Positions 1-64,000 of a DNA stretch of 64,000 bases are shown here, in pieces. Source of the stretch: Aurantimonas manganoxydans SI85-9A1. Lineage in GTDB: Bacteria; Pseudomonadota; Alphaproteobacteria; Rhizobiales; Rhizobiaceae. The stretch spans positions 3,875,955 through 3,939,954 of the forward strand of contig NZ_CH672387.1 in assembly GCF_000153465.1 (NCBI RefSeq), given 5' to 3'. The position numbers and the translations under genes are program-made. Below the pieces are notes generated by a model, which did no database searches, was not told the origin of the DNA, and was given only the letters and a program-made list of their open reading frames with translations. Every line of letters starts with the position of its first letter. The stretch's first letter is position 1.

Positions 1-118
1 AGGTTCGGCGGGCCGGTTAACGCGCTGCGCGAAATGAAACCGAACCGCCCGGGGCGCGTAGCGCGTCGTCCCATCGGCATGAGGCGCACCCGCCCCGAAC
101 TGCCCATCCGGGGGTTGG
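1..118. other. Window-edge region without supportable gene
   Basis: These 118 bases lie downstream of the HxlR gene. They contain no recognisable complete gene. An Arg/Pro-rich frame runs from before the window edge into the HxlR gene on the opposite strand and looks like a shadow frame. Confidence 0.5.
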
Positions 119-496
119 CTATTCTGCCGCTTGCGGCAGCCCCCGCCCGTCGTAGGCCGCCCGTGCCGCCACAACCCTCGCGTGGTTCGCCAGAGCCCAT
201 GACCCCAGCGCATCGAGGGGCACCAGCAATTCGCGACCGAGATCGGTCAGCTCGTACTCAACCTTCGGCGGGATCGTCGGGTAGGCTGTGCGGGTGACAT
301 AACCGTCGCGCTCCAGCCCCCGCAGGGTGATGGTGAGCATCTTCTGGGAAATTCCGTCCACGGCGCGCTTGATCTCCATGAAGCGCTTCCGCCCAGTGCC
401 CAGAAGCATGACGATGTGAACGCTCCATTTGTCGCCGACCAGCGAGATCACTTCATTCGCTTGTCGGCAGCGACCGGAATCGTGGGGCGGTTTCAT
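119..496 (-). CDS. HxlR-family winged-helix transcriptional regulator
   Basis: This 125-residue protein is a small DNA-binding regulator of the HxlR/MarR-like type. The helix-turn-helix core runs from about residue 13 to 100: VGDKWSVHIVMLL is the typical HxlR entry, followed by RFMEIKR, the recognition segment GISQKMLTITLRGLERDG and the wing around VEYELTDLG. It is divergent from an FMN reductase gene across a 96-base gap. HxlR regulators often control a divergent redox enzyme in response to electrophiles, so control of the neighbour is a reasonable inference. No effector can be named. The ATG has a GAGG about 10 bases upstream. Confidence 0.9.
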   Translation of the reverse strand: MKPPHDSGRCRQANEVISLVGDKWSVHIVMLLGTGRKRFMEIKRAVDGISQKMLTITLRGLERDGYVTRTAYPTIPPKVEYELTDLGRELLVPLDALGSWALANHARVVAARAAYDGRGLPQAAE

Positions 497-555
497 TGAG
501 GTGCCTCAGGCTCGTCCAGGTGCGATCTTGCGTGAATCCATTCGGGTATCAAATG

Positions 556-579
556 GTGATCCAGTCACGTTTGTAAACG
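556..579. promoter_or_regulatory. Candidate operator between HxlR regulator and FMN reductase
   Basis: The divergent gap contains two adjacent dyads: GTGA-N5-TCAC, then CGTTT-GT-AAACG at 568-579, ending just before the reductase ribosome-binding site. Position between a regulator and its presumed target suggests an operator. The arms are short and no HxlR consensus was tested, so this is a weak call. Confidence 0.3.
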
Positions 580-592
580 AAAGGCTCCTTTC

Positions 593-1171
593 ATGCCCAC
601 CGTCGCCGTCCTCGTCGGCTCGCTGCGTCGCGCCTCCATCAACCGCAAATTCGCCGAAAGCCTCGGCCGGCTCGCCGGCGATCGCCTGACATTCCGTTTC
701 GTCGAGATCGGTGACCTGCCGCTCTACAATGAGGACCTCTGGGACGACGCCCCGGCATCCGTGCTGCGCATGAAGAGCGAGGTCGAGGCAGCCGATGCGG
801 TGCTGTTCGTGACGCCCGAATACAATCGCTCCTTCACTCCCGCGATTAAGAACGCCATAGACTGGGGAACGCGTCCCTGGGGTCAGAATTCCTGGGAGGC
901 CAAGCCAGCGGCCGTGATCGGCACCAGCCCCGGCGCGATTGGTTCGGCTGTCGGCCAGAACGCACTCAAGGGTCTCCTGACCGTCGTCGACATGGTCCTG
1001 ATGGGCCAGCCGGAGGTCTACTACAGCTACAAGGCCGACGCCTTCGACGCCGATAACAACGTCACCGACGAGGCGACCCGGAGCTTTCTCAACAGCTGGA
1101 TCGACCGCTTTGCCGGCTGGATCGCCCGCACCTCGGAGCCACGCACCACGGCGCAGCCCGGTCCGAACTAG
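593..1171 (+). CDS. NADPH-dependent FMN reductase family protein
   Basis: A 192-residue flavodoxin-like reductase. The N-terminal VAVLVGSLRRASINRKFA is the FMN phosphate-binding loop of the NADPH-dependent FMN reductase family (ChrR/YieF-like). VLFVTPEYNRSFTPAIKNAI is the second signature, in which PEYN contacts the flavin. Length matches the family. Cytosolic; such enzymes reduce quinones, azo compounds or chromate, but the substrate here is not visible. AAAGG lies about 8 bases before the ATG. Divergent from an HxlR regulator that probably controls it. Confidence 0.92.
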   Translation: MPTVAVLVGSLRRASINRKFAESLGRLAGDRLTFRFVEIGDLPLYNEDLWDDAPASVLRMKSEVEAADAVLFVTPEYNRSFTPAIKNAIDWGTRPWGQNSWEAKPAAVIGTSPGAIGSAVGQNALKGLLTVVDMVLMGQPEVYYSYKADAFDADNNVTDEATRSFLNSWIDRFAGWIARTSEPRTTAQPGPN

Positions 1172-1250
1172 AGGCACGGCCCCTTTCACCGCGGCGGCCT
1201 TCTGCCATAAGAGACGCTGACGGCACCGCGGACAGGAAGGATACGGCACC

Positions 1251-2171
1251 ATGGCCGAGGCACGGCGGATCGACGGCAAGGCGCGCGCGGCGCGGATCAT
1301 CGAGGAGGTCACGGCGGCGACGTCGTCCCTGACCGCCGAGACGGGCCTCCAACCCGGACTGGCCGTGGTGATCGTCGGCGAAGACCCGGCCAGTCAGGTC
1401 TATGTCGGCTCCAAGGCCAAGCGCGCGGTCGAATGCGGCTTCAAGTCGGTCAAGCACGTGCTCGACGCCGACACGTCCGAAGCGGCGCTGCTCGACCTGA
1501 TCGCCGAGCTCAACGCCGATCCCGACATCCACGGCATTCTCGTCCAACTGCCGCTGCCGCCGCAGATCGACGAGGGCAAGGTGATCCAGGCGATCGACGC
1601 CGACAAGGACGTCGACGGCTTCCACCTCGTCAATGTCGGGCGGCTGTCCACCGGCGCGATCGACGAAGCCTTCGTGCCCTGCACGCCGGCTGGCTCGATG
1701 ATCCTGATCCGCGACGTTCTCGGCGACGATCTGTCGGGCCTCAACGCGGTGATCGTCGGCCGCTCCAACATCGTCGGCAAGCCGATGGCGCAGCTTCTTC
1801 TGGCTGCCAACGCCACCGTGACCATCGCCCATTCGCGCACCAAGGACCTGCCCGCCCTCTGCCGGAACGCGGATATCCTGGTCGCGGCCGTCGGCCGGCC
1901 GGAGATGATCGGCGCGGACTATGTGAAGGAGGGTGCCGTGGTCATCGATGTCGGCATCAACCGGATCGACGCGCCCGAGAAGGGCAACAACCCCGACGGC
2001 TCGGTGAAGACCCGGCTGGTGGGCGATGTGGCGTTCGAGGCCGCCTCGCAGAAGGCCGCGGCGATCACGCCGGTGCCGGGCGGCGTCGGGCCGATGACCA
2101 TCGCCATGCTGATGGCCAACACGCTGGTGGCAGCCTGCCGCGCCGCCGGTCGCACGCCGCCGCGCTTCTGA
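1251..2171 (+). CDS. folD: Bifunctional methylenetetrahydrofolate dehydrogenase/cyclohydrolase FolD
   Basis: FolD interconverts 5,10-methylene- and 10-formyl-tetrahydrofolate using NADP, supplying one-carbon units in the cytosol. The 306-residue protein shows the catalytic stretch [14 protein letters not shown] with its conserved Tyr and Lys, [18 protein letters not shown], the Rossmann loop [14 protein letters not shown] and the C-terminal [17 protein letters not shown]. Slightly longer than the roughly 290 residues usual. AGGAAGG precedes the ATG. It appears to be a single-gene unit, with a small DUF411 gene facing it downstream. Confidence 0.97.
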
Positions 2172-2226
2172 GCCGGGCCACCTGGATCAGGCGCGACTCC
2201 CTATCCTGTCTGAAATTGGTGGCCGG

Positions 2227-2685
2227 TCAGCGGGCGCCGACAGCCTGATAGACGGACGGACCGCCTTTGCCACCGAAGCCGTAGACGTCGTAGCGGGCGT
2301 CCGGGTCGTCGCCCATGCCGGGCGAGCCCATCGGCATGCCCGGTGCCGACAGGCCGGCCAGGGCGGGACGCTCGGCGAGGAGCCGGTCGATCGCATCCAT
2401 CGGCACATGGCCCTCGATGACATAGCCGTCGATCCTGGCCGTGTGGCACCCTTCCATCGCCGCCGGCACCTTCGCCGCACGCTTGATCGGGGTCAGTTCA
2501 TCGGTGTTCGTGACGGTGACGTCAAAGCCATGCGCGCGGGCAATGTCCGTCCAGGCCTCGCAGCAGCCGCAGGTCGGCGACTTCCAGACCGACATGTGCC
2601 GGTCGGCATGATCGGCCTTGGCCGCCAACGTGCCCAGCACGAGCAGTCCGGCCGATACCGCGAGCGGGAGGATGGTCTTCGTCAT
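2227..2685 (-). CDS. Exported DUF411 metal-binding-type protein
   Basis: A 152-residue protein with a signal peptide (MTKTILPLAVSAGLLVLG, cleavage near AKA) followed by a DUF411 domain: MSVWKSPTCGCCEAW carries a CGCC cysteine cluster, and ACHTARIDGYVIEGHVP-like segments follow (here GCHTARIDGY, IEGHVP). The cysteine cluster suggests periplasmic metal binding; DUF411 genes are often near copper resistance genes, but none is seen here. I chose the internal ATG because AAGGACAG lies just ahead of it and it opens directly into the signal peptide; an upstream ATG at 2709 would add eight polar residues. Confidence 0.88.
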   Translation of the reverse strand: MTKTILPLAVSAGLLVLGTLAAKADHADRHMSVWKSPTCGCCEAWTDIARAHGFDVTVTNTDELTPIKRAAKVPAAMEGCHTARIDGYVIEGHVPMDAIDRLLAERPALAGLSAPGMPMGSPGMGDDPDARYDVYGFGGKGGPSVYQAVGAR

Positions 2686-2765
2686 AAGTCGCCTGTCCTT
2701 GCCTGACATCCGTATCGCGGGTTGGTCCCTACGATACGGAAAAGCGTCGGCGGGCTTTGTGGCGA

Positions 2766-3494
2766 TCAGATGGTGTCGCCGACGTCCTGCGGAGCGGCGT
2801 CCGCCTCGGCCTTGGCGGCAGAAGCCTTCGGCCCGCCCTTGGACACGCCGACCATGGCCGGGCGCAGCACGCGCTCGCCAATGGCATAGCCCGCCTGCAC
2901 GACCTGCAGGACGGTGCCGTTCGGCACTTCGGTGTTCGGGATCTCGAACATCGCCTGATGGAAGTTCGGATCGAAGCGCTGGCCTTCCGGGTCGAGCTTC
3001 CTGACGCCGTGCTTCTCCAGCGTGCTGATCAGCGACCGCTCGGTCACCTCGACGCCGTCGATGAGACCGGCCAGACCACCCTCGCCATCGGCCTTGGCTT
3101 CGGCCGGCACGGCTTCCAGCGCGCGGCGCAGATTGTCGGCGACCGACAGGATCTCGCGGGCAAAGCCGGTCACCGCGTAGGTGCGCGCATCTTTGACCTC
3201 GCGCTCGGTCCGCCGACGCAGGTTCTCCATGTCAGCGGCCAGCCGCAGCAGGCGATCCTTGACGTCGGCGTTCTCGGCTTCCAGCGCGGCGATGCGCTCG
3301 GCATCAGCGCTGGCCGCCGCATCGGCGTCGGCAAAGCCGCTGGCGGCGTCCGCATAGCCGCTGCCCTCGGCATTGGCATTGGCCGCCGCACGCCGCGCCT
3401 CGGCCTCGCTCGCCGGGTCGGCGCGATCGCGGGCGGCCGGGTCAGATGCCCGGTTGCGGGCTTCGTCGTGTTCGCGCTTGCCGGTATCGCTCAT
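2766..3494 (-). CDS. grpE: Nucleotide exchange factor GrpE
   Basis: GrpE releases ADP from DnaK during chaperone cycling. The 242-residue protein has an Ala/Asp-rich disordered head (about 1-75), a long coiled coil (about 76-140, [20 protein letters not shown]) and the beta domain with signature motifs [28 protein letters not shown] and the C-terminal [29 protein letters not shown] precedes the ATG at good spacing. It follows hrcA on the same strand with a 120-base gap, the usual alphaproteobacterial pairing. I see no CIRCE element in front of it. Confidence 0.97.
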
Positions 3495-3614
3495 GCGTCA
3501 TCACCTCGTGTCGGGGCCTGGCTGCACAAGTCCGCGGTGGGGGTCCCCACGCGAACCGCGCAGCGCGGCGTAAAATCGTTGTCGCGCCGCATATCGAATT
3601 GACGGGACGGAAAA

Positions 3615-4724
3615 TCAAGCCTCGCGGGCGGCCGCGCCGGAGGTCAGAAGCCGCGATACGATGCGCGCGGTGTAGTCCACCATCGGCACGATGCGCTTGT
3701 AGTTGAGCCGGGTCGGGCCGATCACGCCGACCGCGCCGATGACGCTCTCGCCGCCGCCCTGATATGGGGCGACCACCAGCGAGGATCCGGACAGCGAGAA
3801 CAGCTTGTTCTCCGACCCGATGAAGATCCGCACGCCATTGCCCTTCTCGGCAAGGCCGAGAAGTTCGATGATGCCGCTCTTGGTCTCCAGATCGTCGAAG
3901 AGCAGGCGCAGCCGTTCGATGTCCTCGGAGGCGGTGACGTTCTCCAGGAGATTTGCGCGACCACGCACGATCAGCCGCGCCGGCTGGTCGGCCGAGGCGC
4001 CGGACCAGACCGCCAGCCCCTTTTCGACGAGCTGGCGCGACAGGAGGTCGAGGGCACTGGACGTGTTGTCCTTCAGCCGGGCGATCTCCTCGCTCGCCTC
4101 GCCCAGCGTGCGGCCGACGATATGGGCGTTGAGGAAGTTTCCGGCCTCGACAAGCTGCGAGGCGGTGACGCCGGCCGGCAGGTCGAGAATGCGGTTCTCC
4201 ACCTCGCCATTGGCGCCGACCAGCACCGCCAGCGCCCGTGTGGGCTCCAGCCGGATGAACTCGATATGCTTGAGGCGCAGATCGGCCTTTGAGGTCAGTA
4301 CGATGCCGGCGCCGCGCGACAGGCCGGACAGGAGCTGGCTCGCCTCGGTCAGAAGCGATTCGAACGGGCGGCCGTCGCCCGACACGCGCACTTTCTCCTC
4401 GATCTCCTCGCGCTCGGACGAGCCTAGATCGCCAACCTCCAGAAAGGCGTCAACGAAGAAGCGCAGGCCCAGTTCGGTCGGCATGCGTCCGGCGCTGACA
4501 TGCGGCGCATAGATCAGGCCGAGCGCTTCCAGATCGCTCATCACGTTGCGGATCGAGGCCGGCGACAGCGCGTTGGTCAGGAGCCGCGACAGCATGCGCG
4601 AGCCCACCGGCTCGCCGATATCGAGATAGCTCTCGACGATCAGCCGGAAGATCTCCCGCGAGCGCTCGTCCAGCGGCAGTGCTCCGGAAGCCAAATCGCT
4701 GACAGGCAAACGGAATTCAGTCAT
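3615..4724 (-). CDS. hrcA: Heat-inducible transcription repressor HrcA
   Basis: HrcA represses groESL-type heat-shock operons by binding CIRCE operators, with GroEL as cofactor. The 369-residue protein begins with a winged-helix domain ([66 protein letters not shown]) and continues into the GAF-like dimer domain ending in [21 protein letters not shown]. The reading frame extends 56 codons further upstream, but that segment overlaps the leader region of rph and lacks family similarity, so the ATG before EFRLPV is preferred. Divergent from rph. Confidence 0.95.
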
Positions 4725-4962
4725 GGCGTCGCATCGTTTCCCGCATGACCGGACTATAGGGAATGCACGGGCCCTCGCCAAGCCGTCCGGCCGCGATAGC
4801 CCTCCGCGCAGGCGTGTTTCCGGCCGATCTTCCGCCATCGCGCGGCGCCCCGCCATGACGGCGACGCGAAAATCTTTGATCCGCCGGGTCATCGCCGATA
4901 CAAGCCCGGCGCAACCCGAAGCATCTATTCCCTTCTCCAGGACCGATTGTCAGGACCTCATC

Positions 4963-5688
4963 ATGCGGCCATCCAAACGCGCCTTCGACGAATTGCGGCC
5001 CGTCAGCCTCGAGCGGAACTACTCCCGTCACGCCGAAGGCTCGTGCCTCGTCCGGTTCGGCGACACCCATGTCCTGTGCACGGCGAGCCTTGAAGAGCGC
5101 GTGCCGGGCTGGCTGAAGAACTCCGGCAAGGGCTGGGTGACGGCCGAATACGGCATGCTGCCGCGCGCCACGGGCGACCGGATGCGCCGCGAGGCGGCGT
5201 CCGGCAAGCAGTCGGGCCGTACCCAGGAAATCCAGCGTCTCGTCGGCCGCAGCCTGCGCGCCGTCGTCGACCTGCAGGCCCTGGGCGAGCGCCAGATCAC
5301 CGTGGATTGCGACGTCATCCAGGCCGATGGCGGCACCCGCACGGCGGCGATCACCGGCGGCTACGTGGCACTGGCCGACTGCCTCGCCTGGATGGGCCAG
5401 CGCGCCATGGTCGATCCGGCCAAGGTGCTGAAGGACCACGTCGCGGCGATCTCCTGCGGCATCTACAAGGGCGAGCCGGTGCTCGATCTCGACTACCCGG
5501 AAGATTCCGCCGCCGAGACCGACGCCAATTTCGTCATGACCGGCGCCGGCGGCATCGTCGAGATCCAGGGCACCGCCGAGGGCACGCCGTTTTCGCAGGA
5601 CGAGTTCCTCAAGCTCCTCGATCTCGCCCGCAAGGGGATCAACGATCTCGTCGGCATGCAGCGCCAGGCCATCGAGGCCGCGCAATGA
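4963..5688 (+). CDS. rph: Ribonuclease PH
   Basis: RNase PH is a phosphorolytic 3'-5' exoribonuclease that trims tRNA 3' ends. The 241-residue protein starts [14 protein letters not shown] and carries the hallmark motifs [67 protein letters not shown] and DLDYPEDS. The open frame continues upstream, but this start gives the normal family length and N-terminus. It overlaps rdgB by ATGA, indicating translational coupling in an rph-rdgB-hemW operon divergent from hrcA. Confidence 0.97.
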
Positions 5689-6329
5689 CACGTCTCGACC
5701 CGAAGGACGGCCCGCTTCTCGTTGCCAGCCACAATATCGGAAAAATCTGGGAAATCCGCGAGCTGATGGAGCCCTTCGGCTTCGAGGTGACCTCGGCGAA
5801 GGACAAGGGCCTCGAGGATCCCGAGGAGACCGGCACGACCTTCGAGGCCAATGCCGAGCTCAAGGCGCTGGCCGCCATGCGCGCCACCGGCCTCGTGTCG
5901 CTGTCGGACGATTCCGGTATCGCCATCGACGCGCTGAACGGCGATCCCGGCATCTATTCGGCGCGCTGGGGCGGACCGGATCGCGATTTCGCCATGGCGA
6001 TGCGCAATGTCGAGGAGAAGCTGCAGGCGGCCGGCGCCACGACGCCGGAGCAGCGCCGGGCGAAATTCGTCGCGGTTCTGTGCCTTGCGGATCCGGCCGG
6101 CGGCACGCATCTCTTCCGGGGCGAGGTCGAGGGGACCATCGTCTGGCCGCCGCGCGGCGAGCTCGGCTTCGGCTACGATCCGATCTTCCTGCCCGACGGC
6201 AGCGACCGGACCTTCGGCGAGATGATGTCGGCGGAAAAACACGCCTGGAAGCCCGGCCAGCCGACCGCCATGTCGCACCGGGCGCGGGCCTTCCAGAAAT
6301 TCGCGCGCGACGCACTCGGAGTCGAATGA
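5685..6329 (+). CDS. rdgB: dITP/XTP pyrophosphatase RdgB
   Basis: A house-cleaning nucleotidase that hydrolyses dITP, ITP and XTP to monophosphates, keeping non-canonical purines out of DNA. The 214-residue protein has the phosphate-binding [14 protein letters not shown] (usually SHNxGKxxE), the metal and catalytic segment [26 protein letters not shown], and [15 protein letters not shown], and ends in [10 protein letters not shown]. The start codon overlaps the rph stop (ATGA) and the stop overlaps the hemW start in the same way. Confidence 0.97.
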
Positions 6330-7522
6330 CGATCCATTCCCGCCCAGGCCGTGACGTCCTTGCCTTCGAGCCGCAATCGCGCGCGCCGGGGTTCGGCGTC
6401 TATGTGCATTGGCCGTTCTGCGCGGCCAAATGCCCGTATTGCGACTTCAACAGTCATGTCCGGCACAAGCCGGTGGACCAGGAGCGCTATGCGGCGGCCT
6501 TCGAGCGGGAACTGGCCGAGATGGCCCGCCGCTCGGCGGGCGAGACGGTCACCTCGATCTTCCTCGGCGGTGGTACGCCGTCGCTGATGGAGCCGGCGAC
6601 GGTCCGCCGGATCCTCGATGCCGTGGCCGCCAACTGGACGATCGCCGACGGCGCCGAGATCACGCTGGAGGCCAATCCGTCGAGCGTCGAGGCGGAGCGG
6701 TTCCGTGGCTATCGCGAGGCCGGCGTCAACCGGGTGTCGCTCGGCGTGCAGGCGCTGAACGATCGCGACCTTCGGCTGCTGGGCCGGCTGCACAGCGTCG
6801 ACCAGGCGCTGCACGCCATCGGCCTTGCCCGCGAGATCTTCCCGCGCCTGTCCTTCGACCTGATCTATGCCCGGCCCGACCAGACCGTCGCGGCCTGGGA
6901 GAGCGAGCTGAACCAGGCGATCGATCTGGCCGCCGATCATCTGTCGCTCTACCAGCTTACCATCGAGGAGGGCACGCCCTTCTACGCCCTGCACAAGGCA
7001 GGCAAGCTGATCGTGCCGGATGGGGATCTGTCGGCCGACCTCTACGAATCCACCCAGCGGATTACCGCCGAACGCGGCCTACCGGCCTACGAGATCTCCA
7101 ACCACGCCGTCCCCGGCGCCGAGTCCCGCCACAACCTGACCTACTGGCGCTACGGCCTCTATGCCGGTGTCGGCCCCGGCGCCCATGGCCGGCTGATGGG
7201 TCCGGGCGGGCGCCACGCCATCTCCAACGAACCGCTGCCGGAAACCTGGCTGAAGATGGTCGAATCCTGGGACAGCGGGGCGGTGGTCGATGACTTGCTG
7301 AGCCCGACCGAGCAGGCCGACGAATTGCTGCTGATGGGCTTGCGCCTGACCGAGGGCATCGACCTGAAGCGCTGGCGCAAGCTGACCGGCCGCGACCTCG
7401 ATCCGGTCAGCGAGGCGGACCTGATGGCCCACGGCATGGTGGAACGCCTCGGTCCCGACCGGCTGCGGGCAACGCCTGCCGGCATGCTCGTCCTCGACGC
7501 GGTGGTCGCCGACCTCGCTTGA
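6326..7522 (+). CDS. hemW: Radical SAM heme chaperone HemW
   Basis: HemW is a heme-binding radical SAM protein related to coproporphyrinogen dehydrogenase HemN and thought to deliver heme to membrane cytochromes. The 398-residue protein has [18 protein letters not shown], that is CX3CX2C, the HemW-type 4Fe-4S site with the diagnostic Phe after the third Cys. It also has [43 protein letters not shown], and the C-terminal HemN_C region ([20 protein letters not shown]). Third gene of the rph-rdgB-hemW run, joined by ATGA. Confidence 0.95.
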
Positions 7523-7593
7523 GCGAGCATCACGGTCGACAGCACAACCGGTCGGCGATAAAATCGCGTCGCTATCAGCAGGAGCGCCTGACG

Positions 7594-7875
7594 ATGACGC
7601 GCAACAACACTCCGGTTCTGGTCGATCTGGGCCAGCAGCGTGCGAGCCTCGACGCGCATCTTGAAAGCGGCGATCTCTCCGATGCCAGCGACGTGATCCG
7701 CGCCGGACTTCGGGCGCTGGATCGCGAGGCCGCAGGACGGGACGCGGTTGTAAAGGCCGGGATCGAACTCGCTCTCGACGATCCCCGACCGTCCCGCCCT
7801 GCCCGCGATGTCTTCGATCGTTTGCGCGACAAGCAAGGCGCGAGGGCCAAGCGAACGGGCCCGGATGCGGCCTGA
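7594..7875 (+). CDS. parD: ParD/CC2985-type antitoxin
   Basis: A 93-residue antitoxin of the ParD family. The N-terminal ribbon-helix-helix part binds DNA and autoregulates; DLSDASDVIRAGLRALDREA is the characteristic antitoxin helix. The C-terminal, Arg/Asp-rich tail should wrap the toxin. AGGAG lies 9 bases before the ATG. The 3' end overlaps the toxin gene by 11 bases, the classic antitoxin-first arrangement. Symbol assigned by family only. Confidence 0.88.
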   Translation: MTRNNTPVLVDLGQQRASLDAHLESGDLSDASDVIRAGLRALDREAAGRDAVVKAGIELALDDPRPSRPARDVFDRLRDKQGARAKRTGPDAA

Positions 7876-8191
7876 GATCCGGTTTCATCCGCTTGCGGAA
7901 GAGGATCTCGATGCCATCGACGACTTCGTCGCCCTCCACAGCCCGTCAGGTGCCCGGCATCTCGTCGAACGCGTCGAACGCGTCGAAAACGCGGTTGAAC
8001 GGCTTTCGCGGTTTCCGGACAGTGGCAGACGACGAGACGATCTTGCGGCTGGGATCAGGACGCTTGCGATCGACCGTACCCTTCTCCTCGCTTATCGGAT
8101 CGAGCACGATCACATCGTTATCCTGCGGATTTTCTATGCGGGACGCGACTTCGACGGCGATCTGCGCGAAGACAGCCTCGAACCTCTCTGA
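7865..8191 (+). CDS. parE: ParE/RelE-superfamily toxin
   Basis: A 108-residue toxin of the RelE/ParE fold. Motifs are IRFHPLAEEDLDAIDDFV at the N-terminus, VERLSRFPDSGRRRDDLAAGIRTLAID in the middle, and the C-terminal strand LLLAYRIEHDHIVILRIFYAGRD, all characteristic of ParE-type toxins that poison DNA gyrase (ribosome-dependent mRNA cleavage is the RelE alternative). I chose the ATG that overlaps the antitoxin end by 11 bases; a longer start inside the antitoxin gene is less likely. The pair sits between hemW and rsmI and may be a horizontally acquired insert, although base composition is similar to its neighbours. Confidence 0.88.
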   Translation: MRPEIRFHPLAEEDLDAIDDFVALHSPSGARHLVERVERVENAVERLSRFPDSGRRRDDLAAGIRTLAIDRTLLLAYRIEHDHIVILRIFYAGRDFDGDLREDSLEPL

Positions 8192-8206
8192 CAAAGTTGC
8201 GTGCGA

Positions 8207-9106
8207 ATGACACAGACTGACGAGCCCGCCCGCCGCTATCGCATCCGCGATGTGGCGCATACGGCGCCGAAGCCGGAGCCGGGCCTCTATCTGGTGGCGA
8301 CGCCAATCGGCAATCTCGGCGACGTGACCCTGCGCGGGCTGGAACTCATCGCGGGAGCCGATCGCCTCGCCTGCGAGGATACGCGCGTCACCGCCAAGCT
8401 GCTGCATCGCTTCGGCATCGAGCGCCGGATGTTCGCCTATCACGAGCACAATGCCGAAGATGCCAGCGCCGCGCTCCTCGCCGATCTGCAGGCCGGCCTG
8501 TCGGTGGCGCTGGTCTCGGACGCCGGAACACCGCTGGTGTCGGACCCTGGCTACCGGATCGTCCAGGAGGCGATTGCGGCCAGGATTCCCGTCGTGCCGA
8601 TCCCCGGCGCCTCGGCGGCCCTCGCCGCGCTGCTCGCCTCGGGCCTGCCGTCCGACGCCTTCTTCTTTGCCGGCTTCCTGCCGCAGAAGGAGCAGGCGCG
8701 CGCGCAGCGGCTGGAAGAACTCGCCCGCATTCCCGGCACGCTGGTCTTCTTCGAGGCCCCGCACCGGATCGCCGACAGCCTCGCGGCCATGGACCAGGCC
8801 CTCGGCGCGCGTCAGGCCGCCGTCTGCCGCGAACTGACCAAGGCGTACGAGACTATCTATCGCGGCACGCTGGGCGACCTCGCCGCAGAGTTCGCGGGCA
8901 TGGAACGCGTGCGCGGCGAGATCGTCGTCTGCATCGCGCCGCCCGACGCGCCGCCGGTGGCGAGCGAGGCCGATGCCGACGCGATCCTGTCGGGTCTGCT
9001 GGCGGAGATGAAGCCGACCAAAGCGGCGCAGGAAGCGGCCCGGCTGACCGGCCTCGGGCGACGCGACCTCTACCAGCGCGCCCTCGCCCTCAAGGGCCGG
9101 CAGTGA
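8207..9106 (+). CDS. rsmI: 16S rRNA (cytidine(1402)-2'-O)-methyltransferase RsmI
   Basis: RsmI 2'-O-methylates C1402 in the ribosomal decoding centre using SAM. The 299-residue protein belongs to the tetrapyrrole-methylase fold: [76 protein letters not shown] and FFEAPHRI are all family signatures. A GTG six bases upstream is an alternative start. The last codons overlap yraN by GTGA, giving the conserved rsmI-yraN pair. Confidence 0.96.
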
Positions 9107-9486
9107 CCTCTGCGGACGCGGCGCGCGCCCGGCGTCGGCATGGCTTTCGCAAGGGTCATCGCGGCGAGTGGCTGGCGGCCATGGCGCTGCGCCTGAAGGG
9201 CTACCGCATCCTCGCCGTCCGGCACCGCACGAAAGCCGGCGAGATCGACCTGATCGCCCGGCGCGGCGATCTCGTCGCCTTCGTCGAGGTGAAGGCCCGC
9301 GCGACGCTCGCCGAGGCGATGGACGCGGTCGGCCCGCAGACCCAGCGCCGGATCGAGGCCGCGGCCGATCTGTGGATCGGGCGCCGGACCGATTTCGCCC
9401 GGCTCTCGCGCCGCTTCGATATCGTCGCCGTGCTGCCATGGCGCTGGCCGGTCCATGTCACCGGCGCGTGGCAGGGTCGCGGCTAG
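9103..9486 (+). CDS. yraN: UPF0102 (YraN) family nuclease-fold protein
   Basis: A 127-residue YraN/UPF0102 protein with an endonuclease-like fold. [39 protein letters not shown] and [11 protein letters not shown] are the family signatures; the E..D...VEVK pattern resembles the PD-(D/E)XK nuclease core, though the biochemical role of YraN is not settled. It begins at a GTG overlapping the rsmI stop, so it is probably translationally coupled. Confidence 0.93.
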
Positions 9487-9597
9487 GCTCGCAGGCATCC
9501 CGACCGTTGCCGATCGGCCAGTGCCGGCGGATTTCCGACGCGGCGCCCGCCCGGCCCCGATAGGCACCGGGCGCATGAGCCTCTATAGGACGTCGCG

Positions 9598-11469
9598 ATG
9601 AGCAAGAAAACGACAGCCGGGCAGGCCGCCGGCGTGACGACGAAGAAGCGGATGTCCCTGAAGGAGCCGGGCGAGCGCGGTCTCGTGCTGCGGCTCCTGA
9701 AGCGGATCATCCAGGAGAACGGCCGGCAGTTCCTGCGCCAGTACGTGATGGCGATCGTCTGCCTCGTGCTGGTCGCGGCCTCGACGGCGTTTCTGGCCTG
9801 GATCATGCGCAGCGTGATCGACGACATCTTCGTCAACCAGAACCGCGCCGCCATCGTCACGCTGCCGATCGTCGTCTTCCTGGCCTTCGCCACGCGCGGC
9901 CTTGCCACCTACGGCCAGGGCGTGATCCTCGCCCGCATCGGCAACCACATCGTCGCGCGCTACCAGCGCCGGCTGTTCGCCCATCTGATGGCCCTGTCGG
10001 TGGACTTCTTCGGCGAGAACCGCTCGGCGCATCTCGCCGCCCGGATCAACCAGAATGTCGCCGGCATCCGCGACACGCTGAACCTGACGGTCACCTCGAT
10101 CGCCCGCGATCTGCTGACGCTGATCTTCCTGGTCTTCGTGATGATCTACCAGGACCCGCTGCTGTCGATGATCGCCCTGATCGCCGGCCCGCCGATCGCC
10201 CTGATGATCGGCATTCTGGCCCGCAAACTGCGGGTGGTCACCCGCCAGTCGATCGATCTCAATGCGCGGGTGCTCGGCTCGATCCAGGAGGCGGCACAGG
10301 GCATCACCGTGGTGAAGGCCTTCACCATGGAAAAGCCGCTGCGCGCACGCATCGAGACGCTGATCCTCGGCGCCGAGGAACGCTCCAACCGCATCGCCGT
10401 CATCACCGAGCGCACCACGCCGGTCACCGAGATCGTCGCCGGCCTCGCGATCGCCGGGGTGATCGCCTATTCGGGCTACCGCGCCATCGTCTACGGCTAC
10501 TCGCCGGGCGCCATGTTCGCGTTCATCACGGCGCTGCTGCTCGCCTATGATCCGGCCCGCCGTCTCGCCAAGCTGCAGGTGCAACTCGAGCGGGCGCTGG
10601 TCAACGCCCAGATGATCTACGAGATCCTCGATCTGAAGCCGGGCCAGGCCGACAAGCCGGGCGCGCCGGCGCTGAAGGTCGACCGGGCGGAGATCGTCTT
10701 CGAGAATGTCGGCTTCGGCTATCATCCGGGCGAACCCGTCCTGAAGGGCATGAGCTTCACCGCCCGGCCGGGCCGCACCACCGCACTGATCGGCGCGTCG
10801 GGCGGCGGCAAGTCCACCTTGATCTCGCTGCTGCAGCGCTTCTACGACGTGTCGGAGGGCGCCATCCGCATCGACGGCCAGGACATCCGCGACGTCGCGA
10901 CAGCCTCGCTGCGCGCGCAGATCGCCTATGTCCCGCAGACGCCGTATCTCTTCGAGGGCACGATCCGCGAGAACATCCGCCTCGGCCGCCCCGATGCGAC
11001 CGACGATGAGATCGCCGAGGCCGCGCGGCAGGCGCAGGCCGAGGAGTTCATCCTCGCCCAGCCCCAGGGCTACGACACGCCGCTCGGCGAAAACGGCATC
11101 TCGCTGTCGGGCGGCCAGCGCCAGCGCCTGTCGATCGCCCGGGCGCTGGTGCGCAACGCGCCCATCCTGCTTCTCGACGAGGCCACCTCGGCCCTCGACA
11201 CGCGCTCCGAGACCCTGGTGCAGGCGGCGCTGGACGAGGCGATGAAGAACCGCACCGTCCTCGTCGTCGCGCACCGCCTGTCGACCATCGTCGGCGCCGA
11301 CCAGATTCTCGTCGTCGATGGCGGCGAGATCGTCGAGCGCGGCAGCCACGAGGAACTTGTCGGACGCCGCGACGGCCTCTATGCCCGGTTCCACGGCCTG
11401 CAGTCGAGCGATCGCCGCAGCGGTACGGCAACGCGGCCCGAGGAAATCGCCGCATCCGTGCGGGGCTGA
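9598..11469 (+). CDS. ABC transporter, fused permease/ATPase (MsbA-like exporter)
   Basis: A 623-residue ABC exporter half-transporter. Residues about 40-330 form a six-helix transmembrane domain; residues about 365-600 form the nucleotide-binding domain with Walker [11 protein letters not shown]-loop [16 protein letters not shown], signature [15 protein letters not shown], Walker [13 protein letters not shown] and switch His in VVAHRLST. All catalytic residues are intact. It resembles MsbA-type lipid or drug exporters, but the substrate cannot be inferred. AGGA lies upstream of the ATG. It is followed by dapB after 32 bases, so they may share a transcript. Confidence 0.93.
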
Positions 11470-11501
11470 CGCGCCAGGCCGCGCAACGAGGGAGAGACGC
11501 G

Positions 11502-12311
11502 ATGGCACCGATGAAGCTGGTCGTCCTGGGCGCCGCCGGTCGTATGGGCCGCACGCTGGTCACCGTGATCAGCGAGACCGAAGGCGCCGTCCTGTCCGGC
11601 GCGGTCGAACGCGAGGGCTCGGAGGCGATCGGCCAGGATGCGGGGCTCCTCGCCGGCATCGGGACCTCGGGGGTCCTCATCACCGACGATATCGATGCGG
11701 CCCTCGCCGGCGCCGACGGCATCATCGACTTCACCGCGCCGGCGGCTTCCGTCGCCATGGCCGAACGCGCCGCGAGCGGCTCGCTGGTCCATGTCGTCGG
11801 CACCACCGGCTGCTCGACCGATCAGGACGCGGCGATCGCGGCCAGCGCCGAGCGCACGCCGATCGTCAAATCCGGCAATATGAGCCTCGGCGTCAATCTG
11901 CTCGCCGGCCTCGTCGAGAAGGCTGCCCGGGCGCTCGGCCCCGACGCCTTCGACATCGAGATCCTGGAAATGCACCACAAGCACAAGGTGGATGCACCAT
12001 CCGGCACCGCCCTGCTCCTCGGTGAGGCCGCCGCGAAGGGTCGCGGCATCTCGCTCGCCGACAAAAGCGTGCGGGTGCGCGACGGCCATACCGGGCCGCG
12101 CCCCGAAGGCACGATCGGCTTCGCCACGCTGCGCGGCGGCTCGGTCACCGGCGAGCATTCGGTGATCCTGGCCGGCGAAGGTGAGCGCATCGAGATCTCG
12201 CATCTGGCCACCGACCGGGCGATCTTCGCCCGCGGCGCCGTCCGCGCCGCCCTCTGGGCAAAGGACCGCGCGCCCGGCCTCTACACCATGGCCGACGTCC
12301 TCGGCCTCTGA
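11502..12311 (+). CDS. dapB: 4-hydroxy-tetrahydrodipicolinate reductase DapB
   Basis: DapB performs the NAD(P)H-dependent reduction step in the diaminopimelate/lysine pathway, needed for peptidoglycan. The 269-residue protein has the Rossmann loop [13 protein letters not shown], the substrate and catalytic motif [20 protein letters not shown] with the paired His and Lys, and [22 protein letters not shown]. Length is typical. GAGGGAGAG is placed well before the ATG. A gene called asd, which acts earlier in the same pathway, lies about 32 kb away. Confidence 0.97.
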
Positions 12312-12369
12312 CGGCTGGCGCCCGCCCGCCCCGCACGCTTCATCCGACCCACATGAAAGGTCCGCCGCG

Positions 12370-12990
12370 ATGTCCAGAACCCTCGTCCTCGTCCGCCACG
12401 GCCAGAGCGACTGGAACCTCAAGAACCTCTTCACCGGCTGGAAGGACCCCGACCTGACCGAGAAGGGCGTCGAGGAAGCCATGGATGCCGGGCGCCGCCT
12501 GAAGGCCGCGGGCCTGACCTTCGACATCGCCTTCACCAGCGAACTCTCCCGCGCCCAGCGCACGCTGACGCTGGCGCTCGACGAACTCGGCCAGCCGGAC
12601 CTCGAGACGATCCGCCACGTCGCCCTCAACGAGCGCGACTATGGCGACCTGTCCGGCCTCAACAAGGACGACGCCCGCGCCAAATGGGGCGAGGAGCAGG
12701 TGCATATCTGGCGCCGCTCCTACGACGTGCCGCCGCCGGGCGGGGAGAGCCTGAAGGACACCGGCGCCCGCGTCTGGCCCTATTACATCCACGACATCCT
12801 GCCGAAGGTGATGAACGACGGCACGGTGCTGGTCGCCGCCCACGGCAATTCGCTGCGCGCCATGGTGATGGCGCTGGACGGGCTGACCGGCGAGGAGATC
12901 GTCGGCCAGGAGATCGCCACCGGTGTGCCGATCGTCTACCGGCTCAACGCCGATACCAGTGTCGCCGAGAAGACCGTCCTCGAAGGCTGA
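12370..12990 (+). CDS. gpmA: 2,3-bisphosphoglycerate-dependent phosphoglycerate mutase
   Basis: The 206-residue cofactor-dependent mutase interconverts 3- and 2-phosphoglycerate. [10 protein letters not shown] holds the phosphorylated His; [30 protein letters not shown] and [16 protein letters not shown] are family motifs; [11 protein letters not shown] carries the second catalytic His. It is shorter than the roughly 250-residue enterobacterial enzyme but normal for alphaproteobacteria. AAAGG precedes the ATG. Downstream of dapB by 58 bases and followed by a hairpin terminator. Confidence 0.95.
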
Positions 12991-13012
12991 CGGCGCTCCG
13001 GTTTCGCTCGAG

Positions 13013-13036
13013 CCCGCGCCCCGTCGGCGCGGGTTT
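13013..13036 (+). terminator. Rho-independent terminator after gpmA
   Basis: A perfect 8-bp GC stem (CCCGCGCC / GGCGCGGG) with a 5-base loop, followed by TTT. It lies 22 bases past the gpmA stop and separates gpmA from the Fae-like gene. The short T tract makes it moderate in strength. Confidence 0.6.
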
Positions 13037-13099
13037 GAGTGCGCCGGCGGAAGCTGCTAGGCCGCAGCGGGCGCCGGAAACCAGCGAGAGAATGCCATC

Positions 13100-13648
13100 A
13101 TGACCGACCGTATCGTCCTGCGCAGCGGCGAAGCCCTTGTCGCCGGCGGCCCTCCGGGCACCGCCGCCGAACCGGAAGTCGTGATCGGCGAGCTCGACGG
13201 GCCGGTTGGCACCGCGCTCGCCACCCTCACCGGCGACCAGGTGAAGGGCCACAGCCGCGTCTTCGCCCTGCTGAACACCGACATCATGGTCCGCCCCGTC
13301 ACGCTTTGCGTGTCGAAGGTCACCGTCGACGATCCCAAATACACCAACATCCTGATGGGCACGGTGCAGTTCGCCATCGCCAATGGCGTGCTCGACGCCG
13401 TGCGCGAGGGCATCCTGCCGAAGGACCGGGTCAACGACCTTGGCATCATCTGCTCGGTGTGGCTCGCCCCGACCATCGTCGACGTGCCGGATCTCGACCA
13501 CAAGGTGCTGTTCGACATCCATCGCAAGGGCATGACCCAGGCGATCCGCAAGGCGATGGCGAACGAGCCCTCGATCGACTGGCTCCTGGAGAACCAGGAC
13601 AACATCGTCCACAAATACTACCAGATGGGTCTCGACGGTAAGATCTGA
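13100..13648 (+). CDS. Formaldehyde-activating enzyme (Fae)-like protein lacking the catalytic His
   Basis: A 182-residue homologue of Fae, which condenses formaldehyde with tetrahydromethanopterin in methylotrophs. The Fae pattern is visible in GEALVAGG, ELDGPVGTALA, VTLCVSKVTVDDPKYTNILM, GTVQFAIANGVLDAVREGIL and LGIICSVWLAP. By hand alignment, the His that Fae uses for catalysis (His-Ile-Asp-Leu-Ile-Ile-Gly-Pro context) falls on a Val in EVVIGELDGP. This resembles inactive or sensory-type Fae paralogues. No methanopterin pathway genes are nearby. Bases and codons match the surroundings. Function unknown. Confidence 0.75.
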   Translation: MTDRIVLRSGEALVAGGPPGTAAEPEVVIGELDGPVGTALATLTGDQVKGHSRVFALLNTDIMVRPVTLCVSKVTVDDPKYTNILMGTVQFAIANGVLDAVREGILPKDRVNDLGIICSVWLAPTIVDVPDLDHKVLFDIHRKGMTQAIRKAMANEPSIDWLLENQDNIVHKYYQMGLDGKI

Positions 13649-13668
13649 GCCCGCCACGCGACCGCCGC

Positions 13669-14346
13669 TCAGGAGGCGGCGACGTCCCGGTTGGCGGTGA
13701 ACCAGAGGCAGAGATCGGTGAGCATGCAGGCCTCGCAGCGGGGTCTGCGCGCCACGCAGACCGCCTTGCCGAACTGGATCAGCCAGAAATGCCCGTCGCC
13801 CTGCGCCCAGTCCGGGGCGCGGGCGGCGAGCTGGTCGGCGGTGGCGTCGGCCCCGCGCGCCGCCGTCAGGCCGATGCGGTTGGCGACCCGGTGGACATGA
13901 GTGTCGACGGCGATGACGTCCTGTCCGAAGGTGAAGCTGAGGACGATGTCGGCGCATTTGCGCCCGACGCCCGGCAGCGCCATCAGCCCGGCCCGATCCT
14001 GCGGGACGACCCCGCCATGGGTCTGAAGCAATGCCTGGCAGAGCCGCGTCAGATTGCGCGCCTTCATGTTGTAGAGACCGCAGGGCCTGATCGCACGGGC
14101 GATCGCCTCCTCGCCGAGCACCAGCATCGCCTGCGGCGTCGTGGCCATCGCAAACAGCGCCTCGGCCGCCGCGGCCGTGTTGCGGTCGAGGCTCTGGGCC
14201 GAGAGGACGCAGGAGACAAGCGAGCGGAACGGATCGGGCTGGTCCTTCGGCCCCTTGGCCGTCGCCGTGCGCCCCGGCATCTCGGCGGCGAGGCGCTGGA
14301 ACACCGTCTCCACTGCCGCCTCAGGCAGAACCGCCATGTCGCTCAT
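13669..14346 (-). CDS. Endonuclease III-family DNA glycosylase (paralogue)
   Basis: A 225-residue HhH-GPD DNA glycosylase. LVSCVLSAQSLDRNT, the hairpin LPGVGRKCADIVLSF with the catalytic Lys position, the catalytic Asp in IAVDTHVHRVANRIGL, and the 4Fe-4S cluster CVARRPRCEACMLTDLC (CX6CX2CX5C) are all present, so it is probably active on oxidised pyrimidines. It is distinct from the canonical nth 1.7 kb downstream. A second ATG nine bases in is an alternative start. It converges with the Fae-like gene and follows the Ada-like repair gene on the same strand. Confidence 0.9.
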   Translation of the reverse strand: MSDMAVLPEAAVETVFQRLAAEMPGRTATAKGPKDQPDPFRSLVSCVLSAQSLDRNTAAAAEALFAMATTPQAMLVLGEEAIARAIRPCGLYNMKARNLTRLCQALLQTHGGVVPQDRAGLMALPGVGRKCADIVLSFTFGQDVIAVDTHVHRVANRIGLTAARGADATADQLAARAPDWAQGDGHFWLIQFGKAVCVARRPRCEACMLTDLCLWFTANRDVAAS

Positions 14347-14368
14347 CCGTCCGGCCACCGGCCTCGTC

Positions 14369-14385
14369 CTCCCCTGATCGGGGAG
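14369..14385. other. Short perfect hairpin upstream of endonuclease III paralogue
   Basis: CTCCCC-TGATC-GGGGAG forms a perfect 6-bp stem in the 116-base gap between the two repair genes, just ahead of the glycosylase start on the minus strand. It may affect its leader RNA or be incidental. Confidence 0.3.
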
Positions 14386-14422
14386 CTCAGATAGGGCTGT
14401 GTGCAAGTCTGCGAATGCGACC

Positions 14423-14456
14423 GCTTGCCCCGGCACGGGTCCTCGCCGGGGCAAGC
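14423..14456 (-). terminator. Strong hairpin after the Ada-like gene
   Basis: A perfect 12-bp stem (GCTTGCCCCGGC / GCCGGGGCAAGC) with a 10-base loop begins 6 bases past the stop of the Ada-like gene. There is no T tract on the minus strand, so it may be a processing or Rho-assisted end rather than a classical intrinsic terminator. Confidence 0.5.
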
Positions 14457-14462
14457 CGCATG

Positions 14463-15383
14463 TCATCCGTTGTCGCGGGCCAGAAGTCCGCTTTCCCAGC
14501 CGAGCATCGCCCGCTTGCGGGTGATGCCCCAGTGATAGCCGGTGAGAGCCCCGGACTTGCCGACCACCCGGTGGCACGGCACGACGAAGGAGATCGGGTT
14601 GCGCCCGACCGCCGCCCCGACGGCCCGGGCCGCCTTCGGCGCACCGATGCGCCCGGCGACGCTGGCATAGGTGGTCGCCTGTCCCACGGGGATCGTCAGC
14701 AGCGTTTCCCAGACCCGGATCTCGAAATCCGTCCCGATCAGCACCACCCGCAACGGCCGCTCGCTCTGCCAATGGCCGGGCTCGAAGATGCGCCGGGCGA
14801 GCGACGCGGTCCGGTCGGGCGCCAGCCGGAAACTCGCCTTCGGCCAGCGCCGGCGCATGTCGTCCAGCGCCGCCGCCTCGCCGCCGTCGCCGGGTTCGGC
14901 AAAGCCGATGCCGGCGAGGCCCCGTTCGGTGGCCACGACCAGCGCCAGGCCGAAGGGCGTGGCGTGAAAACCGTAGTCGAAGGCGATGCCCGCGCCCTTG
15001 GCCTTGTAGGCGCCCGGCGACTGGGCTTCGTGCTTGACGAAGAGGTCGTGCAGCCGCGACGGGCCGGACAGGCCCACCTCGAAGGCGGCGTCCAGCAGCG
15101 ACGCCCCGCCGTCAAGCAGGCGGCGGGCATGGTCCATGGTGACGGCCTGCAGGAAGGCCTTCGGCGTCAGCCCGGCCCAGCGGCGGAACACGGCGGTCAG
15201 CGCCTCTTCCGAACGGCCGAGCGCGGCAGCAATCTCGCCGAGGCTCGGCTGCTCGCTGTAATGGGTCGAGATGAACTCGATGGCGCGGCGGACCGTCTCG
15301 TAATCGCCGAGGCTCTCCTGGCTGGCGGATGGCGTGATCACGACGGGGTCGGTTCGGACCGTGTCGGGTGCGATCGACAACAT
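14463..15383 (-). CDS. Ada-like AraC regulator / O6-methylguanine-DNA methyltransferase fusion
   Basis: A 306-residue protein combining an AraC-type helix-turn-helix domain (about 28-125: AIEFISTHYSEQPSLGEIAA, AVFRRWAGLTPKAFLQ, DAAFEVGLSGPSRLHDLFV) with an alkyltransferase domain (about 140-300) bearing the acceptor Cys in FVVPCHRVVGKSGALTGY. It lacks the N-terminal zinc Cys domain of E. coli Ada that senses phosphotriesters, so it resembles the shorter Ada-like proteins. It repairs O6-alkylguanine and may regulate genes. The internal start is chosen because AAGGGAGAA lies 5 bases upstream. Confidence 0.92.
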   Translation of the reverse strand: MLSIAPDTVRTDPVVITPSASQESLGDYETVRRAIEFISTHYSEQPSLGEIAAALGRSEEALTAVFRRWAGLTPKAFLQAVTMDHARRLLDGGASLLDAAFEVGLSGPSRLHDLFVKHEAQSPGAYKAKGAGIAFDYGFHATPFGLALVVATERGLAGIGFAEPGDGGEAAALDDMRRRWPKASFRLAPDRTASLARRIFEPGHWQSERPLRVVLIGTDFEIRVWETLLTIPVGQATTYASVAGRIGAPKAARAVGAAVGRNPISFVVPCHRVVGKSGALTGYHWGITRKRAMLGWESGLLARDNG

Positions 15384-15474
15384 GGCAATTCTCCCTTGCT
15401 GGCCGATCATCGCCTCCACGGGCGGCGTCCGCCACCCGTTTTCCGACAATCGGCAACATGGAGACGCCAGCCGG

Positions 15475-15984
15475 TCAGCGGCCCTTGGCGGTCAGCAGCG
15501 CGCGGTTGAATTCGCGCGCGAAGCTCTCGCGGTCGTCGGGATTGAGAAACCCGCCGATCTCGGTGGAGGCGGTCTTGGAATCGACGCTCATCCGGGTGAT
15601 GCCGATCTCGTCATGCCGGTCCACCTTGAACCGTGCCCAGAACGGGTTGTGATGGGTCTCGCGGACCTCGCCGCGCGGCGAGATCTTGCGGATCGCCAGG
15701 TCGGTCCGGGACACGGTGACCAGTTCGCGTGCCCTGGCCGAGCGGTAGCTGGCGCGAAACGCCCACCAGATCAGCAGCACGTCGACGCCGAAGAAGCCGA
15801 AGACCGGCCAGGCGCCCTTGGCGACGAAGGCGATGCCGGTGACGAGGCTGACCCCGCCGACAAAGGCCATGAGGATGTTGAAGCCGCGCCGGCCGAGCGA
15901 GCGGTAGGGCGTCAGCAAGGCCTCGAAGATCGGCCGTTCCGACGCGGCGTCGGCCTGACCTGTGCCATCGCGATTGTCAGTCAC
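15475..15984 (-). CDS. DUF2244 domain-containing membrane protein
   Basis: A 169-residue inner-membrane protein of the DUF2244 family. LTPYRSLGRRGFNILMAFVG opens the family domain, two transmembrane helices follow (about 36-56 and 60-78), and the cytoplasmic part has RELVTVSRTDLAIRK and NPFWARFKVDRHDE. DUF2244 genes commonly sit divergent to nth in alphaproteobacteria, as here with a 25-base gap. Translation probably begins at a GTG. The biochemical role is not known to me. Confidence 0.88.
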   Translation of the reverse strand: MTDNRDGTGQADAASERPIFEALLTPYRSLGRRGFNILMAFVGGVSLVTGIAFVAKGAWPVFGFFGVDVLLIWWAFRASYRSARARELVTVSRTDLAIRKISPRGEVRETHHNPFWARFKVDRHDEIGITRMSVDSKTASTEIGGFLNPDDRESFAREFNRALLTAKGR

Positions 15985-16009
15985 GGCGTCGTCTCGCTAT
16001 AGGGCAACG

Positions 16010-16810
16010 ATGAGCGACAAGATTGGACCATCCGGCCAAGGGGTCAAGCGCGGCAAAAGCGACGCACCGCCGCGCACGGCCAGTGCCAAGCGTCCGGCCA
16101 AGGCGGCGACGCGTCGCCCGGCCCGGCCGCGCCGCGTGAAGATTCCCTATTCGCAAGAGGAGATCACCGAGATCTTCCGGCGCTTCTCGGTGCAGCGGCC
16201 CGAGCCCGTGTCAGAGCTCGCCTACACCAATCCGTTCACGCTACTGGTCGCCGTCGTCCTGTCGGCGCAGGCGACCGATGCCGGCGTCAACAAGGCAACG
16301 CGCGAACTGTTTCGCGTCGCCGACAATGCAGCCGCCATGGCGGCGCTGGGCGAGGATGCGATCCGCGAGCATATCCGCACCATCGGGCTCTATCGCAACA
16401 AGGCAAAGAACGTCGCCGCCCTCGCCGAGACGCTGGTGGCGCAGCATGGCGGGGAGGTGCCCGGCGACCGCGCCGCGCTAGAGGCCCTGCCCGGCGTCGG
16501 CCGCAAGACCGCCAGCGTCGTCCTCAACGTCGCCTTCGGCGAGGAGACGCTGGCCGTCGACACCCACATCTTCCGGATCGGCAACCGGTTGAAGCTGGCG
16601 CCCGGCGCAACGCCCGAGGCGGTGGAACAGGGCCTGCTGCGGATCATCCCGCAGCCCTACCGCCGCCATGCCCATCACTGGCTGATCCTGCACGGCCGCT
16701 ATGTCTGCAAGGCGCGCAAGCCGGACTGCGAGGCCTGCGTCATCGCCGATCTCTGCAAGGCCGAGATCAAGACGAACGACGTTCCGGCGCCGCTGCATCC
16801 GATCCCCTGA
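16010..16810 (+). CDS. nth: Endonuclease III
   Basis: The canonical Nth: a bifunctional glycosylase/AP lyase that removes oxidised pyrimidines in base-excision repair. The 266-residue protein has a basic N-terminal extension (about 1-45, rich in Lys, Arg and Ala), then LLVAVVLSAQATDAGVNKAT, the hairpin LPGVGRKTASVVLN with catalytic Lys, VDTHIFRIGNRL with catalytic Asp, and the iron-sulfur motif CKARKPDCEACVIADLC. AGGG lies 5 bases before the ATG. Its 3' end overlaps the convergent CysZ-like gene by 44 bases. Confidence 0.96.
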   Translation: MSDKIGPSGQGVKRGKSDAPPRTASAKRPAKAATRRPARPRRVKIPYSQEEITEIFRRFSVQRPEPVSELAYTNPFTLLVAVVLSAQATDAGVNKATRELFRVADNAAAMAALGEDAIREHIRTIGLYRNKAKNVAALAETLVAQHGGEVPGDRAALEALPGVGRKTASVVLNVAFGEETLAVDTHIFRIGNRLKLAPGATPEAVEQGLLRIIPQPYRRHAHHWLILHGRYVCKARKPDCEACVIADLCKAEIKTNDVPAPLHPIP

Positions 16811-17546
16811 CGCGGCGCGCGGTCCGGTCCGCCTGGATCGGCAGGCCGCCGGCCTTCGCCGCGATGCGCTGGTGCAGATGCACCATCAGCGCTGCCGCAA
16901 AGAGCGGCGTCAGCAGATTGACGATCGGGATCGCCAGGAAGCCGGCGATCAAGAGGCCGGCCATGAACACCGTGCCGCCATGGCGCGAACGGATCGCCTT
17001 GGCCTCGTCTTCCGACCGGTAGCGCATGGCCGCGAACTCGAAATATTCGCGGCCGAGCAGATAGCCGTTGACCAGGAAGAAGGCGGCGATGTTGACGCCG
17101 GGCACGAGCAGCAGCACCAGCGCCAGCAGATTGCCGAGGATGACGACGCCGAAGAACTTCACCGACAGGACGAGCCCCGGCAGGAAGGCCATCGCCGTGC
17201 CGGTCGGGGCATCGGGGTAGCTCTCGCGCTCGACCACCACCGCGACGTCGTCGAGGAACAGGCTGGCGATGACCGCGCTGATCGGGCCGATCAGGAAGGC
17301 CAGCAGCACCGCCAGGAGCAGGCCGGCGGCCCAGCCGGCGAGCGTGCCGGCCTGATCGAGCCAGCTCAGATCATTCGGGAAGAGGTTGGACAGGAACGGC
17401 ACGGCGAAGATCTCGGCGATGGCGCCGATGCCGAACCAGAGCGCCACGAGCACCACGGCCGTCAGCCCAAGTGTCTTCCACAGGGCTGCCCGGAACGGCG
17501 GCGAGAAGATGTCGGCGAGCGCAAGCCGGGCGGCAGTGAAGATCAT
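16767..17546 (-). CDS. CysZ/EI24-like membrane protein
   Basis: A 259-residue integral membrane protein of the EI24/CysZ type, related to the sulfate permease CysZ. There are four or more hydrophobic segments (about 25-50, 70-95, 125-155, 195-225); LLAFLIGPISAVIASLFLDDVA and VPGVNIAAFFLVNGYLLGREYFEFAA are characteristic of the family. GAAAGGA is 6 bases before the ATG. Whether it transports sulfate is uncertain; no cys genes are adjacent. The last 44 bases overlap nth on the other strand. Confidence 0.85.
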   Translation of the reverse strand: MIFTAARLALADIFSPPFRAALWKTLGLTAVVLVALWFGIGAIAEIFAVPFLSNLFPNDLSWLDQAGTLAGWAAGLLLAVLLAFLIGPISAVIASLFLDDVAVVVERESYPDAPTGTAMAFLPGLVLSVKFFGVVILGNLLALVLLLVPGVNIAAFFLVNGYLLGREYFEFAAMRYRSEDEAKAIRSRHGGTVFMAGLLIAGFLAIPIVNLLTPLFAAALMVHLHQRIAAKAGGLPIQADRTARRVRGSDAAAPERRSS

Positions 17547-17688
17547 CGGGCGTCCTTTCCGTCATGCCGAGATAGGGATGCCGACGAGCCCTGACAACGC
17601 GGGTGACAGCGCCCCGCGATCCCGCCGCTCTGGCCATTTCGGCCCCCGCGGGTTAACCAGACGGCACGCTTCAACGACAGGATGGACC

Positions 17689-18690
17689 ATGGCAGAATAC
17701 GACGTTCTGACGATCGGCAATGCGATCGTCGACATCATCGCGCGGGCCGACGACGCCTTTCTGGAACGCGAAGGCGTGCAGAAGGCCGGCATGACGCTGA
17801 TCGACGCCGAACGCGCCGAGCATCTCTACGACGCCATGGGTCCGGGCACAGAGACCTCGGGCGGCAGCGCCGGCAACACCATCGCCGGGCTGGTCAGCCT
17901 CGGCGGCACGGGCGCCTATATCGGCAAGGTCGCCAACGACCAGCTCGGCCGGATCTTCACCCACGACATCCGCGCGCTGGGCGTCAAGTTCGACACCACG
18001 CCGCTCGACACCACGCCGCCGACGGCGCGCTGCATGGTCCTGGTCACGCCGGATGGCGAGCGCTCGATGAGCACCTTCCTCGGCGCCTGCACCGAGCTCG
18101 GGCCGCAGGACATCGACGCTTCGCTCGTGGCCGCCGCCAAGGTCACCTATTTCGAAGGCTATCTGTGGGATCCGCCCCGCGCCAAGGAGGCCATCGTCGC
18201 CGCCGCGAAGATCGCCCATGAGAACGGCCGCGAGGTCGCCATGACCCTGTCGGATTCCTTCTGCGTGCATCGCTACCGCGCCGAATTCCTCGACCTGATC
18301 CGCTCGGGCACGGTCGACATCGTCTTCGCCAACGAGGCCGAGGCCAAGGCGCTCTACGAGACCGAGGACATGGACGCGGCGATCGACGCGCTGGCCAAGG
18401 ACGTCAAGCGCTTCGCCGCGGTCACCCGCAGCGAGAAGGGCTGTATCGTGGCCGAAGGCGACCAGCGGATCGCGGTGCCGGCCACGGCGATCGACAAGGT
18501 GGTCGACGCGACCGGTGCGGGCGACCTCTTCGCCGCCGGCTTCCTGCGCGGCTATACGATGGGCCTGGACCACGAGAAGTCGGCACGGCTCGGCGTCGCG
18601 TCGGCCGGCCACATCATCGGCCAGATCGGCCCGCGGCCGCAGCTGCCGCTGACCGAGCTGGACGCCGTGAAGGCCGTCCTGAACGGCTGA
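17689..18690 (+). CDS. PfkB-family sugar/adenosine kinase
   Basis: A 333-residue ribokinase-superfamily kinase. It shows the substrate-side GGSAGNTIAGLVSLGG, VFANEAEAKALYE, and the catalytic anion-hole motif DATGAGDLFAAGFLRG with the base Asp. Rhizobial homologues are annotated as adenosine kinases, which salvage adenosine to AMP, but a sugar substrate cannot be excluded. AGGATGG precedes the chosen ATG; the frame continues upstream without family similarity. Confidence 0.9.
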   Translation: MAEYDVLTIGNAIVDIIARADDAFLEREGVQKAGMTLIDAERAEHLYDAMGPGTETSGGSAGNTIAGLVSLGGTGAYIGKVANDQLGRIFTHDIRALGVKFDTTPLDTTPPTARCMVLVTPDGERSMSTFLGACTELGPQDIDASLVAAAKVTYFEGYLWDPPRAKEAIVAAAKIAHENGREVAMTLSDSFCVHRYRAEFLDLIRSGTVDIVFANEAEAKALYETEDMDAAIDALAKDVKRFAAVTRSEKGCIVAEGDQRIAVPATAIDKVVDATGAGDLFAAGFLRGYTMGLDHEKSARLGVASAGHIIGQIGPRPQLPLTELDAVKAVLNG

Positions 18691-18702
18691 CAAGACCTGT
18701 GG

Positions 18703-18728
18703 CCGGCCGCCTGGCGAGGGGCGGCCGG
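18703..18728 (+). terminator. Hairpin after the PfkB kinase
   Basis: A perfect 9-bp stem (CCGGCCGCC / GGCGGCCGG) with an 8-base loop in the gap behind the kinase gene. No T tract follows, so it is a possible weak or Rho-assisted terminator. Confidence 0.4.
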
Positions 18729-18775
18729 TCGCGGCAAGGACAATGACGACGAACGACCACAGAGGGGGAACCGGC

Positions 18776-19768
18776 ATGCTCAGATGGGGAATTCTGTCCA
18801 CCGCCAAGATCGGGCGGGAACATGTGATGCCCGCGATCGCCAAGGCGACCAATGGCCGGCTGGCGGCGATCGCCAGCCGTGACGTGGAGCGGGCACGCGA
18901 AGTCGCCGAGATGTTCAGCATCCCGCGCGCCTATGGCAGCTACAACGAGCTCCTCGCCTCCGACGAGGTCGACGTGATCTACGTCCCGTTGCCGACGTCC
19001 CAGCACGCCGAATGGACGCTGAAAGCGATCGAGGCCGGCAAGCACGTCCTGTGCGAAAAGCCGATGGGTATGACCGCCGCGGAGATCGCGGCGATCGCGG
19101 ATGCGGCGAAGGCGGCCGGCGTCACGGTGTCCGAGGCCTTCATGGTCACCTATCACCCGCAATGGGCCAAGGTGCAGCAGCTGATCGCCGACGGCGCGAT
19201 CGGCCGGCTGGTGCATATCGAGGCGGCCTTCAGCTACTACAATGTCGACGCCGCCAACATGCGCAACCGGCCCGAGCTGGGCGGCGGCGCACTGCGCGAC
19301 ATCGGCGTCTATCCCATGGTCACCAGCCGCTTCGCGACCGGCATGGAACCGGTGCGGGTGCGCGCCAAGGTGGTCACGGATGCCGAGTTCGGCACCGATT
19401 CCTTCGTCACCGGCACGGTGGATTTCGGCGACTTCGAGATGAGCGTGTATCTGGGCACCCGCATGGCCAACCGGCAGGGCATCGTTTTCCACGGCCAGGA
19501 CGGCTTCATCGAGCTCGCCGCGCCGTTCAACGCCAGCCTCTATGACGGCGACAAGGTGTTCCTGCACGACCGCACGCACCGCCATACCGAGACCTTCCGC
19601 TTCCCCGGCATCGACCAGTACCGGCTGCAGGTGGAGAGCTTTGCCGACGCGATCGCCGGCAAGGGTATCGAACTGTTCTCGCTGGAATCCAGCCGCCGCA
19701 ACCAGGCGGCGATCGACGCCCTGTTCGAGGCCGGCCGGACCGGCGACTGGGTCGCGGTTTCCGGCTGA
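18776..19768 (+). CDS. Gfo/Idh/MocA-family oxidoreductase
   Basis: A 330-residue NAD(P)-dependent sugar-type dehydrogenase. RWGILSTAKIGREHVMPAI is the Rossmann start, DVIYVPLPTSQHAEWTLKAI follows, and GKHVLCEKPMG carries the catalytic Lys of the EKP motif. The C-terminal domain includes GGGALRDIGVYPM. Such enzymes oxidise sugars, inositols or bile pigments; the substrate is unknown. GAGGGGGA sits just before the ATG; an earlier in-frame ATG at 18743 lacks a ribosome site. Confidence 0.92.
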   Translation: MLRWGILSTAKIGREHVMPAIAKATNGRLAAIASRDVERAREVAEMFSIPRAYGSYNELLASDEVDVIYVPLPTSQHAEWTLKAIEAGKHVLCEKPMGMTAAEIAAIADAAKAAGVTVSEAFMVTYHPQWAKVQQLIADGAIGRLVHIEAAFSYYNVDAANMRNRPELGGGALRDIGVYPMVTSRFATGMEPVRVRAKVVTDAEFGTDSFVTGTVDFGDFEMSVYLGTRMANRQGIVFHGQDGFIELAAPFNASLYDGDKVFLHDRTHRHTETFRFPGIDQYRLQVESFADAIAGKGIELFSLESSRRNQAAIDALFEAGRTGDWVAVSG

Positions 19769-19913
19769 CGGCCACGAAAACGGCATAAGCCTGCGTCAGT
19801 CTTCGCACGATGATCCGGGCAGGCGTCTCGCCGCGCCCGGATTCTTCCTGCAAGCCTCGGTCCACCTGCGCCCGATAGGCTCGCGGACGCGACGACGGGG
19901 GAAGACGAGGCTG

Positions 19914-20909
19914 ATGACGGCAACGGGCAAGACGCGGACACGCACGGCGGCGGGCGCGCTTCTGGTCGCGGCGATGATGGCATGCACGGCCGCCGCGGCC
20001 GAGCCGACCGCCAAGCAGATCTTTGGCAGCCAGCATGCGGCGGCGGCGCTGCCCTCGGCCAGCTACGGCTTCTATTCCAAGGGCTGTCTCGCCGGCGCGG
20101 CGCAGCTGCCCGCCGATGGCCCGACATGGCAGGCGATGCGCCTGTCGCGCGATCGCCGCTACGGCCACCCCAACACCATCGACTTCCTCGAGCGTCTCTC
20201 CCGTGAGGCGGCGGCGCGCGGCGTCTGGCCCGGCCTTCTCGTCGGCGACATCTCGCAGGCCCGCGGCGGCCCGATGCCGTCCGGCCATGCCTCGCACCAG
20301 ATCGGCCTCGATGCCGACATCTGGCTGCAGCCGATGCCGGCCCGCCGGCTGACGCCGGAGGCCCGCGAGGACTTTCCGTTCCGCTCGGTGCTGAAGCCCG
20401 GCACCTTCCAGGTCGACGACCGGGTCTGGACCTCGAACTATCGCGACCTCATCCGGATGGCCGCCGAGGACCCCAGGGTGCAGCGCATCTTCGTTCATCC
20501 GGGCATCAAGAAGAAGCTGTGCGAGACCACGGGGCGCGAGCGCGCCTGGCTGAACAAGGTCCGCCCCTATTACGGCCATCACGAACATTTTCACGTGCGG
20601 CTGTTCTGCCAGCCCGGCTCGCCCGGCTGCACCGAGCAGCGCGCCACCGGCAGCGGCGATGGCTGCGGCGACCTCGACTGGTGGTTCGACGTGGCGCTGC
20701 AGCCGCCCAAGCCCGGCGGCAAGCCGGCCAAGCCGAAGCCGCCGATGATGCTGGCCGACATGCCCAACGCCTGCCGCCAGGTCGCCAACGCACCGGCCCT
20801 CTTCGACGGCAGCGGCGTGGTGGCTGCCAGCATGGCCGCCCCGGCCGGGGCGCTGGGCTATGCACCCGAAGTGCGGATTCCGATCCCGACCAACCGACCG
20901 ATCCGCTGA
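19914..20909 (+). CDS. mepA: Penicillin-insensitive murein endopeptidase MepA
   Basis: MepA is a periplasmic LAS-type zinc peptidase that cuts cross-links in peptidoglycan. The 331-residue protein has a signal peptide (about 1-28, AGALLVAAMMACTAAAA), then SYGFYSKGCLAGAAQLP, the metal motif MPSGHASHQIGLDADIWL, HPGIKKKLC and YYGHHEHFHVRLFC with the distal metal His residues. After GDLDWWFD comes a Pro/Lys-rich linker and a tail not typical of E. coli MepA. It stands between the oxidoreductase and glk as an independent gene. Confidence 0.95.
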   Translation: MTATGKTRTRTAAGALLVAAMMACTAAAAEPTAKQIFGSQHAAAALPSASYGFYSKGCLAGAAQLPADGPTWQAMRLSRDRRYGHPNTIDFLERLSREAAARGVWPGLLVGDISQARGGPMPSGHASHQIGLDADIWLQPMPARRLTPEAREDFPFRSVLKPGTFQVDDRVWTSNYRDLIRMAAEDPRVQRIFVHPGIKKKLCETTGRERAWLNKVRPYYGHHEHFHVRLFCQPGSPGCTEQRATGSGDGCGDLDWWFDVALQPPKPGGKPAKPKPPMMLADMPNACRQVANAPALFDGSGVVAASMAAPAGALGYAPEVRIPIPTNRPIR

Positions 20910-21050
20910 ACCGCATCGGTCCGTCCTACGGGCCGCTGCCGGCCACGTGGGACGGGCCGACGCCGGCGCATGCGGCGGATCGGCGTTTTGCCTTCGTCAC
21001 GGCAATGGCCTATGTGGCAATCATACGAATCGATTGAAGCGGGCATTCCC

Positions 21051-22076
21051 ATGGCAGGCAAGCGCGACGAAAACGACGCGTTGAAATTTCCGATCCTGAT
21101 CGGCGATATCGGCGGCACCAATGCGCGCTTTTCCCTGCTGGTCGACGCCTTCGCCGATCCCAAGCCGTTCCCGGTGATCCAGACCGCCGATTTCGAGACG
21201 ATCGACGACGCCATCCAGGCGACGGTTCTGGACAAGACCTCCATCCAGCCGAAATCGGCGGTTCTGGCGGTCGCCGGCCCGGTGGACGGCGACGAGATCG
21301 ACCTGACCAACTGCCCCTGGGTGGTGCGGCCGCGCAAGATGCTGGCGGAACTCGGGATCGAGGAGGTCATCGTCCTCAACGATTTCGAAGCGCAGGCGCT
21401 GGCGATCTCCGCGCTGGGGGATGCCTCGCGCTCGCAGATCGGCGGCGGCACCGTCCATGAAGGCGCCAGCCGCGCCGTGCTCGGCCCCGGCACCGGCCTC
21501 GGCGTCGCCGGGCTGGTGCGCGCCCGCAGCATGTGGATCCCGGTCGCCGGCGAAGGCGGCCATATCGATCTCGGCCCGCGCACGCCCCGCGACTACGCGA
21601 TCTGGCCGCATCTGAAGACCATCGAGGGACGGGTGTCGGGCGAACAGGTCCTGTGCGGCCGCGGCCTCGTCAATCTCTACGAGGCGATCTGCGCCGCCGA
21701 CGGCGTCGACCCGGTCCACAGCTCGCCCGCCGAGATCACCGAGGCCGCCGTCAACCGCAAGGACGTGCCCTCGGCCGAAGCCGTCGACCTTTTCGCCACC
21801 TATCTCGGCCGCGTCGCCGGCGACATCGCGCTTCTCTTCATGGCCCGCGGCGGCGTCTATATCGCCGGCGGCATCTTCCAGCGCATCATCCCGATCCTGA
21901 AGGCCGACCAGGTCCGCGCCGCCTTCGAGGACAAGGCTCCGCACAGCGCGCTGATGCGCGAGATCCCGCTCTTCGTGGTGACCGAGCCGCTGGCCGCGCT
22001 GGCCGGCCTCGCCGCCTTTGCGCGCACGCCGCGCTTCTTCGGGCTGGAGACCACCGGACGCCGCTGGGTCGCCTGA
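21051..22076 (+). CDS. glk: Glucokinase
   Basis: A 341-residue ROK-unrelated glucokinase (Glk family) that phosphorylates glucose with [18 protein letters not shown] binds phosphate, [21 protein letters not shown] precedes the catalytic region [19 protein letters not shown] with its Asp, and [13 protein letters not shown] plus [13 protein letters not shown] are glucokinase signatures. Two earlier in-frame ATGs (20970, 21012) would give atypical N-termini; none has a good ribosome-binding site, so the exact start is uncertain. Confidence 0.94.
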
Positions 22077-22191
22077 CCAGGGCCCCGCCCGGGGTCTTGC
22101 GGGAGGCGATCCGTCCATTGCCATTGCGCATGCCGCCGCTCGGCGCTACGTCGCAGCGCGGTCGTACCCGTTCCCAGGCGAAGGAAACCCC

Positions 22192-23130
22192 ATGGCGCTC
22201 AAAGTCGCGGTCCAGATGGACCATGTCTCCTCGATCTCGATCAAGGGCGATTCCACCTTCGCCCTCTGCCTGGAAGCGCAGAACCGCGGCCACAGCCTGT
22301 TCCACTACACGCCCGACCGGCTGTCGCTGCGCGACGGCCGTGCCACGGCCCGCGGCGAGGCGCTGGAACTGCGCGAGGAAGAGGGCAATCATTTCAGCCT
22401 CGGGCCCCAGGAAAAGGTCGATCTGGCCGAGATGGACGTCGTCCTCCTGCGCCAGGACCCGCCCTTCGACATGGCCTACATTACCTCGACCCATATTCTC
22501 GACCGCATCCACCCGAAGACGCTGGTCGTCAACGACCCGACCTCGGTGCGCAACGCGCCGGAGAAGATCTTCGTCACCGAATTCGCCGACCTGATGCCGG
22601 AGACGCTGATCACCAAGGACCCGGAAGAGGTCATGGCCTTCCGCGCCGAATTCGGCGACATCGTCATGAAGCCGCTCTACGGCAATGGCGGCGCCGGCGT
22701 CTTCCACATCACCCCGGACGACCGCAACCTGACCTCCTTCCTGGAGACCTTCGGCCTTCTGTTCCGCGAGCCGTTCATCGTGCAGCGCTATCTGAAGGAC
22801 GTGCGCAAGGGCGACAAACGGATCATCCTGGTCGACGGCGAGTTCGCCGGTGCGATCAACCGCGTGCCGGCCGAGACCGACACCCGTTCCAACATGCATG
22901 TCGGCGGCCAGGCGACGCCGACCGAGCTGACACCCCGCGAACGCGAGATCTGCGAGCGCATCGGACCGGCGCTGCGCGAGCGCGGCCTGATCTTCGTCGG
23001 CATCGATGTGATCGGCGATCTCCTGACCGAGATCAATGTCACCTCCCCGACTGGCATCCGCGAGGTGAAGCGCTTCGGCGGCGCCGATATCGCGGCGGTC
23101 CTGTGGGACGCGATCGAGGCGAAGCGCTGA
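22192..23130 (+). CDS. gshB: Glutathione synthetase
   Basis: GshB ligates glycine to gamma-glutamylcysteine with ATP to form glutathione. The 312-residue ATP-grasp protein has [73 protein letters not shown] and [20 protein letters not shown], the last holding Mg-binding Glu and Asn. AAGGA is 7 bases before the ATG. In relatives gshB follows yraN; here it has been separated from rsmI-yraN by about 13 kb. Confidence 0.97.
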
Positions 23131-23171
23131 CCTGTTGCCGCTACGGAAGATGAACGCCGGATAACAGGTTC

Positions 23172-23186
23172 GTTCGGGAACCGTTC
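23172..23186 (+). promoter_or_regulatory. GTTC-N7-GTTC match, possible LexA box
   Basis: GTTCGGGAACCGTTC fits the alphaproteobacterial SOS box spacing exactly and lies 66 bases upstream of the SH3 gene. The downstream gene is not a known SOS member and the 8 fixed bases can arise by chance, so this is a low-confidence site. Confidence 0.25.
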
Positions 23187-23251
23187 GGACTGACTGTGGC
23201 TTACTGCAGCAAGAGAACCGGAGAGGTTCCGGCTCAGTCCGAGGGAACGCC

Positions 23252-23824
23252 ATGAACAAGATGCTCTTTGCAGCGCTCGCGGTCGCGAGCGCCATCACGC
23301 TGCCGGCGAGCGCACAGGCGCAGTCGCGTGCGATCGCCACCACCGACGTCAATCTGCGCGCCGGACCGTCGACCTCCTATCCCGCCGTCAACGTCGTCGG
23401 CGCCGGCGACCGGGTCCGCGTCTTCGGTTGCCTCGACACCCGCGCCTGGTGCGATGTCGGCTATGACGGCCAGCGCGGCTGGATGTCATCCAACTATCTC
23501 GCCGACGCCCGCGAGCGCCGCTATACCGGCCCGCGCTATGTCGACCGGATGGACGCCCCGGTCATCTCCTTCTCGATCGGCCGCTACTGGGACGACCATT
23601 ATCGCGGCCGCAATTTCTATCGCGATCGTGACCGCTACGACGATCGCCGGGGCCGCCACCGCCGCGACTTCGATCGCCGTGACGACCGGCGTGATGCCCG
23701 CCGGGACTTCCGCGAAGACCGGCGCGAATTCCGCGAGGACCGGCGGGACGATCGCCGCGATTATCGCGAGGAACGCCGCGAGCGTCGCGACGAACGGCCG
23801 GTGCCCCTCTACCGGGTGGACTGA
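23252..23824 (+). CDS. Exported SH3-domain protein with Arg/Asp-rich tail
   Basis: A 190-residue secreted protein: signal peptide (about 1-24, ending SAQAQ), a bacterial SH3 domain (about 27-88, TTDVNLRAGPSTSYPAV, VRVFGCLDTRAWCDVGYDGQ, GWMSSNYL) and a tail from about 115 that is almost wholly Arg, Asp, Glu and Tyr with short repeated units such as DRRD and REDRRE. The SH3 part is likely to bind cell wall; the tail looks like a disordered polyampholyte. GAGGGAA precedes the ATG. A strong terminator follows. No specific function assigned. Confidence 0.88.
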   Translation: MNKMLFAALAVASAITLPASAQAQSRAIATTDVNLRAGPSTSYPAVNVVGAGDRVRVFGCLDTRAWCDVGYDGQRGWMSSNYLADARERRYTGPRYVDRMDAPVISFSIGRYWDDHYRGRNFYRDRDRYDDRRGRHRRDFDRRDDRRDARRDFREDRREFREDRRDDRRDYREERRERRDERPVPLYRVD

Positions 23825-23846
23825 GGCCTCCCCACATTGAACGATG

Positions 23847-23884
23847 ATCGAGGCGCGGGCGCCCCCCCGCGCCTCGATGCTTTT
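23847..23884 (+). terminator. Strong rho-independent terminator after the SH3 gene
   Basis: A perfect 13-bp stem (ATCGAGGCGCGGG / CCCGCGCCTCGAT) with a 6-base loop, followed by GC and TTTT. It lies 22 bases beyond the SH3 stop and just ahead of the phosphopantetheinyl transferase gene. Confidence 0.8.
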
Positions 23885-23906
23885 GCGGCTGTGAAACCGG
23901 GCCGCC

Positions 23907-24716
23907 ATGCCGCCGAGGACCGCCTTGCCACCGATCGATCCCATCAAAAGCGCCGCTGACCTGCCGGAGAACGGGGTCGCCATCTGGCTGACCTTCCTGA
24001 CCGATATCGGCGAGAGCGAGCGCGCCGCCTATCGCGGGCTTCTCGACCCGCATGAGACCGAGCGCCACGACCGCTACAAGGTGGCCGGCGCCCGCGACGA
24101 GTTCCTGGTCGGCCGGGCGCTGGTCCGCACCACCCTGTCGCGTTACCGCGACGTCGCGCCCGCCGACTGGCGCTTCGAGACCAACCGCCATGGCCGGCCC
24201 TCGATCGTCGGCGAGGCGGCCGGTGGCCTCGTGTTCAACCTCTCCCATACGCGCGGCCTCGTCGCACTGGCCGTCTCCAGGGGCTGCGAGATCGGCATCG
24301 ACGTGGAGGCGGTCGGCCGGGAAAGCGCCACCTTCGATCTGGCCGGGCGCTATTTCTCGCCGACCGAAGCCGAATGGGTGCGCGCGGCGACCGGCCCGGC
24401 GCTGGCCGAGCGCTTCTTCGCGGTCTGGACCCTGAAGGAAGCCTATATCAAGGCCCGCGGCATGGGGCTGGCCTTGCCGCTGGACGGCTTCTCCTTCGCC
24501 CTCGACGACGCCACCGACCGGCCGACCATCGCCTTCCATGAAGGCTGCCAGGACGATCCGGCCCGCTGGGCCTTCCTGCGCCGGCGCGTCTCGCAGGATC
24601 ACCGCCTGGCCTTCGCGGCCTCGCCGCCGGACCGGATCAACGCCGTGCGGGTCCTGCGCACCGTCCCGCTGTCGGGCTCCGTTACCGATATCGATGCCAC
24701 GGACGGCGCATCGTGA
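23907..24716 (+). CDS. 4'-phosphopantetheinyl transferase (Sfp type)
   Basis: A 269-residue Sfp-type transferase that moves phosphopantetheine from CoA to carrier proteins. Motifs are FNLSHTRGLVALAV, the Mg-binding GCEIGIDVEAVGR, and FFAVWTLKEAYIKARGMGL with the WxxKEAxxKxxG core. This type usually serves polyketide, nonribosomal peptide or lysine-reductase carrier proteins; no such gene lies in the window. It begins close behind a terminator and ends in a GTGA overlap with the next gene, so the two are probably co-translated. Confidence 0.93.
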   Translation: MPPRTALPPIDPIKSAADLPENGVAIWLTFLTDIGESERAAYRGLLDPHETERHDRYKVAGARDEFLVGRALVRTTLSRYRDVAPADWRFETNRHGRPSIVGEAAGGLVFNLSHTRGLVALAVSRGCEIGIDVEAVGRESATFDLAGRYFSPTEAEWVRAATGPALAERFFAVWTLKEAYIKARGMGLALPLDGFSFALDDATDRPTIAFHEGCQDDPARWAFLRRRVSQDHRLAFAASPPDRINAVRVLRTVPLSGSVTDIDATDGAS

Positions 24717-25525
24717 AGCTCTTCGCCGTCGCCGACCTGCATCTCGGTCACCCGGCCAATCGCGAGGCGATCCACGAGATCGCCGCGCATCCGGAGGATT
24801 GGCTGATTCTGGCCGGCGACGTCGGCGAGACCGAGCGCCATCTGGATCTGGCCCTCGACGTCCTCCAGCCGAAATACCGGCAAATCGTCTGGGTGCCGGG
24901 CAATCACGAACTCTGGGCCGTGGCCACCGAGGGCGTGCCGCTGCGCGGCGAGGCGCGCTATCACCACTTCGTCGAGCGCTGCCGGGCCCGCGGCGTGCTG
25001 ACGCCCGAGGACGCTTATCCGGTCGTCGCCATCGACGGACAGGACGTGCGCATCGTGCCGATGTTCCTGCTCTACGACTATTCCTTCCGGCCCTCCGATG
25101 TCGCCCACGAGGACGCCGTCGCCTGGGCCCGCGAGGGCGGGCCGGTCTGCTCCGATGAGCAGTTCCTGCCGGCCGACCCTCACGCCAGCCGCAGCGCCTG
25201 GTGTGCGGCTCGCGTGTCGGCGACCGCGGCCCGCCTCGACGGGCTCGACGACGGCGTGCCTAATATCCTCGTCAATCACTGGCCGCTGCGCCGTGATCTG
25301 GCCCGCCTGCCGCGCATTCCGCGGTTCTCGATCTGGTGCGGCACCACCCGCACCGAAGACTGGCACACCCGCTACAACGCCCGCGCCGTGATCTCCGGCC
25401 ATCTGCACATGCCCTCGTCCAGGACCATCGACGGCGTCGCCTTCGAGGAGGTCTCCTTCGGCTATCCCAAGCAATGGCGCGGTCGCCGCGAACCGGCCGA
25501 CGCGCTGCGCCGCATCCGGATGTAG
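24713..25525 (+). CDS. Calcineurin-like metallophosphoesterase
   Basis: A 270-residue metallophosphoesterase. The metal motifs are in order: VADLHLGH (DxH), LILAGDVGET (GDxxE), VWVPGNHELW (GNHE), NILVNHWPL (a later His) and AVISGHLHMPS (GHxH). It should hydrolyse a phosphomono- or diester, substrate unknown. Translation starts at a GTG overlapping the stop of the phosphopantetheinyl transferase, which suggests coupling and perhaps a related role, for example in CoA or carrier-protein turnover, though this is speculative. Confidence 0.92.
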   Translation: MKLFAVADLHLGHPANREAIHEIAAHPEDWLILAGDVGETERHLDLALDVLQPKYRQIVWVPGNHELWAVATEGVPLRGEARYHHFVERCRARGVLTPEDAYPVVAIDGQDVRIVPMFLLYDYSFRPSDVAHEDAVAWAREGGPVCSDEQFLPADPHASRSAWCAARVSATAARLDGLDDGVPNILVNHWPLRRDLARLPRIPRFSIWCGTTRTEDWHTRYNARAVISGHLHMPSSRTIDGVAFEEVSFGYPKQWRGRREPADALRRIRM

Positions 25526-25693
25526 CCGGCTCACGAAAGCCTTGCGGCGCCTGGTAACGCGCTTGGCGCGGATCGGCGCTTGCGGGGAACAATCTTCGCC
25601 TCCCGCTGCCGGGCGGAGCATGCTGTGCGTCGTCGGCCCCGCACCCCGCGCCTATCTGTCGTCGCAACAGCTTGCATTTCCACGGAGACATCC

Positions 25694-26914
25694 ATGTCGC
25701 AGATCACCATGGCAAGCCGCGCCCCCGGCAGCGGCGCCGTGAGCCCGGCCGCCTGGGTCGCGCTCGGCCTCGCCCTCATCGGCGCGCTGGGGCTCGGCTT
25801 CGGCCAGAGCTCGCGCATTGCCGCGCTCTTCGTCGTCGGCGGCGCCTTCGGCCTCGTCCTCTACCATGCCGCCTTCGGCTTCACCTCGGCCTGGCGCAAC
25901 TTCATCCGCGACGGTCGCGGCCGGGGCCTGCGCGCCCAGATGGTGATGCTGGCCATCGTCGTCGCGCTGTTCTTCCCGGCGCTGGCCGCCGGCAGCTTGT
26001 TCGGCCAGGAGGTCTCGGGCTTCGTCTCGCCGGTCGGTACCTCGGTGCTGGTCGGGGCGTTCATCTTCGGCATCGGCATGCAGCTGGGCGGCGGCTGCGC
26101 CTCCGGCACGCTCTACACCGCTGGCGGCGGCAATGCCCGCATGCTGATCACGCTGGCCTTCTTCATCATCGGCTCGCTGCTGGCGACGATCCATTTCGAC
26201 TGGTGGATGGCGCTGCCGGCCTTTGAACCGGTCTCGGTCGTCGAAAGCGTCGGCGCGCCGCTGGGCATCGTCCTGTCCTTCGCCGTCTTCGCGGCCATCG
26301 CGGCGGTGACGATCCTCGTCGAAAAGCGCCGCCATGGCAGGCTGGAGCAGGCCGACGCACCGAAGCGCCACGGTCTGGCGCGCTTTGCCCGCGGGCCGTG
26401 GCCGCTGGTCGCCGGCGCCATCGCGCTGGCGCTGCTCAACTTCGTCACGCTGGCGCTGGCCGGGCGCCCCTGGGGCATCACTTCGGCCTTCGCGCTGTGG
26501 GGCGCCAAGCTGTCGGAGCTCGGCGGTATCGATCCGTCCGCCTGGTTCTACTGGCAGCAGCCGGGCAATGCGGCGGCGCTGTCCTCCAGCATCTTCGCCG
26601 ACATCACTTCGGTGATGAATATTGGCATCATCCTCGGCGCCCTCCTCGCCGCGGCCCTCGCCGGCCGGCTGGCGCCGAACTTCGCCATTCCGCTGCGCTC
26701 CATCCTGGCCGCGGCGATCGGCGGACTGATGCTGGGCTATGGCGCGCGAATCGCTTTCGGCTGCAATATCGGCGCGTATTTCGGCGGCATCGCCTCGGGC
26801 AGCCTGCATGGCTGGCTGTGGCTGGTCGCCGCCTATGCCGGCTCGGTTCTCGGCGTGCGCCTGCGGCCGTTCTTCTTCGTCGGCGAACGGCCGCACGTCA
26901 CCAAGGACGCCTGA
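25694..26914 (+). CDS. YeeE/YedE-family sulfur-compound transporter
   Basis: A 406-residue inner-membrane protein of the YeeE/YedE (TsuA-like) family, which imports thiosulfate or related sulfur species. About 10 hydrophobic helices can be seen. The two pseudo-repeats each carry the conserved Gly/Cys motif: MQLGGGCASGTLYTAGGG near residue 120-140 and RIAFGCNIGAYFGGIASGS near residue 350-370, where Cys residues relay the substrate. GGAG lies 6 bases before the ATG. It is followed by a clear terminator. Confidence 0.93.
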   Translation: MSQITMASRAPGSGAVSPAAWVALGLALIGALGLGFGQSSRIAALFVVGGAFGLVLYHAAFGFTSAWRNFIRDGRGRGLRAQMVMLAIVVALFFPALAAGSLFGQEVSGFVSPVGTSVLVGAFIFGIGMQLGGGCASGTLYTAGGGNARMLITLAFFIIGSLLATIHFDWWMALPAFEPVSVVESVGAPLGIVLSFAVFAAIAAVTILVEKRRHGRLEQADAPKRHGLARFARGPWPLVAGAIALALLNFVTLALAGRPWGITSAFALWGAKLSELGGIDPSAWFYWQQPGNAAALSSSIFADITSVMNIGIILGALLAAALAGRLAPNFAIPLRSILAAAIGGLMLGYGARIAFGCNIGAYFGGIASGSLHGWLWLVAAYAGSVLGVRLRPFFFVGERPHVTKDA

Positions 26915-26941
26915 CCGCACTCACCATCCACAGACCTTTCG

Positions 26942-26976
26942 AAAGGCCGTCGCGATCCCCTCGCGGCGGCCTTTTT
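26942..26976 (+). terminator. Rho-independent terminator after the YeeE/YedE gene
   Basis: An 11-bp stem (GGCCGTCGCGA / TCGCGGCGGCC, one G-T wobble) with a 5-base loop, preceded by AAA and followed by TTTTT. It is 28 bases beyond the transporter stop. This is the best-formed intrinsic terminator in the window. Confidence 0.9.
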
Positions 26977-27084
26977 GTGTGGTTGTCGCAAGACAGGCGA
27001 TTAGGAATCCTGCCCTTCTCGAAGACGGCGCACGGGCCCGTGCAGACTCGGCTTGACTCTCCAGGGCCGCTCTGGAATCCATAG

Positions 27085-27099
27085 GAACATATCAGGAAC
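27085..27099 (+). promoter_or_regulatory. LexA (SOS) box upstream of imuA-imuB-dnaE2
   Basis: GAAC-ATATCAG-GAAC is the reverse complement of the alphaproteobacterial LexA consensus GTTC-N7-GTTC, with exact spacing. It ends 56 bases before the imuA start, as expected for the DNA-damage-induced mutasome operon. Confidence 0.85.
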
Positions 27100-27155
27100 A
27101 AACCTCTTGGTGAGGCGGAGCGATCGCGAATCCCTTGTGATCGAAGGAGAATCCT

Positions 27156-28130
27156 ATGGCCTCGACCGATCCCGCCGCGCTGGCCGCCCCCCGGCGCGCG
27201 GCCCCGCCCGCGCCCGTTCGCCTGTATGGCACGGACCGGGACTTTGCTAGGAATCGTGCCCTGTCGGAGCTGCGCGAGAGCATCGCGCAGATCGAGGGCG
27301 AGCCGGTCTGCCGGCTGGAGAACACGGCTGCGGACACCCGCCACCAGGGCGACGCAGCAGCCGTGCGACGCGTGATGCCGAAGCTCCTGTCGCTCGGCGA
27401 CGCCGCGGCCGATGCGGCGCTCGGCGGCGGCTTTCCGGCGGCGGGACTGGCCGAGATCCATCTCGACGAGACCCGCGACGGCGGCTCGCTCGCCGGCTTC
27501 GCGCTGGCGCTGGCGATCCGCTTCGGCGCACGCCCCGGCCGGCCGCTCCTGTGGATCGGCGACATGATGGCGTTTTCCGAGGCCGGGCTTCCCTATCTGC
27601 CGGGGCTCGCGAGCTTCGGCCTCGACCCCGCCGCGCTCTGCCTCGTCAAGACCCGCAAGCTCGACGAGGCGGCCTGGGCCGGCGAGGAAGCCGCCACCTC
27701 GCGAGCGCTGGCCATGGCGATCCTGGAGGTGCGCGGCAATCCCGCCCGGCTCGGCCTCGACGGCACCCGGCGGCTGCATCTGCGCGCCCGCGAGGCCGGC
27801 CTGCCGCTGCTGCTGCTGCGCCAGAGCGCCCGTCCCGAGGCCACCGCCGCGCCGCTGCGGCTGCGGATCCGGCCGGGGCCGGCGAGCCGCGTCGCCGATC
27901 TGGCCGACCGCGACAAGCTCATCGGCCACCCGGTCTTCGACGTCACGGTGGAGAAATCCCGCGACGGTCGCCCGCAGCATGTAGTCCTGGAGTGGAATTC
28001 CCATGAGCGACGTTTCGGCCCCCCGGCCCGTTCCGAACCGCTATCTCGCCCTCTCGTTTCCACGGCTGTCGACGGACCGGATCCGGCGCGAGCGGATGGG
28101 ACGGTCGTGGCGCTCCGACGCGCCTCGTAA
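27156..28130 (+). CDS. imuA: Mutasome accessory protein ImuA
   Basis: ImuA is a RecA-like partner of ImuB and DnaE2 in error-prone lesion bypass. The 324-residue protein has ALSELRESIAQIEG at the N-terminus and the core LGGGFPAAGLAEIHLDET, PLLWIGDMMAFSEAGLPYLPGL, MAILEVRGNPARLGLDGTRR and PLLLLRQSA. A classical Walker A (GxxxxGKT) is absent at the expected place (GLAEIHLDETRDGG). The recognised domain ends near [13 protein letters not shown]; the last 42 residues or so are encoded in sequence that also encodes the start of ImuB. GAAGGAGA precedes the ATG; a LexA box lies upstream. Confidence 0.93.
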   Translation: MASTDPAALAAPRRAAPPAPVRLYGTDRDFARNRALSELRESIAQIEGEPVCRLENTAADTRHQGDAAAVRRVMPKLLSLGDAAADAALGGGFPAAGLAEIHLDETRDGGSLAGFALALAIRFGARPGRPLLWIGDMMAFSEAGLPYLPGLASFGLDPAALCLVKTRKLDEAAWAGEEAATSRALAMAILEVRGNPARLGLDGTRRLHLRAREAGLPLLLLRQSARPEATAAPLRLRIRPGPASRVADLADRDKLIGHPVFDVTVEKSRDGRPQHVVLEWNSHERRFGPPARSEPLSRPLVSTAVDGPDPARADGTVVALRRAS

Positions 28131-29645
28131 GGGAGCGGCCGGCGACGGCGACAGAAGCGTCCGCCCGGCGCCGCTGGCGCTCTACGAAACCGTCGGCAAC
28201 GCCAACCGCATCGTGGCGACCTGCGAAGCGGCCGAGGCCATGGGGCTGGCGGCGGGCGGCGGCCTGGCCGAGGCGAAGGCGCGGTTTCCGGACATGGAGG
28301 TCATGCTTGCCGACCCGGCGGCCGACCGGCGGCTTCTGGAAGCGGTCGCCGACTGGTGCGACCGCTACACGCCGCTCGTCGCCCTCGACGCGCCGCACGG
28401 TCTCGTCCTCGACATTTCCGGCTGCGCCCATCTCTTCGGCGGCGAGAGGGCGCTGATGGACGACCTCTTGGTGCGGCTGTTCCATCAGGGCCTCGCCGCG
28501 CTCGCGGCGATCGCCAGCCATGCCGGCACCGCCCTGGCGCTGGTCGGCGGCGGCAGGGGGCGCGGCGGCGCCATCGTCGCCGAGAACGACGAACTGGCCG
28601 CCGTTTCGCCGCTGCCCGTCGCCGCGCTGCGGCTGGAGCCGCCGGTCGCGGCGATGTTTCGCCGTCTCGGCCTGAAGACCATCGACGCGCTGCTGGCGCT
28701 GCCCCGCGCCGGGCTGGCGCGGCGCTTCGGCGAAGATCTCCTCGCCCGCCTGGACACCGCGCTTGGCCGCGCCTCCCGGCCGATCAGCCCGCGCCGGCCG
28801 GTGCCGGACCTGACCGCCGAGCGGCGGCTGTTCGAGCCGATCAGCCTGACCGACGACGTCGAGCGCATCCTCCTGCTGCTCGCCGCACGGCTGAAGGGCG
28901 ACCTGGAGCGGCGCGGCGTCGGGGCGCGGCAGCTCGAACTGTCGTTGTTCCGCGTCGACGGAGCGGTCAACCGGCTGGTGGTCGGCGCCTCGCGGCCGGT
29001 GCGCGAGCCCGCCGCCATCCAGCGCCTGTTCCGCGAGCGCATGAAGGGGCTCGGCGAGGAATTCGACGCCGGCTTCGGCTACGATCTCGTCAAGCTCGCC
29101 ATCTACGCCACCGAGCCGATGCCGGACCTGCAGACCGACCTGTCCGGCGAGACCGTCGGCAGCGACGCCTTCGGCAGTCTCGTCGACCGGCTCGGGGCAC
29201 GGCTCGGCGAGGCCAGCGTCCTGCGGCTCGACGCCGTCGCCAGCCACTGGCCCGAGCGGGCCGAGCGCTGGCAGCCGATGGCAGCGGGCTCGGCGGCGCT
29301 GGCAAGGCCGTCACCGGTCGCCGCGCCGCAGACGGCGCCGCGGCCGCTGCGGCTGCTCGCCATGCCGGAAGCGATCGAGGCGAGCTTCGAGGTGCCGGAC
29401 GGCGCGCCGTTGAAATTTCGCTGGCGCCGGGCGCTGCACGTGGTGCGCCGGGCCGAGGGGCCGGAGCGCCTCGCCGGCGAATGGTGGCGCCAGCCCGACG
29501 CGGCGGCCCGCGACTATTACCGCGTCGAGGACGAGGCCGGCCGCCGCTTCTGGCTGTTTCGTGAGGGCTGCGCCGACCCGGCCGTCGATCCCGAACTGCA
29601 GGTGCCGGACGGACGCCCGGCCTGGTTCCTGCACGGCATCTTCGC

Positions 29646-29649
<4 letters not shown>
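28003..29649 (+). CDS. imuB: Y-family polymerase-like protein ImuB
   Basis: ImuB is a catalytically inactive Y-family polymerase relative that links DnaE2 to the beta clamp. The 548-residue protein opens [18 protein letters not shown]; the first catalytic Asp of DinB is replaced in [47 protein letters not shown], the helix-hairpin region [20 protein letters not shown] and the little-finger part [14 protein letters not shown] follow; the C-terminal [16 protein letters not shown] is typical of ImuB. Its start lies 128 bases inside imuA in another frame, and its stop overlaps dnaE2 (ATGA). Confidence 0.93.
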
Positions 29650-33161
<3,512 letters not shown>

Positions 33162-33298
33162 TCCGGCCCGGCCGGAGCGATGTGGGCGCGGTCGTCACTT
33201 TCGTTCTGGCCGAAGCCCGGACGGCGCCTATCTGCCGATAAGGGCGCCACGAGGGGCGTCCGGAAATCCGGCGACCGCGCCATATCGAAAGGATGACG

Positions 33299-34360
33299 AT
33301 GCCGGCATCGCGGCCGCTCACGACCGGGACCTTCAGCCGTCGCAGATTGCCCGCCGCCTTGCGGCCGGGCCGGGTCGCGCGTCTTGCCGCCCCGGCCGGA
33401 CTGGCGCTCCTGGCCGGCTGCGCCGGACCGCAATCGGTCTTCGAGGGCGCCGGCGCCGAGGCCACCGACGTCGCCTTCCTGTTCTGGGTCATGCTAGTCG
33501 GATCGATCGCGATCTGGCTGTTTGTCATCGGCCTCGGGATCTACGCCACGAAGACCCGGCCCCGCGCCCATAGCGAGCGCACCGGCCTCTACCTGATCAT
33601 CTGGGGCGGCGGCGTCTTTCCGGTCGTCGTCCTCGGCGGCCTGCTGATCTGGGGGCTCGCCATGATGCCGGAGCTGCGTCGCCCCGCAAACGGGCCGACC
33701 ATCGCGGTCTCGGGCGAGCGCTTCTGGTGGCGCATCGCCTACGATGTCGAGGGCGAGCCGGGCGCGGTGCGCAGCCTGCCCGACGGCGGCATCGAGAGCG
33801 CCAACGAGCTCTGGCTGCCGCTCGGCCGGCGCACGGAAATCCTGCTCGGCAGCCCCGACGTGATCCATTCCTTCTGGGTTCCCGCCATCGCCGGCAAGAC
33901 CGACGCCATTCCGGGCCGGGTCAACCGGCTGGTGCTCGAGCCGACCCGCGAAGGCGTCTATAACGGCGTCTGCGCCGAATTCTGCGGCGATGCCCATACC
34001 CAGATGGGGCTGCGCGTCGTGGTGGTGCCGCAGGCCGAGTACGACGCCCGCGTCGCGGCCCTGGCCCGGCCGGCTGCCGTCACCGACGATCCCGGCGCAG
34101 CGCTGTTCCTGAAGAATGGCTGCGGCGCCTGCCATACGGTCCGCGGCACCGAGGCCGACGGCCGCGTCGGCCCGGACCTGACCCACATCGCCTCGCGCCA
34201 GACCATCGCCGCCGGCCTGCTGCCGACGAATGTCGCCAATATCGCCCGCTTCATCCACTCCACCGATCACGTCAAGCCGGGCGTCGAGATGCCGTCCTTC
34301 GGCGTCCTGCCGGACACCGAGATCGACGCGATCGCCCAATGGCTCGGACGCCTCGAATGA
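33299..34360 (+). CDS. coxB: Cytochrome c oxidase subunit II with fused cytochrome c domain
   Basis: Subunit II of a caa3-type terminal oxidase; it accepts electrons at the CuA centre. The 353-residue lipoprotein has a lipobox LLAGC (about residue 41), two membrane helices (about 58-83 and 98-122), the aromatic FWWRIAYDVE, and a CuA site made by the His of VIHSFWVP and CAEFCGDAHTQM. The C-terminal domain is a class I cytochrome c with CGACH and axial Met in EMPSFG. The ATG at 33299 has AAAGG six bases upstream, better placed than the ATG at 33293. Stop overlaps the next gene (ATGA). Confidence 0.93.
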   Translation: MPASRPLTTGTFSRRRLPAALRPGRVARLAAPAGLALLAGCAGPQSVFEGAGAEATDVAFLFWVMLVGSIAIWLFVIGLGIYATKTRPRAHSERTGLYLIIWGGGVFPVVVLGGLLIWGLAMMPELRRPANGPTIAVSGERFWWRIAYDVEGEPGAVRSLPDGGIESANELWLPLGRRTEILLGSPDVIHSFWVPAIAGKTDAIPGRVNRLVLEPTREGVYNGVCAEFCGDAHTQMGLRVVVVPQAEYDARVAALARPAAVTDDPGAALFLKNGCGACHTVRGTEADGRVGPDLTHIASRQTIAAGLLPTNVANIARFIHSTDHVKPGVEMPSFGVLPDTEIDAIAQWLGRLE

Positions 34361-36918
34361 GCGAGATACCCTTCGACAACCCGGCGATCACCGGCGCGAG
34401 CGATCGCGACCAGGAGGACCCGGCCGTCCGCCGCGAGCAGGAGGACCGGCTGCGCACGGTCTGGGCCGCCCCGAAGGGCTGGCGCTACTGGTCGGCGGTC
34501 AACAACACCGAAGTCGGCATCTGGTACACGGCGACGTCCTTCGCCTTCATGCTGTTTGCCGGCGTTCTCGGACTGATGATCCGCAGCCAGCTGGCGGTGC
34601 CTGAGAACGACTTCCTGACCGCGTCCTTCTACAATCAGGTCTACACGCTGCACGGCACCGTGATGATGTTCCTGTTCGCGGTGCCGATCTTCGAGGCCGT
34701 GGCGATCATCCTGCTGCCGCAGATGCTGGGGGCGCGCGACCTGCCCTTCCCGCGCCTGTCGGCCTTCGGCTACTGGTGCTTCCTGATCGGCGGCGTCTTC
34801 GTCTGCGGCTCGATCTTCTTCGATTCGGCCCCCGAGGGCGGCTGGTTCATGTATCCGCCGCTGACGACGCAGGAGCGGTTCTCGCCCGGCTACGGCCCGG
34901 ACATCTGGCTCTTGGGCCTGTCCTTCATCGAGGTCGCATCGATCGCCGCGGCGGTCGAGCTGATCGTCGGCACGCTCAAATGCCGGCCGCCCGGCATGCG
35001 GCTCAACCTGATGCCGCTCTATGGCTGGTACGTGCTGGTCGTCGCGGGAATGATCCTCTTCGCCTTCCCGCCGCTGATCGCCGGCGACATCCTGTTCGAG
35101 CTGGAACGGCTGTTCAACTGGCCCTTCTTCGACCCGACGCGCGGCGGCGACCCGATGCTGTGGCAGCATCTGTTCTGGATCTTCGGCCATCCGGAGGTCT
35201 ACATCGTCTTCCTGCCGGCCATCGCGCTGCTGGCGATGATCGTGCCGACCTTCGCCCAGCGTCCGATCCTCGGCTATTCCTGGATCGTCCTGGCGGCTGT
35301 GGGCACCGGCTTCCTGTCCTTCGGCCTGTGGGTCCACCACATGTACGCCACGGGCTTGCCGTCGATCTCGCTCGGCTTCTTCTCGGCGGCCTCGGAGGCG
35401 GTGGCGATCCCAACCGGCGTGCAGATCTTCGTCTTCCTGGCGACGCTCCTGACCGGCCGGGTGATCTATTCGGTGCCGATGCTGTTCGTCTCCGGCTTCC
35501 TGGCGATCTTCGTCATCGGCGGACTGACCGGCGTGATGATCGCGCTGGCCCCCTTCGACTGGCAGGCCCACGACACCTATTTCATCGTCGCTCATCTCCA
35601 TTACGTGCTGATCGGCGGCATGCTGTTCCCGGTGGTGGCCGGCGTCTATTATTACTGGCCGCTCATCGGCGGGCGGAAAATGTCCGACCGCTTCGGCAAG
35701 ATCGCCTTCTGGCTGATGTTCGTCGGCTTCAACGTCGCCTTCATGCCGATGCACTGGTCCGGCCTGATGGGCATGCCGCGACGGGTCTGGACCTATCCGG
35801 AAGCGCTGGGGCTCGAGATCCCCAACCTGATCTCGACAATCGGCGCCTTCGTCTTCGCCGCCGGCTTCCTGGTGGTGGTGGGCGATGTGCTGCGGCCACG
35901 CGGCAAGGAGCCCTACGCCAAGCGCAATCCCTGGAACGCCGGCACGCTGGAATGGCTCGGCGAGATGCCCGGCGAGAACTGGGGCGTGCGCTCGATCCCG
36001 CTGGTGCGCACCCGCTATCCGATCTGGGACCAGCCGAACTTCATCGACGATGTCGACAAGGGGCGGTTCTATCTGCCCGACGCCGTCGAGATGAAGCGCG
36101 AGACCATCGTCACCAGCGTTCTCGACGGGCGACCGATCCAGTGCCTGCGGGTGCCGGGGCCGACCTTCATGACCTTCTGGGCGGCGATCTTCCTCGGCGC
36201 GGTCTTCATCCTGGCGACGTTCCATTACTGGTACGCCACCATCGCCGCGATGGTGCTGGCGACGGCGGCGATCATCGTCTGGCTGTGGCGCGGCACCGCC
36301 GTGGTCCCGGAGAAGATGGAGAAGGACGTCGGACGCGGCCTGTCGCTGCCGCTCTATACGTCCGGCCCGCATTCGGTCGGCTGGTGGGCGATGTTCATCA
36401 CCATGGTCGGCGACGGCACCGCCTTTGCCGGGCTCGCCTTCGGCTATTATTTCTTCTTCACCATCCATGCCGACTTCCCGCCGCCGGTCTCGGAAGGGCC
36501 GGGATTGCTCTGGCCGCTGGTGTCGCTGGGGCTGTTCGCGGCGGCCTGGATCGGCGCGCAGGCGGCGCTCGTCGCCAACAGCCGTGCGCATGTCGGCCTG
36601 TCGCGGCTCCTGATGGGCGGCGCGGCGGCGATCAGCCTGGCGGCCGCGGCGGCCCTGGTCTGGGCGCCCTACGCCACCAACATGGACCCCACGGTCCACG
36701 TCCATCCGGCGATCGTCTGGACACTGGTCATCTGGACCGCCGCCCATGGCGCGGTCGGCGCGCTGATGCTCGCCTACTGCCTCGCCCGTTCGCTGGCCGG
36801 AAAGCTGACGCCGGTCTTCGACATCGATATCCACAATGTGGCGCTCTACTGGCACTTCATGGCCGCGACCGCGTTGGCAACGGTGGTGACGATCTCGCTC
36901 TTCCCGCTCTTGGTCTAG
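34357..36918 (+). CDS. Fused cytochrome c oxidase subunits I and III
   Basis: An 853-residue fusion. Residues about 45-545 are subunit I: heme a ligand in YTLHGT (H99), CuB site GHPEVY (H278, E280, Y282), WVHHMYATG (H327-H328), and HDTYFIVAHLHYVLIGG (H413, H415). D128 of the D-channel is present, but the Asn-rich loop before it is altered (IILLPQMLGARD). The K-channel Lys expected in IPTGVK is Gln (AIPTGVQIF). Residues about 635-853 are subunit III (GPHSVGWWAMFITMVGDGTA). Similar fused enzymes occur in rhizobia as alternative oxidases. ATGA overlap with coxB. Confidence 0.94.
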   Translation: MSEIPFDNPAITGASDRDQEDPAVRREQEDRLRTVWAAPKGWRYWSAVNNTEVGIWYTATSFAFMLFAGVLGLMIRSQLAVPENDFLTASFYNQVYTLHGTVMMFLFAVPIFEAVAIILLPQMLGARDLPFPRLSAFGYWCFLIGGVFVCGSIFFDSAPEGGWFMYPPLTTQERFSPGYGPDIWLLGLSFIEVASIAAAVELIVGTLKCRPPGMRLNLMPLYGWYVLVVAGMILFAFPPLIAGDILFELERLFNWPFFDPTRGGDPMLWQHLFWIFGHPEVYIVFLPAIALLAMIVPTFAQRPILGYSWIVLAAVGTGFLSFGLWVHHMYATGLPSISLGFFSAASEAVAIPTGVQIFVFLATLLTGRVIYSVPMLFVSGFLAIFVIGGLTGVMIALAPFDWQAHDTYFIVAHLHYVLIGGMLFPVVAGVYYYWPLIGGRKMSDRFGKIAFWLMFVGFNVAFMPMHWSGLMGMPRRVWTYPEALGLEIPNLISTIGAFVFAAGFLVVVGDVLRPRGKEPYAKRNPWNAGTLEWLGEMPGENWGVRSIPLVRTRYPIWDQPNFIDDVDKGRFYLPDAVEMKRETIVTSVLDGRPIQCLRVPGPTFMTFWAAIFLGAVFILATFHYWYATIAAMVLATAAIIVWLWRGTAVVPEKMEKDVGRGLSLPLYTSGPHSVGWWAMFITMVGDGTAFAGLAFGYYFFFTIHADFPPPVSEGPGLLWPLVSLGLFAAAWIGAQAALVANSRAHVGLSRLLMGGAAAISLAAAAALVWAPYATNMDPTVHVHPAIVWTLVIWTAAHGAVGALMLAYCLARSLAGKLTPVFDIDIHNVALYWHFMAATALATVVTISLFPLLV

Positions 36919-36927
36919 GAGGCGAAC

Positions 36928-37305
36928 ATGTCGGTCGACAAACGCACCTATGACGATCTGTGGACGCTGATCGCGGCGCCGCTGGTCTGGGCGCTGCACT
37001 TCCTGTTCAGCTACACGGTGGCGGCTTATGCCTGCGCACCGCAGAGCTGGCTGTTCAAGGATCTGGCGACGGCGCGGATCGCCATCGGCGTCGTCACGCT
37101 CCTGTCGCTGCTGGCCATCGCCTACGGCTTTCGCCGCGCCTGGCGCGACTGGTCGGCCGGGGGCGGCGGCCATCGCCACGATCGCGATACGCCGGAGGAC
37201 CGGGAGCGGTTCCTGGAATTCTCGACGCTGCTGCTCGCCGCCCTGTCCTTCGTCGGCGTCATCTTCGACGTCCTGCCCGTCATCATGATCGCGGACTGCC
37301 GGTAA
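36928..37305 (+). CDS. Small membrane protein of the oxidase cluster
   Basis: A 125-residue protein with three hydrophobic segments (about 10-32, 45-68, 98-120) separated by a His/Asp-rich loop GGGGHRHDRDTPEDRE. AGGAGG is placed 8 bases before the ATG. It lies 9 bases after the fused oxidase gene and its stop overlaps the following cytochrome gene by one base, so it is part of the operon. It may be a small oxidase subunit or assembly factor; the His-rich loop could bind metal. I do not recognise a named family. Confidence 0.8.
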   Translation: MSVDKRTYDDLWTLIAAPLVWALHFLFSYTVAAYACAPQSWLFKDLATARIAIGVVTLLSLLAIAYGFRRAWRDWSAGGGGHRHDRDTPEDRERFLEFSTLLLAALSFVGVIFDVLPVIMIADCR

Positions 37306-38597
37306 TGCGCAAGCGGATCGATTTCATCCTGACCTGGAAGCGGATCGGCGCCGCCGCGGCCGCCGGCGTCGTTGCCGCCTTCGCCCTCGGCTGGTCCGGC
37401 ATGGTGCCGATCTCAGCCTCCTCCGGGCATTTCCCGCCCTTCGGCTGGTTCCTGCACTGGGTCATGGGCAACGCCGCCGAAAAGCAGTCGCTAGCCGTCA
37501 GCGTTCCCGACGATCTCGACCTGTCCGACCCGGCACTGGTCAAGCGCGGCGCCGGGCATTTCGCCACCGGCTGCGCCGTCTGCCATGGCAGCCCGACCGA
37601 GGCCCAGTCGCCGGTCGTCCTGTCGATGACGCCGGCTCCGCCGCGCCTCGAGGAACGTGTGCCGGAATGGTCCGATCGCGAGCTGTTCTGGATCGTCCAG
37701 CACGGCATCAAATATACCGGCATGCCGGCCTGGCCGACACAGGCGCGCGCCGACGAGGTCTGGGCGCAGGTGGCCTTCCTGCGCGCCCTGCCCGGCATGT
37801 CGCCGGCCGCCTATGACGATCTGGCGCTGGCCAGCGGCGGCGATAGCGGGCTGGACAGTGGGAATGGCGCGCAGAACACCACCTTGTCCAACGGCGCCGA
37901 ACTCGCCTTCGAGGACGCGCTGGCCGATTGCGCCCGCTGCCACGGCCGCGACGGCTATGGCCGCGGGCCCGACGGCACCTTTCCGGTTCTGGCCGGACAG
38001 CCGGCCGACTATCTTCTGGCCAGCCTGCAAGCCTATTCCAACGGCGAGCGCGCCAGCGGGTTCATGCAGCCACCGGCCCGGCGCTACGATGCCGAGATGC
38101 TGGCGCGTCTCGCCGAGCATTTCGCTGGCGTCGAAGGACCCGAAGGCCCCGCGGCGACGGGTGGGGTCGGATCCGACGCGGCCGCAGCGACGCCCCCTGT
38201 CGAAACGCCGAAGACCGAGACCGAACGCGCCGTGCCGGGGGAAGCGGCCTCGGGCCCGCCCGACACACGGGACGGGCTTCTGGCGCTGGGCCGACGGCTT
38301 GCCGAAGACGGCCTGCCGGAGCGCAAGCTGCCGGCCTGCGAAAGCTGCCACGGCGCCGATGGCGCCAATCGGGAGCCGGCCCGCAACGCCGTCTATCCGC
38401 GTCTGGCCGGCCAACCCGAATGGTACCTGAAGACCCAGTTGCATCTGTGGAAGGAGGGGGAGCGCGGCGGCACCGCCTATGCCCATGTCATGACGAACAT
38501 CGCCAAGCACCTTACCGAGGAGCAGATCGAGGCCGCCGCGGCCTGGTACGGACAGACCGCGCCCGGAGATGGCCGGCATCAGGAGATCCGCCCGTGA
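37305..38597 (+). CDS. Triheme c-type cytochrome, membrane-anchored
   Basis: A 430-residue protein with one N-terminal membrane helix (about 15-38) and three c-heme sites: CAVCH (90-94), CARCH (209-213) and CESCH (345-349). Met-containing segments such as YTGMPAWP, GFMQPP and AHVMTNIAKHLT may supply axial ligands. A Pro/Glu/Ala-rich linker (about 275-325) separates the second and third domains. Position after the oxidase genes suggests that it feeds electrons into coxB. The start overlaps the preceding stop in TAATG and its own stop overlaps the next start in GTGA. Confidence 0.9.
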   Translation: MRKRIDFILTWKRIGAAAAAGVVAAFALGWSGMVPISASSGHFPPFGWFLHWVMGNAAEKQSLAVSVPDDLDLSDPALVKRGAGHFATGCAVCHGSPTEAQSPVVLSMTPAPPRLEERVPEWSDRELFWIVQHGIKYTGMPAWPTQARADEVWAQVAFLRALPGMSPAAYDDLALASGGDSGLDSGNGAQNTTLSNGAELAFEDALADCARCHGRDGYGRGPDGTFPVLAGQPADYLLASLQAYSNGERASGFMQPPARRYDAEMLARLAEHFAGVEGPEGPAATGGVGSDAAAATPPVETPKTETERAVPGEAASGPPDTRDGLLALGRRLAEDGLPERKLPACESCHGADGANREPARNAVYPRLAGQPEWYLKTQLHLWKEGERGGTAYAHVMTNIAKHLTEEQIEAAAAWYGQTAPGDGRHQEIRP

Positions 38598-39013
38598 GCG
38601 GCGCGACGCCTGCGGACTGGGAAGGGCGGATGGCGCCGGGTCTCGACGTGATCGAGGCCATCGCCATCAAGGCCTATGACGAGCTGCCGGCCGAGTTCCG
38701 GGCCCTGTCGGGCGAGATCCGCTTCCTCATCGCCGAGTTTCCCGACGACGACGTCGTCAAGGAGATGGCGCTCGACAGCCCCTTCGACATTCTCGGCCTG
38801 TTCGAGGGCCGCGGCATCGGCGATCTCGGCAGCCCGGTCACCGGCGAACTGCCGAACCGGATCCTGCTCTATCGCCGGCCGATCCTCGACTACTGGGCCG
38901 AGCACGAGGAGACGCTGGGCAGCCTCGTCTCACATGTCCTGATCCACGAGATCGGGCATCATTTCGGCCTGTCGGACGAGGACATGGAGGCACTGGAGGA
39001 CTCGGTCGCCTGA
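38594..39013 (+). CDS. Zincin-like metallopeptidase family protein
   Basis: A 139-residue protein of the zincin-like metallopeptidase family (PF06262). The zinc motif is VLIHEIGHHFGLSDEDMEAL (HExxHH with downstream Asp). EIRFLIAEFPDDDVVKEM and NRILLYRRPILDYWAE are also typical. Such proteins are common beside cytochrome and electron-transport genes but their substrates are unknown. It starts at a GTG overlapping the cytochrome stop, closing the oxidase operon. Its 3' end overlaps a small membrane protein gene on the other strand. Confidence 0.88.
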   Translation: MSGATPADWEGRMAPGLDVIEAIAIKAYDELPAEFRALSGEIRFLIAEFPDDDVVKEMALDSPFDILGLFEGRGIGDLGSPVTGELPNRILLYRRPILDYWAEHEETLGSLVSHVLIHEIGHHFGLSDEDMEALEDSVA

Positions 39014-39213
39014 CGCCGACGCCGCTTGCGCCAGCCCAGAAACGCCAGCACGGCCAGTGTGCCGGTGACGATCGAGACGGTCATCGGCATGGCCAGCGCC
39101 AGAAGCGCGAAGACCGTCAGGCAGGCGGCGCCGAACAGGCCCAAGGCGGCACAGCCGATGCCGTAGCCGAGGGCCGATTCCAGATGGCGTTTCGTCTTTT
39201 CGGGCATGGTCAC
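38959..39213 (-). CDS. Small two-helix membrane protein, hypothetical
   Basis: An 84-residue reading frame with two hydrophobic segments (about 16-38 and 40-60) and a basic RKRRRR stretch near the C-terminus that fits the positive-inside rule. It overlaps the end of the metallopeptidase gene by 55 bases on the opposite strand. No clear ribosome-binding site; an ATG six bases further in is equally possible. The helix pattern supports it as real, but it might be spurious. Confidence 0.5.
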   Translation of the reverse strand: MTMPEKTKRHLESALGYGIGCAALGLFGAACLTVFALLALAMPMTVSIVTGTLAVLAFLGWRKRRRRQATESSSASMSSSDRPK

Positions 39214-39260
39214 GCCGCGGTTCGGGCATCGGCCCGAGCCGTTTCCTCGCAGAATGTCGG

Positions 39261-39467
39261 TTATTGTTCGCCGAGCTTCATGGCCGGATCGTAGTCGCGA
39301 CCCTCGACGATCTTGGTCACTGCCTGGCCGCAGCGCATCGCGCCGGCCGCCGCGTCGAAGGCGTAGGTCGGCGAGCCGTGCAACTCCCAGCCCTTGGAGA
39401 GGGCGAGCGAGACCTTGTGGCAGAAGCTGGAATCGTCCGGCCCGGAAAGGAAGCGGTAGAGTTTCAT
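39261..39467 (-). CDS. DUF1737 domain-containing protein
   Basis: A 68-residue protein matching DUF1737: [35 protein letters not shown] and CGQAVTKIVEGRDY. The domain is a small cytosolic alpha/beta unit of unknown role. Its ATG overlaps the stop of the CoA lyase (ATGA), so it is the second gene of a two-gene operon. Confidence 0.88.
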   Translation of the reverse strand: MKLYRFLSGPDDSSFCHKVSLALSKGWELHGSPTYAFDAAAGAMRCGQAVTKIVEGRDYDPAMKLGEQ

Positions 39468-40348
39468 GCCGTCGTCCCGCGTTCGGCGATGCTGTCGCGC
39501 ATCTGGAGAAGTGCCTGCGCCTGGGTCAGATGCAGCCGCTCGACCATGCGGCCATCGATCTGCAGGACGCCCTTGTCCCGGTTTTCCGGCTCTGCGAAGG
39601 CCGCAACCACCCGCTCGGCCCAGGCGACCGCCTCCGGATCGGGCGAGAAGGCCTGATTGGCCGCCGTGATCTGGCTCGGGTGGATCAGCGTCTTGCCGTC
39701 GAAGCCCATACGCCGGCCGGCCGCGCATTCCGTTGCAAAGCCCTCCGTATTGCGGAAATCGGCATAGACGCCGTCGAGGACGGCGAGGTCGTAGGCTTTC
39801 GCCGCGACGACGATCTGCATCATCCACGGCATCATTTCGGCCCGCTCCGGTCCCGGTTCAATGCCGGTGGACAACGCGATGTCGTTGGGCCCGACGATCA
39901 GCGCGCCGAGCCGGTTCCGGCTGCCCTCGCGGGCGATCGTGCCGACGTCGAGAATGCCGAGCGGCGTCTCGATCATCGCCCAGAGCTTCAGCCTGTCCGG
40001 CGCGTCAGTTTCGGCCAGCGCGACGGCGGCCTCTTGCAGCATCGCAACGGTTTCGACCTTGGGCAGGAGGATCGCATCGACCCCGGCTCCGCGCGCCATT
40101 AGGAGGTCTTCGGTGCCCCACTGCGTGTCGAGCGTGTTGATCCGCACGATCCGCTCGCCCTTGAAGGAGCTGTCCTGCAGATGCGTGCGCAGGCGCTCGC
40201 GCGCCGCGTCCTTCTCGTGCGGGGCGGCGGAATCCTCCAGATCGTAGATCAGGCCGTCGGCGGCGAGACCGTCGGATTTCTCCAGCGCGCGGGCATTGGC
40301 GCCGGGGACGAAGAGCAGCGAGCGGCGGGGGCGAAAGGGCGTGGTCAT
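39464..40348 (-). CDS. HpcH/HpaI-family CoA ester lyase
   Basis: A 294-residue lyase of the citrate lyase beta / malyl-CoA lyase superfamily. [18 protein letters not shown] is the opening signature, [18 protein letters not shown] supplies substrate and Mg residues, and [16 protein letters not shown] and [13 protein letters not shown] carry the metal-binding Glu and Asp. [13 protein letters not shown] is also conserved. It cleaves or forms a malyl-, citramalyl- or methylmalyl-CoA; which one is not clear. The chosen ATG lacks a strong ribosome site; an ATG 12 bases upstream is possible. Confidence 0.9.
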
Positions 40349-40494
40349 GGCCGATGTCATGGCCGATTCAGCTGCGCGAGGCAATCGCCGGGCCGGCCCG
40401 GGCGACGCCCCGGTTTGCGCCTCGGCGGCGCCATGCTATCTCCCCGGGCGAGGAACATCCGCCGACACCATCGGCGAGCCAAGGGGATGGAGCC

Positions 40495-41100
40495 ATGCAG
40501 AAATTCGACCGCCTGACCGGGATCGCGGCGCCACTGCCGATCATCAACATCGACACCGACATGATCATCCCCAAGGACTATCTGAAGACGATCAAGCGCA
40601 CCGGCCTCGGCGCCGGCCTGTTCGCCGAGTCGCGCTTCAACCGGGACGGCTCGGAGAACCCGGACTTCGTCCTGAACAAGCCGGCTTACCGCAATGCCGA
40701 GATCCTCGTGGCGGGTGACAATTTCGGTTGCGGCTCGTCGCGCGAGCATGCGCCCTGGGCGCTGCTCGACTTCGGCATCCGCTGCGTGATCTCCACGTCC
40801 TTCGCCGACATCTTCTACAACAACTGCTTCAAGAACGGCATCCTGCCGATCACCGTGACGCCCGAGCAGCTCGAACTGCTGATGGACGACGCCGAGCGCG
40901 GCGCCAATGCCCGCCTAACCATCGATCTGGAAGCCCAGACCATCTCCGGCCCCGACGGGGGCGAGATCACCTTCGAGATCGACCCGTTCCGCAAGCACTG
41001 CCTGCTCAACGGTCTCGACGACATCGGCCTGACCATGGAGAAGGCCGAGACCATCGGCTCCTACGAACAGGATCTGGCCGAGCGCCGTCCCTGGGCCTGA
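40495..41100 (+). CDS. leuD: 3-isopropylmalate dehydratase small subunit LeuD
   Basis: LeuD pairs with LeuC (not in the window) to isomerise 2- to 3-isopropylmalate in leucine synthesis. The 201-residue protein has [38 protein letters not shown] (the swivel-domain substrate loop) and [25 protein letters not shown] precedes the ATG. leuB lies 1.1 kb further on the opposite strand. Confidence 0.97.
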
Positions 41101-41111
41101 GCCTGATCCCC

Positions 41112-41137
41112 GGCCGTCGCGGTTGCCCTCGACGGCC
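41112..41137 (+). terminator. Hairpin after leuD
   Basis: A perfect 8-bp stem (GGCCGTCG / CGACGGCC) with a 10-base loop starts 12 bases past the leuD stop. No T tract follows, so it is a candidate weak terminator. Confidence 0.4.
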
Positions 41138-41288
41138 AGCGGTCGATAGACGGCGGATCAATCGGCCGGTTGCCGCGCGCTCCAGCCGCGGCAGTTAAGC
41201 GGAGCATCGTCGCTGCGACCGCCCTTTGGGGCGCCCTTGGGGGTCGCCCGTGGGGAGTCGCAGCGCAGTACCGGAAGGATCGGTCGGC

Positions 41289-41903
41289 ATGCTCGCCTGG
41301 ATGTCCGAGAACAGCGGCGCGCTCAACGTCGCCCTGAACGCCGCCATGCTCGGCGTCTGGGGTGTCTATCTGCAGATCATGGTGACCAGCTACCGGCGCC
41401 AGCGCCGGTCTTCCATCCTGATCACCCGCGGCGCCGGCCACGGCATCCGCTCGCGCTGCCTGATCACCAATATGGGCGCCGAACAGGTCTATGTGACCAG
41501 CCTCCTGGCCACGGTCACAGCAGGCGACGAGACGCGCGAATACACGCTCACCGATCTGCGCGACCTGCCGGAAGACCTGGGCGAGGATCCTCATTCCGCC
41601 ATGCGCCAGGGCAGCCTCGGCACCGGGCGCTACATGGATCTGGGGCATTTCGACGAGCTGCTGAAGGAAATCACCCGCACCGATCCGGACTTCACCCGCA
41701 ACGCCACGATCGACACCTTCGTGCTGACCGTGGTGGCGCTCTACGGCACCGAGCGGATGCCGGTCGGCGCGACGCGCAGTTTCGCCATCAAGAAGGACGA
41801 GGACGGCAACCGGCAGATCGTGCCGCATTCGGTGGAGACGCGTCAGATGCGCGGCCGCCGCGACCGCAAGACGCTGCGCAACAAGCTGATGAAGCATATG
41901 TAG
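41289..41903 (+). CDS. Membrane-anchored hypothetical protein
   Basis: A 204-residue protein with one N-terminal hydrophobic helix (about 12-32, LNVALNAAMLGVWGVYLQIM) followed by a soluble region with the pattern RRSSILITRGAGHGIRSRC, LITNMGAEQVYV and a very basic C-terminus. The chosen ATG has GGAAGGAT at good spacing; a start 21 codons upstream is less likely. The family is not one I can name. It lies between leuD and leuB without clear connection to leucine synthesis. Confidence 0.8.
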   Translation: MLAWMSENSGALNVALNAAMLGVWGVYLQIMVTSYRRQRRSSILITRGAGHGIRSRCLITNMGAEQVYVTSLLATVTAGDETREYTLTDLRDLPEDLGEDPHSAMRQGSLGTGRYMDLGHFDELLKEITRTDPDFTRNATIDTFVLTVVALYGTERMPVGATRSFAIKKDEDGNRQIVPHSVETRQMRGRRDRKTLRNKLMKHM

Positions 41904-41937
41904 GCTTCGCGGCCGCGGCGCTCTTCAAGGTTCTGAA

Positions 41938-41970
41938 CGAAAAACGGCCGGCCTCTCGCGAGGCCGGTCG
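41938..41970 (-). terminator. Rho-independent terminator for the 32-residue gene (minus strand)
   Basis: On the minus strand a perfect 8-bp stem (CCGGCCTC / GAGGCCGG, 4-base loop) is followed by CCG and TTTTT. It lies 40 bases past the stop of the small gene at 42010-42108 and faces the preceding plus-strand gene. Confidence 0.75.
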
Positions 41971-42009
41971 TCTTCATGTCGTCGTCTGTCTGTTCGACGG
42001 GCGGTAAGT

Positions 42010-42108
42010 TCAGGCCCGGCGCGGTGCCCGGCGGGGCTCTTCGCCGCGGCCGAGGAACTTCTTGGCCACCCAGCCGACGATGACTGCCTTGAGAATGCTC
42101 TTGATCAT
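42010..42108 (-). CDS. 32-residue cationic microprotein
   Basis: A very short gene: ATG preceded at 6 bases by AGGAG, then 32 codons and a TGA, then a terminator. The peptide begins MIKSILKAVIVGWVAKKFLG, an amphipathic or membrane-associating helix, and ends in an Arg/Pro-rich tail (EEPRRAPRRA). The combination of ribosome site, coding frame and terminator is unusual for chance. It may share a promoter with leuB upstream (104-base gap). Function unknown. Confidence 0.6.
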   Translation of the reverse strand: MIKSILKAVIVGWVAKKFLGRGEEPRRAPRRA

Positions 42109-42212
42109 CCTGCGCTCCTGTCGAAGTTATCTTGCGCAAACAACGCAGATGTCCCCGAGCGGTTGCGTCGCAGTCACGCGGGATGATCGTTCTTGCCGTT
42201 GCTCGGCCCCGT

Positions 42213-43334
42213 TCAGGCAGTCCTGGCGAGCGTCTCGCGGAAGCGTGCAGCCACCGCGTCGCCCATCTCCTCGGTGCCGACCTGGCGGCAGCCCTCGCCC
42301 ATGATGTCACCGGTGCGCACGCCCGATTCCAGCACGTCGGCGACCGCGCCCTCCAGCGCATCGGCCTCGGCGACCATCTGGAACGAATAGCGCAGGCACA
42401 TGGCGAAGGAGGCGATCATCGCCAGCGGGTTGGCGACGCCCTTGCCGGCGATGTCCGGCGCCGAGCCGTGCACCGGCTCGTAGAGCGCCCGGCGCGTGCC
42501 GGTCTTCTCGTCGGCCGCACCCAGCGACGCCGAGGGCAGCATGCCGAGCGAGCCGGTCAGCATCGCCGCGATGTCGGAGAGCATGTCGCCGAACAGATTG
42601 TCGGTGACGATGACGTCGAACTGCTTGGGCGCGCGCACCAGCTGCATGCCGCCGGCATCGGCCAGCATGTGCTCCAGCTCCAGATCGGCATATTCCTCGC
42701 GATGGATGCGGGTGACGACCTCGTTCCAGTAGAGGCCCGACTTCATGACGTTGCGCTTTTCCATCGACGTCACCTTGCCGCGACGGGTGCGGGCGAGGTC
42801 GAAGGCGGCCCGGGCGATGCGCTCGATCTCGTAGGTATCGTAGACCTGGGTATCGATGGCGCGCTTCTGGCCGTTGCCCAGATCGATGATCTCCTTGGGC
42901 TCGCCGAAATAGACGCCGCCGGTAAGCTCGCGCAGGATCAGGATGTCGAGACCCTCGATCACCTCGCGCTTCAGCGAAGACGACCCCGCCAGCGCCGGAT
43001 AGCAGATCGCCGGACGCAGATTGGCGAAGAGCTCCATGTCCTTGCGCAGCCGCAGAAGCCCGGCCTCGGGGCGCTTGTCGTAGTCGACGCCATCCCATTT
43101 CGGCCCGCCGACGGCCCCGAACAGCACCGCGTCGCTGGCCATGGCAAGGCCCATGGTCGCGTCGGAGATCGGCGCGCCTTCCGCGTCGTAGGCGCAGCCG
43201 CCGACAAGCGCGGTCTCGGTCTCGAAGCCGGCGCCGACCGTCTCGTTCATCAGGGCGGTTAGCTTCTCCACCTGTGCCGTCGTCTCGGGGCCGATCCCGT
43301 CGCCGGGCAAGAGCAGGAGCTTGCGGGTCGTCAT
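42213..43334 (-). CDS. leuB: 3-isopropylmalate dehydrogenase LeuB
   Basis: LeuB oxidatively decarboxylates 3-isopropylmalate with NAD in leucine synthesis. The 373-residue protein begins [20 protein letters not shown] and shows [87 protein letters not shown] and [20 protein letters not shown]. Mg-binding Asp residues are in the [10 protein letters not shown] segment. GGAGGAT lies 8 bases before the ATG. leuD is nearby on the other strand. Confidence 0.97.
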
Positions 43335-43542
43335 CTTGGCGTATCCTCCATGGTGCCAGTCATCGTGCCGGCTTTACACCAAAGGACGCAGCTGGACACC
43401 CTGCCGATCCGGCGCCCGGTTCGCCAATTGTGGCCGAGCCGGCAGGGGCGTCCCGACAAATGCCGCCAAATGGCCTTGTTCCGTCAAGGCGCCGTTAACC
43501 GCGCAGGACCATAAGCGGGCGATACGAAGGAAGCGTCGGCGC

Positions 43543-44496
43543 ATGTCTGGCAGCCGGCCCGCAAGGGCCCGGCCCGGCAACGCCATGGAGAGTTGCGTGC
43601 CGTTCTTCATCCCGACCCCGATCGCCGACAATCTGATGTGGAGCCTCGCGATTCTCGTGGCGACATTCGGCCTGCGCTGGGCCGGCGAGTGGTTCGCCAC
43701 CCGCAATACCGATCCGATCGAGGCCCGTCAGCGCCGCTTCACCATCCGCGCCATCACCCATGCCGTCGTCGCCGTGGCGCTGCTCGGCATCTGGCTGAGC
43801 GAGATCCAGAACCTCCTGTTCTCGCTGGCCGCCGTCATGGTGGCGCTGGTCGTGGCGACCAAGGAACTGATCATGTGCATCGCCGGTTCGGTGTTGCGGT
43901 TCGGCGGCCATCTCTTCAAGGTCGGCGACCGCATTGACATCAACGGCATCCATGGCGAGGTGATCGATCACGGCCTGTTCTCCACGACGATCATGGAGCT
44001 GCCGCCCCATCATCTCGGCCATTCGGGCACCGGCCGCGTGGTGATGCTGCCGAATGCGATCCTTTTGACCGGGCCGGTGCGCGTCGGCGCCCAGCCCCGG
44101 CACTTCTTCCCGCACCGCTTCACCCTGACGCTCGAAGGCCCGGTGCCGGTGCGCGAAACCAAGGCGCGGATCGAGGCGGCGGCCGAAGCCGCGCTCGCCG
44201 ACGATCTCGACCGGGCAACGCGCTTCCACCGGCTGGCGGCCGGCAAGGCGGGCGCCGAGATCGCCGGGCCGGGCTACGAGGTGACGGTCGGCACCTCCGA
44301 CATCGGCAAGTTGCAGTTCCACGTCATGCTCTATTGTCTCGTCCAGGATGCGGGCGCCCTGCAGCAGGCGATCACGCTGGAGGCGCTCGAGGGCCTTGGC
44401 GCCGCCCGCACGGTCAAGCCCGGCGAGCAGCGGGCCTGGGACGAGATCGCCCGGCAGCTCAGGGAAGCGGCGCGACCGCGCGAGGCCGCCGCCTGA
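43543..44496 (+). CDS. MscS-family mechanosensitive ion channel
   Basis: A 317-residue channel-like protein. Three hydrophobic helices are visible (about 32-52, 72-92, 93-118), and the third is followed by the MscS beta domain with GHLFKVGDRIDINGIHGEVIDHGLFSTTI and VVMLPNAILLTGPVRV. The usual Gly-Ala packing of the pore helix is only partly visible (AAVMVALVVATKELIMCIAGSVL). It probably relieves osmotic downshock at the inner membrane. AAGGAAG precedes the ATG; an ATG at 43585 is an alternative. Confidence 0.88.
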   Translation: MSGSRPARARPGNAMESCVPFFIPTPIADNLMWSLAILVATFGLRWAGEWFATRNTDPIEARQRRFTIRAITHAVVAVALLGIWLSEIQNLLFSLAAVMVALVVATKELIMCIAGSVLRFGGHLFKVGDRIDINGIHGEVIDHGLFSTTIMELPPHHLGHSGTGRVVMLPNAILLTGPVRVGAQPRHFFPHRFTLTLEGPVPVRETKARIEAAAEAALADDLDRATRFHRLAAGKAGAEIAGPGYEVTVGTSDIGKLQFHVMLYCLVQDAGALQQAITLEALEGLGAARTVKPGEQRAWDEIARQLREAARPREAAA

Positions 44497-44745
44497 GCAG
44501 CGACAAAGTCCTGCCAGGCAGGGGCCGGAGCGGGGTCCGCAGGCTTGATATCGCGGCTTGTCGGGTGGGCCGAACCCGGCCCGCGCAATTGACAAGCCCC
44601 GTGCATCCGCGCATATCGCGCCTCATGTCCGTACGCTGCACCGTCAAACCGTCGACTCTGTGACGCCGCCTGCCCCGCTGGTCTCCCCCGGGGCAGAGAC
44701 GCGAGCGTGCGAAGAGTGAGCGGGGAGAGCGAAGGATTGCATCCC

Positions 44746-45777
44746 ATGGGTTACAAGGTCGCCGTCGTCGGCGCTACCGGCAATGTCGGGCGCGAAATGC
44801 TGGAAATCCTGGCCGAGCGCGGATTTCCCGCCGACGAGGTCGTGGCGCTGGCCTCGCGCCGCAGCCAGGGAACCGAGGTCTCGTTCGGCGACAAGACGCT
44901 GAAGATCGTCGCGCTGGACCAGTATGATTTCAACGGCACCGACATCTGCCTGATGTCGGCGGGCGGCGACATCTCCAAGGAATGGTCGCCGAAGATCGCC
45001 GCCGCCGGCTGCGTCGTCATCGATAATTCCTCGGCCTATCGCTACGATCCGGACGTGCCGTTGGTGGTGCCGGAAGTGAACGCCGATGCCGTCGAGGGCT
45101 TCCGCAAGAAGAACATCATCGCCAATCCGAACTGCTCGACCGCGCAGCTCGTCGTGGCGCTGAAGCCGCTGCACGACGTCGCGACGATCAAGCGGATCGT
45201 GGTCTCGACCTACCAGTCGGTCTCCGGCGCCGGCAAGGAGGGCATGGACGAGCTGTTCAAGCAGAGCCGCGCGGTCTTCGTCGCCGATGAGATCGAGCGC
45301 AAGAAGTTCACCAAGCGCATCGCCTTCAACGTCATCCCCCATATCGACGTCTTCATGGAAGACGGTTCCACCAAGGAAGAGTGGAAGGTGATGGCCGAGA
45401 CCAAGAAGATGCTCGACCCGAAGATCAAGGTCACCTGCACCGCCGTGCGCGTGCCGGTCTTCATCGGCCATGCCGAAGCGGTGAACATCGAGTTCGAGAA
45501 GCCGATCACCGCCGACGAGGCGCGCGACATCCTGCGCGAGGCACCCGGTTGCCTCGTCATCGACAAGCATGAGGACGGTGGCTACATCACCCCCTACGAA
45601 TCGGCCGGCGAGGACGCGACCTACATCTCGCGCATCCGCGAGGACCAGACCCTCGACAACGGCCTGAACATTTGGGTCGTCGCCGACAATCTGCGCAAGG
45701 GCGCGGCCCTGAACACGGTCCAGATCGCCGAATTGCTGATCAATCGCGGTCTCCTGAAGCAGCGCGACGCCGCCTGA
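44746..45777 (+). CDS. asd: Aspartate-semialdehyde dehydrogenase
   Basis: Asd reduces aspartyl phosphate to the semialdehyde, the branch point to lysine, diaminopimelate, threonine and methionine. The 343-residue protein begins KVAVVGATGNVGREMLEIL, and has LMSAGGDISKEW, VIDNSSAYR, the catalytic Cys in IIANPNCSTAQLV, STYQSVSGAGKEGMDEL, VPVFIGHAEAVNIEF with the catalytic His, and LNIWVVADNLRKGAALN. GAAGGA lies 9 bases upstream. It works with dapB, which is also in the window. Confidence 0.97.
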   Translation: MGYKVAVVGATGNVGREMLEILAERGFPADEVVALASRRSQGTEVSFGDKTLKIVALDQYDFNGTDICLMSAGGDISKEWSPKIAAAGCVVIDNSSAYRYDPDVPLVVPEVNADAVEGFRKKNIIANPNCSTAQLVVALKPLHDVATIKRIVVSTYQSVSGAGKEGMDELFKQSRAVFVADEIERKKFTKRIAFNVIPHIDVFMEDGSTKEEWKVMAETKKMLDPKIKVTCTAVRVPVFIGHAEAVNIEFEKPITADEARDILREAPGCLVIDKHEDGGYITPYESAGEDATYISRIREDQTLDNGLNIWVVADNLRKGAALNTVQIAELLINRGLLKQRDAA

Positions 45778-46022
45778 GGCACCGTTCCGCGGTCGCCCGG
45801 TCCGCCGGGCGGTCGCTGCCGCGCGGCCTTCATGCCGCGCCGGTCTCGCCCTCCTTCCGTACGGTCTGGCCGGGTCTGGCACCTGTGTCGGCAATGCCGC
45901 CGCATCTGTGGCCGGGCCGCAACGATCCAGCCACATTCCAGACATCTGTGCTGTCTAACGGCCATCGGACCGGGACATTTCGCGCGGGCTTCGCCCCGCC
46001 TCACACATCTGGACTTTCGCTG

Positions 46023-46685
46023 ATGAAGAAGCTCGCTTTCGTTCTCGCCCTCACCGTGGCCTTCGCCGGCTGCACGACCGATCCCTATACCGGCGAGCAG
46101 AAGCTCTCCAACACCGTGGGCGGTGCCGGCATCGGCGCCGGCGTCGGCGCGCTCGGCGGCTATCTGGTCGGCCGCGCCGCCGGCGTGGATTCCGGCCGCG
46201 CCGCACTGATCGGTGCCGGCATCGGTACGCTCGGCGGCGGCGCCGTCGGCGCCTATATGGACAACCAGGAAGCCAAGCTGCGCGACCAGCTGCGTGGCAC
46301 CGGCGTGTCGGTCACCCGCGTCGGCGACCGCATCATCCTGAACATGCCGTCCAACATCACCTTCCCGACCGACCAGTCGTCGATCCTGCCGGCCTTCTAC
46401 CCGACCCTGAACTCGGTCGCGCTGGTCCTGAAGGAATACGACAAGTCGATCGTCAACGTGTACGGCCACACCGACAGCCAGGGCTCCGACGGCTACAACT
46501 TCACCCTGTCGCAGCAGCGCGCCTCCTCGGTCAGCCAGCTTCTGGCCTCGCAGGGCGTCGATCCGCGCCGCCTGAACACGCAGGGCTTCGGCGAGAGCCA
46601 GCCGGTCGCCTCCAACGACACCGAGTCCGGCCGTGCCCAGAACCGCCGCGTCGAGATCGCGATCTCGCCGCTCACCGCGGGCTAA
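46023..46685 (+). CDS. OmpA-family outer-membrane lipoprotein with glycine zipper
   Basis: A 220-residue lipoprotein: lipobox AFAGC with Cys16, a glycine-zipper region (about 33-80, GGAGIGAGVGALGGYLVGRAAG) and a C-terminal OmpA peptidoglycan-binding domain (about 100-215, VYGHTDSQGSDGYNFTLSQQRASSV, TQGFGESQPVASNDTESGRAQNRRVEI). Resembles YiaD-like proteins that tether the outer membrane to peptidoglycan. The Asp and Arg that bind diaminopimelate are present. A terminator follows. Confidence 0.92.
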   Translation: MKKLAFVLALTVAFAGCTTDPYTGEQKLSNTVGGAGIGAGVGALGGYLVGRAAGVDSGRAALIGAGIGTLGGGAVGAYMDNQEAKLRDQLRGTGVSVTRVGDRIILNMPSNITFPTDQSSILPAFYPTLNSVALVLKEYDKSIVNVYGHTDSQGSDGYNFTLSQQRASSVSQLLASQGVDPRRLNTQGFGESQPVASNDTESGRAQNRRVEIAISPLTAG

Positions 46686-46728
46686 GTGCGGCGCGCCCAT
46701 CCGGCGCGACCATCGTCGACCAACATGC

Positions 46729-46760
46729 AAGGCCGTCCGGGATATCCCGGGCGGCCTTTC
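46729..46760 (+). terminator. Rho-independent terminator after the OmpA lipoprotein gene
   Basis: A 13-bp stem (AAGGCCGTCCGGG / CCCGGGCGGCCTT, one G-T wobble) with loop ATAT, ending in TTT. It starts 43 bases past the stop. Confidence 0.75.
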
Positions 46761-46945
46761 CGTCTGTCGGGCGCCTGCGATGGCCCGATGTCAGGCCGCC
46801 CGGAATTGTCGCGAACATTGCGTACAAAGCGTTGCGGGAGATCAATCTCCGGTCGCCTTAACCCCATGCAGGATCAGGCTTTCTCGCTCCGGTTGCGGCC
46901 GCTGTTCAGCATAAATTAAGAGCCGACCCCTAACACTTCGCCGGT

Positions 46946-49321
46946 GTGCCTGAAACCAGCCCGCTGCGGGCGGTAGGATGGATCGATTTGTTCAGGGCCC
47001 TGGCCTCCTATCTGATCGACATGGATCGCAAGCCCCGCCGGCTGGAGCTGCAACTTCAGGAGCGGGTCCGCGTCGAGCAGCTGGACTTTGCCCTCCGCCT
47101 CGCCCCCTTTACCGTCATCACCAGCATCAGCGTCGTCCAGGTCGTCTCCTACCTGTTCTGGCAGCCCGAGCTGGCCGGCTATCTCGTGCTCCTGCAATGC
47201 CTTGCGATCCCCGCGACGGTGATCGCGCTGGAGCGCTGCTGGCGCTGGCGCAGCTCGGCCAAGCCGCAGCGGGTCGACAGCAGCTATGTCGAATGGTTCG
47301 CCCGGCTGGCGCTGTTCGCCGGCACGCTTCTGGGATCCGTTCCGCTGGTGCTGTTCGCGCAGGCCGGCGCCGACGGGCGGCTGCTCATCGCATCGACCTG
47401 CGCCGGCCTGATCGCCACCGGCATCGGCCTCGCCGTCGTGCCGCGTGCGGCGATCAGCTTCACCGGCCCGATCGTGGCGGGCAGCTTCGTGGCGCTGGCG
47501 ACCACCGGCGAAGCCTTCTACATCTTCGTGGCCGTGCTCCTGGCCATCTATTCGGGCTTCATCTTCGCGACGATCGTGCATCTCAGCCGGCTCGTGACCA
47601 TGCGGGCCGCCTCGCAGGTCGAGCTGGAACGCCAGCAGGAACTGACCAATCTCCTCCTCAACGATTTCGAGGAGAATGCCAGCGACTGGCTGTGGGAGAC
47701 CGACGGCGATCTGCGGCTTCGCCATGTCTCGGCCCGCTTCGGCGAGGTCGCCAATACCCGCATCGCGGATCTGCAGGACCGCCCGCTCGGCGAATTGCTG
47801 CCGCCGCCGGTCCGTACCGGCGAGGCCCACGCGGCGGCCATGCTGTGGTCGTCGATCGGCGCGCGCCTGCCCTTCCACAAGATCGTGCTGCCGGTGGATG
47901 TCTCGGGCAGTAACCGCTGGTGGGCGCTGAGCGGCAAGCCGATCATCGACACGGCCGGCCGGTTCTCCGGCTATCGCGGCGTCGGCTCCGACGTGACCCA
48001 GAAGAAGACCACCGACGACCGCCTCGCCTATCTGGCCAGCCACGATGCCCTGACGGAGCTGCCCAACCGGTCGCTCTTCCAGGAAAAGCTCGCCGAAGCG
48101 CGCAACGGCGATCCGGATCAGGTCCGCTTCGCCGTGCTGCGGCTCGACCTCGATGCGTTCAAGAGCGTCAACGACACCTTCGGCCACGGTATCGGCGACG
48201 CACTGCTGCGCAATGTCGCCGGACGCCTCCTGAGCTTCGCCGACCCGGCCCGGACCATCGCGCGGCTGGCCGGCGACGAATTCGCCATCGTCGCCAACGG
48301 CCACGACCGCGAGGCGGCGGCCGAGCTTGCCGGTCACCTGGTGGACCGGATCAGCGCGCCCTACCGGATCGGCGATCTGAGGATTTCCGTCGGCGTCAGC
48401 ATCGGCGTCGCCACCGCCCCGGAGAACGGCTCGGAAGAGGTGATGCGCCGCGCCGACGTCGCGCTATACCGGATGAAGCAGGAGGGCGGGCGCAGCTTTC
48501 GCTTCTACGAAGCGCAGATGGACGAGCAGATCGAGGAATGCCGCGCCCTGACCGGCGAGCTGCGCGGCGCCCTGGAGCGGCGCGAGTTCATCCTCCACTT
48601 CCAGCCGCTGGTCTCGGCGCGGGCCGCGACCATTGAGGGCTTCGAGGTGCTCCTGCGCTGGCAGCACCCGACCCGCGGGCTGGTGCCGCCGGATGAGTTC
48701 ATCCCGCTGGCCGAGCAGAGCGGTGCGATCATCCCGCTGGGCCAGTGGGTGATCCGCGAAGCGTGCCGCATCGCCGCCGCCTGGCCGTCGAAGCTGACGG
48801 TCGCCGTCAATCTGTCGCCGATCCAGTTCCGCCACAGCGATGTCGTCGCCATCGTCCGCGACGCGCTGCAGGAGAGCGGGCTCGCTGCCGAGCGGCTGGA
48901 ACTGGAGATCACCGAATCGGTGTTCCTGGAGGCCACGCAGGAAATCCTCGACATCCTGCGGACCCTGCGCGGCATGGGCGTCAGCCTGTCGCTCGACGAT
49001 TTCGGCACCGGCTATTCGAGCCTCAGCTATCTGCGCCGCGCGCCGTTCACCAAGATCAAGATCGACCGCAATTTCGTCCGCGACCTGCCCGACGCCAAGA
49101 CCGACGTCGCCATCGTCCGGGCGGTCGTGCAGCTCGGAACGAGCCTCGGCATGACGGTGACGGCCGAAGGGGTCGAGACCCTCGCCCAGCAGACCTGCCT
49201 CGCCGAACAGGGCTGCCACCAGTTCCAGGGCTATCTCTACAGCCGCCCGGTTCCGGCCGATGAGGCCGAGGCCCTGATCCGCAAGCCGCGGCTGAACCTC
49301 GTAAACCCCCACGCGGCCTGA
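46946..49321 (+). CDS. Membrane-bound GGDEF-EAL cyclic-di-GMP protein
   Basis: A 791-residue protein with five or so membrane helices (about 55-215), a PAS-like domain (about 235-355), a GGDEF domain and an EAL domain. The GGDEF motif is AGDEF (about residues 442-446) and no RxxD inhibitory site is evident, while the EAL motif is EVL (about 567-569) with the other catalytic motifs intact: ITES, LDDFGTGYSSL, KIDRNFV and EGVET. AGDEF and EVL forms can be active, so net cyclase or phosphodiesterase activity is not decided. Start is probably the GTG; an ATG at 47021 is possible. Confidence 0.9.
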   Translation: MPETSPLRAVGWIDLFRALASYLIDMDRKPRRLELQLQERVRVEQLDFALRLAPFTVITSISVVQVVSYLFWQPELAGYLVLLQCLAIPATVIALERCWRWRSSAKPQRVDSSYVEWFARLALFAGTLLGSVPLVLFAQAGADGRLLIASTCAGLIATGIGLAVVPRAAISFTGPIVAGSFVALATTGEAFYIFVAVLLAIYSGFIFATIVHLSRLVTMRAASQVELERQQELTNLLLNDFEENASDWLWETDGDLRLRHVSARFGEVANTRIADLQDRPLGELLPPPVRTGEAHAAAMLWSSIGARLPFHKIVLPVDVSGSNRWWALSGKPIIDTAGRFSGYRGVGSDVTQKKTTDDRLAYLASHDALTELPNRSLFQEKLAEARNGDPDQVRFAVLRLDLDAFKSVNDTFGHGIGDALLRNVAGRLLSFADPARTIARLAGDEFAIVANGHDREAAAELAGHLVDRISAPYRIGDLRISVGVSIGVATAPENGSEEVMRRADVALYRMKQEGGRSFRFYEAQMDEQIEECRALTGELRGALERREFILHFQPLVSARAATIEGFEVLLRWQHPTRGLVPPDEFIPLAEQSGAIIPLGQWVIREACRIAAAWPSKLTVAVNLSPIQFRHSDVVAIVRDALQESGLAAERLELEITESVFLEATQEILDILRTLRGMGVSLSLDDFGTGYSSLSYLRRAPFTKIKIDRNFVRDLPDAKTDVAIVRAVVQLGTSLGMTVTAEGVETLAQQTCLAEQGCHQFQGYLYSRPVPADEAEALIRKPRLNLVNPHAA

Positions 49322-49352
49322 GCGCCGCGCGCCTGCGCCGCTCGGTCGCCGT

Positions 49353-51194
49353 TCAGATGCTGTTCTGGGCCGCCCGCGTCGGCAGTCCGGCCACATCCGG
49401 CGTCTCGCCCAGATGCGGCGATTCCTTCGGCCAGTAGGGCAGGAAGCCGCTGATGATGTCGCGCGGAATGTCCAGCGGCCGGTATTGCTCGGTATCGACG
49501 AACATCAGCGATTGCTCGCCGCGTCCGAGCAGACCCTGGCTCTCGCTGTGGATCTCGTGGGCGAGCGTGACGAATTTGCGGTTGTGACGGGCGATCCTGA
49601 TGCGCACCGTCACCGGATCGAACTCACTCGCCTCGCGACGGAAGTCGTGGTTGAACGACTTGGTCAGCACGTAATAGCTCGTCGTCTTCAGGTCGAAATC
49701 CGGCATGCAGATGTTGAAGAACAGCTCGCGCGCCTTGCCGACCCAGCGAACGTAATTGGCGAAATAGACATTGCCGACCGAATTGGTGTCGTCATAGGTC
49801 GGCATCAGCTTCATCACGAAGGTCTGGCCGTCGAAGCCGTGGGACAGGCTCGTATTCGTCGACGGGCTCGGCACGTTCTCGTTGCGCGGGACGAGCTCGA
49901 CCCGCGTCGGGATCGGCCCGGACGGCATCGGCGCGAGCCTGGTGGCCACTTCCGGCGGCGCGCCGAAGAGCAGTTGCCCCAGCATCGGGAAGGCGCCGAT
50001 CAGCGCCAGCAGCGGCGCCCCGGCGACGAAGGCCGGAATCGGGGCCACATGGCCGATCAGGAAGATCAGCATGGCGGCCAGCCCGATCAGGTAGCACAGC
50101 ACCGGATCGTAGCGCCGTGTCGCCCCCAGCACCTCGCAGACCAGGCAGCCCGCGCCGCCCACCAACAGCGTCGCGAAGGGCAGCATCAGGGCGATCTGCG
50201 AGAGCTGGGCCGACAGGGCAAGGCCGGCGACGCCGGCGGCTGCCGCCAGAAGCCACAGGGGCGACGACACCAGCCCGGCCGGAACGAAGGCAAGCAGCGG
50301 GCTGAGGCTGCGCTCCGTCAGCGCTCCCAGATGCCAGCGCGTTGCCACGTAGAAGCTGTCGATGGTGGTCAGCGCGGCGACCACCGACCAGACCAGATAG
50401 GCAAGGATCGCGAGCCCCGAGCCGCTACCGGCCAGCGCCAGTGCCACGGCGGGCTGCGCCTGGGCGACGCCATCGGCCGAGGTGAAGGTGATCAGCCCCG
50501 CGGACCCGGCGAGAACCGCGTTGAGGCACAACAGCCCGCAGAAGAGGAGCGATCCCGCACCATAGGCGACGCGCACCGAGCCGCCCTCGCGATGGATTTC
50601 CAGAACGCGCTGCCATTGCTGCACATCCATCCACGGACCCAGCAGGAAGCCGACGAGGGTCGGGATGACAAGGCCGTAGAAGGTGGCATCGAACGAGGCC
50701 AGCGGCACGTTGGGCAGGTTGGCTTTCACCGGCAGGCCGGTCAGGGCGACGCCGGCCGCGGTTATGCCGACCAGGAGCATCACCACATGCAGGAGCTTCA
50801 GCCGGACGAGCGGCAGGGCATGGCCGATGGCGCAACCCATCAGGACGAGCAGCCCCACCATGATCGCCGCATCGCCGCCGAAGAGCGGCTGCCACACATA
50901 GGCGACGAAGCCGAAGATGGTCAGCGCAACCGCACCGAGCTGGCACAGGAGGAAGATGCCGCCATAGGCGCTCTGGACCTGCCGGAAGATGGCGGCGGGG
51001 TCCCGGTTCGGCGCGCCGAGCACCCAGCCGAACAGGAACAGGCCGGTGATGTTGGCGGTGGCGAAGGCGGCGAAGGCTAGCCAGCCATGGGTCAGGGTGA
51101 CGTGGATCGCATAGAAGAAACCGAGGCCCCACAGCCAGGACATCGCGATGGTTGGCGCCCAGAGAACAGATCGGAGAATCGAAAACTGGGTCAT
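49353..51194 (-). CDS. Transporter-like membrane domain fused to hotdog thioesterase
   Basis: A 613-residue two-part protein. Residues 1-430 hold about 12 hydrophobic helices and a segment GPWMDVQQWQRVLEIHREGG that recalls sodium/solute symporters. Residues about 440-600 are a hotdog thioesterase domain: MPTYDDTNSVGNVYFANYVR is the DTN..GNVYFANY signature of the enediyne/polyketide-type acyl thioesterases, followed by SFNHDFRREASEFDPVTVR and EIHSESQGLLGRGEQSLMFV. Linker about 425-445 is Pro-rich. I do not know this fusion as a named family. Divergent from a hemolysin III gene. Confidence 0.82.
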   Translation of the reverse strand: MTQFSILRSVLWAPTIAMSWLWGLGFFYAIHVTLTHGWLAFAAFATANITGLFLFGWVLGAPNRDPAAIFRQVQSAYGGIFLLCQLGAVALTIFGFVAYVWQPLFGGDAAIMVGLLVLMGCAIGHALPLVRLKLLHVVMLLVGITAAGVALTGLPVKANLPNVPLASFDATFYGLVIPTLVGFLLGPWMDVQQWQRVLEIHREGGSVRVAYGAGSLLFCGLLCLNAVLAGSAGLITFTSADGVAQAQPAVALALAGSGSGLAILAYLVWSVVAALTTIDSFYVATRWHLGALTERSLSPLLAFVPAGLVSSPLWLLAAAAGVAGLALSAQLSQIALMLPFATLLVGGAGCLVCEVLGATRRYDPVLCYLIGLAAMLIFLIGHVAPIPAFVAGAPLLALIGAFPMLGQLLFGAPPEVATRLAPMPSGPIPTRVELVPRNENVPSPSTNTSLSHGFDGQTFVMKLMPTYDDTNSVGNVYFANYVRWVGKARELFFNICMPDFDLKTTSYYVLTKSFNHDFRREASEFDPVTVRIRIARHNRKFVTLAHEIHSESQGLLGRGEQSLMFVDTEQYRPLDIPRDIISGFLPYWPKESPHLGETPDVAGLPTRAAQNSI

Positions 51195-51242
51195 TGCGCA
51201 CCATGTTCCTGAAGACCGCGGCTGGCGCCACGGCGCCCGACT

Positions 51243-51259
51243 GTTAACCTTCGATTAAC
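51243..51259. promoter_or_regulatory. Inverted repeat GTTAA-N7-TTAAC in the divergent gap
   Basis: A perfect 5-base dyad in an AT-rich patch between the transporter-thioesterase gene and the hemolysin III gene. It could be an operator or part of either promoter. Short arms make it uncertain. Confidence 0.25.
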
Positions 51260-51423
51260 AAAACCCACCCTGCAGTCAAAGAGTAGAGACACAAGTGCGC
51301 AACGCGATGACGGCGCTACGGCATGTCGCATCCCCAAGCGAAGACGACGCCGTCACAGTCGGCGAGACGACCGATCCATGGCATTTTGTCGCGGGATCGC
51401 AGGAAGCAGCATCGGAGAGCCGA

Positions 51424-52077
51424 ATGCCAGACGCACATCCCGGCGCCGTCCGCTGGACCTATTCCGTCAGCGAACTGCGCGCCGACGCGGCCGTTCACGC
51501 CGTCGGCGTCCTCGCGGCGCTGAGCGGCAGCCTCATCTTCCTGATCGCCATGGTCGGCGAGGTGTCGGCGGCGACCTTTGCGGCGGTGACGATCTATCTC
51601 GCCACGCTGCTGTTCTCGATCGGCATTTCGGCCGCCTACAATGTCTGGCCGGTGTCGCGGATCAAGTGGATGCTGCGCCGGCTCGACCATTCGGCGATCT
51701 ACCTGCTGATCGCCGGCACCTACACGCCCTTCCTGGTGCGCAGCCAGACCTGGTGGCTGCTTACCGGCGTGTGGAGCATCGCGGCGGTGGGCATTACGCT
51801 GAAGATCGCCCGGCCGGGACAGTTCGACCGGCTGTCGATCCTCCTCTACCTCGCCATGGGCTGGAGCGGCATCGTCGCCTACGACCACCTGTCGACCCAG
51901 TTGCCGCCCCAGGTGCTCTGGCTGATCGTCGCCGGCGGGCTGGTCTATTCGATCGGCGTCATCTTCCATTTGATGGAACGGTTGCGATTCCAGAACGCCA
52001 TCTGGCACGCCTTCGTCGTGGCCGCCGCGGCGATCCATTTCGGCGCCGTGTGGGATTCCACCCTGATCACGGTCTAG
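51424..52077 (+). CDS. Hemolysin III (YqfA/PAQR-family) membrane protein
   Basis: A 217-residue PAQR-superfamily protein with seven hydrophobic helices. ELRADAAVHAVGVLAALSGS, NVWPVSRIKWMLRRLDHSAI, YLLIAGTYTPFL, and the C-terminal IWHAFVVAAAAIHF carry the conserved Ser/Asp/His residues of the putative zinc amidase site (His near AAVHAVG, DH in LDHSA, HAFVVAAAAIH). Role is unproved; some relatives affect membrane lipid composition. GGAGAG sits 5 bases before the ATG; the frame opens earlier at a GTG at 51295. Confidence 0.92.
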   Translation: MPDAHPGAVRWTYSVSELRADAAVHAVGVLAALSGSLIFLIAMVGEVSAATFAAVTIYLATLLFSIGISAAYNVWPVSRIKWMLRRLDHSAIYLLIAGTYTPFLVRSQTWWLLTGVWSIAAVGITLKIARPGQFDRLSILLYLAMGWSGIVAYDHLSTQLPPQVLWLIVAGGLVYSIGVIFHLMERLRFQNAIWHAFVVAAAAIHFGAVWDSTLITV

Positions 52078-52114
52078 CCGGTCCCGGTCCGCACAGAGGT
52101 GCCGTGCGCGCCTG

Positions 52115-54499
52115 CTAGCGCCCCGCCACGGCCGCGATCTCTGCGGGCAGTTGCAGGGCGCCGGTCGCCGCCGCGACGATCGCCTCGGCATCGAGGCCGA
52201 AATGGCGATAGAGATCGCCGATCGTGCCGGTCTGTCCGAAGCGTTCGACGCCGAGGGGGATCGTGCGGTGGCCACCGACGCCGCCGAGCCAGGACAGCGT
52301 GGTCGGATGACCGTCGATGACGGTCACGACCCGGCAATGCGGCGGCAAGCGTGCGAACAGCCGCTCGGCATGGCTGGTCGCACGGCGTTCTCCCTGCCGG
52401 CGGGCCCGCTGCGCCGCGCTCCAGCCGGCATGCAGCCGGTCGGCCGAGGTGACCGCCAGGACGCCGATGTCGCGATGGCGCTGGCCGAGCCGGCCGGCGG
52501 CGGCGATGGCCTCGTTCGCCACGGCGCCCTGATAGGCGATGACCAGTTCGCAGTTCGGGCCCGGCTCGCGCATCCAGTAGGCGCCGTCGACGACGCCCTG
52601 TTCGAAATCGGCGCTGGAGCGGCGGCCCGGCTGTTCCAGCGGGTTGGTCGTCAGCCGCAGATAGACCGAACCGCCGGCGGCATCGGCGAGGCTCGTGCGG
52701 GGGTCGGGCGTCAGCTCCCCGTCCCGCTGCATATGCGCGAAGCCCCAGCCCATGATGATCGCCAGCTCGTCGACGAAGCCGGGCTCGAAGGCCGCGAGAC
52801 CGTCCTGCGTCATGCCGATCAGCGGCGAACCGATCGACTGGTGGGCACCCCCCTCTGGCGCCAGGGTCACGCCGGAGGGCGTGCCGACCACCATGAAGCG
52901 GGCATCCTGGTAGCAGGCGTAGTTCAAGGCATCGAGGCCGCGCGCCACGAAGGGATCGTAGACGGTACCGATCGGCAGCAAGCGCCGGCCGTTCAGCAAA
53001 TGGGACAGTCCCGCCGCGCCGAGCAGCAGGAAGAGGTTCATCTCGGCAATGCCGAGCTCGATATGCTGGCCCTCCGGCGTGAACTCCCATTTCGCCGTGG
53101 ACGGAATCTTCTCGGAGATGAAGGTATCGGTCTGAGCCTTGCGGGCGAACAGCTTGCGCCGGTTCACCCACGGACCGAGGCTGGTCGTGCCGGTCACGTC
53201 CGGCGACATGGTGACGATGCGCGCGGCGAGCTCGGTTTCGGTCTTGGAGATGTCGTCGAGGATGCGGCCGAAGCCGGCCTGGGTGGACATCTCGGGCTCG
53301 GCCCGCGTGGCGATCGCAGGAACGGGAATCGGCCGATCGGCATGGCGGCGCGTGCCCTCGGCGAAGAACGGCACGTCGGCCAGAAAAGCACGCAGGGCGT
53401 CCGGGTCCTCGACAGTGGCCCACCGGTCCCATTCGGCGCCCTCCGCCACGCCCATGTGGGCCTGCCATTCGGCCATCTGCGCCTTGTTCATCAGGCCGCC
53501 GTGATTGTCCTTGTGGCCGGCGATCGGCGTGCCCCAGCCCTTGATCGTATAGGCGAGGAAGCAGACCGGCCGGTCGTGGTCGACGGCGCGGAAGGTCTCG
53601 GCCATGGTGTGCACGCAATTGCCGCCAAGATTTTCCATCAGCTCGGCCAGTTCGTCGTCGCTGCGCCGGTCGATCAGAGCGGTGACGTCGCCCTGGTCGC
53701 CGAGCGCGTCCATCAGGCGGGCCCGCCAGACCGCGCCGCCCATGAAGGTCAGCGCCGCATAGAGCTGGTTCGGGCAGGCGTCGATCCACGCCTTCAGCGT
53801 CTGGCCGCCCGGCTCCTCGAAGGCGGCCCGCTGCAGCCGGCCATACTTGATCCGCACCACGTCCCAGCCGAAGGCGTCGAAGATCTTCTCGACCCGCTGG
53901 AACAGCCCTTCGCGCACGATGCCGTCGAGGGACTGGCGGTTGTAGTCGATGACCCACCAGGTGTTGCGCAGGTCGTTCTTCCAGCCTTCCTGCAGGCACT
54001 CATAGACATTGCCCTCGTCGAGCTCGGCGTCGCCGACAAGGGCAATCATCCGGCCGAGGGGAATGTCGGCACCCCAGGATTTGGCCTGGACGTAATCCTG
54101 GACCAGCGAGGCGAAGGAGGTGATGGCGACGCCCAGGCCCACCGAACCGGTGGAGAAATCGACATCGTCGACATCCTTGGTCCGCGACGGATAGGACTGG
54201 ACGCCGCCATAGCCGCGGAAATTCTCCATCCGCTCGCGGGTCTGATGGCCCATCAGATACTGCATCGCATGAAAGACCGGCGAGGCATGCGGCTTGACCG
54301 CCACCCGGTCCTCCGGCCGCAGGGCCGAGAAGTACAGCGCCGTCATGATCGAGACGAGCGAGGCCGAGGAGGCCTGGTGGCCGCCGACCTTGATGCCGTC
54401 CACCTTCGGCCGGACATGGTTGGCGTGGTGGATCATCCAGTGCGACAGCCAGAGCAGGCGTTGCTCGATGGTTTTCAGATGGTCCATTTCGCTCGACAT
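52115..54499 (-). CDS. Transketolase / pyruvate dehydrogenase E1-like TPP enzyme
   Basis: A 794-residue thiamine-diphosphate enzyme most like the homodimeric E1 (AceE) and transketolase group. Motifs are VGGHQASSASLVSIMTALYF, KPHASPVFHAMQYL, the TPP/Mg region MIALVGDAELDEGNVYECLQ, VIDYNRQSLDG and the pyrimidine-binding segment IELGIAEMNLFLLLGAAG. No E2 or E3 gene is nearby, so a stand-alone transketolase-type reaction is possible. GGGAGAG lies 7 bases upstream. Divergent from an Lrp regulator whose likely operators lie in the gap. Confidence 0.88.
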   Translation of the reverse strand: MSSEMDHLKTIEQRLLWLSHWMIHHANHVRPKVDGIKVGGHQASSASLVSIMTALYFSALRPEDRVAVKPHASPVFHAMQYLMGHQTRERMENFRGYGGVQSYPSRTKDVDDVDFSTGSVGLGVAITSFASLVQDYVQAKSWGADIPLGRMIALVGDAELDEGNVYECLQEGWKNDLRNTWWVIDYNRQSLDGIVREGLFQRVEKIFDAFGWDVVRIKYGRLQRAAFEEPGGQTLKAWIDACPNQLYAALTFMGGAVWRARLMDALGDQGDVTALIDRRSDDELAELMENLGGNCVHTMAETFRAVDHDRPVCFLAYTIKGWGTPIAGHKDNHGGLMNKAQMAEWQAHMGVAEGAEWDRWATVEDPDALRAFLADVPFFAEGTRRHADRPIPVPAIATRAEPEMSTQAGFGRILDDISKTETELAARIVTMSPDVTGTTSLGPWVNRRKLFARKAQTDTFISEKIPSTAKWEFTPEGQHIELGIAEMNLFLLLGAAGLSHLLNGRRLLPIGTVYDPFVARGLDALNYACYQDARFMVVGTPSGVTLAPEGGAHQSIGSPLIGMTQDGLAAFEPGFVDELAIIMGWGFAHMQRDGELTPDPRTSLADAAGGSVYLRLTTNPLEQPGRRSSADFEQGVVDGAYWMREPGPNCELVIAYQGAVANEAIAAAGRLGQRHRDIGVLAVTSADRLHAGWSAAQRARRQGERRATSHAERLFARLPPHCRVVTVIDGHPTTLSWLGGVGGHRTIPLGVERFGQTGTIGDLYRHFGLDAEAIVAAATGALQLPAEIAAVAGR

Positions 54500-54601
54500 C
54501 GGCAGCTCTCCCGGCAGTCTTCTCCCTCCCGGCAGGGCGCAGCGGCGCAGGCCGCGACTGCCGGAAACCCTGCGGACGCTATCACCGGGCGCGAAGCGCT
54601 T

Positions 54602-54657
54602 TCTTGCGAAGACCTGCGTGGAAGGGTAGCGGTTCGGCAGTTTTCCACTTCGCAAGA
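54602..54657. promoter_or_regulatory. Paired 10-bp inverted repeats, likely Lrp operator
   Basis: TCTTGCGAAG (54602-54611) and its exact reverse complement CTTCGCAAGA (54648-54657) are separated by 36 bases, centre to centre 46 bases or about four and a half helical turns. They lie in the 166-base gap between the transketolase-like gene and the Lrp regulator, ideal for a dimeric regulator binding twice. Confidence 0.6.
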
Positions 54658-54665
54658 GGCTCATC

Positions 54666-55136
54666 GTGGTGAATACCCCCAAGATCGACGAGATCGACCT
54701 GCGCATCCTGCGCGCGCTTCGAGTGGACGGACGGATGTCGGCGGCTGATCTCAGCCAGCGGGTCGGCCTGAGCGCGACGCCGGTCATCCGCCGGCTGCGC
54801 CAGCTCGAGGAGAGCGGGGTGATCACCGGCTATGCGGCGCTGATCGACGAGGTGGCGCTGGGCTTCGCCCTGTCGATCTTCGTCTCGGTCAAGCTCGACC
54901 GGCAGGTGGACGTGGCGCTGCGCAGCTTCGAAGCCGCGATCCTGCGCTTTCCCGAGGTCGTCGATTGCTGGCTGATGACCGGCAATCGCGATTATCTGCT
55001 GCGCATCGCCGTAACCGGGCTGAAGGAGTTCGAGACGCTGATGATCGAGCGTCTCGTCAAGATCGACGGCGTCGCGTCGATCGAATCCTCGATCCCGCTG
55101 CGGCGCATCAAGTCGGGCATTTCGCGCACGCCCTGA
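54666..55136 (+). CDS. Lrp/AsnC-family transcriptional regulator
   Basis: A 156-residue Lrp/AsnC regulator. The N-terminal helix-turn-helix (about 8-60) is IDEIDLRILRALRVDGRMSA then DLSQRVGLSATPVIRRLRQL and LEESGVITGY; the C-terminal ligand-binding RAM domain includes VVDCWLMTGNRDYLLRIAVT and ETLMIERLVKIDGVASIESS. Starts at GTG with AAGAGG upstream. It is divergent from the transketolase-like gene and probably controls it through the inverted repeats in the gap, with an amino or keto acid as effector. Confidence 0.93.
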   Translation: MVNTPKIDEIDLRILRALRVDGRMSAADLSQRVGLSATPVIRRLRQLEESGVITGYAALIDEVALGFALSIFVSVKLDRQVDVALRSFEAAILRFPEVVDCWLMTGNRDYLLRIAVTGLKEFETLMIERLVKIDGVASIESSIPLRRIKSGISRTP

Positions 55137-55160
55137 CGCGCCGGCCTTCGCGCAGGACCG

Positions 55161-56753
55161 TCAGAAGCCCACGGCCTGCCCGTCCTTGCGCGGATCGGAG
55201 CCGGCGACATAGCCGTCCTTCACCTTGTGGATGAGCTGCGCTCCGCCGAAGCCATAGGAGGTGTCGGGCATCTCGCGGCTGATGCGGTGGCCCATCGCCT
55301 CGAGCTGCGCGATCACCGCGTCGCCAGCTGCCGCTTCCACCGCCACGTCCAGCCCCTCGACGATCCGCCAGCGCGGTGCGTCGACGGCAGTCTGCGGGTC
55401 TTGGCCCCAGAGCTGGGTCCGCAGCACCATCTGTACATGGCCCTGCGCCTGGATCGGGCCGCCCATGACGCCGAAGCTCATCAGCGGCTGGCCGTCCTTC
55501 ATCAGGAAGCCGGGAATGATGGTGTGGAAGGGCCGCTTGCCGCCGGCAACCTCGTTGGGATGGCCTTTTTCCAGCGAGAAGCCGGCGCCGCGATTCTGCA
55601 GGCTGATGCCGGTGCCCGGCACGACGACGCCCGAGCCGAAGCCGGCGTAATTGGACTGGATGAAGGAGATCATCATGCCGTCGGCATCGGCCGCCGACAG
55701 ATACACCGTGCCGCCCTGCTTCGGCGCGCCGGCCTTGAAGTCCTGCGCCTTCTGCGGATCGACCAGCCGGGCGCGGCTTTCCAGATAGGCCGGGTCGAGC
55801 AGATGCCTCTCCTCCACCTCGCGCATATGCTCGCGATCGGCGACGAAGGCCCACATGTCGCGGAAGGCGAGCTTCATCGCCTCGATCTGCAGATGCAGCG
55901 CCTCGGCGCTGTCCGGCGCAAAGCGTTCGAGGCCGAGATGCTTGAGGATGCCGAGCGCCATCAGCGCCGCGATGCCCTGCCCGTTGGGCGGGATCTCGTG
56001 CAGGTCGACCCCGCCGTAATCCTGGCTGATGGTGCCACACCATTCGTTCTCGTGGGCGGCCAGGTCGGCCTCGGTCATGGCGCCGCCGGTCTCGCTGGCG
56101 AAGGCGGCGATGCGCGTGGCCAGTTCGCCGCGATAGAAGGCCTCGCCCCGGGTCTCGGCGATCAGGCGCAGCGAGCGGGCGAGATCGGCACTGCGATAGA
56201 GCGTGCCGGCGGCCGGCGTCGTGCCACCCGGCATGAAATGCTCGGCGAAACCGGGCTGCGCCGAGAGGATGTCGGCCCCCCGCGCCCACAATTCGGCGAT
56301 GATCGGCGACACCAGGAAGCCGTCCTCGGCATAGGCGATGGCAGGCGCCAGCAGATCGGCGAAGGGCAGCTTGCCGAAGCGCTCCGACAGGTCGCGCCAG
56401 GCGGAGACGGCGCCGGGCACGGTCGCGCTGTCCCAGCCGCGCTGGGGCATGGCGGCCTTGCCGGCAAAGCGTTCCGGGCTCCACGCCATCGGAGCGCGGC
56501 CCGAAGCGTTGAGGCCGTGCAGTTCGCTGCCGTCCCAGACGATGGCGAAGGCGTCGCTCCCGAGGCCGTTGCCGGTGGGCTCAACCAGCACCAGGACGGC
56601 CGCCGCCGCGATCGCCGCGTCGACGGCATTGCCGCCCTTAGCGATCATCGACAGGCCGGCCTGCGAGGCCAGCGGCTGCGAGGTGGAGACGATGTTGCGG
56701 GCAAAGACGGGCGAGCGACGGGACGCGTAGAGCGTGTCGTGACGAAAGCGCAT
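55161..56753 (-). CDS. Gamma-glutamyltransferase family protein
   Basis: A 530-residue Ntn hydrolase of the gamma-glutamyltransferase family. MIAKGGNAVDAAIAAAAVL, GLGSDAFAIVWDG, GWDSATVPGAVSAWRDLSE and PPNGQGIAALMALGIL are the large-subunit motifs; autocleavage should produce the Thr of QGGTVYLSAADADG, and SNYAGFGSGVVVPGTGISLQ follows. The nucleophile context GGTVYLS is that of the YwrD-type subgroup. No signal peptide is seen, so it may act in the cytosol. AGGAGGT lies 10 bases upstream of the start. Confidence 0.92.
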   Translation of the reverse strand: MRFRHDTLYASRRSPVFARNIVSTSQPLASQAGLSMIAKGGNAVDAAIAAAAVLVLVEPTGNGLGSDAFAIVWDGSELHGLNASGRAPMAWSPERFAGKAAMPQRGWDSATVPGAVSAWRDLSERFGKLPFADLLAPAIAYAEDGFLVSPIIAELWARGADILSAQPGFAEHFMPGGTTPAAGTLYRSADLARSLRLIAETRGEAFYRGELATRIAAFASETGGAMTEADLAAHENEWCGTISQDYGGVDLHEIPPNGQGIAALMALGILKHLGLERFAPDSAEALHLQIEAMKLAFRDMWAFVADREHMREVEERHLLDPAYLESRARLVDPQKAQDFKAGAPKQGGTVYLSAADADGMMISFIQSNYAGFGSGVVVPGTGISLQNRGAGFSLEKGHPNEVAGGKRPFHTIIPGFLMKDGQPLMSFGVMGGPIQAQGHVQMVLRTQLWGQDPQTAVDAPRWRIVEGLDVAVEAAAGDAVIAQLEAMGHRISREMPDTSYGFGGAQLIHKVKDGYVAGSDPRKDGQAVGF

Positions 56754-57037
56754 GCGGGACTGTACCTCCTGAAGACCGGCGAGCCGGACCCCCTCCCGAG
56801 TCCTGCGCGGCGAGAATGCGCCGCGTCCGGCACCGATGGCAACCGGCATGCCAGCGCCATGCGGTGGACAGACGTCCGGCGATCTTTCCGGGGCACGCCC
56901 CGCGCACCGGCGACGCGTCGTGGCAGGTTGCATACAATCATGCAGGGGGCTACGCCGTGTCGGGGGAAATCGCGCGCCGGCCTGTTTCGAGGTCTCGACC
57001 CGCCGGCCGCAGACAGCATTCAGGGAGAATCATCACC

Positions 57038-57985
57038 GTGCCAGCCACAATGATCGACCGCGACAGTCGCGGCGTCTTCATCATCGCCGCAACGCCCTTC
57101 ACCGACGACGGCGCGCTCGATCTCGCCAGCACCGACACGCTGGTCGACTTCTATCTCGACGCCGGCGTCAACGGCATGACGATCCTCGGGATCATGGGCG
57201 AGTCGAACAAGCTCACCCCCGAGGAATCCCGCACCTTCGCCAAGCGCGTGCTCGACCGGATCGACGGCCGCATCCCGGTGATCGTCGGCGCCTCGGGTGC
57301 CGGTATCGACAACATGAAGCGCTCGGTCGATTCCGTCATGGAAGCGGGCGCGGCCGGCGTGATGATCGCCCCGACGCCGGGACCGGCGGTCGAGGACCGG
57401 ATCATCAATTATTTCGGACAGGTCTGCGAGGCGCTCGGCCCCGACGTGCCGATCTGCTTCCAGGACTTTCCGCAGACCACGGGCGTGCCGGTCTCCTCGG
57501 CAACGATCCTGACCCTGACCCGCAACCACAAGCAGATCGTCATGCTCAAGCATGAGGATTCGCCGGGTCTGGCCAAGATCACCGCGGTGCGCAGCAAGTC
57601 CGGCACCGCCGACACGCCGCGTATGTCGATCCTGTGCGGCAATGGCGGGCTCTATTTGCCGCAGGAGCTGCAGCGCGGCGCCGATGGCGCGATGACCGGC
57701 TTTGCCTATCCGGAGATGCTGGTCGAGGTGGTGCGTCGCCACCATGCCGGCGACGTGGACGGCGCCGAGGACCTGTTCGACGCCTATCTACCGATCCTGC
57801 GCTACGAGCAGCAGCTGGTCTTCGGCCTCGCCGCCCGCAAGGAAGTGCTGCGTCGCCGCGGCGCCATCGCCTCGGCCCGCGTGCGCGCGCCGGGACCGAA
57901 ACTTTCACCTGCCGATCACACCGATATCGACCGGCTGATGAAACGCACCGAAACCAAACTGGAAAGGCTCGGCCATGGATCTTGA
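57038..57985 (+). CDS. Dihydrodipicolinate synthase/N-acetylneuraminate lyase family, atypical active site
   Basis: A 315-residue (beta/alpha)8 lyase. The Schiff-base Lys is kept in IVMLKHED, but the DapA Thr pair (GTTGES) is GIMGES here and the Tyr of YNVP is Gln (FQDFPQTTG), so it is unlikely to be dihydrodipicolinate synthase. It may cleave or condense another keto acid. GTG is chosen because GGGAGA lies 9 bases ahead; an ATG 12 bases on is an alternative. Overlaps the following SDR gene by 11 bases, forming an operon. Confidence 0.88.
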   Translation: MPATMIDRDSRGVFIIAATPFTDDGALDLASTDTLVDFYLDAGVNGMTILGIMGESNKLTPEESRTFAKRVLDRIDGRIPVIVGASGAGIDNMKRSVDSVMEAGAAGVMIAPTPGPAVEDRIINYFGQVCEALGPDVPICFQDFPQTTGVPVSSATILTLTRNHKQIVMLKHEDSPGLAKITAVRSKSGTADTPRMSILCGNGGLYLPQELQRGADGAMTGFAYPEMLVEVVRRHHAGDVDGAEDLFDAYLPILRYEQQLVFGLAARKEVLRRRGAIASARVRAPGPKLSPADHTDIDRLMKRTETKLERLGHGS

Positions 57986-58763
57986 TCTCAACGGCAAGCG
58001 CGCCCTCGTCCTCGCCTCCTCGCGCGGCCTCGGCCTCGGCATCGCCGAAGCGCTGGCCGCCGAAGGCGCCAACGTCCTCCTGTGCGGGCGCAGCGCCGAC
58101 AAGCTGGCGGCCAATTGCGAGGCGATCAACGCCCGCGGCGCCGGCAAGGCCGACTACATCGCCGCCGACCTCGCCGATGCGAGCTTCGTCGAGACGCTGC
58201 ATCAGGCCGCCCTCGACAAGCTCGGCGGCGTCGACATCCTGGTCAACAACACCGGTGGCCCGCCTCCGGGCGGCGCCGTCGGCATGGATGTCGCCGTGCT
58301 CGAGAAGCAGTTCCAGATGATGGTGCAGCGGGTCATCGACCTGACCAACCGCGTGCTTCCGGGCATGCGCGAGGCGGGCTGGGGCCGCATCCTGACCATC
58401 GCCTCCTCGGGCGTCATCCAGCCGATCCCGAACCTCGCCCTGTCCAACACCCTGCGCTCGGCGCTGGTCGGCTGGTCGAAGTCGCTGTCGAACGAGGTCG
58501 CCGGCGACGGCGTCTGCGTGAACATGCTGCTGCCGGGCCGCATCCACACCGAGCGCGTGGACGAACTCGACAACGCCAATGCCTCCAAGTCCGGCAAGGC
58601 GGTGGAGGACGTGCGCGAGGCCTCGCGGCTCGCCATTCCGGCCAAGCGCTATGGCGACGTGGCGGAATTCGCCGCGGTGGCGGCGTTCCTCGTCTCCGGC
58701 AAGGCCAGCTACGTCACCGGCTCGGTGATCCGCTGTGACGGCGGCGCCACCAAGTCCGTCTGA
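57975..58763 (+). CDS. Short-chain dehydrogenase/reductase family, without YxxxK
   Basis: A 262-residue SDR-fold protein. ALVLASSRGLGLGIAEALAA is the nucleotide-binding loop and VDILVNNTGGPPPGG follows; the catalytic Ser is in IASSGVIQPI. The expected YxxxK is replaced by SNTLR (ALSNTLRSAL), so the usual Tyr and Lys are absent, while NMLLPGRIHT matches the family. The reaction is therefore uncertain. It is translated with the lyase gene before it (11-base overlap). A hairpin follows. Confidence 0.9.
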   Translation: MDLDLNGKRALVLASSRGLGLGIAEALAAEGANVLLCGRSADKLAANCEAINARGAGKADYIAADLADASFVETLHQAALDKLGGVDILVNNTGGPPPGGAVGMDVAVLEKQFQMMVQRVIDLTNRVLPGMREAGWGRILTIASSGVIQPIPNLALSNTLRSALVGWSKSLSNEVAGDGVCVNMLLPGRIHTERVDELDNANASKSGKAVEDVREASRLAIPAKRYGDVAEFAAVAAFLVSGKASYVTGSVIRCDGGATKSV

Positions 58764-58780
58764 CGCCGATCGGGTGTGTC

Positions 58781-58808
58781 GCGGGCGGGGCCGCCAGATC
58801 CCGCCCGC
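58781..58808 (+). terminator. Hairpin after the lyase/SDR operon
   Basis: A perfect 9-bp stem (GCGGGCGGG / CCCGCCCGC) with a 10-base loop, 18 bases after the SDR stop. No T run. It may separate this operon from the stressosome genes. Confidence 0.45.
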
Positions 58809-58977
58809 CGCGTACCGTCGTCGCATCCCTGCCCGACAGCTCGAAAACTCCTGCCTGCCACCTGTCCGCCGACGGCCCAAAGGGTTGTTGCGGCTGCATT
58901 TCCGGCTGCCGCGTTGCATGCGGCGTCGCGACGGGCCATAGACGGTCAGGGACATATCAGGACAGGCAAGGCACGAA

Positions 58978-59916
58978 ATGGCGAGCGAAACGACGACGAC
59001 GGCCTCTCTTCTGCAGGACGAATTCGAGAAGATCCTCTCCGCCTGGATGAAGGCCCAGGCCAAGGAAGGCGTCAAGCGGACCGATCTGGTCTCGGCGAAA
59101 GAGACCGAGCGCCAGAGCCGGGACCTCCTGACCGCGCTGGCGCGGTCCAGCCAGACGGCGGCCACCGACGCCAGCTTCGACTTCGCCAATCCGGGCTGGG
59201 ACCCGGTCCGCGACGCGATCGAGGAGATCACCGAGAGCCGCACCCAGCGCGGCGTGACGCCCTCGGAGATGGGCTGGTTCATCGCCTCTCTCAAGCAGCC
59301 GCTGTTCGACCATCTGGCCGCCGATCTGGCCGAGAAGCCGAAGCAGATGAGCGCGGAGCTGTGGAACACCACCCGCATGGTCGACCAGATCGTGCTGCAG
59401 GCGATCGAGTCGCTGGTGTCGAAACGCGAAGCCGTCATCGAGCGCCAGCGCGAGGAAATGACCGAGGTTTCGGCGCCGGTGGTCAAGATCTGGGACCGCA
59501 TCGTCACGGTGCCGCTGATCGGCACGCTGGATTCCTTCCGCGCCCAGACGGTGATGGAAAACCTCCTCGACGCCATCGTCCAGTGGGAAGCCGAGGTCGC
59601 GATCATCGACATCACGGGCGTGTCCACCGTCGACACGCTGGTCGCCCAGCATCTCCTGAAGACCGCCGCGGCCGTCCGCCTGATGGGCGCCCACTGCGTG
59701 ATCTGCGGCATCCGCCCGAAGATCGCCCAGACGGTGGTCAATCTCGGCGTCGAGCTGCCGAACATCACCACCCGGGTCGATCTGCAGAGCGGCCTCGCCT
59801 ACGCCTTCGAGCGGATCGGCGTCTCCCCCAAAGGAGCAGTGACGGGTGGAAGCCTCGGTTGGAACCACCCCGATCGTCACGATCACCGGCTGCGTCATCG
59901 TGGCGATCCGCGATGA
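58978..59916 (+). CDS. rsbR: Stressosome scaffold RsbR-like STAS protein
   Basis: A 312-residue protein like RsbR. The N-terminal part (about 10-155) is helical (RsbRD_N-like: FEKILSAWMKAQAKEG, MGWFIASLKQPLFDHL) and would project as a sensory turret; the C-terminal STAS domain (about 165-285) has AIIDITGVSTVDTLVAQHL and GIRPKIAQTVVNLG. The two Thr residues phosphorylated by RsbT in Bacillus RsbRA (T171, T205) align with T220 in VDTLVA and T252 in IAQTVV. AGGACAGGCAAGG lies upstream. Its end overlaps rsbS by 71 bases; the last 25 residues may be outside the domain. Confidence 0.93.
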   Translation: MASETTTTASLLQDEFEKILSAWMKAQAKEGVKRTDLVSAKETERQSRDLLTALARSSQTAATDASFDFANPGWDPVRDAIEEITESRTQRGVTPSEMGWFIASLKQPLFDHLAADLAEKPKQMSAELWNTTRMVDQIVLQAIESLVSKREAVIERQREEMTEVSAPVVKIWDRIVTVPLIGTLDSFRAQTVMENLLDAIVQWEAEVAIIDITGVSTVDTLVAQHLLKTAAAVRLMGAHCVICGIRPKIAQTVVNLGVELPNITTRVDLQSGLAYAFERIGVSPKGAVTGGSLGWNHPDRHDHRLRHRGDPR

Positions 59917-60214
59917 CCTGGACGATCACGACATCCTGGCCCTGCAGGACCAGCTGGTCGAGGAGGTGTCCCGCAAGAACGCCGTCGGCGTGATCATAGA
60001 CATCGGCAGCCTGGAGATCGTCGACACCTTTGCCGGCCGGATGCTGGGCGCCATGGCGCAGATGGCGCGGATGATGAACGCCCGCACCGTCGTCGTGGGC
60101 ATGCGCCCGGCCGTCGCCATGACGCTGGTCGAGCTGGGCATGACGCTCGAGGGCGTCGAGACGGCGCTGAACGCCGATCGGGCGATCAACCTGATCCTGG
60201 GCGAGCGGAACTAG
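59846..60214 (+). CDS. rsbS: Stressosome core protein RsbS-like STAS domain
   Basis: A 122-residue single STAS domain like RsbS, the other scaffold component. GVIIDIGSLEIVDTFAGRML aligns with the Bacillus RsbS region whose Ser59 is phosphorylated; here that residue is Thr (T61). Other conserved parts are TGCVIVAIRDDLDD and VVVGMRPAVAMTLVELG. The start is a GTG with AAAGGAG at 9 bases, inside the last codons of rsbR. rsbT starts 10 bases after its stop. Confidence 0.93.
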   Translation: MEASVGTTPIVTITGCVIVAIRDDLDDHDILALQDQLVEEVSRKNAVGVIIDIGSLEIVDTFAGRMLGAMAQMARMMNARTVVVGMRPAVAMTLVELGMTLEGVETALNADRAINLILGERN

Positions 60215-60224
60215 GCGCCGTTTC

Positions 60225-60629
60225 TTGGCTGAGAGCGATCTGACCGTCACGCTGTCGCGCCCGAGCGACGTCGCCTTCGCGCGCCAGGCCGCGATGCAGG
60301 CGATGACGTCGATCGGCGCGAGCGCGATCAAGAAGACGAAATTCGTGACTGCGGTCTCGGAGATCGCGCGCAATGCGATCGTCTACGGCCATGGCGGCAG
60401 AATCTCTTTCGAGATCGTGGGGAACGGCTCGCAGCGCCGCGTCGTTGCGGAGTGCACGGACAGAGGGCCCGGCATCGCCGACGTCAATCAAGCCTTGAAG
60501 GACGGCTTCAGCACCGGCAAGGGCCTCGGCCTGGGCCTCAGCGGAGCGCGGCGCCTGGTCGACCGGTTCAAGATCACGTCGTCGTCCGATACGGGCACGA
60601 CCGTCATATTGGAGTGCGCGTGTCGATGA
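60225..60629 (+). CDS. rsbT: Serine/threonine kinase RsbT-like (GHKL ATPase)
   Basis: A 134-residue GHKL kinase like RsbT, which phosphorylates RsbR and RsbS and, once released, activates a partner. VTAVSEIARNAIVYGHGG is the N-box with E47 and N50, CTDRGPGIAD is the G1 box (D79), and GKGLGLGLSGARRLVDRF is the G2 box. The start looks to be TTG, since there is no nearer ATG or GTG that keeps the domain. Its stop overlaps the start of the next gene (ATGA). Confidence 0.9.
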   Translation: MAESDLTVTLSRPSDVAFARQAAMQAMTSIGASAIKKTKFVTAVSEIARNAIVYGHGGRISFEIVGNGSQRRVVAECTDRGPGIADVNQALKDGFSTGKGLGLGLSGARRLVDRFKITSSSDTGTTVILECACR

Positions 60630-61627
60630 TCTCACTGCCGATCCTGGAAACAAGTCAGATCGGCGCCGCGCGCAGACGAGCCCTGCAGGAAGCCGAGACG
60701 ATCGGCCTGGCCGAGGATGATCGCGACCGTCTGGCGCTGGTCGTCACCGAAGCGGGCACCAACCTCCTGCGCCATGCCACCGGCGGCGAGATCCTCCTGT
60801 GCCCGCATCAGGGCAAGAGCACGGCCGGCATGGATGTCATCGCCCTCGACGACGGCCCGGGCCTGCCGAATGTCGAAGCGGCCATGGCCGACGGCTTCAC
60901 CACGGCTGGGGAAGGCGAGCGCAGCCTCGGCAGCGGCCTTGGCGCCATGGCCCGGATGTCGGACGGCCTCGACATCTACAGCGACAGCCGCGGCACCACC
61001 CTGACGGTCAACATCGGCAAGACCGGCCGTGCGGCCAGGGGGCCGATGGAAACCGCCGGCCTGATCGTGCCCAAGCCCAGCTTTGATGCCGGCGGCGACA
61101 TCCACGGGATCCGCAAGGATGGCGGCGCCACGATGATCATGCTGATGGACGTGCTCGGTCACGGGCCAACCGCCGCCAAGGACGCCGAGACCGGACTGGC
61201 CGCGTTCCTCGCCGCCAAGGGCAAGTCGCTGGAGGACACCGAGATCTTCGTCGCGGACGCCATGGCCGGCAGCCGCGGGGCGGCGTCGCTGATCGTCGAA
61301 CTGCCCCATGGCAGCGACAGGCTGCGGGCCCTCGGCCTCGGCAACATCAAGGGCGAGATCATCTCGGCCGACGGCAGCCGCCACGGCATCCCCTCCTCGC
61401 CCGGGATCGTCGGCGCCTCGACCCGCCGGCCCCGGGTCACCGAACACGCATGGGGAAAGGGCGCCATGCTGCTCCTCACCACCGACGGCCTGAAGGGCGG
61501 CGAGCGCTTCCCCGAACCGTCCGCCCTGTTCTACCGCGACGTCCTGACCATCGCGGCAACGCTTTACAAGCGGCGCCGGCGCGGGAGCGACGACAGCGGT
61601 GTCGTCATCGCGCGGGCCCGCCAATGA
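60626..61627 (+). CDS. ATPase-domain/SpoIIE-type phosphatase
   Basis: A 333-residue protein with two domains. Residues about 1-135 are a GHKL ATPase-like fold (LVVTEAGTNLLRHATGGEIL, LDDGPGLPNVEA, LGSGLGAMARMSD). Residues about 150-333 are a PP2C/SpoIIE-like phosphatase with DVLGHGPTAAKDAE (metal Asp) and the final GSDDSGVVIARA. It probably dephosphorylates RsbR/RsbS, as RsbX does in Bacillus, and might have kinase-like ATP binding. A GTG six bases upstream has a closer GGAG. Overlaps both neighbours by ATGA. Confidence 0.88.
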   Translation: MISLPILETSQIGAARRRALQEAETIGLAEDDRDRLALVVTEAGTNLLRHATGGEILLCPHQGKSTAGMDVIALDDGPGLPNVEAAMADGFTTAGEGERSLGSGLGAMARMSDGLDIYSDSRGTTLTVNIGKTGRAARGPMETAGLIVPKPSFDAGGDIHGIRKDGGATMIMLMDVLGHGPTAAKDAETGLAAFLAAKGKSLEDTEIFVADAMAGSRGAASLIVELPHGSDRLRALGLGNIKGEIISADGSRHGIPSSPGIVGASTRRPRVTEHAWGKGAMLLLTTDGLKGGERFPEPSALFYRDVLTIAATLYKRRRRGSDDSGVVIARARQ

Positions 61628-62742
61628 AAGCCGTCGTCACCTCGATCAATCTCGAGCAGGATGCGGATGTCTCGCATACCCGCCGCACAGCCCGGCTGAT
61701 TGCCAAGGTCGCCGGGGCGCCGGCCCGCGACCAGATCCGCTTCGCCACGGCCGTCTCCGAGATTTCCCGCAACGCCCTGCAATACGCCAAGGGCGGCGTC
61801 ACCGAATTCGCCTTCGACCGCAGCTCCAAGATCACCCGGCTGATGGCGCGGGTGCAGGACAAGGGCGGTGGCATCGCCGCGGTCGAGACCATGCTGCGCG
61901 GCCGTCACCAGTCTCATACAGGCCTCGGCCTCGGCCTGAGCGGCTCGCAGAAGCTCGTCGACGATTTCGACCTGAAGACCGGCTCGGGCGGCACCGTCAT
62001 CACGCTCGGCCTGCAGCTCTCCACGACGAAGCGCCCCGAGGAACTGGCGGTGGCCACCGCCTCGGCGCTGGTGGAGGCGAGCCACGGGTCGCCGATGGAG
62101 GAACTGGCCGAGCAGAACCGCGCGCTGCGCGATTCGCTCGCCGAGCAACAGTTCCTGCTGCGCGAACTGCATCACCGCACCAAGAACAACCTCGCCATCA
62201 TCCAGTCACTGGCGATCATGCAGGCGCGCCAGGCGACCACCGAGGAGACGCAGGATGCGCTGTCGGTGCTGACCAACCGCATCCAGGCCTTCGCCAACGC
62301 CCACAATTTCCTGCACCGGGCCGAGGACGTCACCCAGGTCGACCTGCAGCAGCATCTGGAAAGCCTGACCGACCGGCTGGCATCGGCGATGGGCGATCAC
62401 CAGCTCACCATCACCTGCAAGGTCGATGCCGTGCCGGTCGCCTTCGACACCGCCACCGAGCTCGCCCTTATCGTCAACGAGCTGGTCACCAACGTCACCA
62501 AGCACGCCATGCAGGCGGGCCAGACCAAGGGGCGCGTCACCATCGAGGCGCATCAGTCCGACGGCACGCTGCATCTGCGGATCGCCGACGACGGCGAGGG
62601 CCTGGCCGATGCCGAGACGGTGCTGCGCAATTCCAAGTCGCTCGGCTGGCGGATCGTCGAGGGCTGCGTGCGCAAGCTCAACGGCACGATAGACGTGGAC
62701 GGCAGCGACGGGCTCGCCATCTCCCTGACCTTCCCGATCTGA
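61624..62742 (+). CDS. Histidine kinase: RsbT-like domain fused to HisKA_2/HATPase
   Basis: A 372-residue protein. Residues about 1-135 are a second RsbT-like GHKL domain (TAVSEISRNALQYAKGG, VQDKGGGIA, GLGLGLSGSQKLVDDF) strikingly like rsbT upstream. Residues about 155-372 are a HisKA_2 histidine kinase: coiled coil, LRELHHRTKNNLAIIQSL with the phospho-acceptor His (about H184), the N-box ALIVNELVTNVTKHA, and ADDGEGLA. No membrane helix is present, so it is cytosolic. HisKA_2/HWE kinases are the type that feed the PhyR general stress response in alphaproteobacteria; no phyR is in the window. Confidence 0.9.
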   Translation: MKAVVTSINLEQDADVSHTRRTARLIAKVAGAPARDQIRFATAVSEISRNALQYAKGGVTEFAFDRSSKITRLMARVQDKGGGIAAVETMLRGRHQSHTGLGLGLSGSQKLVDDFDLKTGSGGTVITLGLQLSTTKRPEELAVATASALVEASHGSPMEELAEQNRALRDSLAEQQFLLRELHHRTKNNLAIIQSLAIMQARQATTEETQDALSVLTNRIQAFANAHNFLHRAEDVTQVDLQQHLESLTDRLASAMGDHQLTITCKVDAVPVAFDTATELALIVNELVTNVTKHAMQAGQTKGRVTIEAHQSDGTLHLRIADDGEGLADAETVLRNSKSLGWRIVEGCVRKLNGTIDVDGSDGLAISLTFPI

Positions 62743-62758
62743 CCCCACGCCAAGGAAC

Positions 62759-62781
62759 GGGCGGCACGCGCTGAGCCGCCC
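62759..62781. terminator. Hairpin between the kinase gene and the convergent dehydrogenase gene
   Basis: A perfect 7-bp stem (GGGCGGC / GCCGCCC) with a 9-base loop in the 49-base convergent gap. No T tract; likely a shared transcription end. Confidence 0.4.
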
Positions 62782-62791
62782 TGCCCGTCGG

Positions 62792-63730
62792 TCAGTGCTT
62801 GCCGGAATCCGGCAGGTCGATGCCCGGGAACACCTTGATGACCGCGCTGTCGTCCCACTGGCCATAGCCGGCGTTGCTGGCCGTGGCGAACATCGAATAG
62901 GCGGTGGTGGCCAGCGGCAGCGGGAACTTCATCGACAGGCCGGTCTCAGTCACAAGGCCGAGATCCTTGACGAAGATGTCGACCATCGAGGTCGGCGTGT
63001 AGTCGCCGTCGACCACGTGGCGCATCCGGTTCTCGAACATCCAGGAATTGCCGGCGGCGTTGGTGACGACGTCGTACATGGTCTCGAGCGGGATATTCGC
63101 CTTGGCGGCCAGCGCCATCGCCTCGGCGCCGGCAGCGATGTGCACGCCAGCGAGAAGCTGGTGGATGATCTTCACCGTGGCGCCGTCGCCGATCTTCTCG
63201 GAAATCCGGTAGACCTTGCCGGCCACCGCATCGAGCACCGGCTGGAGCTGGTCGAAGACGGCAGCCGGACCGGCGGCCATGACCGTCATTTCGCCCGCGG
63301 CGGCCCTGGCGGCGCCGCCCGAGACCGGCGCGTCGAGCATGGTCAGGCCGGCGGCCTCCAGTTCGGCGGCGATGGCCTTGGCGTCGGCGACCGAGATCGT
63401 CGCGGAGACCATGACCGGCGTTCCCGCCTTCAGATGCGCGGCAAGGCCCTTCTCGCCGAACAGCGCATCACGGCACTGGGCAGCGTTGACGGTGAGCAGG
63501 ATGACGGCATCGAGGTCGCCGGCAAAGTCGCGCCCGTCGCTGGCCGCACCGGCTCCGCCCGCCTCGACGAAGGCCTCGCAGGCGCTGTCGCGCGGGTCGA
63601 TGCCGTAGGTGGTCAAGCCCGCCGCGACGCAGGAGGTCGCCGCGCCCATGCCCATCGATCCCAGGCCGACCACGGCGACGCGCATCGACCCGCTTTTTGC
63701 GCCTGCGGCGGTGTTGTCCTCGTTACCCAT
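62792..63730 (-). CDS. NAD(P)-dependent dehydrogenase, L-threonate / 3-hydroxyisobutyrate type
   Basis: A 312-residue beta-hydroxyacid dehydrogenase. MRVAVVGLGSMGMGAATSCV is the Rossmann loop, LLTVNAAQCRDALFG follows, LDAPVSGGAARAAAGEMTVM is the substrate motif, GDGATVKIIHQLLAGVHIAA holds the catalytic Lys, and AAGNSWMFENRMRHVV recalls L-threonate dehydrogenases (LtnD). The neighbouring threonate genes are not in the window, so the substrate is uncertain. AGAGGGGAAG lies about 8 bases before the ATG; it converges with the kinase gene. Confidence 0.9.
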   Translation of the reverse strand: MGNEDNTAAGAKSGSMRVAVVGLGSMGMGAATSCVAAGLTTYGIDPRDSACEAFVEAGGAGAASDGRDFAGDLDAVILLTVNAAQCRDALFGEKGLAAHLKAGTPVMVSATISVADAKAIAAELEAAGLTMLDAPVSGGAARAAAGEMTVMAAGPAAVFDQLQPVLDAVAGKVYRISEKIGDGATVKIIHQLLAGVHIAAGAEAMALAAKANIPLETMYDVVTNAAGNSWMFENRMRHVVDGDYTPTSMVDIFVKDLGLVTETGLSMKFPLPLATTAYSMFATASNAGYGQWDDSAVIKVFPGIDLPDSGKH

Positions 63731-64000
63731 CGTCGTCTTCCCCTCTTGGTCGATTCCCGCACGGCGGCGCGTGACATCATCATCGGTCATGCTGACATAG
63801 TCGGGCGAGCCCCCGGCAGTCTACCGCCCCGCCCGATCGCCTGCCGCCGGACCACAGGATTGGCCGCGTGCTGGCGTGTTCGTGATCGCGGCGGGATTGC
63901 CCTGCGGCCAAGGGGATGCTTGGCAACAGATCGGGACCGGGCGGCGCTGCCGCCCTTGCGAACGGAGCCAAGCCCCTGCCCCAGACCCACAGCGGCCGAC
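63731..64000. other. Window-edge region without supportable gene
   Basis: I see no convincing gene in these 270 bases. The reading frames present are Arg/Gly-rich, have no known motif and lack ribosome sites. It is probably the upstream region of the dehydrogenase gene plus sequence belonging to a neighbour outside the window. Confidence 0.5.

Follow-up and report, generated by a model that had tools for sequence, protein, structure and literature searches.

The window, the 64,000-nt stretch of Aurantimonas manganoxydans SI85-9A1 DNA that was analyzed (GCF_000153465.1, contig NZ_CH672387.1, positions 3,875,955-3,939,954, forward strand), carries at 58978-62742 five open reading frames, all on the plus strand, that encode RsbR (R), RsbS (S), RsbT (T), an RsbX-like protein (X) and a kinase (K). 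The genes and the two functional parts of K are laid out as follows:

58978..59916, + strand: rsbR, RsbRD_N sensor domain plus STAS domain
59846..60214, + strand: rsbS, single STAS domain, GTG start
60225..60629, + strand: rsbT, free STAS kinase (HATPase_c_2), TTG start
60620..61627, + strand: rsbX-like gene X, HATPase_c_2 domain of the RsbT family joined to a SpoIIE/PP2C phosphatase
61624..62742, + strand: gene K, KN, linker helix, HisKA_2 (His184) and HATPase_c
61624..62016, + strand: KN of K, RsbT/SpoIIAB-type domain, residues 1-131
62164..62742, + strand: catalytic core of K, HisKA_2 and HATPase_c, residues 181-372 and stop

The frame of rsbR is shifted by an extra base at 59830-59832, making the gene 25 codons longer than in a near-identical relative, whose stop codon corresponds to the TGA at window positions 59840-59842; the extension accounts for the 71-base overlap with rsbS. 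The other junctions measure +10 (rsbS/rsbT), -10 (rsbT/X) and -4 (X/K) bases. This five-gene order recurs at other loci, where K identity falls as low as 29%. This recurrence excludes chance, and the five-gene operon is real and old. A simple scan revealed neither a sigma-70 promoter nor an intrinsic terminator at the operon, and in a PHROGs scan X had no match and K matched through its kinase core only.

Pfam assigned RsbRD_N (9e-20) and STAS (2e-15) to R, STAS (4e-10) to S, HATPase_c_2 (1e-12) to T, and HATPase_c_2 (9e-12) together with SpoIIE (3e-6) to X. R matched the RsbR chain of PDB 7b0u with an E value of 1.5e-32, best over residues 143-276; for S, the RsbS chain of PDB 6qcm gave 1.6e-24. 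Judged by sequence, both are true stressosome proteins. Ser186 and Thr220 of RsbR align with positions 175 and 209 of Listeria RsbR, of which Thr175 is a known phosphorylation site, and RsbS Thr61 aligns with Listeria RsbS Ser56. An excerpt of PMC9237128 names RsbS Ser56 and RsbR Thr209 as Listeria phospho-sites. All three Aurantimonas positions are kept in 29/29 alignment rows, two of which (L011 and L020) are one and the same contig. Equivalents of SpoIIAB Glu46, Asn50 and Asp81 occur in 64/64 T domains. In X, the Asp residues of the SpoIIE/PP2C phosphatase are conserved, and the protein looks like a resetting phosphatase. The ORFs, Pfam assignments and PDB-chain matches thus confirm the predicted set of RsbR, RsbS, RsbT, ATPase-phosphatase and HisKA_2 kinase. 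The prediction had also noted that rsbU, rsbW and sigB are missing. Its rsbW part stands: only T and the N-terminal domains of X and K match HATPase_c_2 over nearly the whole length in this genome, so that no separate RsbW is seen.

K scored against HisKA_2 (7e-19) and HATPase_c (9e-20) and contained two additional HATPase_c_2 stretches. Its N-terminal ~131 residues, termed KN, form an RsbT-family domain that a long helix joins to the kinase core. Because a phmmer search of the PDB sequences with residues 1-159 of K returned no match at E 0.01, we turned to a fold search, in which the 11 best PDB matches of the KN AlphaFold model (pLDDT 88) were SpoIIAB chains and chains from RsbV-RsbW complexes. 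In a domain tree, the 44 KN grouped as a single clade (support 0.995) next to RsbT and the N-terminal domain of X; three RsbT proteins branched beside KN, and 10 of 64 RsbT fell outside the main RsbT clade. The positions of SpoIIAB Arg20, Glu46, Asn50 and Asp81 are kept in 42, 44, 42 and 44 of the 44 KN domains, respectively; in SpoIIAB, the Arg/Glu/Asn set contacts the STAS partner and ATP. The ATP lid of KN is shorter than that of RsbT, and KN activity may have been lost. RsbU_N had no match in K at E 0.1 (Pfam), and the idea that RsbT acts through an RsbU_N receptor within K was rejected. For the kinase core, the best solved fold match was the LOV histidine kinase EL346 from Erythrobacter, with Brucella LOV-HK at ranks 9 and 13. 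The NCBIfam PhyK model matched residues 159-370 (2e-31) with 109 bits, below its cut-off of 750, and H183-H184-R185 and N188-N189 are kept in 30/30 rows.

The RsbT-family domain of K, missed by the original prediction, changes the proposed wiring. RsbT had been expected to bind the kinase, or the phosphatase to relay the signal; with an RsbT homologue inside K, it would be simpler for K itself to dock on the STAS core. Alternatively, free RsbT, once released, could bind KN and switch the kinase, KN replacing the RsbU_N receptor and STAS docking playing no part. We consider this unlikely. RsbT-family domains may pair, SpoIIAB and RsbW form dimers, and the RsbU_N-HisKA kinase encoded at another locus (L184) indicates that kinases serving as RsbT receptors exist. 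RsbT is also the messenger in Bacillus, according to an excerpt of PMC12143880; however, KN keeps the SpoIIAB Arg/Glu/Asn set, with which a plain receptor could dispense. It is also improbable that KN is an active STAS kinase with which K phosphorylates RsbR/RsbS as feedback, the histidine kinase part regulating this feedback and not an output. Although ATP-binding and catalytic motifs are intact in nearly all KN domains, such a role would leave the operon without an output gene, and the kinase core is itself intact down to the invariant His184.

A survey scan keyed on kinase-core motifs alone yielded 80 loci, 26 with full-length K and 54 with the core only. The order R-S-T-X-K was found at 25 of the 26 full-length loci, the remaining one (L022) being cut by a contig end inside X, whereas near the 54 core-only loci R, S, T, X and KN had no match at all. 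The window and two further loci (L012 and L013) agree with the pattern. These data support the predicted coupling of a stressosome to a HisKA_2 kinase. They also make it very improbable that the kinase is a mere passenger of the operon, independent of the stressosome: co-occurrence and order are strict, the neighbourhoods otherwise differ, and K carries an RsbT-family domain. Among ORFs of at least 90 aa around 28 HisKA_2-type loci, only generic ABC-transporter (11/28) and SDR (4/28) genes recurred at four or more loci, and the notion of an output gene as a common neighbour was rejected. A single-sequence search for K in 385 alphaproteobacterial genomes found only two full-length proteins, missing three genomes later recovered with an RsbS profile. 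The operon is also present in Phaeobacter inhibens DSM 17395 (PGA1_RS18475-18495 on pPGA1_262), a strain maintained in laboratories, and our literature search found no paper on Phaeobacter and the stressosome.

KN is also found on HisKA or HisKA-REC kinases encoded after X in Sphingomonas, Deinococcus, Paraburkholderia and other genomes, making KN the constant adapter behind which the kinase core is exchanged. In a tree of R-S-T-X, the 31 KN-HisKA_2 operons formed a single clade (support 1.0) lying among those with KN-HisKA. We tentatively propose, rating the idea just short of evenly balanced, that an RsbT paralogue was fused to exchangeable kinase cores and that the alphaproteobacterial HisKA_2 core makes the stressosome a PhyR-EcfG sensor. 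The swapping of cores behind a constant KN is also a natural example of modular rewiring.

The PhyR-NepR-EcfG response had been named as the possible output, and phyR, nepR and ecfG are all present in the genome of the window. PhyR turned up in 29/29 K-bearing genomes searched; as alphaproteobacteria commonly have PhyR, this lends weak support. Of 15 genomes searched for NepR, 12 gave a passing match, among them 11 of the 13 that carry K. More specific support for PhyR as output comes from one other alphaproteobacterial genus, and from that genus only. In 5/5 of its genomes, phyR precedes rsbR at a distance of 15-16 bases, and no other strong PhyR match exists there (48.6-53.5 bits versus at most 32.4), giving the order phyR-rsbRSTX-K; NepR matches in this genus are weak (26.8-29.5 bits). 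The adjacency is a single evolutionary event, and PhyR was near none of the 33 other K loci inspected, in the flanking DNA examined. We give an appreciable, if minor, chance to the same KN wiring serving another target in most species, where K would phosphorylate a single-domain receiver or other regulator instead of PhyR. The genome of the window has 58 receiver-domain matches (57 above cut-off), and KN-HisKA relatives often have their own receiver or are followed by hybrid kinases. In Salipiger (L032), a single-domain receiver lies ~300 bases upstream of rsbR. At the Alloyangia locus (L025), the genes that precede rsbR in the same orientation include a receiver similar to that of Salipiger and, instead of PhyR, a HisKA-REC hybrid kinase at a distance of 65-107 bases. 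Yet in the KN-HisKA_2 operons inspected, no regulator other than PhyR comes as close to rsbR as 15-16 bases, which it does in five genomes. A motif search in the receivers neighbouring K loci found nothing. We also scanned 33 upstream regions (28 of rsbR, 5 of phyR) for EcfG-type promoters. The strict motif was seen in none (0.5 expected) and the loose motif in three (1.2 expected), and membership of the operon in the EcfG regulon was rejected; the phyR of the window's genome does have the strict motif immediately in front of it.

On balance, we lean towards a stressosome with a hard-wired output, in which the R/S core would sequester K via KN and freed K would act on PhyR and thereby EcfG. 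RsbR and RsbS would build the STAS core, and RsbT would be the free switch kinase, phosphorylating RsbS Thr61 as well as RsbR Ser186 and Thr220; X would strip these phosphates and reset the core. K is presumed to dock through KN on unphosphorylated STAS proteins, being held off or fixed in one activity state. Upon stress, phosphorylation of the STAS proteins by RsbT would release K and let the long helix repack. The HisKA_2 core would then autophosphorylate and pass phosphate to PhyR, the presumed target in Aurantimonas as well, which would take NepR off the sigma factor EcfG. In this model, docking, sequestration and the direction of control are inferred. If correct, a stressosome would store and release a two-component kinase directly, splicing two general stress responses known from textbooks. 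Stressosome signalling outside Bacillales would then have a direct explanation in a kinase with an RsbT homologue of its own, whose likely target is suggested by the order phyR-rsbRSTX-K.

Stressosome-kinase modules have been published before. RSTX modules with histidine-kinase outputs are known, for example VvD1/VvD2 of Vibrio vulnificus (Heinz et al. 2022, PMC9237108). There, an RST-phosphatase module is likewise followed by a kinase and several output types occur; the modules described differ in that RsbR is of the globin type, RsbX has a single domain, and the kinases may or may not carry RsbU_N. Our searches, too, showed that kinases follow stressosome modules outside alphaproteobacteria as well. 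The text of section 10 reports that the authors failed to show an interaction of Vibrio RsbT with the downstream kinase, and mentions neither an RsbT-like domain inside the kinase nor a HisKA_2/PhyR link. The RsbT-kinase fusion and the PhyR link were not found in these publications, though the review of RsbRST outputs by Pane-Farre 2005 may describe some fusions. A link between PhyR and the stressosome was likewise not found in passages of PMC3999984 (searched for PhyR) and PMC4976288.

Compared to the Bacillus RsbRST-RsbU/sigma-B pathway, the operon shares RsbR, RsbS and RsbT with their phospho-acceptor positions and a PP2C-type phosphatase. In contrast, no RsbU, RsbV, RsbW or SigB lies beside it, X has an extra ATPase domain, and the output would be a histidine kinase that itself includes an RsbT-family domain. 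RsbU_N is fused to histidine kinases and diguanylate cyclases, with Moorella (Quin 2012) cited as an example in an excerpt of PMC12143880. These enzymes resemble K in placing an N-terminal, stressosome-facing domain on varied catalytic cores; their cores bear a receptor for RsbT, whereas K bears an RsbT homologue itself. With the HWE/HisKA_2 stress kinases PhyK, LOV-HK and EL346, K has the catalytic core in common, but these carry a PAS, LOV or membrane domain where K has its RsbT-family domain. Finally, KN shares fold and catalytic residues with the STAS kinases SpoIIAB, RsbW and RsbT, from which it differs in being fused to a histidine kinase.

The original prediction of a five-gene operon joining a stressosome to a histidine kinase stands, on the strength of Pfam domains, matches to solved structures and conserved acceptor residues. 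The genes occupy window positions 58978-62742, all on one strand, in the following order:

R, rsbR: RsbRD_N and STAS
S, rsbS: STAS
T, rsbT: HATPase_c_2
X, ATPase-PP2C phosphatase: HATPase_c_2 and SpoIIE
K, HisKA_2 histidine kinase: HATPase_c_2, HisKA_2 and HATPase_c

The successive junctions measure -71, +10, -10 and -4 bases. Compared with solved structures, R matched RsbR of 7b0u (1.5e-32) and S matched RsbS of 6qcm (1.6e-24), both of which we take to be Listeria proteins. Residues 175 and 209 of Listeria RsbR align with Ser186 and Thr220 of R, and residue 56 of Listeria RsbS with Thr61 of S, each conserved in 29 of 29 aligned operons, of which two (L011 and L020) represent the same contig. 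Likewise, the PP2C aspartates of X are conserved in 29 or 30 of 30 operons, with the one shortfall coming from a gene truncated where its contig stops, and His184 of K is conserved together with its adjoining residues in 30/30. Gene content, gene order, domain identity and key residues are established at the level of sequence. Of note, rsbR carries an extra A near its 3' end (59830-59832) relative to three relatives, so that the reading frame misses its usual stop and continues for 25 more codons across rsbS; this is either a sequencing error or a harmless variant.

The stressosome had been read as re-plumbed to drive the kinase, either by RsbT binding or through the phosphatase. This was half right: a HisKA_2 kinase does follow the stressosome genes, but K possesses an RsbT-family domain of its own (KN, residues 1-131) that had been overlooked. 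In a tree of 164 RsbT-family domains, comprising KN, the like domain of X (X-N) and RsbT, with SpoIIAB as outgroup, KN formed a clade of 44/44 (support 0.995), X-N a clade of 56/56 (0.925) and RsbT a main clade of 54/64 (0.817). Ten RsbT proteins fell outside, three adjoining KN, six lying near X-N with weak support and one standing alone. Two relative loci carry a second stand-alone RsbT-like gene followed by a bare PP2C gene (L180, 3659-4132; L183, 3695-4108); these extra genes adjoin the X-N clade and resemble an unfused X. The AlphaFold model of KN (pLDDT 88) retrieved SpoIIAB chains and chains from RsbV-RsbW complexes as its top eleven PDB matches, followed by the kinase EL346. Positions equivalent to SpoIIAB Arg20, Glu46, Asn50 and Asp81 are conserved in 42, 44, 42 and 44 of the 44 KN domains, respectively; we take the first three to be the contact to the STAS partner, the catalytic base and a magnesium-binding residue. 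Whole K best resembled EL346 among solved structures, with Brucella LOV-HK at ranks 9 and 13. The full-length model (pLDDT 84) predicts KN, a helix, and then a single helix, 157-203, bearing the phospho-acceptor histidine; because its pTM is 0.50, domain placement is uncertain.

A gene-neighbourhood search, as suggested with the original prediction, revealed that the arrangement recurs. We scanned species genomes with two kinase-core motifs and analyzed the best 80 of 93 candidate loci, where K matched in full length at 26 and only from residue 107 at 54. R-S-T-X-K was present at 25 of the 26 full-length loci, the last ending inside X at a contig end, and the window, L012 and L013 agree with this order; R, S, T, X or KN occurred in the surrounding DNA of none of the 54 core-only loci. 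Hosts include Aurantimonas, Mangrovicella, Lutibaculum, Consotaella, Salipiger, Alloyangia, Phaeobacter (plasmid pPGA1_262 of P. inhibens DSM 17395), Sulfitobacter, Roseibium and Pacificimonas, and the window's K shares 99% identity with that of Aurantimonas coralicida DSM 14790. The sole neighbour families shared by four or more of 28 loci were generic ABC and SDR genes. An RsbS profile matched 23/398 Pseudomonadota genomes and 13/385 alphaproteobacterial ones, the latter with RsbS of this operon's type. In these 385 genomes a single-sequence K search gave two full-length matches, the window included, and the RsbS profile added three KN-HisKA_2 genomes (G095, G205 and G348); the operon is therefore present in at least five, and is rare.

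To place KN among other stressosome outputs, we retrieved 31 further loci, beyond the window and G331, and typed them with profiles built from our own set; kinases of other classes, or other outputs, would escape these profiles. A histidine kinase followed RST and the phosphatase at 28 loci; at 3/31 these profiles, blind to other output classes, found no output kinase. KN was present at 14 loci (L171 partial, L190 cut at a contig end) and absent from the kinases of 14 others, nine with an ATPase-domain X and five with a bare PP2C; by type of X, KN accompanied 14/25 ATPase-fused and 0/6 bare forms. One KN-less kinase (L184) carries RsbU_N. At L164-L166, L169, L173, L175, L177 and L179, RSTX precedes a KN-less HisKA kinase and then a REC-HK(-REC) protein; RsbU_N was not found in the kinase of L164, the one scanned in this group. 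On Sphingomonas, Deinococcus and Paraburkholderia plasmids, and in several other genomes, the core joined to KN is of the HisKA or HisKA-REC type. The Paraburkholderia kinase is split or frameshifted, as its parts lie in two overlapping ORFs in two frames:

L128, 7393-8409: KN-HisKA part
L128, 8387-9052: HATPase-REC part

When R, S, T and X of 55 loci were concatenated for a tree, KN-HisKA_2 operons formed a single clade of 31 (support 1.0) nested within KN-HisKA operons; the node uniting all KN operons reached 0.988 and intermediate nodes 0.65-0.74. In a KN-only tree the two types were less cleanly separated, and its inner nodes were weakly supported. The simplest history would be one replacement of a HisKA by a HisKA_2 core with KN retained; KN seems to have been lost at one locus, L191. 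At L188, a REC-HisKA_2 protein (4584-5633) follows a KN-HisKA-REC-REC kinase, a possible clue to core exchange.

We also searched for the general stress response proposed as the target. The window's genome has one NepR match, adjoined by PhyR and an EcfG-like sigma factor, as well as 10 HisKA_2 and 58 receiver matches. Of 19 HATPase_c_2 matches, only T, X and KN reach near-full profile coverage; the remaining 16 match only in part, the pattern expected of histidine-kinase catalytic domains, which they putatively represent. In G348 the gene directly 5' of rsbR encodes a full PhyR (PhyR_sigma2 3.5e-22, PhyR_sigma-like 2.8e-12, receiver 4.8e-15; 43% identity to Aurantimonas PhyR). Within its order (82 genomes), full-length K occurred, among the matches listed, only in the five genomes of its genus. 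All five share the order phyR-R-S-T-X-K, with a phyR-rsbR gap of 15 or 16 bases, and in each this phyR is the sole strong PhyR match (48.6-53.5 bits; next at most 32.4); the linkage is one evolutionary event. PhyR was absent from the other 33 K loci inspected, mostly over 5 to 8 kb each side and less for some. Genome-wide, PhyR was found in 29/29 K-bearing genomes searched, a set outside which L017 and L022 lie, and NepR passed in 12/15 genomes (11/13 K-bearing). Other genes 5' of rsbR include similar single-domain receivers:

L032 (Salipiger), 4669-5046: receiver
L025 (Alloyangia), 2640-3008 and 3130-5247: receiver and HisKA-REC hybrid kinase

In Alloyangia it is this hybrid kinase, not PhyR, that lies 65-107 bases 5' of rsbR. 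About 6.6 kb downstream of K, Mangrovicella (L019, 15748-16287) encodes an EcfG-like sigma factor with 37% identity to that of the window's genome.

In the mechanism we propose, RsbR and RsbS would form a core holding RsbT and, via KN, K. Upon stress, RsbT would phosphorylate S and R, KN would detach from the phosphorylated core, and freed K would autophosphorylate and pass phosphate to PhyR, freeing EcfG from NepR; X would reset the core. Of this scheme we infer the docking and release steps, the sign of control and the target. KN-mediated control of K, whether exerted by RsbT or the STAS core, is probable, and we lean slightly toward the full mechanism with PhyR as target.

An RsbT-kinase fusion or stressosome-PhyR link was not found in the accessible portions of the open-licence literature, whose coverage excludes a 2005 review of RsbRST outputs; neither an RsbT-like domain inside a kinase nor a stressosome feeding PhyR is mentioned in the accessible text of PMC9237108, PMC12143880, PMC4976288, PMC7522486, PMC9237128, PMC3999984, PMC5964349 and PMC12148442. 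PMC9237108 describes stressosome modules whose output is a kinase, a GGDEF protein or a phosphatase, in some cases with RsbU_N, and PMC12143880 discusses such modules. Stressosome-kinase modules are already known and the KN-bearing operon is a variant of them, whose interest lies in providing both the physical wire and a plausible target for stressosome-kinase signalling.
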